Virus record (IMG/VR): IMGVR_UViG_3300043449_001264
Span: 1 to 38,639 of that record
Reading direction: 5' to 3' (one strand)
Origin: a virus
Length of the DNA: 38,639 nucleotides
Shown: in pieces, positions 1 through 38,639 of the stretch
Layout of the letters: each line of letters starts with the position of its first letter
Numbering within the stretch: the stretch's first letter is position 1
The notes under the pieces: model-generated
The model's database searches: none
Told to the model about the DNA's origin: nothing
The model's input: only the letters and a program-made list of their open reading frames with translations
Position numbers and translations under genes: made by a program

Positions 1-12
1 TTTGCTGTACAT
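1..12 (-). CDS. 5' end of small leftward gene, cut by the window edge
   Basis: The first twelve bases, read leftward, are ATG TAC AGC AAA, the same start as the complete 77-residue gene at 38031-38264. The upstream ribosome site (AGGAG) is also repeated. This is therefore the second copy of that gene's start produced by the overlapping contig ends, not a separate gene. Confidence 0.8.
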
Positions 13-59
13 CGTCGGCTCCTGGGTTGTTGGCGCGCTCACGCGAGCGCATGGACAGC

Positions 60-89
60 ATCTTGCCACAACATTTGTGGCAGTGTCAA
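60..89 (-). promoter_or_regulatory. Candidate leftward promoter with a 17-bp operator dyad
   Basis: Read leftward there is a perfect -35 hexamer TTGACA (89-84). An 18-base spacer leads to a weak -10, CAAGAT (65-60, three of six consensus bases). The spacer is almost filled by the perfect dyad GCCACAA-CAT-TTGTGGC at 65-81, a classic place for a repressor. The expected target is the leftward operon that begins at 38264. The same element is at 38312-38341. A GCGCTC/GAGCGC hairpin (35-50) lies in the leader. The -35 and dyad are clear; the -10 is uncertain. Confidence 0.5.
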
Positions 90-96
90 CCCATGC

Positions 97-106
97 TCTA
101 AAGTTT
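97..106. promoter_or_regulatory. TCTAAAGTTT element, shared with the early divergent promoter region
   Basis: This ten-base near-palindrome recurs at 29546-29555 (there as the full dyad TCTAAAGTTTAGA), at 36624-36633 and in the right-end copy at 38349-38358. Two of the three independent sites lie in control regions, which suggests a common regulator. At 36624 it falls just inside a small gene and may be coincidental. Confidence 0.35.
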
Positions 107-165
107 GTATCGTTTTTCACTACCCCATGCAAATTGTGTGGCGAGGCGCGACGCAACGTGTTGCA

Positions 166-199
166 GGGTGGGGTGGGGTGAGGCGCGGGGCGCTGGGGG
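166..199 (+). other. G-rich tract with quadruplex potential
   Basis: Five runs of three to five G lie within 34 bases, separated by loops of 1, 1, 8 and 4 bases. One loop is slightly longer than the usual limit of seven. The diverged right copy (38419-38454) has five G-runs with loops of 6, 5, 3 and 3, which meets the standard quadruplex pattern although the sequence differs. Confidence 0.4.
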
Positions 200-267
200 T
201 TAGAGGCGCGCCCCTATGGCGGGGTAGTGTGGGGTATTAGATGTTAGATATAAAGTGTTTTAGGTGT

Positions 268-287
268 TACTGTATATATATACAGTA
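268..287. promoter_or_regulatory. Perfect consensus LexA (SOS) box
   Basis: The twenty bases TACTGTATATATATACAGTA equal the idealised LexA operator TACTG(TA)5CAGTA of enterobacteria and related beta/gammaproteobacteria, with the CTGT-N8-ACAG core. It is a perfect 20-bp palindrome. The right-end allele has an identical box at 38533-38552 although flanking bases differ. No gene starts close by: the nearest rightward start is 731 and the nearest leftward start is 12 (38264). It may therefore control a leader transcript, the origin, or one of those two operons. Confidence 0.85.
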
Positions 288-320
288 GTGTAAATTATAG
301 GGACTTTTTTTAGGGGGGTG

Positions 321-519
321 CCCCAACTACCCCAACTACCCCACACTTGGCGCCCGCAGCCCCACGCCAGCAGCCGGGTGGCGTGGGGTACCCCACGCAA
401 AACGTAAAACCAATCAGGCATCGGGCTACCCCACGCCACCCACGTTTCGCATGACCATGCGCAGCTAGGCGAACGCTTGTCGATCCGTGGGGCACTACCC
501 CACGCCACCCACGTTCCCC
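321..519. repeat. TACCCC/GGGGTA repeat cluster with an 18-bp palindrome
   Basis: TACCCC occurs at 328, 337, 389, 427 and 496. At 381-398 it forms the perfect palindrome GCGTGGGGTACCCCACGC. A 21-base direct repeat beginning CTACCCCACGCC occupies 426-446 and 495-515, 69 bases apart. GTGGGG and CCCCAC at 487-503 form another dyad. More copies lie outside (121, and GGGGTA at 221 and 231). The regularity suggests a protein-binding array, for example an origin or phage regulator; no function is known. Confidence 0.6.
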
Positions 520-527
520 AGGGCAGC

Positions 528-597
528 GTGATGATATAACGTAACATCCGCGTGACGTGATAACGTATCGCTATGTGACGTGATAACGTAACGCTGG
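528..597. repeat. Three iteron-like direct repeats of 23-24 bp
   Basis: Units start at 528, 552 and 575. The last two share GTGACGTGATAACGTA followed by TCGCT or ACGCT; the first is a diverged copy (GTGATGATATAACGTA). Spacing is close to two helical turns, as for iterons or stacked operator sites. The array ends about 100 bases upstream of the late promoter. It could be an origin iteron set or activator sites. Confidence 0.55.
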
Positions 598-675
598 CAG
601 CTCGGGGCCGTGCGGGTGAGAGCCCCCGGTGAGGGCCGGCGACCAGGCCGGTCAAAAACGGAGGGGTCGCATCAG

Positions 676-704
676 TTTTTTATTTTTTATTGCAATGCTA
701 TAAT
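676..704 (+). promoter_or_regulatory. Extended -10 promoter of the late operon
   Basis: TGCTATAAT at 696-704 is a perfect extended -10 (TGn plus TATAAT). The -35 position is only a T-run (676-681), and the upstream stretch TTTTTTATTTTTTATT resembles an UP element. Transcription should begin near 711, giving a leader of about 20 bases before the terminase start at 731. The leader contains the imperfect dyad TGTCAC-ATAAATT-GTTACA (709-727), a possible operator. No phage RNA polymerase is encoded, so host sigma70 holoenzyme is the likely user. Confidence 0.7.
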
Positions 705-730
705 TACCTGTCACATAAATTGTTACAGCC

Positions 731-1171
731 ATGACCTTCCAATCCTTGCCGCTCACCGCGCGCAAACTAGAGGCGACCGAGGCGCGCTTGCAGCGCATCT
801 ATGAGGCTGCCAAGTTGGGTCTAAAGGGTGACTCGCTGGCGTTAAAGGCTGGCATGCTGCCGACCGAGTATCGGCGTCTGTGCGAGATGGACCCTATTGC
901 CGAGATGGCAGAACAGAAGGGGCGCGCTGACGCAGAAGGAGCGCTTGCGGCTGTGATGATGGACGCCGCGCTTTCCGGCGACACCAAAGCGGCGTTAGAG
1001 ATCCTTCGTCACCGACACGATTGGGTGGCTAAGCAACAAGTGCAGATCGACGTAGCGCAACAGATCAGCGTAATATCGGCGCTTGAGAAAGCAGAGCAGC
1101 GCGTCATCGACGTGCAGGTAACAGAGCGACTGGAGCCAACACTTGCAGCAGCCGATCTACAACGCCTCTGA
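731..1171 (+). CDS. Putative terminase small subunit
   Basis: This 146-residue protein is first in the late operon and overlaps the large terminase gene, the usual place of the small subunit that recognises the packaging site and regulates the ATPase-nuclease. Residues 20-55 (RIYEAAKLGLKGDSLALKAG) look like a helix-turn-helix for pac binding. The middle is helical, and the C-terminus is acidic and helical, as expected for oligomerisation and large-subunit contact. No strong Shine-Dalgarno is visible before the ATG. The call rests on position, size and the HTH-like start; the family could not be named precisely. Confidence 0.7.
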   Translation: MTFQSLPLTARKLEATEARLQRIYEAAKLGLKGDSLALKAGMLPTEYRRLCEMDPIAEMAEQKGRADAEGALAAVMMDAALSGDTKAALEILRHRHDWVAKQQVQIDVAQQISVISALEKAEQRVIDVQVTERLEPTLAAADLQRL

Positions 1172-2669
1172 TGAAATGCTCTTGATGACGCGGCTCTGGC
1201 AGCCGCGCATCAAAGACGACCCGGAAGCGTTTGTAAACTTTGCGTTTCCGTGGGGGCAACAAGGCACGCCACTGGCCAACTACAAAGGTCCGCGCAAGTG
1301 GCAGCGTCAGGTGCTGCGGAAGATTACGCAACACATCAAAGACAACGGCGGCAAAGTTGACTACAACGTCTTCCGGCTGGCGGTTGCGTCAGGCCGGGGG
1401 ATTGGTAAGTCTGCGCTAGTGTCATGGCTTGTGCTGTGGATGCTTTCGACGCGCATAGGATCCACGACAATTGTGTCGGCTAACAGTGAGGCGCAACTTC
1501 GCAGTATCACCTGGTCAGAAATCACCAAGTGGCTGGCGATGATGATTAACAGCCATTGGTTTGAGATCAGCGCGACCAAGGTTGCACCGGCTAAGTGGCT
1601 GGCAGAGATTGTCGAGCGGGACTTGAAAAAAGGCACGCGCTTCTGGTCGATCGAGGGGCGTCTGTGGTCGGAAGAAAACCCGGACGCTTACGCCGGTCTG
1701 CACAACCTGGACGGTGTGTGTCTGATCTTTGATGAGGCGTCAGGTATTCCAGACTCAATCTGGCAGGTGGCCGCTGGCTTCTTCACAGAAAACACGCCGC
1801 ACAGGTTCTGGTTTGCCTTTTCCAATCCGCGCCGCAACCAAGGCTACTTCTTTGAGTGCTTCAACTCGAAGCGCGACTTCTGGTCGACCGAGAACATCGA
1901 CGCCCGCGACGTCGAGGACACTGACAAACAGGTCTACGAGCAGATCATCGCGGAGTACGGCGAGGACTCGATACAGGCCAAGGTGGAGGTGTACGGGGAG
2001 TTCCCCAGCGCGGGCGACGATCAGTTCATTGGACCCGCGCTGGTCGATCAGGCGTTTGGCCGACCCAAGCACAAAGACGAGACAGCGCCTATTGTGATCG
2101 GCATCGACCCGGCCAGGTCAGGCGGTGACTCGACGGTTATTGCGGTGCGCCAAGGGCGTGACATCATTGCGATCAAGCGGTACCGGGGCGATGATACGAT
2201 GACGACCGTGGGGCACGTCATCGACGCGATTGAGGAGTACAAGCCGACGCTGACGGTGATCGACGAGGGTGGGCTGGGGTACGGCATACTTGACCGGCTG
2301 GTCGAACAGCGGTATAAGGTGCGTGGGGTCAACTTTGGCTGGAAAGCCAAGAACCAAGTGATGTGGGGTAACAAGCGCGCTGAGCTGTGGGGTGCGCTGC
2401 GGGACTGGCTAAAAACCGCGTCGATCGCGCCAGACAGGCAACTGAAAGCGGATCTGACCGGGCCGAAGACCAAACCCGACTCAAGCGGTACGATCTTCTT
2501 GGAGAGCAAGAAGGATATGAAAGCCAGGGGTCTAGCTTCTCCTGACGCCGCCGATGCGATCGCGGTGACGTTCGCATTTCCTGTTGCCTCCCGCGAGCCT
2601 CGAGCAACTATGCCCCGTCGCCACTACAGCGACCGCACCGCAGGCGCAACCGGCTGGATGGGAGCTTAA
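1143..2669 (+). CDS. terL: Terminase large subunit (packaging ATPase-nuclease)
   Basis: The 508-residue protein drives DNA into the procapsid and cuts the concatemer. Walker A is SGRGIGKS (83-90) and Walker B with the catalytic Glu is CLIFDEAS (193-200). The C-terminal RNase H-like nuclease has acidic motifs in IGIDPARSGGDS (about 325), TVIDEGGLG (about 375) and SPDAADA (about 480). The N-terminal FVNFAFPWG and GPRKWQ segments are typical of this terminase type. The TTG at 1143 has GGAG six bases upstream; an ATG at 1176 would remove only eleven residues, so the start is open. It overlaps the preceding gene by 29 bases. Confidence 0.93.
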   Translation: MQQPIYNASDEMLLMTRLWQPRIKDDPEAFVNFAFPWGQQGTPLANYKGPRKWQRQVLRKITQHIKDNGGKVDYNVFRLAVASGRGIGKSALVSWLVLWMLSTRIGSTTIVSANSEAQLRSITWSEITKWLAMMINSHWFEISATKVAPAKWLAEIVERDLKKGTRFWSIEGRLWSEENPDAYAGLHNLDGVCLIFDEASGIPDSIWQVAAGFFTENTPHRFWFAFSNPRRNQGYFFECFNSKRDFWSTENIDARDVEDTDKQVYEQIIAEYGEDSIQAKVEVYGEFPSAGDDQFIGPALVDQAFGRPKHKDETAPIVIGIDPARSGGDSTVIAVRQGRDIIAIKRYRGDDTMTTVGHVIDAIEEYKPTLTVIDEGGLGYGILDRLVEQRYKVRGVNFGWKAKNQVMWGNKRAELWGALRDWLKTASIAPDRQLKADLTGPKTKPDSSGTIFLESKKDMKARGLASPDAADAIAVTFAFPVASREPRATMPRRHYSDRTAGATGWMGA

Positions 2670-2670
2670 G

Positions 2671-3084
2671 ATGCCAGGAGGACCCGCAGCAGGCTACGCA
2701 ATCGGGCATTACGGGATTGGGATGCGCGACCCGTACAAGTCAGAAGACGACTATTTCAAAAAAAACCCGCATGTAGCGGGTATGGCTGCGGAAGACGACA
2801 AGATCGTTATGAATCCGTACAGCAAGCTGTCCGAAAAAGAAAAACAGGCGGTTATTCTTAACGAAGCCGCGCGCGTACACATGCGCACAGGCATGGCTAA
2901 GCCGCCTCGGTTTGCCTTAACACCTGAACAAGAGCGCGCGTTTGCGCAGTACAGTCAAAACCCAGAAGATCGCGTAGCAACTGTTGCGGCGCGCTTACTG
3001 TCTGGCGATCCGTCCGCGCTAAAGCCCACCCCAGAGCAGACAGAGTATGTAAACTATCTGCGTGCGTTTATGGGTGTTCGGTAA
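2671..3084 (+). CDS. Conserved phage protein between terminase and portal
   Basis: It is 137 residues long. The ATG at 2671 follows GGAG (2661-2664) by six bases and lies one base after the terminase stop, so I prefer it to starts inside terminase. The N-terminus is glycine-rich, followed by a patch like NPHVAGMAAEDDKIVMNPYS and a helical segment. I recall similar proteins at this place in other podoviruses, but no function is known. Its position suggests a packaging or portal accessory role. The end overlaps the next start (TAATG). Confidence 0.75.
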   Translation: MPGGPAAGYAIGHYGIGMRDPYKSEDDYFKKNPHVAGMAAEDDKIVMNPYSKLSEKEKQAVILNEAARVHMRTGMAKPPRFALTPEQERAFAQYSQNPEDRVATVAARLLSGDPSALKPTPEQTEYVNYLRAFMGVR

Positions 3085-3341
3085 TGACCAAGAAATCTGT
3101 CAGCCTGTCAGTCGGTCGCGGCGAGAAGCGCCCCACCAGCCAAGGCGCGGGGCTGACGGCTAAGGGGCGCGAGAAATACAATCGCGCGACCGGCAGCAAT
3201 CTGAAAGCACCCGCGCCCAACCCCAAGACAGAAGCAGACAAGGGGCGTAAAGCGTCATTTTGCGCGCGTATGGCACCCATCGCAGCTAAAGCTGGCGAAG
3301 GCAGCCGTGCTAAGGCGTCAATGAAACGATGGAAGTGCTGA
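3084..3341 (+). CDS. DUF6321-like small basic protein
   Basis: This 85-residue protein has the pattern GLTAKGREKYNRATGSNLKAP, then SFCARM, and ends in KRWKC, which matches what I recall of the DUF6321 family common in phages. Two cysteines and many Lys/Arg suggest nucleic acid or metal binding, but the function is unknown. The start codon overlaps the previous stop, indicating translational coupling. It is the first of three short basic proteins before the portal. Confidence 0.8.
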   Translation: MTKKSVSLSVGRGEKRPTSQGAGLTAKGREKYNRATGSNLKAPAPNPKTEADKGRKASFCARMAPIAAKAGEGSRAKASMKRWKC

Positions 3342-3342
3342 T

Positions 3343-3489
3343 ATGAAACCAGGTCTTTACAGTAACATCGCAGCTAAACGCGAGCGCATCAAAGCCGGGT
3401 CTGGCGAGAAGATGAGAAAGCCAGGCGCACCGGGCGCACCCACCGCCAAGGCGTTCAAAGAGAGCGCCAAGACAGCTAAGAAGAAATAG
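3343..3489 (+). CDS. Small basic protein, 48 residues
   Basis: The frame reads MKPGLYSNIAAKRERIKAGS and ends in a lysine-rich tail (KTAKKK). The start lies one base after the previous stop, with GGAAG upstream. Such KPGLYxNIxAKRxRI proteins occur near the portal gene of many podoviruses. The high charge implies nucleic acid contact. Too short for a firm assignment, but the tight packing and retained pattern support a real gene. Confidence 0.75.
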   Translation: MKPGLYSNIAAKRERIKAGSGEKMRKPGAPGAPTAKAFKESAKTAKKK

Positions 3490-3491
3490 CC

Positions 3492-3626
3492 ATGCCGCTT
3501 GTCAAATCACCCAGCAAAGCCGCCTTTCGCAAGAACGTAGCGGCTGAAGTCAAGGCCGGTAAGCCCGTAAAACAGGCTGTGGCCATTGCGTACTCCACCA
3601 AACGGCAAGCCGCCAAGAAGAAATAA
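3492..3626 (+). CDS. Small basic protein, 44 residues
   Basis: It begins MPLVKSPSKAAFRKNVAAEV and carries KQAVAIAYSTKR followed by a lysine-rich tail. The FxxNVxxEVxAGKPxKQAVAIAYS pattern is familiar from many phage genomes, with unknown function. The start is two bases after the preceding stop, and its stop shares a base with the portal start. With the two preceding genes it forms a trio of short cationic proteins, possibly DNA-binding. Confidence 0.75.
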   Translation: MPLVKSPSKAAFRKNVAAEVKAGKPVKQAVAIAYSTKRQAAKKK

Positions 3627-5737
3627 TGGCCTACGACCCGACAGGCATCATTGGCGCGGCAGAAGTCTCGGATGTAGGCGGCGCGCCGGACAAGGACACT
3701 GCGCATAAGCTGTCGCAGATGCGCAGTCGCTTCAAGATGGCGGTGGCCGCGTACAGCGACACGCGAGAAGACCAGTTGGACGACCTGCGGTTTATGGCAG
3801 GCTCGTCCGACAACCACTATCAGTGGCCAGCGGATGTGCTGTCTGTGCGGGGGTCGGTGCAAGGCCAGACCATCAACGCGCGCCCGTGCCTGACGATCAA
3901 CAAGCTGCCGCAGCATGTACGGCAGGTGACCAACGAGCAGCGGCAGAACAGGCCGTCGCCTAACGTCATCCCGGTCGACGACGACGCGGATGTTGAGGTC
4001 GCGGAGATCTTTGACGGCATGATCCGTCATATAGAATACATCTCAGACGCCGATGTGGCGTACGACACCGCCTGCGACAACCAGGTGACGTACGGCGAAG
4101 GCTACATTCGGATTTTGACCGAATATTGCGACGAGACAAGTTTTGATCAGGACATCAAGATTGGTCGGATTCGCAACAGCTTTTCGGTCTACATGGACCC
4201 GACAATTCAAGACCCGTGCGGAGCGGATGCCGAGTGGTGCTTTATCACCGAAGACATTCTGAAAGCCGATTACGAGCGGTTGTACCCCAACGCCATGCCG
4301 GTCAGCTCGATCATGGTGCAAGGCGTGGGCGACCAAGCGCTGTCACAATGGCTGTCTGAGACGACGGTGCGGATTGCAGAGTATTTTTACTGCGATTACA
4401 AGGCAGAAACGCTCAATTTGTACCCTGACGGCACGACGACTTATCAAGGCACGCCGCAAGACCAGATGATGCGTCAGATGGGCCTAAAACCGACCCGTCA
4501 GCGCAAGTTGCAGCGCAAAAGCATCAAATGGTGCAAGACCAACGGCTACGAGATCATTGAAGAACGCGAGTGGGCGGGCGCGTACATCCCTGTCATCCGC
4601 GTTATCGGCAATGAGTGGTCGATTGAAGGCCAACTTGAGATTTCAGGGTTGGTCAGGAACGCCAAAGACGCCCAGCGGATGTACAACTACTGGGTGAGCC
4701 AAGAAGCTGAAATGCTGGCGCTGGCCCCCAAAGCACCGTTTATTGGCTACGGCGGTCAGTTTGAGGGTTACGAAGAGAAGTGGAAGACTGCCAACACGCA
4801 GAACTACCCCTATCTTGAGGTAAACCCTGATGTGACCGACGGAGCGGGCAATATTCTGCCGTTACCGCAGCGGGCGCAGCCTCCGATGGCCCAAACTGGC
4901 TTGATTCAGGCCAAAATGGGGGCTTCTGAGGACATCAAAGCGGCGACTGGACAGTACAACGCCAGCCTCGGAATGACGTCAAATGAGCGGTCTGGAAGGG
5001 CTATTTTGGCCCGTCAGCGCGAGGGTGACGTCGGTACGTACCACTACGTCGACAACTTGGCGCGGGCGATTCGTCACGTCGGGCGGCAACTGGTCGATCT
5101 AATCCCCAAAATCTATGACACGCAGCGTATTGCGCGGGTAATCGGGGTAGACGGTGAGTCAAAGATGGTGCGGCTTGACCCGAACCAGCCGGAACCCGTG
5201 CGAAAGATGGTAAACGAGCAAGGCGTGGTGGTTGCAAAGATCTACAACCCTGGCGTTGGCAAGTACGACGTCAAGGTCACCACCGGCCCGAGCTACCTGA
5301 CCAAGCGTCAGGAGTCGATGGACGCGATGAGCCAGATTCTGCAAGGCAATCCAAACCTGTGGGCGGCGGCTGGCGATCTGTTTGTCAAAAACATGGATTG
5401 GCCAGGCGCACAAGAGATGGCGCAGCGCTTAAAGAAGATGATCGATCCCAAGCTGCTGCAAGAAGACGACGATCCGGCCTTGCAAGCGGCCAATCAGCAG
5501 ATCCAAGCGATGCAAGCGCAGATGGAGCAGATGTACAACATGCTCCAAAACGTCGGCAAGTCGATGGAAGCGCAGAAACTGCGCATTGACGAGTACAATG
5601 CGGAAACCAAGCGTATTCAAGCCGTACAAGCGGGCATGACGCCTGATCAAGTGCAGGATGTGGTCATGCAGACGTTGAAAGATGTCATGACGGCTGGCGA
5701 CATGGTGGTTGCTCAACAAATGGGTATGACACAATGA
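3626..5737 (+). CDS. P22-like portal protein
   Basis: The portal ring sits at one capsid vertex and is the channel for DNA entry and exit. The protein has 703 residues, close to P22 gp1 (725). Recognisable features are the N-terminal helical RFKMAVAAYSDTREDQLDDLRF, NKLPQHVRQVTNEQRQNRP, a core wing/stem region, and a glutamine-rich C-terminal helix (about 610-680: QAANQQIQAMQAQMEQM) resembling the P22 barrel coiled coil. Its start overlaps the previous stop, and its stop overlaps the next start (ATGA). Confidence 0.93.
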   Translation: MAYDPTGIIGAAEVSDVGGAPDKDTAHKLSQMRSRFKMAVAAYSDTREDQLDDLRFMAGSSDNHYQWPADVLSVRGSVQGQTINARPCLTINKLPQHVRQVTNEQRQNRPSPNVIPVDDDADVEVAEIFDGMIRHIEYISDADVAYDTACDNQVTYGEGYIRILTEYCDETSFDQDIKIGRIRNSFSVYMDPTIQDPCGADAEWCFITEDILKADYERLYPNAMPVSSIMVQGVGDQALSQWLSETTVRIAEYFYCDYKAETLNLYPDGTTTYQGTPQDQMMRQMGLKPTRQRKLQRKSIKWCKTNGYEIIEEREWAGAYIPVIRVIGNEWSIEGQLEISGLVRNAKDAQRMYNYWVSQEAEMLALAPKAPFIGYGGQFEGYEEKWKTANTQNYPYLEVNPDVTDGAGNILPLPQRAQPPMAQTGLIQAKMGASEDIKAATGQYNASLGMTSNERSGRAILARQREGDVGTYHYVDNLARAIRHVGRQLVDLIPKIYDTQRIARVIGVDGESKMVRLDPNQPEPVRKMVNEQGVVVAKIYNPGVGKYDVKVTTGPSYLTKRQESMDAMSQILQGNPNLWAAAGDLFVKNMDWPGAQEMAQRLKKMIDPKLLQEDDDPALQAANQQIQAMQAQMEQMYNMLQNVGKSMEAQKLRIDEYNAETKRIQAVQAGMTPDQVQDVVMQTLKDVMTAGDMVVAQQMGMTQ

Positions 5738-6096
5738 GCTGCGCAGACTTTATCGGCACCTTGTTCCTAGCGCGAGACGTGACGCACAGCGTACATTTAA
5801 ATACGAGGTCGTACGCTAAACACGTTGCGCTAAACGAGTTCTACGACGGTATTGTCGACCTTGCCGACAAGTTTGCCGAAGCGTACCAAGGCCGGCACGG
5901 GCTGATCGGACCAATCACGTTGATGTCAGCCAAGAAGACGACCGATGTCATTGAGTTTCTCAAAGACTCGCTTGCGGACATCGAAGAGATGCGGTACAAG
6001 GTGTGTGAGAAGGACGACACGCCGCTCCAAAACATCATTGATGAGATCGTCGGGCAGTATCTATCGACGCTCTATAAACTGAAATTCCTTGCGTAA
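5734..6096 (+). CDS. Ferritin/Dps-like protein (probably DUF5856)
   Basis: This 120-residue, mostly helical protein has HSVHLNTRSYAKHVALNEFY near its start. H18, H30, D45 and E49 have spacings of 12, 15 and 4, exactly those of the E. coli Dps ferroxidase residues H51, H63, D78 and E82. I recall the family as DUF5856 in phages. The inferred role is iron binding/oxidation, DNA protection or a structural role with the portal; none is shown. It is shorter than Dps (167), lacking an N-terminal tail and perhaps one helix. It is coupled to the portal gene by ATGA. Confidence 0.75.
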   Translation: MSCADFIGTLFLARDVTHSVHLNTRSYAKHVALNEFYDGIVDLADKFAEAYQGRHGLIGPITLMSAKKTTDVIEFLKDSLADIEEMRYKVCEKDDTPLQNIIDEIVGQYLSTLYKLKFLA

Positions 6097-6105
6097 GGGC
6101 GCGTT

Positions 6106-6408
6106 ATGGAACTGCTAAATCCTCTTGCTGATGCCAACTACCCCGCCTATACGGCGTCTTACACGGGCACAGCGGGGTCAACGACCGCATGGCCGTCAGG
6201 CCCGCAAGGCGTGGTGATCTGGTCGACAACCGCTGCGTACGTGACCGTAGGCGAGGGTGTGACGGCTACCACCAGCTCAACGCCCATCCCAGCCAACACG
6301 CCAATTCCGTTCATCGTACCGCAGGGTACGGGTGCTCCGTGGCGGGTCAGTGCGATCCAGATCGGCAGCGCTGGCACAGTCTACGCTAAACCCATCAACA
6401 TCCGATGA
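6106..6408 (+). CDS. Small beta-rich virion protein
   Basis: The 100-residue product is rich in Thr, Ala and Pro and in beta-branched residues, with no charged helix, like small decoration or fibre-base proteins of podoviruses. The pattern WSTTAAYVTVGEGVTAT suggests a beta-sandwich. It lies between the Dps-like gene and the fibre gene and overlaps the next gene by ATGA. The specific role is unknown. Confidence 0.65.
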   Translation: MELLNPLADANYPAYTASYTGTAGSTTAWPSGPQGVVIWSTTAAYVTVGEGVTATTSSTPIPANTPIPFIVPQGTGAPWRVSAIQIGSAGTVYAKPINIR

Positions 6409-6632
6409 GCTTTGGCATACCCGTCCGTAATGGCCTGAGCCTAGGGCTCGGGACCGTCGCTACGTTGGCGACGGACTTTGCGTCGCCTAACCCAGGCCCG
6501 CCGTGGACGGTATTGACCAGTGATGCTACGGCGTATGTAGTGGATGAAGTTGTGCTGGCGAGCAGCGGTGCAGATTACTATGTCGTCGAAACTGTGCTGT
6601 CCAGTAACGGTACAGCGTACAACCCGATTTGA
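6405..6632 (+). CDS. Small hypothetical virion protein
   Basis: The 75-residue protein is Val/Thr/Ser-rich and predicted beta. It contains two similar halves: VVDEVVLASSGADYYVV and VVETVLSSNGTAYN. It starts inside the previous stop (ATGA) and ends eight bases before the fibre gene. It probably belongs to the same structural cluster, but I cannot assign a function. Confidence 0.6.
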   Translation: MSFGIPVRNGLSLGLGTVATLATDFASPNPGPPWTVLTSDATAYVVDEVVLASSGADYYVVETVLSSNGTAYNPI

Positions 6633-6640
6633 GGTAAATC

Positions 6641-7918
6641 ATGGCTGTTTACGAAGCGCTTTTGCTCAACACAGTTGTCCCGCAGATTCAAGCCGCACAA
6701 GCAGGCGACAGCTATGTCATGGTGGTGAACGCCACCACTCCAGCACTCAGGATCACGCAGACGGGTACTGGCAACGCTATCTCTGTTGAAGATGAAGCCA
6801 ACCCGGATGCAACGCCGTTTGTAGTGAGCGCGGCAGGCGATGTTGGGATTGGGACGAGTTCGCCGGGATCAAAGCTAGATGTTTTAGGTGGTGTTTCTTC
6901 AACTTCAGACTGGGGAAATGTAAACATCACCTCAAGAAACGTTATCAACTCAGCTAATCGAATTTATGCTGGATTGAAGTTTCAAGACAGCGGGTCTGGT
7001 GATGCTGGCGCAATTGGCTACTCTTACAATGGCACTGGCTACAATATGTTTTTTGGCACCGTTGCATCAGTTGGCGGCGCCGTAACTACCCGTTTGGCTA
7101 TAACCTCAACCGGCGAGTTTCAATGGAAGCCCAACGGCAGCACCCAAGCAATGACGCTGGATGCTAGTGGGAGGTTGTTGGTTGGTTTAACCGCTGACAC
7201 GGCAGCGGGGGGTTATTTTGGAATCATTCAAGCGCAAGGGTCATACCCTGCAATTGTTCTTAAAGGGACCGAAACAAGCGCAAAAACTTGGCAAATAGCA
7301 GAAAACGCTGGCTCTTTAGCTTTTTACAATACTACTGACGGCGAACGCGCCCGTATCACCAGCGGTGGGGATGTGTGTTTTGGCGGCACAACAAGTAGTA
7401 CAAATCTGTACAGCGGCACAGCGGCTGCAGATGGGAGTGCTGTAAGTTCTTCAAATGTGCTTCTAATACAAAAAGGCACTGACGCTAATATTTATTGTTC
7501 TAAGCCATCAGGCTATTCAAACGGGAATCTTCTATATTTTTATGTAAATAACACAGCTGTTGGTTCTGTTAGCACAGATGGAACAACAACAGCTTATAAC
7601 ACTACTTCAGACTACCGTCTTAAAGACAACATCACTCCAATGTCAGGCGCACTTGCAAAAATTGCTGCGCTTAAACCTGTGACATACAAGTGGAAAAGTA
7701 ATGGATCTGACGGCGAAGGATTCATCGCCCATGAACTAGCTGAAGTTGTGCCTCAGTGCGTGACAGGCCAAAAGGACTCGGTGGACGCAGAAGGTAAGCC
7801 TGTCTACCAAGGCATCGACACCAGTTTCTTGGTAGCCACATTGACCGCAGCCATTCAAGAGCAGCAAGCCATCATATCCGATCTGACCGCACGACTCTCC
7901 GCTCTGGAGGCCAAATAA
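6641..7918 (+). CDS. Tail fibre/receptor-binding protein with S74 chaperone domain
   Basis: It is 425 residues. The N-terminal 70 look like a virion-attachment part; the middle is beta-rich (DVGIGTSSPGSKLDV type repeats). The C-terminal 103 residues are an intramolecular chaperone of the endosialidase/peptidase S74 family: SDYRLKDNI carries the autocleavage pair S323 and K328, followed by PVTYKWK and EGFIAHELAEVVP, then a C-terminal coiled coil (AAIQEQQAIISDLTARLSAL). In known S74 proteins the chaperone folds a trimer, then cuts itself off. The central part is AT-rich (7501-7560 is 20/60 G+C), suggesting exchange of the host-range region. GAGGTAAATC precedes the ATG. Confidence 0.88.
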   Translation: MAVYEALLLNTVVPQIQAAQAGDSYVMVVNATTPALRITQTGTGNAISVEDEANPDATPFVVSAAGDVGIGTSSPGSKLDVLGGVSSTSDWGNVNITSRNVINSANRIYAGLKFQDSGSGDAGAIGYSYNGTGYNMFFGTVASVGGAVTTRLAITSTGEFQWKPNGSTQAMTLDASGRLLVGLTADTAAGGYFGIIQAQGSYPAIVLKGTETSAKTWQIAENAGSLAFYNTTDGERARITSGGDVCFGGTTSSTNLYSGTAAADGSAVSSSNVLLIQKGTDANIYCSKPSGYSNGNLLYFYVNNTAVGSVSTDGTTTAYNTTSDYRLKDNITPMSGALAKIAALKPVTYKWKSNGSDGEGFIAHELAEVVPQCVTGQKDSVDAEGKPVYQGIDTSFLVATLTAAIQEQQAIISDLTARLSALEAK

Positions 7919-8229
7919 TGAACTGGAACATCTCCCGTCTTGACTGCAAAGTCTCAGAAGGCGATCTGTCTGACGTTTGCATCGTCGCCCACTGGCAATG
8001 CTCGGACACCGTAGACGGCTACTCAGCTTCCGTCTACGCCACCTGCTCGCTGCCCTCGCCTGATCCTGAGTCCTTTACCCCCTACGCCAGCCTGACCCAA
8101 GAGCAGGTTCTTGGCTGGATCTGGGCGAATGGGGTTGACAAGGACGCCACTGAAGCGGCAGTCTTGCAACAGATTGAAAACCAGAAGAATCCACCCGTGG
8201 TAGCGCCCCCGCTGCCGTGGGCTGCGTAA
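7918..8229 (+). CDS. Conserved phage protein after tail fibre (DUF7936-like)
   Basis: The 103-residue protein begins MNWNISRLDCKVSEGDLSDV, has AHW and SVYATCSL strands, a FTPYASLTQEQVLGWIW helix and ends PPLPWA. I recall this pattern in many aquatic phages, often beside tail fibres; the DUF7936 label is from memory. Its stop/start overlap (TAATG) with the fibre gene suggests matched expression, perhaps as a fibre assembly partner. The function is unproven. Confidence 0.7.
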   Translation: MNWNISRLDCKVSEGDLSDVCIVAHWQCSDTVDGYSASVYATCSLPSPDPESFTPYASLTQEQVLGWIWANGVDKDATEAAVLQQIENQKNPPVVAPPLPWAA

Positions 8230-8243
8230 TGTTTCAAACCGTA

Positions 8244-8260
8244 CTGGTGCGGTCCACCAG
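8244..8260 (+). other. Small hairpin before the scaffold gene
   Basis: CTGGTG and CACCAG flank a five-base loop in the 49-base gap between 8229 and 8279. There is no T-run, so it is not a terminator. It may protect the RNA or tune translation of the scaffold gene. Confidence 0.3.
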
Positions 8261-8278
8261 GCACTCGCCAGAGTAATC

Positions 8279-9019
8279 ATGGAAAATACTGAAGCAGTTG
8301 TAGCGGAACCAACCGCGCCGGAACAGGTAGCGACGCCAGCACCTGAACCCGTAGAAGCATTGGCGGTCAAGACGTTCACTCAAGAAGAAGTGGACTCGAT
8401 GATTGGCAAGCGTCTCGCAAGAGAGCGTAGGTCTTGGGAACGTGAGCGTCCGAAGGCGCCAGCAGCGCCCGCAGAACCTGTGTCGCAGGATAAGTTTGAA
8501 TCGGTCGAAGCGTACGCCGAAGCACTGGCCGCGCAGAAAGCCGAACAGCTTCTTCAGCAACGGGAACTGGAGCGCCAGCAAGCAGCAGTGGTTGAGTCGT
8601 ACCACGAGAAAGAAGAGCAGGCACGGGAAAAGTATGACGACTTTGAACAAGTCGCCTACAACCCGAGCTTGAAAATCTCGACCGTGATGGCTCAAACAAT
8701 TCAGGCGTCAGAGATCGGCCCCGACATAGCATATTTTCTCGGGTCCAATCCAAAAGAAGCTGATCGTATCTCGCGTCTATCGCCGTTCTTGCAGGCCAAA
8801 GAGATTGGGAAGATTGAGGCCAAAGTGGCCGCCAGTCCGCCCACCAAAAAACCATCCAGCGCTCCGGCGCCTATTCAGCCTGTTGCAGCACGCGCCTCTG
8901 GCGCACCGGCTTACGACACCACCGACCCGCGCTCAATCAAAGCAATGAGCACGAGTGAGTGGATCGCAGCCGAGCGGCAACGACAGATCAAGGCGTGGGA
9001 AGCGAAACACGGACGTTAA
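8279..9019 (+). CDS. Capsid scaffolding protein
   Basis: It has 246 residues and directly precedes the coat gene. It is strongly charged, with Ala/Glu/Pro-rich low-complexity N-terminus, then a long helical stretch containing FTQEEVDSMIGKRLARERR, a signature of P22/T7-like and other phage scaffolds, and a basic C-terminus (SEWIAAERQRQIKAWEAKHG) that would bind the coat. The scaffold guides procapsid assembly and leaves before packaging. Two Pro/Ala linkers flank the helical core. Confidence 0.87.
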   Translation: MENTEAVVAEPTAPEQVATPAPEPVEALAVKTFTQEEVDSMIGKRLARERRSWERERPKAPAAPAEPVSQDKFESVEAYAEALAAQKAEQLLQQRELERQQAAVVESYHEKEEQAREKYDDFEQVAYNPSLKISTVMAQTIQASEIGPDIAYFLGSNPKEADRISRLSPFLQAKEIGKIEAKVAASPPTKKPSSAPAPIQPVAARASGAPAYDTTDPRSIKAMSTSEWIAAERQRQIKAWEAKHGR

Positions 9020-9043
9020 TCCAAATTAGGAGTTTCATAGATC

Positions 9044-9096
9044 ATGGCTAACTCAATCCTTACGATTGACATGATCACCCGGAAAGCACTCGAGAT
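9044..9096 (+). CDS. Major capsid protein, exon 1
   Basis: The first 17 codons plus two bases encode MANSILTIDMITRKALE and the start of an Ile codon, matching the N-terminus of P22-like coat proteins (MANxxLTxxMITREAL). AGGAG lies at 9028-9032. The frame then meets TAA at 9101-9103 inside the intron. Joining T9096 to C9858 restores ALEI-LENSLVITR, the normal family sequence. The last five exon bases, GAGAT, pair with the intron guide GTCTC. The spliced protein has 400 residues. Confidence 0.92.
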
Positions 9097-9857
9097 TAAA
9101 TAATGGTCTCCTCTAGGGGAAACCCTAGTAGAAAAACTGTGTGAATTCGGTGGACGTCATGTAAGATGATTACATGAAAACACCGAGCCAAGCCAAAGAT
9201 GAAACAAGCCCCGACATCGACGCAGCAACCAAGCAACGCGAGCAAAACCGCGAAGCTGCTGCTCGCTATCGGGAACGCAACCGAGAAAAAATCAATCAGC
9301 GAATGCGCGATTGGCGGGAAGCAAATCGAGAAAAAGCTCGAGAGCACTCCCGTGAATGGCGCAACCGGAAACTGGCAAACGCAAGTCCTGAAGAAGAAGC
9401 AGCAATCCGTGCTTCTGAAGCAGCCAAAACAAAGCGTAGCCAAGACCGGCGCAGAGACGAAGTGTTTGCCGCGTATGGCGGCTACAAATGCGTCTGTTGC
9501 GGAGAAGCTGAGCGAATGTTTTTGTCGATTGATCACATTGACAACAACGGCAATGTGGAACGTAAGTCAGGTGCTTACCGCAGTAGCGGCACCGCGTTCT
9601 ACCTCTGGCTGTGCAAGAACAAGTTCCCTTCGGGGTACCAAGTTCTCTGCATGAATTGTCAAGTGGGCAAGCACAAAAACGGCGGCGTTTGTCCTCATCA
9701 GCGGAAGGTGTAACGACTATCCCGTAAGGGAGTACAGCCAAGCGGCTGGAAGCGCACAGCCCCTCGCAAGAGGGTGAAGAGATAGTCTGCTCTGCATGGT
9801 GACATGCAGCAGCCCGAAAGGGCGGTCAAGGCGTAGCGAACCTTGGCGAACACATGG
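9097..9857 (+). ncRNA. Self-splicing group I intron in the coat gene
   Basis: The 761-base intron follows a U and ends in G, as required. P1: GAGAU (9092-9096) pairs with GUCUC (9106-9110) with the U-G wobble at the splice site. P2: CUAGGG/CCCUAG with GAAA loop (9113-9128). The segment TAGTAGAAAAACTGTGTGAA resembles the td-type P3/P4 region. P7: GACTAT (9715-9720) with ATAGTC (9782-9787). Small stems (9720-9747) fit P7.1/P7.2; P8 is 9761-9774. Stems at 9792-9809 (GTGA loop) and 9812-9823 (GAAA loop) fit the P9 series. The P7 extras suggest subgroup IA. The HNH gene occupies a peripheral loop. Confidence 0.93.
9174..9713 (+). CDS. Intron-encoded HNH homing endonuclease
   Basis: The 179-residue protein has an Arg-rich helical N-terminus with repeats like RERNREKINQRMRDWREANR (residues 35-65), likely DNA-contacting. 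The C-terminal HNH fold has CVCC (about 112-115), LSIDHIDNNG as the catalytic His/Asn motif (about 125-134) and CMNCQVGKHKNGGVCPH as the second metal site and final H/N element. It should cut intronless coat alleles to copy the intron. Its TAA stop overlaps the start of the P7 strand, so translation could disturb the catalytic core. Only a weak ribosome site is visible. Confidence 0.92.
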   Translation: MKTPSQAKDETSPDIDAATKQREQNREAAARYRERNREKINQRMRDWREANREKAREHSREWRNRKLANASPEEEAAIRASEAAKTKRSQDRRRDEVFAAYGGYKCVCCGEAERMFLSIDHIDNNGNVERKSGAYRSSGTAFYLWLCKNKFPSGYQVLCMNCQVGKHKNGGVCPHQRKV

Positions 9858-11007
9858 CCTCGAGAACTCCTTGGTGATCACCCGGACGGTTAACCGTCAG
9901 TACGATGACAGCTTTGCTGTCGAAGGCGCAAAAATTGGCTCCACGCTGCGTATCCGTCTGCCGGACCGCGCACTGGTGACCGACGGTGCTGCGCTGCAAG
10001 TGCAAGACGACAACGAGCAGTTCACTACTTTGACTGTTTCGAGCCAGAAGCACATCGGCGTGAACTTCACGACCGCTGAGCTGACCATGCAGCTCGATGA
10101 CTTCGCAGAACGTGTGCTGAAGCCTCGGGTTAGTCAGCTTGCTTCCAGCATCGACGCTGACGTTGCCAACAGCTTCAAGAGCATCTACCAGTCGGTTGGT
10201 ACCCCTGGCACCACGCCCGGAACCAGCTTGGTGCTGCTGCAAGGCCAACAGAAGTTGAACGAAGCCGCTGCGGTCATGGCTCCCCGCTATGCCACCGTTA
10301 ACCCGGCTGCGAACGCTGGCCTCGTCGAAGGCATGAAGGGTCTGTTCAACCCCACCAACACCATCAGCCGTCAGTTCAAGAATGGCCTGATGGGCGAGGG
10401 TGTGCTGGGCTTTGAAGAGATCAGCATGTCGCAGTCGATCAAGCAGCACACCACCGGCACCCGCACGGGTTCGCACACGGTGACCAGCGCTGTGACGGCT
10501 CAAGGCTCGACCACGATCCTGATCACGGGCACTGGCTCGCAGACGATCAAGCAAGGTGACGTGTTCACCGTTGCCAACGTCTACGCTGTCAACCCGCAGA
10601 CTCGTGAGTCGACTGGCAGCCTGCAACAGTTCGTGGCCACTGCGGACGCAACCGCTTCCAGCGGCGCGTACACCGTCAGCGTCAGCCCCGCGATGTACAC
10701 CTCCGGCCATGCGCTTGCGACGATCGATGCGTTCCCGCAAGCCAGCGCTGTGGTGACCTTCTTGGGTAGCGCCAGCACTCAGTACCCGCAAAACTTGATC
10801 TATCACAAAGATGCGATCACGTTTGCGACCGCTGACCTGCTGATGCCGCAAGGCGTGGACATGGCCTCGCGCCAGGTGCATAACGGCATTTCGATGCGTA
10901 TCGTACGGCAATACGACATCAATAACGATCGACTGCCTTGTCGCATCGATGTACTGTACGGATATTCAGTTATCCGGCCGCAAATGGGCGTTCGTCTCTG
11001 GGGCTAA
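9858..11007 (+). CDS. Major capsid protein, exon 2 (P22-like coat)
   Basis: This exon supplies nearly all of the 400-residue coat protein. C9858 completes the Ile codon, followed by LENSLVITRTVNRQYDDSFA and GAKIGSTLRIRLPDRALVTDGAALQVQDD, hallmarks of P22-like coat proteins (HK97 fold with an inserted domain; P22 gp5 has 430 residues). A start at 9796 is open in this frame but would add intron-encoded residues; the coat start is in exon 1. A strong terminator follows directly, consistent with very high expression. Confidence 0.93.
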
Positions 11008-11015
11008 CGTCTAAT

Positions 11016-11052
11016 ACGAGGCTAGTAGGGATCTACTAGCCTCGTTTCTATT
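11016..11052 (+). terminator. Rho-independent terminator after the capsid gene
   Basis: ACGAGGCTAGTAG (11016-11028) and CTACTAGCCTCGT (11033-11045) form a perfect 13-bp stem with a GGAT loop, followed by TTCTATTT. It lies between the coat gene and the next virion gene in the same operon, so it is probably partial and cuts downstream transcript level. Confidence 0.88.
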
Positions 11053-11072
11053 TAATTTGAAAGGATTGAATC

Positions 11073-11480
11073 ATGGCTCTTCCTAATGGTGCAGGTGGCT
11101 ATCAAGTCGGTGACGGCAATCTCGACGAAGCCGTCATGGGCGTACAAACCATCCCCGCGACGCTGACGGGCGACACGACTTTGACCGGCGCTCAAATGGC
11201 GATCGGTCTGGTTGTTTGCCAAAAGGCTAGCGATGCGACGCTGACGGTTACGCTTGCGACCGCAGCGCAGCTTGACGCCGCGATCCCGAGTGCTAAAGTT
11301 GGCTCGTCGTTTGAACTGACGATCACCAACAATAACAACACGGGCTCGTCGTCGACTGTTCCTGTCACTGCCGGGACTGGTATCACCGTCTACGGTTCGG
11401 TCACGGTTCCGCGTTTTGGCGCGCATACCTACCGGCTGGTCAAGACTGGTGATGCTGCTTGGTCTGCGTTCCTGAAGTAA
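11073..11480 (+). CDS. Putative capsid decoration/accessory protein
   Basis: The 135-residue protein starts MALPNGAGGYQVGDGNLDEA and is beta-rich, with TLTGDTTLTGAQ and TVTLATAAQL strands ending in a jelly-roll-like segment (TYRLVKTGDAAW). The ATG follows GAAAGGATTG. Its place after the coat gene, as well as size and beta content, fits a head decoration or fibre-base protein; I recall similar proteins in this position in related phages. No enzymatic motif is seen. Confidence 0.65.
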   Translation: MALPNGAGGYQVGDGNLDEAVMGVQTIPATLTGDTTLTGAQMAIGLVVCQKASDATLTVTLATAAQLDAAIPSAKVGSSFELTITNNNNTGSSSTVPVTAGTGITVYGSVTVPRFGAHTYRLVKTGDAAWSAFLK

Positions 11481-11495
11481 TAACCGGAGTCGCTA

Positions 11496-11855
11496 ATGGC
11501 TAACAACAAGCCTGTAGGTGTTGCGTACTCTGACCCTGCGCTCACAGCGTTCTATCTCAACGCTCCAGTTACTGAAACTGCCAGTTTCACGCTGGGCGAT
11601 GAAGAGAACTATGTGGTGTGTAACGGTTCCGCTGCCAACGTCTCCGTGACGTTGCCGTCTGGGGCTGCTTACATCGGTCGGACCGTGACTATCAAAAACC
11701 TGTCTGCAACCTATACGGTGATCTCGGCGTCGACGAACGTCAGGCCAGTCAACTCAGCTACCCTCGGCACGGCGATCCTCGCCGCGACCGCGGGTAAGTG
11801 GGCGACGCTGGTTTGCGAAGACGGCACCAATTGGGTCATCATGGCTGCTGGCTAA
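11496..11855 (+). CDS. Putative virion surface protein
   Basis: The 119-residue protein resembles its upstream neighbour in style: DEENYVVCNGSAANVSVTLP, GRTVTIKNLSATYTVI and a C-terminal KWATLVCEDGTNWVIMAAG, typical of small beta-sandwich domains found in phage fibres. CCGGAG lies upstream of the ATG. The two proteins may be diverged duplicates or together form a decoration complex. A terminator follows. Confidence 0.65.
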   Translation: MANNKPVGVAYSDPALTAFYLNAPVTETASFTLGDEENYVVCNGSAANVSVTLPSGAAYIGRTVTIKNLSATYTVISASTNVRPVNSATLGTAILAATAGKWATLVCEDGTNWVIMAAG

Positions 11856-11860
11856 CCTGG

Positions 11861-11884
11861 CGGGGGCTTCGGCCCCCGACTTTT
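11861..11884 (+). terminator. Rho-independent terminator inside the structural operon
   Basis: CGGGGGC and GCCCCCG with the stable loop TTCG, then ACTTTT. The next start codon (11885) follows the last T directly. Together with the terminator at 11016 it brackets two small virion genes, probably stepping transcription down after the capsid block. Confidence 0.85.
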
Positions 11885-12067
11885 ATGCCCATCATCTATC
11901 TGCGTCACCCGCGCCACGGCGAGAAGGTTGCCATCTCTGATCTGGAAGCGGAGTATGATGAACAAAACGGCTGGTCGCGCTATACTCCCGGTGAGTCACA
12001 GCCCGAGCCAGTGAACGAACTGCGCCCGCGTCGTCGCCGGGAGGCCAAGGATGCAGAGTTACTATGA
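11885..12067 (+). CDS. Small phage protein beginning in the terminator tail
   Basis: The 60-residue product MPIIYLRHPRHGEKVAISDL continues with EAEYDEQNGWSRYTP and an Arg-rich acidic/basic tail. The HPRHGxKVA...EA...GW pattern is familiar in many phages near fibre genes. No Shine-Dalgarno is possible apart from the terminator stem, so translation initiation is odd. It overlaps the next gene by 17 bases. Function unknown. Confidence 0.7.
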   Translation: MPIIYLRHPRHGEKVAISDLEAEYDEQNGWSRYTPGESQPEPVNELRPRRRREAKDAELL

Positions 12068-13349
12068 CGTCGTAACGGATTCCGGCAACCGCCCGATTGC
12101 GGGTGCGCAGGTATTCGTCTACAACTACGACGGCACGCTTGCTACGCTGTACGGCGATCAGGCTCTGCTCTCAACGACGGTTCTGGCAAGCAACGGCACG
12201 CCCTACATCGTCAACCAAGATCTTCTCAGCCCGCAGGCCAATCCGATTGTCACGGGCGCTGACGGCAAGTTTTTGTTCTTTGCGGCCAACGGTGTGTACA
12301 GCGTTGTCATCACGGCAGACAACTACGACACCCGCACGCTGGTCGCCACGCTGAACGACCCGACGCCCCCTGCGCCGTCGGTCAGCCCTTACGTCACGTT
12401 TGCGCTGTCGTCAGCATCGCCCAACGCTACGGTCAACGTAGTGTCGATGACGCCCTCGACGGCAACCGCAAACTCAGACTTGGCGCTGGTGCCTAAAGGC
12501 AATGGTGCGCTGCTTGCGCAAGTGCCAACCGGCACAACTGCTGGCGGCAACAAGCGCGGGACGTACGCGGTTGACTTAGTTAGGTTTAGGCTCAACGCTG
12601 CAAATGTTGCAAGCGGCGACTACTCCTTTCTTGGCGGCGGGTATGACAACAAGGCTTCCAATTTCTACAGTGCTGTTGTAGGGGGAGCTGGAAACTTTGC
12701 AACAGGCAACAATTCCTTTATTGGCGGCGGCATAGATAACCAAGCAAACAACCTTGCCAGCGTTGTTGCGGGCGGCCGGCTGAATGTGGCCAGCGGCGAT
12801 TATTCTGCGGTTGGGGGTGGCCGAGAGCATATTGCAAACAGCGCGTTTTCAACGGTTTCAGGCGGCGCTTACGGGTCAACCCGAGGCGTAATTGGCTATC
12901 ATGCCTTTCCAGCCTGTAACGGCCCTATCGTGCCAGTTCCAGGCGGTCTTTCGCAAGCCGGTTTGCTGGTGCTTGGTGCCGAGACAACGGACGCGACGCC
13001 GACTGTTATCCGCAGTAATACATCCGCCGCAAGCACGACCAACCAGCTCATCCTGCCAAACAATAGCGCCTATTATTTTAAAGGCTCCGTAATTGCCAAC
13101 GTAACCAGCGCAGGCGATACAAAATCATGGACGTTTGATGGGCAGATCAAGCGCGGCGCTAACGCTGCGGCTACGACACTGACTGGATCGACAGTAAGCA
13201 GCCCGTATGCTGATGCTGGTGCGTCTACTTGGGCGGTGGCGTTGACTGCCGACACGACAAACGGCGGCCTCGCAGTTACCGTAACGGGCCAAGCTGGAAC
13301 CACTATTCGGTGGGTGTGCAAACTAGAAACCACTGAGGTAACGTACTAA
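12051..13349 (+). CDS. Tail fibre/spike with trimeric beta-roll repeats
   Basis: The 432-residue protein begins with a carboxypeptidase-regulatory-like attachment domain (YYDVVTDSGNRPIAGAQVFVYN, about 1-110). The middle (about 185-275) has YadA-head-like repeats: SGDYSFLGGGYDNKASN, TGNNSFIGGGIDNQANN, SGDYSAVGGGREHIANS, which form left-handed beta-rolls in trimers. The C-terminal 130 residues are beta-rich and likely bind a receptor or trimerise. GGGAGG is just upstream of the ATG. It is the second of three fibre-like genes. Confidence 0.8.
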   Translation: MQSYYDVVTDSGNRPIAGAQVFVYNYDGTLATLYGDQALLSTTVLASNGTPYIVNQDLLSPQANPIVTGADGKFLFFAANGVYSVVITADNYDTRTLVATLNDPTPPAPSVSPYVTFALSSASPNATVNVVSMTPSTATANSDLALVPKGNGALLAQVPTGTTAGGNKRGTYAVDLVRFRLNAANVASGDYSFLGGGYDNKASNFYSAVVGGAGNFATGNNSFIGGGIDNQANNLASVVAGGRLNVASGDYSAVGGGREHIANSAFSTVSGGAYGSTRGVIGYHAFPACNGPIVPVPGGLSQAGLLVLGAETTDATPTVIRSNTSAASTTNQLILPNNSAYYFKGSVIANVTSAGDTKSWTFDGQIKRGANAAATTLTGSTVSSPYADAGASTWAVALTADTTNGGLAVTVTGQAGTTIRWVCKLETTEVTY

Positions 13350-13350
13350 C

Positions 13351-14088
13351 ATGACTGTACTCACGCTTAGCGGTAACGAGGCTACAGCAGGCGACCTGAT
13401 CAACGGTGCGTTGCGGCTGCTGGGCGTGCTGGCGGAGGCCGAAACACCTTCGGCAGCCATGTCAGAAGACGCGCTGATTGCCATGAACGAGATGATCGAG
13501 TCATGGAACACCGAGCGGCTCGCGGTGTTCTCGACGCAGGATCAGGTCTTTAGCTGGCCCGCCACGGCGATCAGCCGCACGCTCGGGCCAACAGGCGACT
13601 TTGTGGGCAACCGCCCAATTATGATTGACGACTCGACCTACTTCAAAGACCCGACCACCGGCGTCTCGTACGGTCTGAAGCTCATCAACCAGCAGCAGTA
13701 CAACGGGATTGCGTTGAAGACGGTGCAAAGCACCTACCCGCAGGTTATGTGGACCAACATGACGTTTCCCAACGTCGAGATGTACATCTATCCAGTGCCC
13801 ACGCGGGTGCTGGAGTTTCACATTGTGTCGGTGCAAGAGCTGACGCAGCCTGCCGCGCTTAGCACCCCGATTCTATTTCCGCCAGGCTACTTCCGCTGCT
13901 TTCGCTACAACCTGGCGTGCGAGATCGCGCCCGAGTACGGCGTCGAGCCGTCACGACAAGTGCAGCGGATTGCGATGACGTCCAAGCGCAACCTGAAGCG
14001 CATCAACAATCCTGACGATCTGATGTCAATCCCGTACAGCATCGTCGGAACTCGTCAGCGTTACAACATCTACGCCGGCAATTTCTAA
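13351..14088 (+). CDS. P22 gp4-like head-completion/tail accessory protein
   Basis: The 245-residue protein binds the portal after packaging and starts tail assembly. Recognisable are the N-terminal helical GDLINGALRLLGVLAEAETP and ALIAMNEMIESWNTERL, then the YGLKLINQQQYNG segment and the C-terminal helical RCFRYNLACEIAPEYGVEP typical of P22 gp4-like proteins. Here it lies directly before the gp10-like gene with which it works; the stop and next start overlap. Confidence 0.87.
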   Translation: MTVLTLSGNEATAGDLINGALRLLGVLAEAETPSAAMSEDALIAMNEMIESWNTERLAVFSTQDQVFSWPATAISRTLGPTGDFVGNRPIMIDDSTYFKDPTTGVSYGLKLINQQQYNGIALKTVQSTYPQVMWTNMTFPNVEMYIYPVPTRVLEFHIVSVQELTQPAALSTPILFPPGYFRCFRYNLACEIAPEYGVEPSRQVQRIAMTSKRNLKRINNPDDLMSIPYSIVGTRQRYNIYAGNF

Positions 14089-15566
14089 TGAAATCGCCCA
14101 TCCTCGGCGCCGCCTACGTTGCTCGCAGCATCAACGCTGCGGACAACCGGCTTATTAACATGTACCCGGAGTCGACTCCGGACGGCGGCAAGACGGCGGC
14201 GTACTTCCAGCGGGTGCCGGGAATTTCAGGCATTTTTCCGCTAGGCGGCACCGGCAGCGTTCGCGGCATGTGGGTTGTGAAGGGCGTGCTGTACGCGGTT
14301 GTCGGCACGCGGTTCATATCGCTAACAGGCATTGGCACAAGTATCGTCACGCCCACTACTATCAGCTCCAGCATCTCTGGCACCGGGCCTGTCAGCATGG
14401 TGGACAACGGCATACAGATCTTCATCGCCACCAACCCAGACGGCTACATCTACAACATCAACACGACGGCGTTTGCAAAGATTGGCGATCCCGACTTTCC
14501 AGGCGCTGTTACCGTGGGCTACGTCAACGGCTACTTTGTGTTCAATGAGCCAAACAGCCAGCGCGTGTGGGTAACGGAACTGTTTGATGGCACCAGTGTC
14601 GATCCGCTGTCGTTTGCGAGCGCCGAAGCCTCGCCAGACAACGTGGTGTCGCTGATTGTCGACCACAAAGAAATCTGGATTTTCGGCAACAACTCGACCG
14701 AGGTCTGGTACGACGCCGGTCAGCCAGACTACCCGCTTGCCCCCATCCAAGGCGCGTTTTTGGAGACGGGGTGCGCTGCGCCGTACTCGGTTGCCAAGAT
14801 GGACAACAGCGTTTTCTGGCTGTCGGCTGATGCACGCGGTTATGGCATGGTCTATCGTGCTCGCGGCTACCAGCCGCAACGCATCTCGACGCACGCGATC
14901 GAATACGCTATCCAGACGTACTCAACGATCTCGGACGCCATCGCCTACACCTATCAGCAAGACGGCCACTTTTTCTATGTGCTGACATTTCCCACTGCCA
15001 ACGTCACGTGGGTCTATGATGCGGCCACCAACATGTGGCACCAGCGCGGCTATATATCTAGCACTACCGGCGAGCTAAACCGTCACACGCCAACTTGCAT
15101 GGCAACGCTTGGTACGCGCGTATACGTAGGGCATGACACTGAGCCTGAGATTGGCTACTACGATTTCTCGTACGTCAATAATGAATTTACCAACGCACGT
15201 AAGCAGGTGTGGCTGCGGTCGTGGCGGGCGTTGCCGTCAGGCGAGAACACGCTAAAGCGCACAGCCCAACACAGTCTGCAACTTGATTGCGAGGCGGGCA
15301 CGTCTTCGGTGGCCGTGGCCAGCACCACTGGCGCTGCGTCGGAAATGCTTGCCAGTCTGCGCTGGTCAGACGACGGCGGGCATACGTGGTCTAACCTCCA
15401 CACTGTGTCGATGGGCTATGAAGGCCAGACCGGCCAGCGCGTGATCTGGCGCCGGTTGGGCATGACCACCAAGCTGCGCGATCGCGTCTATGAGGTCAGC
15501 GGATCTGGCTTTGGTAACGTCGCCATCATGGGCGCCGAGTTGCTGGCGAGCGGCACCAATGCCTAA
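14088..15566 (+). CDS. P22 gp10-like packaged-DNA stabilisation protein
   Basis: The 492-residue protein (P22 gp10: 472) forms the second ring of the short tail below gp4. It has the family's start (SPILGAAYVARSINAADNRLINMYPE) and beta-propeller-like body, with LIVDHKEIWIFGNNSTEVWYD in the middle and GQRVIWRRLGMTTKLRDRVYEV near the end. It overlaps both neighbours, as expected in a tail assembly block. Confidence 0.9.
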   Translation: MKSPILGAAYVARSINAADNRLINMYPESTPDGGKTAAYFQRVPGISGIFPLGGTGSVRGMWVVKGVLYAVVGTRFISLTGIGTSIVTPTTISSSISGTGPVSMVDNGIQIFIATNPDGYIYNINTTAFAKIGDPDFPGAVTVGYVNGYFVFNEPNSQRVWVTELFDGTSVDPLSFASAEASPDNVVSLIVDHKEIWIFGNNSTEVWYDAGQPDYPLAPIQGAFLETGCAAPYSVAKMDNSVFWLSADARGYGMVYRARGYQPQRISTHAIEYAIQTYSTISDAIAYTYQQDGHFFYVLTFPTANVTWVYDAATNMWHQRGYISSTTGELNRHTPTCMATLGTRVYVGHDTEPEIGYYDFSYVNNEFTNARKQVWLRSWRALPSGENTLKRTAQHSLQLDCEAGTSSVAVASTTGAASEMLASLRWSDDGGHTWSNLHTVSMGYEGQTGQRVIWRRLGMTTKLRDRVYEVSGSGFGNVAIMGAELLASGTNA

Positions 15567-16455
15567 TATCACGCGCATCCCCGCGCAACGTGTGCCGGTT
15601 ATCGAAGGACCGGACAACACTATGCAGCGGGAGTGGTACCGCTTCTTCAACAACTCGTTCACGCTTTTGGGGCTGGGGCAGAATCAGTTCACGCTGGAAG
15701 ACTTGCAGGTCGGGCCAGCGTCGCAGACACCCCATGTTCGACAGCCCATCTACGGCGCGTTTCAAGACAACACAAACCAGCTTGACGGCTCTGCTACGTC
15801 AGTCTATCCGGTTCGTTACGACACGACGGACTATAGCAGCGGCGTGCGGGTGTCGTCAGATGCCGCAGTGTTCACAGGCACAATCGATGACGGCGCTGGC
15901 GCATCCGGTACCGTACTGACCGTGACGTCAGTAGCGTCGGGCACGATTACGCTGGGCATGGTGCTGACCGGCACCGGCGTCACCAACGGCCAGCATGTTA
16001 TCGCGTACGGCACGGGGTCCGGGGGCGTCGGGACGTACACGGTCAGTGATGCGCAGTTGCTGACAAGCCGCACGTTCACGGGCACGCTGATTTCCAAGCT
16101 GATTGTTGACAATCCTGGCATGTACAACTTTCAGTTCAGCATCCAGTTTGCCAACACATCGGCTACTGAGTACGACATCGAGCTGTGGTTTCGCAAGAAC
16201 GGTGTAGACGTCCCAAAAAGTAATAGTCAATACACAATCCCCAACAGGCACGGCGGCACAAACGGACACCTGATTGCAGCGTTAAACTATGTGATTGACA
16301 TGGCCGCCAACGATTACATGGAGCTGATGTGGTGGTCGCAAAACTCATCGGTCTACATTGAGGCGCAGGCAGCCAAAACCGGCCCTGACCGCCCGGCTAT
16401 TCCGTCGGTCATCATGACGGTATCGTACATGTCCAGTCCGACAATCATCGCGTAA
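15559..16455 (+). CDS. Virion protein with C-terminal jelly-roll domain
   Basis: It has 298 residues from the ATG at 15559, which overlaps the gp10-like stop; earlier in-frame starts lie inside that gene. The N-terminus (MPNITRIPAQRVPVIEGPDN) and MQREWYRFFNNSFTLLGLG are typical of a tail-attachment peptide. The C-terminal half (about 185-298) resembles TNF/C1q-like sandwich domains: GMYNFQFSIQFANTSATEYD and MELMWWSQNSSVYIEAQAA. It probably belongs to the tail tip or fibre. The role is inferred from position and fold cues. Confidence 0.72.
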   Translation: MPNITRIPAQRVPVIEGPDNTMQREWYRFFNNSFTLLGLGQNQFTLEDLQVGPASQTPHVRQPIYGAFQDNTNQLDGSATSVYPVRYDTTDYSSGVRVSSDAAVFTGTIDDGAGASGTVLTVTSVASGTITLGMVLTGTGVTNGQHVIAYGTGSGGVGTYTVSDAQLLTSRTFTGTLISKLIVDNPGMYNFQFSIQFANTSATEYDIELWFRKNGVDVPKSNSQYTIPNRHGGTNGHLIAALNYVIDMAANDYMELMWWSQNSSVYIEAQAAKTGPDRPAIPSVIMTVSYMSSPTIIA

Positions 16456-16464
16456 AGGTTTGTC

Positions 16465-17958
16465 ATGGCAACCATTGCACCAGTATTCAAGTTTCAATTT
16501 TTGGACGGCAACGGCAATCCGTTGACGGCTGGCAAGCTGTACACCTACTTCAACGGGACTACCGTACCCCGTACGACGTACACGACCGCCGCAGAGACGA
16601 CGCCCAACACCAACCCGATCATTCTTGATTCCGCAGGCCGCGCTGACATCTTCTTGACGGCTGGGGTAGCGTATAAGTTTGTACTTGCTAACGCAGGCAA
16701 CGTCACGCAGTACACCGTCGACAACATTACTTCAGCCGGTACGATGTCGACGCAGAATTCTAATTTTGTCACCATCACGGGCGGCACAATCAGCGGCGTC
16801 ACCATCACCGGCCCGATCACGGGTGACGTCACTGGCAACTTGACGGGCAACGTCACTGGCAACCTGACCGGCAATGTGACGGGCGGCGCCATCGTCGGCG
16901 AGTCGTACAACGGCGGTCAGCTTGCGGGTCTGCGCAACAAGATCATCAACGGTGCGATGGAGATCGCTCAGCGCGGCACTTCGTTTACGGTTAACACCGG
17001 GTTCGGCGCTAATTACACGCTTGACCGATATTCGCGTATTGCGGTGACTTCAGCGGTTGTGACCGTTACGCAAGCTTCCGATGGCCCGGCCAGCGAGCCG
17101 ACGCTTCCGTACAGCCTCCGTTGTACTGTGGCTACCGCTGACCCCACTGTCACCGCGTCAGAACTTTGGACGTTGCTTCAAAAAATTGAAGGATATTCTG
17201 CGCGCGATCTTATCGGCAAAACTTTCACGCTTTCGTTTTGGGCTCGGTCGGCTAAAGTTGGCACGCATTGCGTGGCGTTTTATAACAACGACTACCCCAG
17301 TGCTGACCGTTACTACGTGGCGGAATACAACATCTCTGTTGCAGATACGTGGGAGTATAAAGAGATTACGGTTATCGGTGGCTTGATTACCGCTGGGACT
17401 TGGGATTGGACCAACGGAAGCGGGTTGACTGTAGGCTGGACGCTCTATTGCGGCACGACCCGGCAAGGCGTAGCGGGCAGTTGGCAGTCTGGCTGGGCGC
17501 TAGCCACCTCTTCGCAAGTTAACGTGCTGGACACCATCGGCAACATCTTTGCGATTACAGGCGTGCAACTGGAAGTTGGCAACACACCTACGCCGTTTGA
17601 GCACCGCCCGTTTGGCGTAGAACTAAGCATGTGCCAGCGGTACTATGAGAAATCGTTTCCGTACGCAACCGCACCAGCGCAAAACGTAGGGTCAGCCCTT
17701 GGTGCTGCATACGCTACCGGCCAAGTGCTTAACCAAGCGTTTTCCACTGCGGTGACGTTTGCTGCTTCTAAACGATCGGCGCCGACGATTACTACTTACG
17801 CGCCCGACGCGGCGTCTGCAAACTGGTCAACCAACACCACTACACCAACTGCTTCGACTGCAAACATCGGCGATTCAGGGTTTGCGTTGCTGGGCAATGT
17901 AACTGTGACCGCAGGCAACGGTTACTCGATCCACTGGCAGGCTAATGCGGAGCTTTGA
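16465..17958 (+). CDS. Third tail fibre-like protein, VTGN repeats and binding domain
   Basis: The 497-residue protein starts [20 protein letters not shown], an attachment domain seen in many podovirus fibres. Residues 105-140 carry repeats of GNLTGNVT that probably form a triple-stranded fibrous shaft. Next comes [20 protein letters not shown], a common linker to a carbohydrate-binding-module-like domain (about 155-390), ending in a beta-rich tip. It likely binds host surface polysaccharide. It ends two bases before a small accessory gene. The repeat DNA is listed separately. Confidence 0.8.
16828..16890 (+). repeat. 24-bp in-frame repeats in the fibre gene
   Basis: Units begin at 16828, 16852 and 16876 (last partial), each encoding about VTGNLTGN. 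The third position varies between copies, showing that the protein sequence is kept. Such repeats can expand or contract by slippage and change shaft length. Confidence 0.75.
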
Positions 17959-17960
17959 CC

Positions 17961-18098
17961 ATGTACCAACTGACACAGCAAGCCGTTCGCCGTATCAGTG
18001 ACGGCGCTTGGATTCCGATGGACCCCGCCAACCGCGATTATCAAGAGTATTTGGCGTGGGTAGCCGAGGGCAACCAGCCGTTGCTTGCCGAGGACTGA
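17961..18098 (+). CDS. Small fibre-associated protein, 45 residues
   Basis: The sequence has [20 protein letters not shown] then [11 protein letters not shown], a motif common in phage tail fibre assembly or C-terminal fibre proteins. It starts two bases after the fibre stop and ends one base before the next gene. Its position suggests a fibre chaperone or cap. Too short for further assignment. Confidence 0.72.
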
Positions 18099-18099
18099 C

Positions 18100-18435
18100 A
18101 TGCCCATCACCGCTAGGACGTTGGTTGAATCCAAAGCAGTTGAGCAGGTGCAGACAACGCAGTACACTGCGCCCACCACCGCTACGATCATTGACAAGAT
18201 GACCGCTATCAACTACAGCACTGCGGTCCGAACGATCAGCGTCAACATCGTACCGGCGGGGCAGACTGCGGCGAGCAGCAATCTGGTCGTGCAGAACAAG
18301 TCGCTACAGCCTGGCGAAGCGTACACATTTCCTGAGATTGCAGGGCACATCCTGACCTTGGGCGATTCCATCTCAACGCTTGGCAGTCTTGCAGCGTCTA
18401 TGAGCTTACGAGTTAGCGGTCGAGAGATCAGCTAG
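18100..18435 (+). CDS. Small beta-rich virion protein
   Basis: It has 111 residues from the ATG at 18100, one base after the preceding stop. Pattern QYTAPTTATIIDKMTAINYS and TISVNIVPAGQTAASSNLVV is that of a beta-sandwich accessory protein found in the fibre block of several phages. No motif gives a function. Confidence 0.7.
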   Translation: MPITARTLVESKAVEQVQTTQYTAPTTATIIDKMTAINYSTAVRTISVNIVPAGQTAASSNLVVQNKSLQPGEAYTFPEIAGHILTLGDSISTLGSLAASMSLRVSGREIS

Positions 18436-18444
18436 GAGAACAAA

Positions 18445-20091
18445 GTGGCTACCCGCACTCCACAGCAAGTCCGCGATTACATAGGTTATAAAGGCTATTC
18501 CTACCAGCCAGAAGGAAATTTTTATCTTCCTGAACAGGCAAGCCCAACTTTTCAGCCTGGTGGGTTCTTTTTAACCGATGACGAAAGCACACTTTTTTCT
18601 GCTGAAGACATTGCTCGCCAGTACAACATCCCCATATCAGAATTAACCGCTGCGCTTCCTTTGTTTGAAACCGCGCCAAGCTATGCTCAATCTTCCTCTA
18701 GAGGCGGCGGGTTTTTCTCACACTTAATCGGTCTTGTTACCAGTCCGTCGTTTGGATTGGCGGCGTCAGTTATAGCACCCAGTATTTTTGCCGCAGAGGC
18801 CGCTGGTGCGGCAGCAGCAGCGCCGGGTGCGACAAGCGCTGCTAACACCGGCGCAGGTCTAATTGACGCGTCGCTGGGGCAGGCATATGCGGACCTCGGC
18901 GTAGGCGCAGGCGCTCCAGCCGCTGCTGCTGCGCCTGTCGCCGTCGCTACGCCAGTTCCCACCTCGCCGCTGGCAACGATGGGCGGACCAAACATCTTGA
19001 TGGACTTCCCAGCGAACATGATCGATGCGTCGCTAGGGCAGTCCTACAACGCGCTTGGCGTAGGGGCGGGCGTTCCTGCTGCGGGCGGAATGGCGGGCTA
19101 CGGCGGCGCGGGCGACGTGTTGGCGTCCGGTAACGCGCTGACGTCAACCGCACCCGCCGCTGCGGCAAATGCTATGGCGGGCTACGGCGGCGCGGGCGAC
19201 GTGTTGGCTGCCGAAGCAGCGGGTACTGGCGCCGGTGCTGGTGCTGGTGCTGGTGCTGCCGGCACTATCAGCGGCTACGGCGGCGCGGGCGACGTTCTTG
19301 ACCCCGTAACGGGCTCCGTTATCAGTGGAGCCGACGCTGCGGCCATCACAGGCGCTGGCTTCAATCTTAGTGATTTTGCCAAACTTGCCAAAGACTACGG
19401 CGTACCATTGTCTGCGCTGGTGAGCGCTGTCACCGGCTCCCGCGCGGCCACGGACGCTGCAAACATCCAAGCAGAGTCTGCCCGTGAGGCGCGGGCGCTT
19501 GCGGAAAAGATTTTCAACGAGCAGAAGGCGCTGCAAGAGCCCTACCGCGCAGCCGGCATCACGGCGCAGAACCAGCTCCTCAACCTGCTCGGGCTGTCGG
19601 GCAACACCGCGGCGGCCGAATACGGCAAGTTCGCGCGTCCGTTTGGCATGTCAGACTTCCAAGCCGACCCAGGCTATGCGTTCCGGCTGAGCGAAGGCAT
19701 GAAGGCGCTTGAGGCCAGCCGCGCTGCGAGGGGCGGTCTGTTGTCCGGCGCTACTGGCAAGGCGTTGCAGCGCTACGGTCAAGAGATGGGCACGCAAGAG
19801 TACGGCAACGCATTCAACCGGTTCCAGACCGAGCGCGCCAATAGGCTAAACCCGCTGGCTGGTTTGATGGCGTCGGGTCAGGCGGCAGCAGCAGGCCAAG
19901 CGGCAAACGCAGGCAACTACGCTACCACAGCCGGCAACCTGACGACCGACATTGGTGCGGCGCAAGCAGCCGGCGGTATCGGTTCGGCCAACGCCATCAC
20001 CAACGCGATGAACCAGCTTGCGCGGTATAGTGCCGGGCAAAACTTGGCGAATCAGATTCGATCGTCCGTATACGCTCCGGTTATCGGTTAA
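18445..20091 (+). CDS. DNA ejection (internal virion) protein 1
   Basis: The 548-residue protein starts with GTG after TAGGAGA. Residues 1-90 are ordinary. About 95-300 are Ala/Gly-rich and hydrophobic with near-repeats (IDASLGQxY.LGVGAG twice, GYGGAGDVL three times). About 300-548 is helical (AREARALAEKIFNEQKALQE). This composition and the place after the tail genes match P22 gp7/gp20/gp16-type ejection proteins, which enter the host envelope with the DNA. Which P22 protein it matches cannot be said. The GC-poorer N-terminal part is notable. Confidence 0.72.
   Translation: MATRTPQQVRDYIGYKGYSYQPEGNFYLPEQASPTFQPGGFFLTDDESTLFSAEDIARQYNIPISELTAALPLFETAPSYAQSSSRGGGFFSHLIGLVTSPSFGLAASVIAPSIFAAEAAGAAAAAPGATSAANTGAGLIDASLGQAYADLGVGAGAPAAAAAPVAVATPVPTSPLATMGGPNILMDFPANMIDASLGQSYNALGVGAGVPAAGGMAGYGGAGDVLASGNALTSTAPAAAANAMAGYGGAGDVLAAEAAGTGAGAGAGAGAAGTISGYGGAGDVLDPVTGSVISGADAAAITGAGFNLSDFAKLAKDYGVPLSALVSAVTGSRAATDAANIQAESAREARALAEKIFNEQKALQEPYRAAGITAQNQLLNLLGLSGNTAAAEYGKFARPFGMSDFQADPGYAFRLSEGMKALEASRAARGGLLSGATGKALQRYGQEMGTQEYGNAFNRFQTERANRLNPLAGLMASGQAAAAGQAANAGNYATTAGNLTTDIGAAQAAGGIGSANAITNAMNQLARYSAGQNLANQIRSSVYAPVIG
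19090..19296 (+). repeat. Repeated GYGGAGDVL-coding segments and a 6-bp microrepeat
   Basis: Near-identical stretches of about 24-35 bases encode (M)AGYGGAGDVLA at 19090-19124, 19174-19208 and (shorter) 19273-19296. Between copies two and three lies (GGTGCT)4 coding Ala-Gly (19233-19256). The nucleotide identity of the first two copies suggests recent duplication. Confidence 0.75.
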
Positions 20092-20100
20092 GGACACATC

Positions 20101-21450
20101 ATGCCAATCCAACCCGGACTCGCGCTGCAAGTCAAAGGTCTTGAGCTGCCCGATCCGCTGGCAATGCAAGCGCAGGCCACGCAGATCCAGAACGCCCTTC
20201 AGCAACAACGCATGGGCGAGATGCAGATCCAGAACGCTATGCGCGAGCAGCGGCGCAAAGGTGAGCTTGAGAAAATTTTGGGTGGGTTTGGGCCGGAAGC
20301 TAAAGCGGCTGAAATCTCACCTGCTTTGGTGCGCGGCGGGTTCTTGACTGAGGCGCGCACTCTCATGCAGTCAGAAGCCCAGTTGGAAGAAACGCGCCGT
20401 AAGGCCCAAGAAGCCGAATACAAAGGAATGATTAGCAAAGCTGATCTTGTGGGTCGAGTGCTCGGCGCGGCTAGGGATCAAGATTCGTTTGATTTTGCGA
20501 TTAAGAAATTGTCAGAGCAGGGTATCTTCACGCCTGCCGACGTACAGTTTTTGGGGTCGACGTACGACTCGGCGCGCGTCAAGCAAATTCTCGACACCAC
20601 CATGTCGCAGAAAGATCGGCTTGAAACGGCGCTCAAAGAGCGCGCGACCGCCGCCCAAGAAGCGCAAGCTAGCGCCGCCGGCGTACGAGGCGAAGCGGCA
20701 ATGATCTCGGCGCGTGCGGCGCGAGAGCGTGCAGGGCAAGAGCGGGTGCCGGCCAGCGTACGCGAGTTTCAGGTAGTGCAAGCAATGCCAAAAGCAGAAC
20801 GCACGGCGTTTGAGGCTTTCCAAGCGGCTAAGCGTCCGACAACCACCATCAACATGCAGCAAGAATCGGCGTTGCGAAAAGAGCTTGGAGAGACTCAAGG
20901 CAAGATAGTGTCAGACGGCTATAAAGCAGCAGAAGACGCCATCTCTACGATGGACACCATCAATATTGGCCGTGATTTATTAAACAAAGGTGTGGTCACT
21001 GGTTTTGGAGCGGACTTTTTGGTCAATACCGGGCAAGCGCTTAAGCAGGTTGGAATTGATCTTAATTCAGACGCTGCTGCTAATGCGCAAACGTATGCGG
21101 CTACTTTGGCAGGCAACGTGGGTCGGCTTATCAAACTGTTTGGCGCTGGAACCGGCTTGTCAAACGCGGACCGCGAGTACGCAGAAAAAATGGCCGGCGG
21201 TAAAATTTCATTGGACGAGCGCGCTCTGCGGCGCATTTTGGACATTAATGAGCGTTCTGCGCGTAACGTCATCACTAAGCATAACGCCAACGTCGACCGC
21301 TTCAAGGCGGGCGATGAGTTCAAGATTGAGATGCCGCCCGAACGCACGTCTACGCTACCTCCGCGCGATCAGCAGGCTCTGGATTGGGCTCGCAGCAACC
21401 CAACTGACCCGCGTTCCGCGCAAATTCTTAAGCGGCTGGGGATGGAATAA
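20101..21450 (+). CDS. DNA ejection protein 2
   Basis: This 449-residue protein is rich in Ala, Gln, Glu, Arg and is largely alpha-helical, with coiled-coil stretches such as AQATQIQNALQQQRMGEMQI (25-50) and TRRKAQEAEYKGMISKADL (about 100-120). No enzymatic motif is seen. Between two other ejection-type genes, it most likely belongs to the set that forms the DNA transfer conduit. The C-terminus (DQQALDWARSNPTDPRSAQIL) is a repeat-like helix pair often found in phage internal proteins. Confidence 0.7.
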   Translation: MPIQPGLALQVKGLELPDPLAMQAQATQIQNALQQQRMGEMQIQNAMREQRRKGELEKILGGFGPEAKAAEISPALVRGGFLTEARTLMQSEAQLEETRRKAQEAEYKGMISKADLVGRVLGAARDQDSFDFAIKKLSEQGIFTPADVQFLGSTYDSARVKQILDTTMSQKDRLETALKERATAAQEAQASAAGVRGEAAMISARAARERAGQERVPASVREFQVVQAMPKAERTAFEAFQAAKRPTTTINMQQESALRKELGETQGKIVSDGYKAAEDAISTMDTINIGRDLLNKGVVTGFGADFLVNTGQALKQVGIDLNSDAAANAQTYAATLAGNVGRLIKLFGAGTGLSNADREYAEKMAGGKISLDERALRRILDINERSARNVITKHNANVDRFKAGDEFKIEMPPERTSTLPPRDQQALDWARSNPTDPRSAQILKRLGME

Positions 21451-21452
21451 TC

Positions 21453-23240
21453 ATGGCGAAATTTGACCCGGACGCTTATCTACGAGAGACTGCGCCGGCG
21501 TCTGCCGAAGCGCCAGCGTTTGACCCTGACGCTTACTTGCGCGGCGCTACGGCGCCCCCTATTGAGACATTACCTGGTCCGCGCCGCACGTACACGGCGG
21601 CTGAAGTGCCTGCCGCAGCGATCCGCAATCTTCCCGCAAGCGCCAAACAGTTTGCGACAGGCTTGTATGAGGCTGTTACAAGCCCTGTGCAAACCATCAA
21701 GACTATTGGCGACATCGGCGCTGGCGCGCTTAGAAGCGCAGTGCCTACGTCGGTGAGAGACTTTATTGATCGGTTCGACGCTGACCCCGCTAGCACGCAA
21801 CGGGCTATGGATGTCGCCAACGCCGTGGGCGGCATGTACAAAGAGCGCTATGGATCTCTTGAAGGCATAAAACGAACGCTGGCAGAAGATCCGGTTGGTG
21901 CGGCTGGCGACCTATCTACGTTGTTGACCGGAGGTGCAGGCGCAACTCGAATCGCAGCAGGTGCTGCGGGCCGAGCAGCACCGCGTGTCGCAGCGCCGCT
22001 TGCGCAAGCGGCTGGCGCTCTTGAGACTGCGGCCACAGCTACTAATCCTTTGAGCGCGGTCACCGTACCGGCGCAAGCAGCGCTTGAGCAAGTTCGCAGA
22101 GTAGCTCCGTCGCCGTTAACAGCTCAACAGCAGGCTAATCTGCCGCGCGATATGGCACTAGAACGTGCTCGCGCAGAAGGGTACATGGCGCCGCCAGGCA
22201 GCATCGACCCGGTATCAGGGCGTTTTGTATTAGCAGAGCGGATTGCCGGCAAAACATTGCTTGAGCAGATGATGTCGGTGCGCAATCAAGAAACTACCAA
22301 CAGACTTGCGCGACGTGCGGTGGGGGTTGGAGAGGACACGCCGCTAACGTCGGACGCAATGACCGCAGTTCGTCAAACTGCGGCCAGACAAGGATATGAC
22401 CCAATACGGCGTATTGGCAATGTTACGACAGACAATCAATTTATAAATGATTTAGCCAACATTGAGCAAGCGTTTACCGGCCAAGCTGCGTCTTTTCCGG
22501 CTGCTGTACCAAATACCGTACAGCAACTTGTTAACACTCATCTTGTAGGGCAATTTGACTCAGGGGACGCAATACGACGCATCCAAGATCTTCGTAATGA
22601 TGCATCAGCTAGTTTTAGGCGTAACGAACCGGATATTGGGCGCGCGCAAAGAGCTGTGGCAAACGCATTGGAAGATCAAATTGAACGGGGCATTACTGCA
22701 AGCGGTCTGCCAAATGCCACGCAGATGCTTGATGATTTTCGTGCTGCTCGCCAACGCATGGCGATCAGTCACTCAATAGAAAATGCTATCCGTGAGGGCA
22801 CAAACAACGTCAGCGCAACTAAACTTGCGAGTGACTTGCAACGCGGCAGGTACATGACTGGCGACCTGCAAAACATTGCAGAATTTGCCAGTCGATTCCC
22901 CCGCGTCTCACAACTACCGTCGCAAATTGGCACGCCAAGCTCGGGCGCTATTCTGGGCCTTGGCGGGACGCTTGGCGCTGTCACCGGCGGGCTAATGGGT
23001 GGGGCTGGTGGGGCTGCGGCTGGCGCTGGCGCCGGAGCGGCTGCCGCAGCAGTGCCTAATATGTTGTCTGCTGCTATGCGACGCTATCTAATGACGCAAG
23101 GAGCGCAACGCGCCGCGACGCCACGGTATGACCCCTTTGCGGAACGATTGGTCAGCGACATCACTGCGCGTAATGCGTTGCTGGTACAACAGACCAACGA
23201 AGCGCGTGAAGAACGTAATGCTTTGATGGGAATTCGATGA
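21453..23240 (+). CDS. DNA ejection protein 3
   Basis: It has 595 residues and starts two bases after the previous gene. The N-terminus has two FDPDAYLR repeats (residues 4-11 and 24-31), a motif common in podovirus ejection proteins. The body is helical; near residues 495-540 a Gly/Ala-rich hydrophobic stretch (LGGTLGAVTGGLMGGAGGAA) could cross a membrane. No lytic transglycosylase motif is apparent, so wall digestion is not supported. It overlaps the first lysis gene by ATGA. Confidence 0.72.
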   Translation: MAKFDPDAYLRETAPASAEAPAFDPDAYLRGATAPPIETLPGPRRTYTAAEVPAAAIRNLPASAKQFATGLYEAVTSPVQTIKTIGDIGAGALRSAVPTSVRDFIDRFDADPASTQRAMDVANAVGGMYKERYGSLEGIKRTLAEDPVGAAGDLSTLLTGGAGATRIAAGAAGRAAPRVAAPLAQAAGALETAATATNPLSAVTVPAQAALEQVRRVAPSPLTAQQQANLPRDMALERARAEGYMAPPGSIDPVSGRFVLAERIAGKTLLEQMMSVRNQETTNRLARRAVGVGEDTPLTSDAMTAVRQTAARQGYDPIRRIGNVTTDNQFINDLANIEQAFTGQAASFPAAVPNTVQQLVNTHLVGQFDSGDAIRRIQDLRNDASASFRRNEPDIGRAQRAVANALEDQIERGITASGLPNATQMLDDFRAARQRMAISHSIENAIREGTNNVSATKLASDLQRGRYMTGDLQNIAEFASRFPRVSQLPSQIGTPSSGAILGLGGTLGAVTGGLMGGAGGAAAGAGAGAAAAAVPNMLSAAMRRYLMTQGAQRAATPRYDPFAERLVSDITARNALLVQQTNEAREERNALMGIR

Positions 23241-23404
23241 TGGCATCTATGAACGAAGTGGAGGCTCGCTTGAACACGCATGAAGCGGTATGTGCAGAAC
23301 GCTGGACTGAGACGATCCTGCGCATCAAGCGGCTGGAGCATATCTTGATCGGCACCGCCGGTGCTATCATCATGCTGCTCTTGGGGCTCGTGTTAAAGGT
23401 GTGA
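23237..23404 (+). CDS. XhlA-like small membrane protein (lysis cassette)
   Basis: The 55-residue protein has a short amphipathic or coiled N-terminus (NEVEARLNTHEAVCAERWTE), the basic IKRLEHIL, then one membrane span (IGTAGAIIMLLLGLVLKV) at the C-terminus. This is the plan of haemolysin XhlA-type proteins which assist holins. Its start overlaps the preceding stop (ATGA), coupling it to the ejection gene. Confidence 0.72.
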   Translation: MMASMNEVEARLNTHEAVCAERWTETILRIKRLEHILIGTAGAIIMLLLGLVLKV

Positions 23405-23405
23405 G

Positions 23406-23912
23406 ATGCTAGACCCAATCAGTCTGTTGGCGACTGCGACTGCCGTCTTCAACGGGCTGAAGAAGGCGGTTGAGATTGGCCGAGAAGCCGAGGATGTCTT
23501 TGGCCAGCTTGGCAAGTGGGCCGGCGCCGTCAGTGACCTGCAAGAGTGGATGAACGGCGAGCAGGCCAAGCCCCCGCTCTTCAAAAAGCTCACCTTTTCC
23601 AAATCAGCCACCGTTGAGGCGTTTGACGCCTACGCCGCCCAGGTCAAGATCAAGGAAATGGAAAAGACGCTGTACCACTGGTTCCACTACGGACCGCTCC
23701 AGCACCTTGGCCGCGACGGCTACGTCGAGTTCATCCAAATGCGGCGGCGCATCAAAGAGCAGCGCGAGAAGATGATTTACGAACAGATCAGGCGGCGCAA
23801 GAAGTTCATCAAGAACGCAAGTGACGCAGGTTTGATCGCCGTTGTGGTGGCCACAGGCGCGCTGATTCTCTTTCACATCGTCATGTTCATCGTCGACAGG
23901 TGGCCGAAATGA
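23406..23912 (+). CDS. Lysis-region membrane-anchored protein
   Basis: It is 168 residues: a helical N-terminal region with LFKKLTFSKSATVEAFDAYA, a charged segment with MRRRIKEQREKMIYEQIRRR, and one C-terminal membrane span (LIAVVVATGALILFHIVMFIV). I recall similar proteins in aquatic phages but no defined role. Its place between XhlA-like and holin-like genes suggests a part in lysis, perhaps spanin-like or a holin regulator. Confidence 0.7.
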   Translation: MLDPISLLATATAVFNGLKKAVEIGREAEDVFGQLGKWAGAVSDLQEWMNGEQAKPPLFKKLTFSKSATVEAFDAYAAQVKIKEMEKTLYHWFHYGPLQHLGRDGYVEFIQMRRRIKEQREKMIYEQIRRRKKFIKNASDAGLIAVVVATGALILFHIVMFIVDRWPK

Positions 23913-23983
23913 ACTACATCTTCGGCATCATCGTCTTACTCATGGCCGTTCTAATGTTGGCCCTTGCGGAGATTAGTTACTGA
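23909..23983 (+). CDS. 24-residue membrane microprotein in the lysis cassette
   Basis: Reading frame MNYIFGIIVLLMAVLMLALA plus four residues. Nearly the whole peptide is one membrane helix. Its ATG overlaps the previous stop (ATGA) and its stop overlaps the next start (TGATG), so it is tied at both ends to real genes. This double coupling supports translation. It may be an antiholin-like or accessory pore peptide. Confidence 0.6.
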   Translation: MNYIFGIIVLLMAVLMLALAEISY

Positions 23984-24468
23984 TGCTACCCATCGTCGCT
24001 GGTATCGTATCTACCCTCATCCAGAACAACCTGCCCAAAGTCGCGCAAGCGGTCGTGGACAAGGGGCTTGACTACGTTCAAGAGAAGACGGGCGTTGAAC
24101 TCAAGCCCGACATGAACGCCGAGGACATCACGCGCCTACGCGAGCGCGCGATGCAGCATGAAGAATTCATGGTCGAGCAGGCGAACAAGAACACGGCAGA
24201 CGCCCGCGCGATGCAGATCGCGGCGCTCATCAACGGCAACGGCATTAGCCGATCGTTCGTCTACGTGCTGGCGACCTTCTGGTCCTTGGTCGCAGCGAGC
24301 TACATCTTTATGATCACGATGGTGACGATCCCTACCGACAACGTGCGCTTTGCTGACACGGTGCTGGGCTTCATCTTGGCGACCGTAGTGGCCACAATCC
24401 TCAACTTTTTCTTTGGCAGCAGCGCGGGCAGCAAGGCTAAGCAAGATACGATTGAGAGCAAGAAATGA
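23983..24468 (+). CDS. Holin-like protein (GTA_holin_3TM-type)
   Basis: The 161-residue protein has an N-terminal hydrophobic helix (LPIVAGIVSTLIQ), a charged helical middle with TRLRERAMQHEEFMVEQANK, then two clear membrane spans (FVYVLATFWSLVAASYIFMI and DTVLGFILATVVATILNFFF) and the ending GSSAGSKAKQD, matching what I recall of the three-span holin family. It would open the inner membrane for the endolysin encoded next. It overlaps the endolysin gene by ATGA. Confidence 0.8.
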   Translation: MLPIVAGIVSTLIQNNLPKVAQAVVDKGLDYVQEKTGVELKPDMNAEDITRLRERAMQHEEFMVEQANKNTADARAMQIAALINGNGISRSFVYVLATFWSLVAASYIFMITMVTIPTDNVRFADTVLGFILATVVATILNFFFGSSAGSKAKQDTIESKK

Positions 24469-24980
24469 AAGAGAACTGGGAGCGGGCGCTGGCGGCTGTG
24501 CTGCATCACGAGGGCGGTTACGTAAACCACCCGTCCGACCCAGGCGGCATCACCAACTTGGGCTGCACCAAGGCGACGTGGGAGAAGTGGTGCGGTCGCC
24601 CCGTGACCGAGCAGGACATGCGCGCTCTCCAGCCCAGCGACGTGGCGCCGCTCTACAAGGACAAGTATTGGGACAAGGTGCGCGCCGACGATCTGCCGGC
24701 GGGCGTCGACTACGTGGTCTTCGATACCGCCATCAACTCAGGCCCAGGCCGCGCGGCCAAGCTCCTGCAAGAGGTAATCGGCGTGACGCCGGACGGCGCG
24801 ATCGGCCCCATGACGCTGAAGGCCGTCGCTGCCATGCCGACGTCTGACGTCATCAACAAGTTCCAAGACAATCGTCTTGTCTATCTTCAGACGCTCCCGA
24901 CGTGGGCCACGTTCGGTCGGGGTTGGGCACGTCGCGTAGAGGAAGGTCGAGCTGCCGCACTGGCGATGCCAGCCGGCTGA
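24465..24980 (+). CDS. Endolysin, glycoside hydrolase 108 family
   Basis: The 171-residue enzyme hydrolyses the peptidoglycan glycan strand. HHEGGYVNHPSDPGG (14-28) is the GH108 signature with catalytic E16. VDYVVFDTAINSGPGRAAKL and VIGVTPDGAIGPMTLKAV form the C-terminal binding part (peptidoglycan-binding type 3). No signal peptide is seen, so export relies on the holin. The last 128 bases overlap a gene on the other strand. Confidence 0.93.
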   Translation: MKENWERALAAVLHHEGGYVNHPSDPGGITNLGCTKATWEKWCGRPVTEQDMRALQPSDVAPLYKDKYWDKVRADDLPAGVDYVVFDTAINSGPGRAAKLLQEVIGVTPDGAIGPMTLKAVAAMPTSDVINKFQDNRLVYLQTLPTWATFGRGWARRVEEGRAAALAMPAG

Positions 24981-25110
24981 CGTGGTAGTCGTCGCAGTAG
25001 GTGCATCGGTAGATGTAGCCCACCTTGATTGACTGCGCCAGATCAAGCGTCTGCTGCGGGGTCAGACAGTTCCACGCCTCTTCCTCCTGCGGCGTCCAGT
25101 CGTCTACCAT
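24853..25110 (-). CDS. Small leftward protein overlapping the endolysin
   Basis: The 85-residue frame begins MVDDWTPQEEEAWNCLTPQQ and has a short CTYCDDYH motif. The ATG at 25110 has AGGAG seven bases upstream. It ends 128 bases inside the 3' end of the endolysin gene on the other strand. The N-terminal half looks like a real phage protein; the C-terminal half is constrained by the endolysin code. It is the last gene of the leftward early operon. Function unknown. Confidence 0.6.
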   Translation of the reverse strand: MVDDWTPQEEEAWNCLTPQQTLDLAQSIKVGYIYRCTYCDDYHVSRLASPVRQLDLPLRDVPNPDRTWPTSGASEDRQDDCLGTC

Positions 25111-25125
25111 TTAGCTTCTCCTACT

Positions 25126-25407
25126 TCAGTCATCATATCCGCGTGCGTGCGGGTACGAGTTGAGCATCGGTCGATCGTAGGTGGCACGCTGTTCGGCTGG
25201 TGCGGGAGCGGCTGGCGGGGGAACGGCCATGCGACAGATGTGCCAGGTGCGCTGTTGGGTGCGCGCGATTTTGCCTGCTTGTTCGAGTTCATTGAGTGCC
25301 TTGTTGACGGTTGAACGGCTGTAGAGAAAGTAATCCGCAATCTGCTTGGGCGTTACGGGCTTCTTGCGGTCCTGCAAGTACCGCTCAACTTTGACTGCTG
25401 CTGTCAT
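25126..25407 (-). CDS. Small winged-helix DNA-binding protein
   Basis: It has 93 residues from ATG 25407; the longer frame upstream lacks conservation and overlaps the neighbour. VERYLQDRKKPVTPKQIADY and FLYSRSTVNKALNELEQAGKI form a MarR/GntR-like winged helix-turn-helix (about 5-50). The rest is Pro/Ala-rich. It is a candidate regulator of the phage operons, and perhaps a binder of one of the dyads at 65-81 or 29546-29558. This is inference. Confidence 0.72.
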   Translation of the reverse strand: MTAAVKVERYLQDRKKPVTPKQIADYFLYSRSTVNKALNELEQAGKIARTQQRTWHICRMAVPPPAAPAPAEQRATYDRPMLNSYPHARGYDD

Positions 25408-25561
25408 GCTGGATTCCAATCTGATGACGCAGCAGCCGCGCCTCGACGACAACTGCTGCACACAGGTCACGTGCGCGAGTGGGATCGTTGGCCATCATTG
25501 CCTCCCAAATCTCGTCCACGATCTGTTTCAAGTTCAGATAGCCTTCGCTGTAATCAACCAC
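25385..25561 (-). CDS. Small helical protein, 58 residues
   Basis: A GTG at 25561 has GGAGG six bases upstream and is preferred over an ATG at 25612, which has no such site. The product contains NLKQIVDEIWEAMMANDPTR and VVVEARLLRHQIG, a helical pair. It overlaps the next gene by 23 bases. No function can be assigned. Confidence 0.6.
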   Translation of the reverse strand: MVDYSEGYLNLKQIVDEIWEAMMANDPTRARDLCAAVVVEARLLRHQIGIQHDSSSQS

Positions 25562-25682
25562 GTCCGACCTCCGATATGCGTGTGGGTTGTTGGGCGCGTG
25601 CCCACTTGTCATGGTACTCGGGAAGTTCCGACGGTGGCACCCAACCGTACCGGCGCCACGTCTTCTGCACGTCAGTCGCCAC
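25554..25682 (-). CDS. Small protein, 42 residues
   Basis: A GTG start at 25682 lies two bases after the preceding stop. The sequence TDVQKTWRRYGWVPPSELPE then YHDKWARAQQP resembles short proteins I recall from betaproteobacterial phages (xxYGWxPPSxxPEYxxKW). Longer in-frame starts run through the neighbouring gene. The ribosome site is weak. Function unknown. Confidence 0.6.
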   Translation of the reverse strand: MATDVQKTWRRYGWVPPSELPEYHDKWARAQQPTRISEVGRG

Positions 25683-25684
25683 GC

Positions 25685-25882
25685 CTACGGCGTAGATCGC
25701 GTCGCACGTTTCAAGAGATCCAGGCGCTCCCGGGTAGTGCGTAATGCTGCCGCCCGCATGTGCATCCGCTCGATCAAAGACACACGCTTCTTGCCTGCCA
25801 ATTCCGCTTCGATCAGTTGCCATAGTTCGCTCTCCGTTAGTTGATTAAGTTTCCTCTGCAAGTCCCGCCAACTAAGATTCAT
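25685..25882 (-). CDS. Small helical protein, 65 residues
   Basis: It begins MNLSWRDLQRKLNQLTESEL, followed by ELAGKKRVSLIERMHMRAAA and a TRERLDLLK helix. This pattern, with a basic KKRVSLIERxHxR core, occurs in early operons of related phages. The ATG is two bases from the previous stop. Possibly nucleic-acid binding; no function is established. Confidence 0.7.
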   Translation of the reverse strand: MNLSWRDLQRKLNQLTESELWQLIEAELAGKKRVSLIERMHMRAAALRTTRERLDLLKRATRSTP

Positions 25883-25884
25883 GT

Positions 25885-26037
25885 CTACCCCGCCTTCGAA
25901 GCGAGTTCAATTCGCTTCTCCAGTTTTGCAATCTCCGCAAGCACCCGGTTGAGCGCGCGCTGGGCGGCGTTGAACTCCCGCTGCCGTATGCGCGCCTCGG
26001 CCCGAGCGGCCTTTAGTTGTTCAGTCCATCGGTTCAT
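25885..26037 (-). CDS. 50-residue coiled-coil protein
   Basis: The product is highly charged and helical (KAARAEARIRQREFNAAQRA, then LAEIAKLEKRIELASKAG). Its start overlaps the helicase stop (ATGA), so it is translated with the helicase, and the next gene begins two bases after its stop. A helicase partner is plausible but unproven. Confidence 0.75.
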   Translation of the reverse strand: MNRWTEQLKAARAEARIRQREFNAAQRALNRVLAEIAKLEKRIELASKAG

Positions 26038-27323
26038 TTGAGCGCCTCTAGTGCCATATCAGATACCTCTCGTTTCTCATGTAAAGCCTTCCAGATCGTT
26101 TCATCCACCGTGCCTTCGGTCGTGAGCACGTAGTTCAGCACGTCATGGCGCTGACCGCCTCGGTGCAGCCGACCGACCGCCTGCTCGTAGAGCTCCAGCG
26201 ACCACGGGAGCGACATCCACACCATGCGGGATTGCCCTTGCAGGTTGAGCCCATGCCCGGCAGACGCAGGGTGGACCGCCAGCATCTCGATCTGCCCCGC
26301 GTTCCACCGCGCGATCGAGTCGTCGTTGGTGAGCGTCTGCAAACGCGGGAAACGCGCCTGTAGCCCCGCCAGCTCTGCCTTGAACTGATACCAGACCAGC
26401 ATCGGCGCACGCTGGTTCTCGGCGTGCAGGTCCGCGACCGCATCAAGCTTGTGATCCGACAGCCAGACGGTTTGTCGGGCCGTGTCGTAGACAAACCCCG
26501 CGCTCATCTGTTGGAGCTTGGACGTCACCGCAGCGGCGTTGGCGGCGATGACCTCGGCGTTGGGGTAGATGAGCGCCATCTCGCGTTTGAGCGTCTTGTA
26601 GGGCTCCATCGGCATCTGGAGCTTGATCGGTAGCGTGTGCAGCGGCGGCAGGGTGTCACGGTACTCGTGCGACTCCAGCACGTACGTCCACGGACGAATG
26701 CGCTGCATGACCGCATCGAGCGCGCCTGGTAGCGGCACGTAGTCGCCGAAGTCGCGGTTGACGCAATGAAAGTATTGCTGCAAGAAGGCGCCTTTGCTGC
26801 GGCCCAGCATCTGCTGGTCGACGATCTTGCACTGGCCGAAGACGTCCTCAAGGCCGTTGGACGTGAAGCTGCCGGTCAGCCCCCACCGGATCTGCATGGG
26901 CTCGATGACCTTGTGGAGCGCCTTGAACCGTTTGCCTGACGGGTTCTTGAGCCGCGTCAGCTCGTCGAACACAACCGCATCAAAGTCGAGCTTCTGTTCC
27001 GACAGCCACAGCAGGTTGTCGTAGTTGGTCACAACCACTGGCGCGGCGGACGCAAGCGCCCGCGCCCGTTGAGCAGGCGAGCCGACAGCCACTGCGATCT
27101 CAAGACCTGGCGTCCAGAGCGCGGCTTCTGCCGGCCAGACCGACTGCGCGACCCGCAGCGGCGCGAGCACAAGGAAGCGCTTGGCGTGCCGCTCGTCGAG
27201 CATCGCCTTCATAGCCGTGAGCGCGGTCGCTGTCTTGCCCGCACCGACCCACGCGAGGATCATCGCGCGGTCGTTGGCGAACAAGAAGTCTGCGGCTTCG
27301 TCTTGATAGGGTCTAAGCCGCAT
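26034..27323 (-). CDS. SNF2-like SF2 helicase
   Basis: The 429-residue ATPase has LRPYQ (Q-type motif, residues 3-7), Walker A WVGAGKTATAL (25-35), motif II FDELT with D120-E121, motif III-like WGLTGSFTSN, motif V HPASAGHGLNLQG and motif VI YEQAVGRLHRGGQ. It is a compact two-domain SNF2/DEAD-like helicase of the type found beside VRR-NUC nucleases in phages. It likely remodels DNA during replication or recombination. No extra nuclease domain is present in the chain. Confidence 0.9.
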   Translation of the reverse strand: MRLRPYQDEAADFLFANDRAMILAWVGAGKTATALTAMKAMLDERHAKRFLVLAPLRVAQSVWPAEAALWTPGLEIAVAVGSPAQRARALASAAPVVVTNYDNLLWLSEQKLDFDAVVFDELTRLKNPSGKRFKALHKVIEPMQIRWGLTGSFTSNGLEDVFGQCKIVDQQMLGRSKGAFLQQYFHCVNRDFGDYVPLPGALDAVMQRIRPWTYVLESHEYRDTLPPLHTLPIKLQMPMEPYKTLKREMALIYPNAEVIAANAAAVTSKLQQMSAGFVYDTARQTVWLSDHKLDAVADLHAENQRAPMLVWYQFKAELAGLQARFPRLQTLTNDDSIARWNAGQIEMLAVHPASAGHGLNLQGQSRMVWMSLPWSLELYEQAVGRLHRGGQRHDVLNYVLTTEGTVDETIWKALHEKREVSDMALEALK

Positions 27324-28206
27324 TTTTTTCTTTTAGCTTTGCATCGACCATATAAACCAGCACCTGCCAGTTGGTTCTATCGCCGAAAGTGGCGCGATTA
27401 ACCAGAGCACGCGCTTCGTCGTCCGTCAGTTCGACCCATTGGCGCGGTGCGGTGTAGAGGGGCACTGTATGCGGAGGGTCTGGCTCCATGACAAAACAAT
27501 CGGGCCAGCCATGAATACGGCTATCGGCGTAAGCAACGGGTTTTTGTGACTCTGGCAAAGGTTTGTAGTTCGCTATCATTTCGTTGTCTGTTACATCTAT
27601 ATAACTGCCGTCATCAAACTCAAGTTTGAAATAGTCCGGCGCAGCGGGGCGCTGTCTAACCAACTTAGATACCCGCGCTTGGGTTTTGTCGTCATTGTCA
27701 ATAACCCGATCACCCGGAATGATGGTGTCAACCCACCTGAGAGGTTTTGGCGCTGTTGGCACGGTATAGAGCGGTTGCATTCCATCGCCGGGCAAACGAT
27801 ACGCAGTCCCACAGTTGACCTGTTTAAGGTGATCCCAGAACTCTGGATACACCCACGCTGCTGGCTTCTGTCGCGCACAGACCAGACAACCATCACCGGG
27901 GATGATCGCCTTCCAGCCGCATTCTTCGCACAGTTCGAGTGATGTTTGGTCGTACGGCTCTTGACGCGGTGCAGCGTATAGCGGTCGCACGTTAAAACCG
28001 TTCTCTCGTTTAATGTCAGCATAGTCCTGAGTCATCCAGTCTCGGATCACCTCGTCTCGGTTGTCTGACATAAAGTCATACATATACGCCACCGGCTTCG
28101 CCTTTTGCCGCGCACAGACCAGACAACCATCACCGGGGATCATCGCTCGCCAGCCGCATTCTTTGCACAGTTCCAATGCGGTTTGGTCGTACTGCTCGAT
28201 GCTCAT
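27313..28206 (-). CDS. Modular protein with two zinc-ribbon-like repeats
   Basis: It has 297 residues from ATG 28206, chosen because GGAGG precedes it and it overlaps the upstream stop (ATGA). ELCKECGWRAMIPGDGCLVC and ELCEECGWKAIIPGDGCLVC (about 12-31 and 91-110) are near-identical four-cysteine modules. Each is followed by a KPVAY or AAWVY and PLYxAP segment; a third such segment lies near 225-255. A beta domain (about 165-220) and a C-terminal helix follow. It overlaps the helicase by 11 bases. The function is unknown; metal and nucleic acid binding are likely. Confidence 0.75.
   Translation of the reverse strand: MSIEQYDQTALELCKECGWRAMIPGDGCLVCARQKAKPVAYMYDFMSDNRDEVIRDWMTQDYADIKRENGFNVRPLYAAPRQEPYDQTSLELCEECGWKAIIPGDGCLVCARQKPAAWVYPEFWDHLKQVNCGTAYRLPGDGMQPLYTVPTAPKPLRWVDTIIPGDRVIDNDDKTQARVSKLVRQRPAAPDYFKLEFDDGSYIDVTDNEMIANYKPLPESQKPVAYADSRIHGWPDCFVMEPDPPHTVPLYTAPRQWVELTDDEARALVNRATFGDRTNWQVLVYMVDAKLKEKNAA
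27872..28192 (-). repeat. 84-bp in-frame duplication (zinc modules)
   Basis: Bases 27872-27955 and 28109-28192 are closely similar direct copies, 237 bases (79 codons) apart, encoding the two cysteine modules. Most differences are silent or conservative. Confidence 0.8.
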
Positions 28207-28334
28207 CGCCGCCTCCACAAAAACCGCAGTGTCAGACCATCAACGAAGTTCCGTTTGAACCGTGTCTCCGGTGCCCAGATCACATAGCCAAGCAGAATGC
28301 CCACTGCCCAGCCGATGAAGAATGCTTCTGTCAT
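28203..28334 (-). CDS. 43-residue membrane protein
   Basis: The product begins MTEAFFIGWAVGILLGYVIW, one membrane helix, followed by a basic tail (RFKRNF, LRFLWRRR) that should stay in the cytoplasm. Both ends overlap neighbours by ATGA. In this early operon it is the only evident membrane protein; it could modify the envelope or host defence, but nothing proves this. Confidence 0.68.
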   Translation of the reverse strand: MTEAFFIGWAVGILLGYVIWAPETRFKRNFVDGLTLRFLWRRR

Positions 28335-28603
28335 TTCCCACCTCGTGCTTTAGCGATAGCGGCATCACATTCGTCCAACAATCGGTGAACTTCTTTGTCC
28401 CACAAATAAACACTTGCGTACATTTTAAGTTGGCGCCGAAACCCTTGTATGGCCTCCAACAGATCCGGCGCGGCTGCAAGCAAAAGACCATTAGCTTCTT
28501 TTATGTCCTCCTCCATATCTTCGTACACGTTAGCAACCCACCAACCTCTGGGCGTCCAAATCTTGCCGCTGTCGTAACGCCACGGCCCCGGTGTATGGCT
28601 CAT
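28331..28603 (-). CDS. HTPGPW-family small protein
   Basis: The 90-residue protein starts SHTPGPWRYDSG and contains EANGLLLAAAPDLLEAI, the pattern of a widespread phage family of unknown function. The ATG at 28603 has GGGGGAG upstream; the longer frame to 28693 lies in the neighbour. A second member is at 37791-38003. It overlaps neighbours by ATGA at both ends. Confidence 0.8.
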   Translation of the reverse strand: MSHTPGPWRYDSGKIWTPRGWWVANVYEDMEEDIKEANGLLLAAAPDLLEAIQGFRRQLKMYASVYLWDKEVHRLLDECDAAIAKARGGK

Positions 28604-28824
28604 ATCTCCCCCTTCAGCACTTTGGCTGCGTGCAAATAGTAGTTGTACTGCCCACCAGACCGCTCGTGCAGACGTTCCAGCATCAGGATGCACCGCTCAC
28701 GCTCGTATGCTGTAGCACGCTCTACAACGCGCATAAGAAAGGCGAGATCCTTCTCTGGCGTCTCCGATAGCTCCCAAAACGCTCCGGCCTCAGCAGCGAT
28801 CTTCAGGATCTCGTTTTGATTCAT
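28600..28824 (-). CDS. Small early protein, 74 residues
   Basis: The product MNQNEILKIAAEAGAFWELS continues with RVVERATAYERERCILMLER and a C-terminal HAAKVLKGEI helix. The AxxAYERERCxxMLE pattern is common in small phage proteins. It overlaps both neighbours by ATGA. Function unknown. Confidence 0.75.
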   Translation of the reverse strand: MNQNEILKIAAEAGAFWELSETPEKDLAFLMRVVERATAYERERCILMLERLHERSGGQYNYYLHAAKVLKGEI

Positions 28825-29120
28825 GCTTCACCTCGTGCTCGGATGGCTGCGGCGCAACGTCGCGCTTCCATGTCTTCTCGATTTAGATCCCCCATGAACC
28901 GTGATTCACACAACTGAGCACACGCCTCTCGTTCGGCTTCTACCGCTTTCTTTACCAGTTCCTTGATGTAGCTATCCAGCGCCTCTATAACCTTATGAGC
29001 GGTTTCATCTACAGGGACATCTGGATGCGCCCAGATACCGTCCCGCGATATGCGGAATAGTTCTGTGTGGTTGTTCTCTAAAAAATGAATGTTTCTAAAA
29101 AAAATGTTTCCAGTGTTCAT
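28821..29120 (-). CDS. Small early protein, 99 residues
   Basis: The ATG at 29120 overlaps the previous stop (ATGA); the longer frame to 29192 lies inside that gene. The first 30 codons are AT-rich, unlike the rest. It contains ISRDGIWAHPDVPVDETAHK and VEAEREACAQLCESR, the latter again the (A/V)ExEREAC pattern of this operon, and ends RRCAAAIRARGEA. Function unknown. Confidence 0.75.
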   Translation of the reverse strand: MNTGNIFFRNIHFLENNHTELFRISRDGIWAHPDVPVDETAHKVIEALDSYIKELVKKAVEAEREACAQLCESRFMGDLNREDMEARRCAAAIRARGEA

Positions 29121-29251
29121 TTCGCACCCCGTTGTTCGGCTTCCATCTCGCGCAGGTCCATCGCCACGTCCGCGACGCCGTGCCAGTCGCATCGTGCGAT
29201 CATCACTTGAAGGTATTGAATCAAGATTGCTCGCTGTTCTTCGTAGCTCAT
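29117..29251 (-). CDS. 44-residue early protein
   Basis: The frame reads MSYEEQRAILIQYLQVMIAR followed by CDWHGVADVAMDLREMEAEQ and a short end. It is helical and acidic at the C-terminus. Both start and stop overlap neighbours by ATGA, which supports translation. No function is known. Confidence 0.72.
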   Translation of the reverse strand: MSYEEQRAILIQYLQVMIARCDWHGVADVAMDLREMEAEQRGAK

Positions 29252-29526
29252 TCCGTCATCTCCTTGATAAGATCGTCGACGTCCTCCCTGGACCAGACGA
29301 TTGAAATGTTCTGCTGTAGTCTCACCATCTCGGCGGCGAAGATGTTCTGCAAGGTCGACAGGCGACCGCCTTCTTTCTTCACCTCAACGAACCACACCAC
29401 GCCTTGCGGCAGCACCACCAGCCTGTCCGCCACGCCACGGTTCGAGGGCGAGACGAACTTGTAGGCCACGCCACCGATGTCCTTCACCCGGCGCACCAGG
29501 TATCTCTCTATGTCGCGCTCTAAAAT
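29248..29526 (-). CDS. VRR-NUC nuclease, probable ATT start
   Basis: The family (PD-(D/E)XK type) cuts branched or damaged DNA; phages often pair it with a SNF2-like helicase, as here. VAYKFVSPSNRGVADRLVVL holds the catalytic Asp (D34) and FVEVKKEGG the E48-x-K50 pair. A GTG at 29496 would remove LERDIERYLV, part of the conserved first helix. In frame upstream is ATT at 29526, seven bases after GGGAG, giving 92 residues. No ATG/GTG/TTG fits, so an ATT start is proposed. Confidence 0.85.
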   Translation of the reverse strand: MLERDIERYLVRRVKDIGGVAYKFVSPSNRGVADRLVVLPQGVVWFVEVKKEGGRLSTLQNIFAAEMVRLQQNISIVWSREDVDDLIKEMTE

Positions 29527-29623
29527 TTTTGATCTCCCGAAATGTTCTAAAGTTTAGACCGTTGCAAACTTCAAAGCAATGGTATACCATGCGGTTTCCG
29601 TTAGTCAACTCCAGGAAAATACG
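29527..29623. promoter_or_regulatory. Divergent early promoter region with two dyads
   Basis: This 97-base gap separates leftward and rightward early operons. It holds the dyad TCTAAAGTTTAGA (29546-29558) and the palindrome ATGGTATACCAT (29579-29590). Leftward, TTGCTT-N17-TAAACT is a weak promoter whose -10 falls on the first dyad. Rightward, TGGTATACC (29580-29588) may act as an extended -10, with TTGCAA 15 bases upstream. The overlap of dyads with promoter elements suggests repression; the promoters themselves are tentative. Confidence 0.5.
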
Positions 29624-30694
29624 ATGCACAGCAAGATCGTAGGCGGCTCGACCGCCGAGCGCGTGATCAACTGCCCAGGCAGTGTGGCGCTTAGCGCCAA
29701 GATGCCGCCGCAGGTCGAGAATGACGCCATGCGGGAGGGCACGCGCCTGCATGAGCTGGTGGCCGAGGTGCTAAACGAGCGGATCGACTCGCGCTCGATT
29801 GACGACGAGAAGGTGCTGGACGCGCTTGATCTGTTCGACAACCAGTTCGACCCCAAGGCCGAGGCGTTGTTCGACGTCGAGGCGCGCGTAGCGTTCCCGT
29901 GGGACAAGACGATCTTTGGTACTGCTGACGTGATCGGCTGCTTGAGCAAGACCAAGGGCTTCGTCATGGACTTCAAGTTCGGCGACAACTATCAGGTCGA
30001 CGCCATAGAAAACGCCCAGCTAATGTTCTACGCCGCAGCGGCGCTTGAAAGCGGTCACTGGTCGATGCAAGGCCGCACAGACGTCGAGTTGGTCATCATT
30101 CAGCCGCCGTTCATCCGACGCTGGATGATCGACATTGGTCGGTTGCGTGAGTTCAGCGCGGATCTCAAGCGCGCGGTTAAGCTCGCGCAAGAGCCCGACG
30201 CGCCGATTGTCGAGGGCGAACACTGCCGCTTCTGCCCAGCCAAAGCGATCTGCCCGCAGAAGACCGGCGCTGCCGAGCGGGCGGTGCTGGTGGCGATTGA
30301 CAGCATTGGACCGGAGCAGATCGGCCATTGGATGAACGTCGCGCAGAATCTGGAAGATTGGGCGTCTGACGTGCGCAAGCTCACGCAGCAGGCGCTGGAG
30401 GCCGGTCGGCCCGTGCCAGGCTGGAAGCTCGTGAACAAGCGCGCCCATCGGACGTGGGCTGACGAGAAGGCCGCGCTGGCTGCGTTGACTGCGCTCGCGC
30501 CGGACGTTAGCTTTACCGAGATCGTGTCGCCTGCGCAGGCCGAGAAGGCGTTGAAGGCGAAGAAGATCGCGTTACCAGAGGGGCTGACCTCTCAGGTATC
30601 ATCAGGGTTGACCATTGCAGAGGAGGCTGACAGCCGACCTGCGGCGGTCACAATCGGGCAGCAGCTTACTGCGGCCCTCTCTAAACTCATGTAA
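29624..30694 (+). CDS. DUF2800 / RecB-like nuclease
   Basis: It has 356 residues from ATG 29624, which has CAGGAA upstream; an ATG at 29579 lies in the promoter. The pattern STAERVINCPGSVALS, EGTRLHELVAEVL, FGTADVI and FVMDFKFGDNYQVDAIENAQ is that of DUF2800 PD-(D/E)XK nucleases related to Cas4/RecB. HCRFCPAKAICP with the early Cys in NCPGS could form an iron-sulphur cluster. It likely processes DNA ends in recombination. It opens the replication operon. Confidence 0.88.
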   Translation: MHSKIVGGSTAERVINCPGSVALSAKMPPQVENDAMREGTRLHELVAEVLNERIDSRSIDDEKVLDALDLFDNQFDPKAEALFDVEARVAFPWDKTIFGTADVIGCLSKTKGFVMDFKFGDNYQVDAIENAQLMFYAAAALESGHWSMQGRTDVELVIIQPPFIRRWMIDIGRLREFSADLKRAVKLAQEPDAPIVEGEHCRFCPAKAICPQKTGAAERAVLVAIDSIGPEQIGHWMNVAQNLEDWASDVRKLTQQALEAGRPVPGWKLVNKRAHRTWADEKAALAALTALAPDVSFTEIVSPAQAEKALKAKKIALPEGLTSQVSSGLTIAEEADSRPAAVTIGQQLTAALSKLM

Positions 30695-30705
30695 AGGTGA
30701 TAATA

Positions 30706-31338
30706 ATGGGTAATTTAGTAAAGTTCGCTCAAGCTGGCCTTCCCGCTGTTCAAACGCTCGCCACCAGCCTTCGCACGCTGGAAACCGTAGCGCCCATGTC
30801 GTCTGCCATCATCAAGATGGACAAGACGGGCCACTGGGTCTACGGGGCGGATCAAACCGAAGCTGAAGATGACGCTCGCTGGGCGGTCAATCCTTTCTCG
30901 TTCGTCCATGGATTTATCGCGTGGGGCGACGGTGAGGTGCTGGCCGAGAAGATGGCGTCTGTGACCCAACCGCTGCCGGAGCTTGACGCCGCGCCCCCAA
31001 GCGCGAAGAAGGGCTGGGAGCAGCAGGTAGGGTTGATGTTGAAATGCCTGACTGGCGAAGACGCGGGTCTGGAGTGCCGCTACACCACCACGTCAGTGGG
31101 CGGCAAGCGCGCCGTGCAGCAGTTGGCGGTGGCGATCGCGGCGCAGGTGGAGAAAGATCCAGACCGCCCCGTGCCGATCGTGACGCTGGGTAAGGATCAC
31201 TACCAGCATAAGAGCTACGGTCGCATCTATACGCCGGTCTTTGAGATCGTCGAATGGGTGTCGATGGACGGCGAAGAGGCCGCGCCTGAAGCTGAAGCAA
31301 GCGAACAGCCCCGCCGTCGTCGTCGCGCAGCAGCTTGA
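30706..31338 (+). CDS. Possible ssDNA-binding/recombination accessory protein
   Basis: It has 210 residues from ATG 30706 with AGGTGA five bases upstream. An N-terminal helical part, HWVYGADQTEAEDDARWAVN and FSFVHGFIAWGDGEVLAEKM, then GWEQQVGLMLKCLTGEDAG and a C-terminal acidic stretch ending in RRRRR. An acidic or charged flexible tail beside a RecB-like nuclease recalls phage SSB-like proteins, but I do not recognise the fold. The call is from context. Confidence 0.6.
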   Translation: MGNLVKFAQAGLPAVQTLATSLRTLETVAPMSSAIIKMDKTGHWVYGADQTEAEDDARWAVNPFSFVHGFIAWGDGEVLAEKMASVTQPLPELDAAPPSAKKGWEQQVGLMLKCLTGEDAGLECRYTTTSVGGKRAVQQLAVAIAAQVEKDPDRPVPIVTLGKDHYQHKSYGRIYTPVFEIVEWVSMDGEEAAPEAEASEQPRRRRRAAA

Positions 31339-31456
31339 TGTGGTGACGCCCAGCCGGCGGTGGCGTCTAACACCGGCAGCAGGCGCGGTGCCACTGTCTG
31401 TCTCCTCCGCACCGTGAGCCTGCTGACAGCCCGGAAAGACGGGCATCTAACACACC
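31339..31456 (+). other. Structured leader before the DNA polymerase
   Basis: The 118-base gap can fold into a long hairpin: CAGCAGGC (31377-31384) plus CGGTGC (31386-31391) with GCACCG (31109 plus 300 bases, i.e. 31409-31414) plus GCCTGCTG (31418-31425), 14 pairs with a small internal loop. A second stem is GCCCG/CGGGC (31429-31444). TCTAACAC occurs on both sides (31366-31373, 31446-31453). No Shine-Dalgarno precedes the polymerase ATG at 31457. It may regulate translation or stability. Confidence 0.6.
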
Positions 31457-33403
31457 ATGATTGCCTATATTGACTTCGAAACGCGCAGCGAGTGTGACCT
31501 GCCCGCGCGCGGCCCGTACAACTACGCTCGCCACCCGTCGACGCAGGTGCTTTGCATGGCCTATGCGATCGACGATGGCGAGGTCGAACTCTGGACGCCC
31601 GATCAGCCGTTTCCGCGCGAGATCCTGACGCATCAGATCCGCGCGCACAATGCGGCGTTTGAACGTCTGATTCTCTGGTATGTCCTCTGCCCCGACCTTG
31701 ACCTGCCAGAGCCTGCGCTCAAACAGTTTTACTGTACCGCAGCACAAGCGCGGTCGAACTGTGCGCCTGGTAGTCTTGAGGACGTCGGGCGGTTCGCGGG
31801 CGCCAGCATGAAGAAAGACCATCGGGGCGCTGCGCTTGTGCGGAAGTGCTGTTTGCCGCCGTTCAAGCACACGCCGCAAGATCTCGCCGACCTGTTTGAG
31901 TATTGCAAACAGGACGTCCGCGCCATGCGCGCGATCAGTAAGAGTTTGCGCGAGCTATCGCCCGAAGAGCTTGCCGACTACCACGTCAACGAGCGCATCA
32001 ACGACCGAGGCGTGAAGGTGGACGTCGAGCTGTGCCTTGCCGCCATGCGCTACAGCGAGGCCGAGCGGGTCGAGATCGAGGCGCGCGTTGTCGAGCTGAC
32101 CGAAGGCGCGGTGACGTCCGTGCGGTCGCCTAAGATGCGCCAGTGGGTGCTGGAGCGGCTAGGGCCTGAGGCCCGGAAGTTGGCGCGCTCGAAAGACAAA
32201 GACTCGATTGACAAGACCGTTCGCGCCAATCTGTTGGCGATGGAGAATCCCGATGAGGTACCGCCCGCTGTTGCCGAGGTCATCCAATGCGCAGACGACC
32301 TCTGGGCGTCGAGCACTGCGAAGTTTGGCCGCCTCGCGGCGCTGGCTGATGATGAAGATCAGCGCGTACGAGGCGCATTTGTTTTTGCTGGAGGCGCAGC
32401 GACAGGCCGCGCTGCGTCATATGGAGCGCAGGTCCACAACTTCCCACGAAAATCTGCCAAGGAGCCCGTTGAACTTCGACACGCCCTCGTTCGAGGCCAC
32501 GCTGTCGTGCCTCGGTTCGGAAAGCGGGTCACTGACGCCCTGAAGTCGATGCTGCGCCCCGCGTTGGTGGCCGATCATTCATTCGTTGTTGCTGACTGGA
32601 GCGCGATCGAGGGCCGGGTCAACCCGTGGCTGTCTGCATCACCTCAAGGCGAGACAAAGCTCGACATTTATCGGAACAAACTTGACCCGTACATCGTCAA
32701 CGCCGCCAGTGCGTTTGGGGCCAGTTACGAGGCCATCAAGGCCGGTTACGAGGCCAACGACGCAACAATGGTTGATTTTAGACAGCGAGGGAAAGTGATG
32801 GAGCTCGCCCTAGCTTTCGGAGGTAGCGTCGGCGCGTTTGCTGCGATGGGCCGCGCCTACGGCGTGCGCGTGGCAGAGGCCGAGAGCCGCCGCATGGTGG
32901 ATGCCTGGCGCCGTGCGAACCCGTGGGCCGTGATGTTCTGGCAAGACCTTGAGCGCGCGTACATGTCCGCCATGCGTCATCCGGGCCATGAGTTCACGGC
33001 GGGCCGTATAACCTATGTCTACGACAAGCAGCATCTCTGGTACATGCTGCCGTCGGGGCGTGTGCTGTGCTATCCGTTTGCCAAGTTCGAGGGCGAGCAT
33101 CTGACCTACGCCAAGGCATCATGGAAGCCGGCGGCTGACGCGACCGAATGGCCGCGTGCGCGCTTGTGGGGCGGGCTCGCCTGCGAGAATGTGACGCAGG
33201 CAAGCGCCCATGACATTCTGCGCGCCGCACTACGGCAGTGTGACGGGGTTACCGCACACGTACATGACGAGATTGTGATCGAGACGGCTGAACCTGAACG
33301 GGCGAAGGCCGAGCTTGAGCGTATCATGGTGACCCCACCCGATTGGGCGGTGGGGTTGCCGCTCGCCGTTGAGGCCAAAGTAATGGGGAGATATGGTAAG
33401 TAG
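31457..33403 (+). CDS. Family A DNA polymerase
   Basis: The 648-residue enzyme replicates phage DNA. The N-terminal 3'-5' exonuclease starts at once with YIDFET (D6, E8) and has CKQDVRAM around 160. The polymerase domain has GRAASYGAQVHNFPRK, motif A VADWSAIEGR (Asp about 380), motif B RQRGKVMELALAFGGSVG, and motif C AHVHDEIV (about 602-609). No 5'-3' exonuclease is present. It is shorter than T7 polymerase (704). The start is fixed by the first exonuclease strand. The ribosome site is absent and a structured leader precedes it. Confidence 0.95.
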   Translation: MIAYIDFETRSECDLPARGPYNYARHPSTQVLCMAYAIDDGEVELWTPDQPFPREILTHQIRAHNAAFERLILWYVLCPDLDLPEPALKQFYCTAAQARSNCAPGSLEDVGRFAGASMKKDHRGAALVRKCCLPPFKHTPQDLADLFEYCKQDVRAMRAISKSLRELSPEELADYHVNERINDRGVKVDVELCLAAMRYSEAERVEIEARVVELTEGAVTSVRSPKMRQWVLERLGPEARKLARSKDKDSIDKTVRANLLAMENPDEVPPAVAEVIQCADDLWASSTAKFGRLAALADDEDQRVRGAFVFAGGAATGRAASYGAQVHNFPRKSAKEPVELRHALVRGHAVVPRFGKRVTDALKSMLRPALVADHSFVVADWSAIEGRVNPWLSASPQGETKLDIYRNKLDPYIVNAASAFGASYEAIKAGYEANDATMVDFRQRGKVMELALAFGGSVGAFAAMGRAYGVRVAEAESRRMVDAWRRANPWAVMFWQDLERAYMSAMRHPGHEFTAGRITYVYDKQHLWYMLPSGRVLCYPFAKFEGEHLTYAKASWKPAADATEWPRARLWGGLACENVTQASAHDILRAALRQCDGVTAHVHDEIVIETAEPERAKAELERIMVTPPDWAVGLPLAVEAKVMGRYGK

Positions 33404-33412
33404 TGCTATGAT
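33404..33412 (+). promoter_or_regulatory. Candidate extended -10 before the HNH-AP2 gene
   Basis: TGCTATGAT follows the polymerase stop directly (33401-33403) and is one base from the perfect extended -10. No clear -35. A hairpin with GAACTCCC (33459-33466) and GGGAGTTC (33489-33496) lies in the leader before the start at 33513. The site could give the inserted gene its own promoter. Confidence 0.4.
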
Positions 33413-33512
33413 GTGCGTAAACACGGCTAGTCTGGAAGTCATGAGCCAGACGAAAAGCGAACTCCCCGCCTGCCGTTGTTTTCTTTCTGGGAGTTCAGCG
33501 GAGTTAAAACGT

Positions 33513-33995
33513 ATGGATCAAAAACGGCTCACAGAGCTATTGCACTATTGCAAATCCACAGGTGTTTTTCGGTGGCGCGCACGCAAACGCGGCGTAACAT
33601 TAGGTCGTGTGGCAGGTTGCTTAGATCGATATGGATATTGGTATATAACACTGGATGGCAAAAGATATGCAGCCCATAGGCTTGTGTGGTTATATATCTA
33701 TGGTGCATGGCCCCTTTTTTGCATAGACCACGTAAATCGAATACGCACTGACAATAGATTAATTAATTTACGAGAGGCTACTAGCGCAGAAAATAGGCAA
33801 AATTTATCGTTGGACAAGCGTAATAAAAGTGGTACGCGCGGGGTGTCATTTGATGCGCTAAATAAAAAATGGCGGGCGTCCATTTCTGTCAATGGAAAAG
33901 CGAAAAATCTTGGTCGATTTGCCGACAAAGCAGACGCTATTGCAGCGTATGCAGGCGCAGCAAAAAAGTATCACACGCATAATTTGACGGTGTAA
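33513..33995 (+). CDS. Free-standing HNH-AP2 homing endonuclease
   Basis: It has 160 residues from ATG 33513 (GGAG nine bases upstream); the frame open from 33393 lies in the leader. The HNH_3 part shows GYWYITLDGKRYAAHRLVWL, CIDHVNRIRTDNRLINLREA and TSAENRQN. The C-terminal AP2-like part is GTRGVSFDALNKKWRASISV then GKAKNLGRFADKADAIAAY. AT-richer than neighbours (33661-33720 is 25/60 G+C), consistent with mobile DNA between polymerase and primase genes. Confidence 0.9.
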   Translation: MDQKRLTELLHYCKSTGVFRWRARKRGVTLGRVAGCLDRYGYWYITLDGKRYAAHRLVWLYIYGAWPLFCIDHVNRIRTDNRLINLREATSAENRQNLSLDKRNKSGTRGVSFDALNKKWRASISVNGKAKNLGRFADKADAIAAYAGAAKKYHTHNLTV

Positions 33996-33997
33996 AA

Positions 33998-36319
33998 ATG
34001 ATAAATTTTGTTGATTTTCTTGTGTCTTTGGCGCCCGAAGGGGAGACATTTTTAATTGTCCGGCAAAAACCGGCTATGAAAGATGGGCAAATTCAACATC
34101 ATGCTGATGGGGCCATTAAAGCTACATGGCCCGCGATGTTGCCATCTGAAAATATAAAAAATAATTGGGCGATATACGGCAACACCGGCAGCTTCATCAT
34201 CGATCGGTTCGAGCAGGGGCGCCCGTCTGCGAGCGCCGCGAACGTCGATTACGTGCTGGTGATGGTGCTGGATGACGTGGGCGAGCCCAGCAAAGCGCCT
34301 AAGGCCTCGCCCGTCCCGCCGACCTGGATCATGGAGACGTCGCCCGGATCGTATCAGTGGGGCTATGCCTTCGACCCCGAGGACCAACCGACCAAAGCGG
34401 CCTATAGCGCCGCTATCCGCGCGATTGCGGAAGCCGGTTACTCGGACCCTGGCGCGATCAATCCGGTCCGCAACTTCCGCCTGCCGGGTAGCGTCAACCT
34501 GAAGCCGGACAAGGGTGGCTTTCAAGCGCGTCTCGTCGAGTTTCACCCTGAGCGCGTCTACCGCCTGCCGGACCTCTGCGCCGCTCTCGGCGTCGACCCC
34601 GGCCCGGACGATAGCGCGGGCGTGCGGCCCGTGCGCCTGTCGGACGACGGGGCTGATGACGTGCTCGCGTGGCTGTCGGCGCAGGGTCTGGTGCTGTCGC
34701 GCCCGAACCCGGAGGGCTGGGCCGGGGTCGTCTGCCCTAACAGTGCCGAGCATAGTGACGGGAATCCCGAGGGCCGGTATCTGGGCCTCACACGCGCCTA
34801 TTGCTGCTATCACGGCCATTGTGGCGACTGGGACAGCGCCCGGTTCCTCGCGTGGGTGGCCGAGCAGGGCGGGCCAAAGCACACGCCGGGCTTGCGGGAC
34901 GAGCTGCTAACGCAGCGCATGTCCGAGGTGATGGCTAAGTTGACGCCGACCGAGGATTACCCCGACGCTGCGGCGGCGGTGGTGGCCGAGGTCGAGCGCC
35001 GTGAGGCCGGGCGGCTTGAGCGGGCCGAGTGGTTTGAACGGTACGCTTATGTCGCAGACGGGGACTGCTATTTCGACCTGACCGAGCGCCGAGAGTTGAC
35101 CCGGCAAACATTTAACGCGCTGTATCGGCATGTGACGTGCTGGTCGGTTCACGCCACGGGCGCAAAGAAGCGCCGGGTTGAAGCGTCTATATCGTTCGAC
35201 GAAAACCGGCAGGCCATGGGCGCGCGGGTGCTGGAGGGGCTCACCTATGCTGCGGGCGAGTCGATCGTTTGCGCCCGTGATGGTCTTGCATTCGGGAACC
35301 GCTGGCGCGACGCGCGGCCCGAGGGCCGATCGGGTGACGTGTCGCCATGGCTCGCGCACGTCGAGCGCTTGGTGCCTGACGCGCGCGAACGTGAGCATCT
35401 GTTAAACGTGCTCGCGTTCAAGTTGCAGAATCCGCGTGTCAAAATCAATCACGGTATCTTGTTCGCGGGCGTGCCAGGTTGCGGTAAGGATTCGCTTTTC
35501 GCGCCTTTCCTGTACGCGATCGGCGGCAAGGATCTCGGAAACGTGGCGCTGGTGCGGAACGAAGAGGTGACGAGTAGCTGGGGCTATGCGCTTGAGTCTG
35601 AGGTGCTTGTCGTCAACGAATTGCGCCAAGCGGAGGCCAAGGATAGGCGCGCGCTCGAAAATCAGCTCAAACCCCTACTGGCCGCGCCGCCCGAGGTGCT
35701 GCCCGTCAATCGAAAGTATCTTGCGCCTTACATGTCGGCGAACCGCTTGCTGGTGATCGCATTCTCGAACGAGCGCATTCCGATCGCGTTGCCTAGTGAT
35801 GACCGGCGCTGGTTTGTCATCTGGACGTCGGCGCCCCGTATGACCGAGGCGGAATCGAGCGCGCTGTGGGCGTGGTATATGGCGGGCGGCCGTGAGGCGG
35901 TGGCTGGGTGGTTGCGCGCGCGTGACGTGTCGGCGTTCGAACCTGGCGCGACGCCTATGGTGACCGAGGCGAAACGGATGATGACTGAGGCGGGCATGTC
36001 ACCCGTGGAATCGTACCTTCTGGAGCTTATCAGGGGCCGCATAGGCGAGTTTTCTTCGGGTGTAGTGTCTGCTCCCTGGCAAGAGCTTTGCGGGCGTCTG
36101 AGCGCGTTAGCGCCGTCCGGAGCGCGGGTGCCTGTGAGTGCGTTATTCCACGCGCTGGCCGAGGCGGGATGGCTGGATTGCGGGATGTGTCACTCGCGCG
36201 AGCATCCAACGAAACGGCACCTGTATTGCGCGCCTGACCTTGCGGAGCTGGGCAAGGCTGAGCTACGAAGGCTGAGCGAGCGCCCGCCGGGTGGTGGCGC
36301 CTTGCGCGCCGTCAAATAA
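33998..36319 (+). CDS. Primase-SF3 helicase fusion (DUF5906-like)
   Basis: The 773-residue protein has an N-terminal RepB/PrimPol-like primase part (about 1-200, with VDYVLVMVLDDVGEPS and YAFDPEDQPTKAAYSAAIRA and NFRLPGSVNLK), a cysteine-bearing middle (CPNSAEHSDG, YCCYHGHCGDW; 245-275) that may bind zinc, and a C-terminal SF3 helicase with Walker A GVPGCGKDSLF (about 490), VLVVNELRQ and FSNERIPIAL. It resembles phage NrS-1-type primase-polymerase helicases. The first 60 codons are AT-rich. It probably primes and unwinds for the polymerase. Confidence 0.88.
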   Translation: MINFVDFLVSLAPEGETFLIVRQKPAMKDGQIQHHADGAIKATWPAMLPSENIKNNWAIYGNTGSFIIDRFEQGRPSASAANVDYVLVMVLDDVGEPSKAPKASPVPPTWIMETSPGSYQWGYAFDPEDQPTKAAYSAAIRAIAEAGYSDPGAINPVRNFRLPGSVNLKPDKGGFQARLVEFHPERVYRLPDLCAALGVDPGPDDSAGVRPVRLSDDGADDVLAWLSAQGLVLSRPNPEGWAGVVCPNSAEHSDGNPEGRYLGLTRAYCCYHGHCGDWDSARFLAWVAEQGGPKHTPGLRDELLTQRMSEVMAKLTPTEDYPDAAAAVVAEVERREAGRLERAEWFERYAYVADGDCYFDLTERRELTRQTFNALYRHVTCWSVHATGAKKRRVEASISFDENRQAMGARVLEGLTYAAGESIVCARDGLAFGNRWRDARPEGRSGDVSPWLAHVERLVPDAREREHLLNVLAFKLQNPRVKINHGILFAGVPGCGKDSLFAPFLYAIGGKDLGNVALVRNEEVTSSWGYALESEVLVVNELRQAEAKDRRALENQLKPLLAAPPEVLPVNRKYLAPYMSANRLLVIAFSNERIPIALPSDDRRWFVIWTSAPRMTEAESSALWAWYMAGGREAVAGWLRARDVSAFEPGATPMVTEAKRMMTEAGMSPVESYLLELIRGRIGEFSSGVVSAPWQELCGRLSALAPSGARVPVSALFHALAEAGWLDCGMCHSREHPTKRHLYCAPDLAELGKAELRRLSERPPGGGALRAVK

Positions 36320-36350
36320 AAAAGGGCGCCTCCGGGCGCCCTGGTTGTTT
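36316..36350. terminator. Bidirectional terminator between converging operons
   Basis: AGGGCGCC (36323-36330) and GGCGCCCT (36335-36342) form an 8-bp stem with TCCG loop. Leftward it is followed by TTTTTTATTT (strong); rightward by GGTTGTTT (weaker). It separates the primase operon from the leftward operon that ends at 36360. Confidence 0.85.
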
Positions 36351-36359
36351 GTGGGAGGG

Positions 36360-36422
36360 TTAGAGTCGCAGCGCGACGGCCAGCACCGCGACAAGTAGAC
36401 CGACTAGGATCGCTGCGATCAT
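36360..36422 (-). CDS. 20-residue membrane microprotein
   Basis: The frame encodes only a hydrophobic helix with one Arg near the end (starts MIAAILVGLLV). Its ATG overlaps the preceding stop (ATGA), and it is the last gene before the terminator. Coupling and membrane character support reality; the very short length leaves doubt. It is the third membrane peptide of this operon. Confidence 0.5.
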   Translation of the reverse strand: MIAAILVGLLVAVLAVALRL

Positions 36423-36637
36423 AGGATGTTAAGGCGCTCGGCGATCGTCGGCCGATTGACGATCAGCCAGCGCGCGAATTTCACGGTTTGCGCAGCGCGC
36501 GCATAGGAATGCGGCCACGCCCGCGATGGCGAGCGGATCGTCGCAAAGTATTCGACGATTTCGTCGCAGGGATACCAGCGCCCAGCGTTATCGGTCCTGC
36601 CGATCGCGCGAATAGATTTCCAGTCTAAAGTTTTCAT
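36419..36637 (-). CDS. Small soluble protein, 72 residues
   Basis: The ATG at 36637 overlaps the upstream stop (ATGA); the frame open to 36772 runs through two other genes. It contains KTLDWKSIRAIGRTDNAGRW, IVEYFATIRSPSRAWPHSYA and FARWLIVNRPTIAERL. It sits between two membrane microproteins. The TCTAAAGTTT motif is inside codons 2-6. Function unknown. Confidence 0.68.
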   Translation of the reverse strand: MKTLDWKSIRAIGRTDNAGRWYPCDEIVEYFATIRSPSRAWPHSYARAAQTVKFARWLIVNRPTIAERLNIL

Positions 36638-36732
36638 GATGACAATCCAAAAAAGAGTGCACACCCGAGCGCGATGCCGGCGCCGATAAATTTGGCGTAC
36701 GGAGGGATGTCTGCAAAGCGGATAGTTTTCAT
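36634..36732 (-). CDS. 32-residue membrane microprotein (paralogue A)
   Basis: MKTIRFADIPPYAKF is followed by a membrane span IGAGIALGCALFFGLSS. The span is near-identical to that of the 28-residue protein at 36914-37000 (shared GIALGCALFxGLS) and both end by ATGA overlap with the next gene. The two are evident tandem paralogues. A clear ribosome site is lacking here. Confidence 0.62.
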   Translation of the reverse strand: MKTIRFADIPPYAKFIGAGIALGCALFFGLSS

Positions 36733-36743
36733 GGTCGCGGCGA

Positions 36744-36917
36744 TCATAGTTGGATTGGTTTTGACCGAACAAGAATGCTTTTGAGGTCTACACGCGGGAT
36801 TGGCAAACCCTTAGACGCTCGTCGCAACACCCAGGCCCAGTGCCAATAGTGTGCGGGAATTGTTGCCGGCACTTTGAGCGGTGACAATTTAATAAGGTCT
36901 AAAAAGGGATCACTCAT
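36744..36917 (-). CDS. Small soluble protein, 57 residues
   Basis: The ATG at 36917 overlaps the stop of the upstream membrane peptide (ATGA). The product has MSDPFLDLIKLSPLKVPATI, HYWHWAWVLRRASKGLPIPR and ends SKPIQL. It ends 11 bases before the 32-residue membrane gene. Unknown function; I find no relation to the 72-residue protein beyond position. Confidence 0.65.
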   Translation of the reverse strand: MSDPFLDLIKLSPLKVPATIPAHYWHWAWVLRRASKGLPIPRVDLKSILVRSKPIQL

Positions 36918-37000
36918 GCTGATAACCCCATAAAGAGCGCGCAACCGAGCGCGATGCCTGCGGCGATGAAAATAACCCATTCGATAAGGTTTGAGGGCAT
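36914..37000 (-). CDS. 28-residue membrane microprotein (paralogue B)
   Basis: The peptide is MPSNLIEWVIFIAAGIALGC followed by ALFMGLSA. The ATG at 37000 has GAGGAG eight bases upstream, the best ribosome site of the three membrane peptides. Its span matches that of paralogue A (36634-36732) at the protein and partly the DNA level. Confidence 0.68.
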   Translation of the reverse strand: MPSNLIEWVIFIAAGIALGCALFMGLSA

Positions 37001-37012
37001 GTCAGTGTCTCC

Positions 37013-37438
37013 TCAACGAAACCAACGGCCAGCGAGCGAGCGCCCAAGCTCCATGCGCGCCATGCGCCGGATGTCGTCAGCTGTCTGGGCGCCGCACTTC
37101 TCGCGGAAGTAATCCCACAAGGTAGCGGCGAGCGTGGCGCATGCCGCTGCGCGGTACTCGATCGGGTAATACTGGCCCGTGGTGTAGTCGACACGCACCA
37201 CATTGCCAGCCGGCACGAAATCGATTCGATGGTGCGAGGCCCGCAGAATATCGTCGGCGCCGATACTGTCGCGCCAATGGATTGCTTTGAGCATAGCGCG
37301 GGCGTCGTGAAGGTGCCGCAAGGCGCGGCGAGCGTCGGCGCGATATGCCTCGGGCGCGCCTGCGTAGTTTGCCGGATCAAATCCGGGGCGTGATTCGATG
37401 AAGGCATGCAAGGCTTGGATGATTTGCGAGCGTGTCAT
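37013..37438 (-). CDS. Conserved phage protein, 141 residues
   Basis: The ATG at 37438 lies eight bases after GGAG; a GTG at 37447 overlaps that site. MTRSQIIQALHAFIESRPGF, YRADARRALRHLHDARAML, DYTTGQYYPIEYRAAACATL and MARMELGRSLAGRWFR are familiar from proteins I recall in Burkholderia-type phages. Mostly helical. No function is known. Confidence 0.82.
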   Translation of the reverse strand: MTRSQIIQALHAFIESRPGFDPANYAGAPEAYRADARRALRHLHDARAMLKAIHWRDSIGADDILRASHHRIDFVPAGNVVRVDYTTGQYYPIEYRAAACATLAATLWDYFREKCGAQTADDIRRMARMELGRSLAGRWFR

Positions 37439-37443
37439 GTTGA

Positions 37444-37740
37444 TCACTCCTCGTTCTGTTCGTTGTATTCGTTCTCGGTCAGCCCGTGAAAGGCTAGTTC
37501 ATAGCCTTTGTGGACTAGGCGGAAATGGGCGGTACTGCTGCCGTGCTGTTTTATAAACGACCACAGGCGCGTGATCTTGACGTCTCGCATGAGCGATGCT
37601 GGCATGTCGGACATGCGCACATAGTCGCGGATTGCTTGCGCCAGATCACGCCGGCGAGTTACTTCAAAGGCGCCGAAATGAGTGTCAGGCATGTAGCAGC
37701 CAGAAAGGCCAAGGGTGACAGCGTAGCGTGCGGGTTTCAT
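37444..37740 (-). CDS. Conserved phage protein, 98 residues
   Basis: The product starts MKPARYAVTLGLSGCYMPDT and has FGAFEVTRRRDLAQAIRDYV and RLWSFIKQHGSSTAHFRLVH, then an acidic tail. CGGAGA precedes the ATG. Similar proteins occur with the 141-residue neighbour in other phages, so the pair is a conserved unit. Unknown function; a role in early host takeover is a guess. Confidence 0.8.
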   Translation of the reverse strand: MKPARYAVTLGLSGCYMPDTHFGAFEVTRRRDLAQAIRDYVRMSDMPASLMRDVKITRLWSFIKQHGSSTAHFRLVHKGYELAFHGLTENEYNEQNEE

Positions 37741-37790
37741 AGTGTCAGTCTCCGGGGTTGAAAGCGCACCCGTAGGCGCGCGGGTGATGA

Positions 37791-38003
37791 TTAGTCAGCA
37801 AGGGATAGGGCAGTGCGCGCGATCGTGTTGATAGCGTCGCCTTCAGGGGTGCTGTCGGCTATTTGGCGAAGGGCGGCCAGTAGATCAGGCGCAGCGGCGA
37901 TCAGGCGCGCGTCGGCGCCGTTCATTGGCACAAGCGCGCGCAGGTTGTTGCCGTATACGTTTGCGCCGATTACGCGCCAAGGTCCAGGGGTTATTTTTTG
38001 CAT
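37791..38003 (-). CDS. TPGPW-family small protein (second copy)
   Basis: The 70-residue protein has ITPGPWRVIGANVYGNNLRA and NGADARLIAAAPDLLAALRQ, the same family as the 90-residue protein at 28331-28603. The ribosome site is weak. A CACCCG/CGGGTG hairpin (37767-37786) lies just after its stop, before the next gene. Function unknown. Confidence 0.8.
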   Translation of the reverse strand: MQKITPGPWRVIGANVYGNNLRALVPMNGADARLIAAAPDLLAALRQIADSTPEGDAINTIARTALSLAD

Positions 38004-38030
38004 GATTTTGCTCGGGTGGATGCGCCCCGG

Positions 38031-38264
38031 TTAAAGATCGCGCCACTGAACGGTCGCGGTGATTTCGTAATCGGTGCCAAAGCAGCGCTTAACAATATGC
38101 TCGACCGTCTCGGTCGCGCCGTTGATCACAAGCAACCCTTTACCGAAATACCGACCGAATAGCGCGCGCTGGTCGGCCTTCGGCATGCGCACCTTGACGC
38201 ATCCTAGTGGCGTGCCAGTGGCTTGTGTAACGTAGTTGGCAAGGTCAGTGGCTTTGCTGTACAT
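38031..38264 (-). CDS. First gene of the leftward right-end operon, 77 residues
   Basis: The ATG at 38264 has AGGAG six bases upstream; the frame open to 38384 runs through the promoter region. It encodes MYSKATDLANYVTQATGTPL, VKVRMPKADQRALFGRYFGK and VEHIVKRCFGTDYEIT. An alpha-beta fold is likely. As the first gene under the operator-bearing promoter it may act immediately early. The start is repeated at window position 12. Confidence 0.78.
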   Translation of the reverse strand: MYSKATDLANYVTQATGTPLGCVKVRMPKADQRALFGRYFGKGLLVINGATETVEHIVKRCFGTDYEITATVQWRDL

Positions 38265-38311
38265 CGTCGGCTCCTGGGTTGTTGGCGCGCTCACGCGAGC
38301 GCATGGACAGC

Positions 38312-38341
38312 ATCTTGCCACAACATTTGTGGCAGTGTCAA
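38312..38341 (-). promoter_or_regulatory. Leftward promoter and operator dyad, complete copy
   Basis: This is the copy of 60-89 that lies in front of the complete gene at 38264. TTGACA is at 38341-38336 and the dyad GCCACAA-CAT-TTGTGGC at 38317-38333. The start codon is about 50 bases downstream. Confidence 0.5.
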
Positions 38342-38532
38342 CCCATGCTCTAAAGTTTGTATCGTTTTTCACTACCCCACGCAAAACGTGTTGCGGGCTG
38401 CGACAAGTCTTAGGACATGGGTGAGGTGGGGCGCGTGGGGGATAGGGGCGTGGGCGGCGCTGGATATAGGCGCCCCCCTAGGGTGGGGTACTGTAGGGTA
38501 GTAGGTAGTATCTTAAAAATGTTTTGTGTTTA

Positions 38533-38552
38533 TACTGTATATATATACAGTA
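38533..38552. promoter_or_regulatory. Perfect LexA box, second allele
   Basis: The site is identical to 268-287. Flanks differ (GTTTA versus GGTGT on the left side), so retention of all 20 bases suggests selection. Confidence 0.85.
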
Positions 38553-38639
38553 GTGAAATTATAGGGAACTTTTTTTAGGGGGGTGCCCCAACTACCCCAA
38601 CTACCCCACAGCCCCGCGCCCGCAGCCCCACGCCAGCAG

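Follow-up and report, generated by a model that had tools for sequence, protein, structure and literature searches.

The locus described here raises the question of what a perfect 20-bp palindrome, TACTGTATATATATACAGTA, does in the control region of a podovirus-like genome, and which protein would bind it. The DNA analysed (the window, 38,639 nt) is one IMG/VR virus record, IMGVR_UViG_3300043449_001264, with portal, TerL, scaffold, coat, DNA polymerase A, primase/helicase, exonuclease and endolysin gene families. A sequence-only reading had described the palindrome as an exact LexA box of the TACTG(TA)5CAGTA type; the exactness was borne out for both 20-mers of the window (Table 1). No third site of this kind was found in the window within 3 mismatches (0 expected in shuffles), and no further CTGT-N8-ACAG site scored at least 14/20; chance was ruled out as the source of the match by shuffles of the window and by the permuted palindromes described below.

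The ends of the window overlap: positions 1–131 are near-identical to 38253–38383, the sequences then diverge, and the box and its right flank are again near-identical, TACTGTATATATATACAGTA being unchanged between the alleles despite ca. 130 bp of divergence on its left. In box-bearing relatives the box is single and internal to the contig, and the contigs of several relatives also have overlapping ends; the two copies are therefore taken as one locus, and the window most plausibly represents a circular map of ca. 38.25 kb, the ends of which come from two strain alleles. The right-end copy had correctly been noticed as a box intact beside a diverged flank, but it is not a second operator; two separate operators are ruled out, a single locus being seen from both ends of the circular map.

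Table 1. Features of the control region and adjoining genes (window coordinates).
Feature	Position	Strand	Basis or remark
Probable LexA-type operator TACTGTATATATATACAGTA, left-end allele	268..287	.	exact match, conserved in lineage
Probable LexA-type operator, right-end allele of the same locus	38533..38552	.	exact match, end overlap
Predicted −10 (TATACT) of rightward promoter, left box edge, right-end allele	38531..38536	+	promoter scoring across relatives
terS, presumed small terminase subunit, first gene rightward of box	731..1171	+	position before TerL, lineage conservation
terL, large terminase subunit, start of rightward late/morphogenesis cluster	1143..2669	+	PHROG 2 match
First gene leftward of box, 77 aa, function unassigned	38031..38264	-	no Pfam match
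TACCCCAC-type repeat units	121..345	reverse left of box, forward right of box	
Further repeat units: GGGGTACCCC palindrome, ACCCCACGCCACCCACGTT twice	383..510	.	
Predicted separate terS promoter, extended −10 TGCTATAAT	680..715	+	read from sequence, conserved in near relatives

The exact 20-mer was found by a 20-mer search in 78 IMG/VR contigs, 53 of which belong to this podovirus lineage (neighbouring genes homologous to TerS, TerL, primase or polymerase of the window); the earlier expectation that natural boxes rarely match all 20 bases thus needs qualifying for these viruses. Wherever terS is present among the exact-box contigs of the lineage, the box lies upstream of it at 362–1037 bp; it is kept across terS proteins 35–100% identical, and the flanks are unalignable between clades. 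For an unbiased sample, relatives were collected by TerL, so as not to select for the box. A CTGT-N8-ACAG site scoring at least 14/20 precedes terS in 21 of the 55 TerL tree rows with enough upstream sequence; a match of at least 17/20 was obtained in 19 of 54 unbiased upstream regions (ca. 1000 permuted palindromes of the same composition: mean 0.011, maximum 4). Box presence on the TerL tree requires 10 changes, and well-supported branches make 8 of these unavoidable; judged from this tree, the box is gained or lost at least 8 times in the lineage. About 60% of the lineage is without the box, including relatives at 99% TerL identity (L081, L084, L087), and the box is therefore dispensable.

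Other palindromes stand at about the box position before terS in box-free relatives (TTTTATGCGCATAAAA in L145 and L147; GTTATGTTATAAC-like in L097 and L103); they are perhaps sites for other regulators, and the box position may accordingly be a general regulator socket. The search for an isolate phage close to the window phage, or for an isolate host, returned neither.

The palindrome agrees at 20/20 with the canonical SOS box of gamma- and beta-proteobacteria, a CTGT-N8-ACAG palindrome. In 20 near-match loci (at least 17/20, core not required) CTGT and ACAG are invariant throughout, changes being confined to positions 1–2, 7–13 and 19–20; such substitution tolerance is expected for a LexA site. 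Outside the lineage, a UmuD-like or UmuC-like reading frame adjoins the box in ca. 8 of 25 exact-box contigs; Peptidase_S24 was confirmed by Pfam for two of these ca. 8 contigs, and for two other scanned contigs, with no Pfam match, the UmuD-like call rests on a GFPSPAxDY start.

As to the probable host group, TerL relatives in GTDB genomes were found in MAGs only, several of them labelled Rhodoferax, Burkholderiales or beta-proteobacterium. The LexA recognition helix in these MAGs is SANAAEEHL, close to the E. coli sequence; SOS-type boxes precede lexA, and the best whole-genome box matches lie before umuD/umuC and imuA-imuB, with 18/20 matches at the umuDC/imuAB promoters in two co-binned MAGs. 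None of the binned TerL relatives inspected carries the box, so the host link for box-bearing phages is indirect, the host assignment resting on MAG binning; LexA and the SOS motif of the probable host group are compatible with the box. Taken together, syntenic conservation, LexA-type tolerance, umuD/umuC neighbours elsewhere and the match to the Burkholderiales SOS motif and LexA helix uphold the initial suggestion, and TACTGTATATATATACAGTA very probably serves host LexA as an operator. As such, a LexA operator is an ordinary kind of element; its setting has to be considered next.

In a comparison of gene families, covering 11 genomes or fragments with the box and 8 without it, no family was common to all of the former and absent from all of the latter. 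Tyrosine integrase (PF00589), S24 (PF00717), HTH_3 (PF01381) and ParA-type AAA_31 (PF13614) gave no match in 13 genomes, in line with the earlier remark that integrase and CI-like genes are absent; the lysogeny capacity of LexA-controlled temperate phages (integrase, partition, CI-like gene) was thus not found in these 13 genomes. No recognised antirepressor gene was found beside the box, which is flanked by terS on one side and by a cluster of small genes of variable content on the other, not by an antirepressor or lysogeny-maintenance gene. Host LexA is the economical binder, since no phage gene tracks the box and no S24/HTH_3-type match was obtained; on the same two grounds a phage-encoded LexA- or CI-like binder was rejected, though an unrecognised repressor may escape such domain searches. 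The nearest named relative, DSL-LC05, is predicted to be virulent by BACPHLIP (PMC10611076).

The control region (ca. 0.7–0.8 kb) separates a leftward small-gene cluster from terS, the nearest genes being 270–440 nt from the box on either side. The terS product has no family match of its own. The first leftward gene belongs to the variable cluster (ca. 36419–38264), the gene content of which differs widely among relatives. In this cluster, adjoining the box, a DNA polymerase III beta-clamp-like gene (PF02767) was observed in some relatives (L211:13516–14157; L184:8972–9562) and a DUF7227 protein (PF23872; L183:1523–2245) in G007; several further relatives with the box encode a weaker DUF7227-like protein close to it. 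Elsewhere in the window, a stretch of ca. 100 bp (9704–9812), at the end of an HNH gene (9174–9713) and just before the coat gene, matches enterobacterial phages, in their homing-endonuclease and thymidylate synthase regions, at 80–87% DNA identity; no Rfam intron match was obtained for it.

Repeat units of ca. 9 bp, paired and inverted around the box, occupy positions 121–510 and 38373–38610. The 99%-TerL-identical relatives L081 and L087 have another unit, TGACCCATT, at the same place, and TTGTCCACA, TTGCCCACA and TAGCCTAA occur at the counterpart place in other relatives; the arrays look like a fast-diversifying specificity site. TerS is unlikely as the binder of these repeats, for relatives with 99% identical TerL have different ones. 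Farther right (618–690), much of the family retains a GC-rich element ahead of terS, GGTGAGGGCCGGCGACC...GGTCAAAAACGGAGGGG, with an A/T-rich tract after it; this is possibly a packaging (pac/cos) or RNA element. An Rfam search of the region gave sub-threshold matches only and no known RNA element.

Promoter scoring of 25 relatives gave a rightward signal with the −10 at offset −2, above 200 of 200 flank shuffles; the −10 hexamer is TATACT in many relatives and overlaps the left box edge. For 17 less-related sequences the same rightward offset was still the best, its score being reached by 15 of 300 shuffles. A leftward promoter at the box was rejected, its signal being at shuffle level (187/300). 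The left-end allele has GTTACT in place of TATACT, a weaker −10. When the window by itself was scanned with a simple promoter consensus, no matches were obtained, and the stretch from the box to terS showed nothing resembling an intrinsic terminator. There is thus modest support, from scoring across relatives, for a box that overlaps a rightward promoter.

On these grounds the following scheme is proposed, which as a whole we consider on balance probable: a LexA-repressed rightward promoter at the box would gate transcription into terS-terL and the late genes by the SOS state. Host LexA on the box would cover the −10 and the start of the promoter and keep it shut; RecA filaments, formed on DNA damage or as the phage replicates and host DNA is broken down, would provoke LexA self-cleavage and open it; the rightward transcript would then read across the leader with its repeats and on into terS-terL and the late genes. 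Since terS appears to have its own extended −10 promoter, the LexA-controlled promoter would be additive to it. By this means, and without its own repressor, the phage would sense the SOS state of the host and so time or defer packaging or the late phase. LexA binding, the position and direction of the promoter, the late-gene effect and the role in timing or deferment we infer from sequence; that the target is the rightward, late side has, in our estimate, slightly better than an even chance. The sequence fits either the timing of one infection or a dormant carrier state.

In the second of these cases the LexA operator would serve dormancy, an unintegrated circular or plasmid-like prophage being held by LexA and induced by SOS, for which GIL01 is the precedent (PMC4551915). 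The inverted arrays around the box do resemble plasmid iterons in layout, and their type differs between near-identical genomes, as an incompatibility or immunity determinant would; we nevertheless hold dormancy to be unlikely, seeing that AAA_31 (ParA), integrase, S24 and HTH_3 were unmatched in the 13 genomes, that DSL-LC05 is predicted virulent and that the bacterial-genome matches are all MAG contigs, none from an isolate. An action of LexA on the leftward small-gene cluster, or on the region as a replication origin, would suit a box placed between divergent gene clusters, at the centre of inverted repeats and within AT-rich DNA (30% GC in the left arm, against 51% on the right), where bound LexA could block origin melting. 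The shuffle-level leftward signal and the widely variable content of the cluster speak against the former; GC skew does not change over at the box, by which an origin as indicated by skew was rejected, and this reading as a whole is about as improbable as dormancy.

The identity of the binder and the nature of the conservation can be questioned in the same way. Were the palindrome the site of a phage-encoded regulator with LexA-like specificity, one of several palindromes used at this position, the different palindromes of box-free relatives would be accounted for; but no gene family tracks the box, the 20-mer is identical where drift would be expected (terS 35–100% identical), and the motif is that of the host SOS consensus and of the umuD sites of other viral contigs, which makes such a regulator quite improbable. 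A perfect palindrome within an AT-rich patch might also be conserved as an AT-rich or cruciform structural element to which no protein binds. Substitutions, however, spare CTGT/ACAG and strike the centre without compensation (e.g., ATATCCGT, ATGTGTGT), and conservation is therefore not of the helix type; nor do permuted palindromes of equal composition occur, and this explanation is given hardly any weight. Host LexA acting on a rightward promoter is accordingly retained as the preferred reading in the comparison with known systems.

Single canonical CTGT-N8-ACAG operators bound by host LexA are known from coliphage 186 tum and the Gifsy and SPC32H antirepressors (cited in PMC9437464); there LexA controls the antirepressor of a phage repressor, whereas here neither gene was found and terS is the next gene on the right. 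In GIL01 of Bacillus thuringiensis, a temperate plasmid-like tectivirus, host LexA acts together with phage gp7 at promoter P1 (PMC4551915). The present locus shares with it a host LexA site in the phage control region, no need of integration and no classical CI repressor; it differs in that GIL01 has several Bacillus-type boxes and depends on gp7, while here one gamma/beta-type box stands beside terS in a tailed podovirus lineage without signs of lysogeny. The likeness to GIL01 and 186 put forward in the sequence-only reading consequently fails as a statement of kind, those phages being temperate, with LexA holding the lysogenic state or an antirepressor, and no tested lysogeny module being present here. 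Lytic deferment has been described for phages regarded as virulent, with CtrA sites in Caulobacter-type phages and Spo0A sites in phi29 (PMC9437464). These too are host transcription factor sites in phage control regions, used to time or defer lysis; here the factor would be LexA (DNA damage), with one site per genome, on the packaging-gene side. The attributes of that class (host-regulator site, no lysogeny module, conservation in relatives) were all found at sequence level, and by analogy the proposed function resembles CtrA/Spo0A deferment more than the lysogenic switches of GIL01 or 186. The umuDC/imuAB SOS promoters of Burkholderiales have the same operator sequence class, but serve chromosomal DNA repair genes, not a phage. 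The nearest named phages by TerL (68–70%), DSL-LC05 (OR003940) and ctNMl277 (MW202483), have a similar divergent layout and repeats before terS; no LexA-type box was seen upstream of terS in either.

Phage use of host LexA has been described for temperate phages. What appears to be new here is a single-copy, position-conserved, repeatedly gained and lost LexA-type box in a lineage in which no lysogeny module can be recognised. In its fullest form, which we put forward tentatively and regard as doubtful, the proposal would be that truly virulent, widespread freshwater podoviruses with no repressor of their own gate packaging or late transcription on SOS through a single LexA operator, that infection-caused or environmental DNA damage triggers the late phase, and that the site has been lost and has returned many times over, its place being taken by other palindromes (possibly those of other regulators). 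The many close relatives with and without the box constitute a natural experiment. More generally, the locus suggests that the host damage alarm helps to time the viral cycle in lytic-looking freshwater phages; if a virulent-looking lineage depends on LexA, purely lytic infections, too, would come under SOS induction, with consequences for phage-antibiotic synergy, for the way UV affects phage production in lakes and for the frequency with which 'virulent' phages stall in cells.
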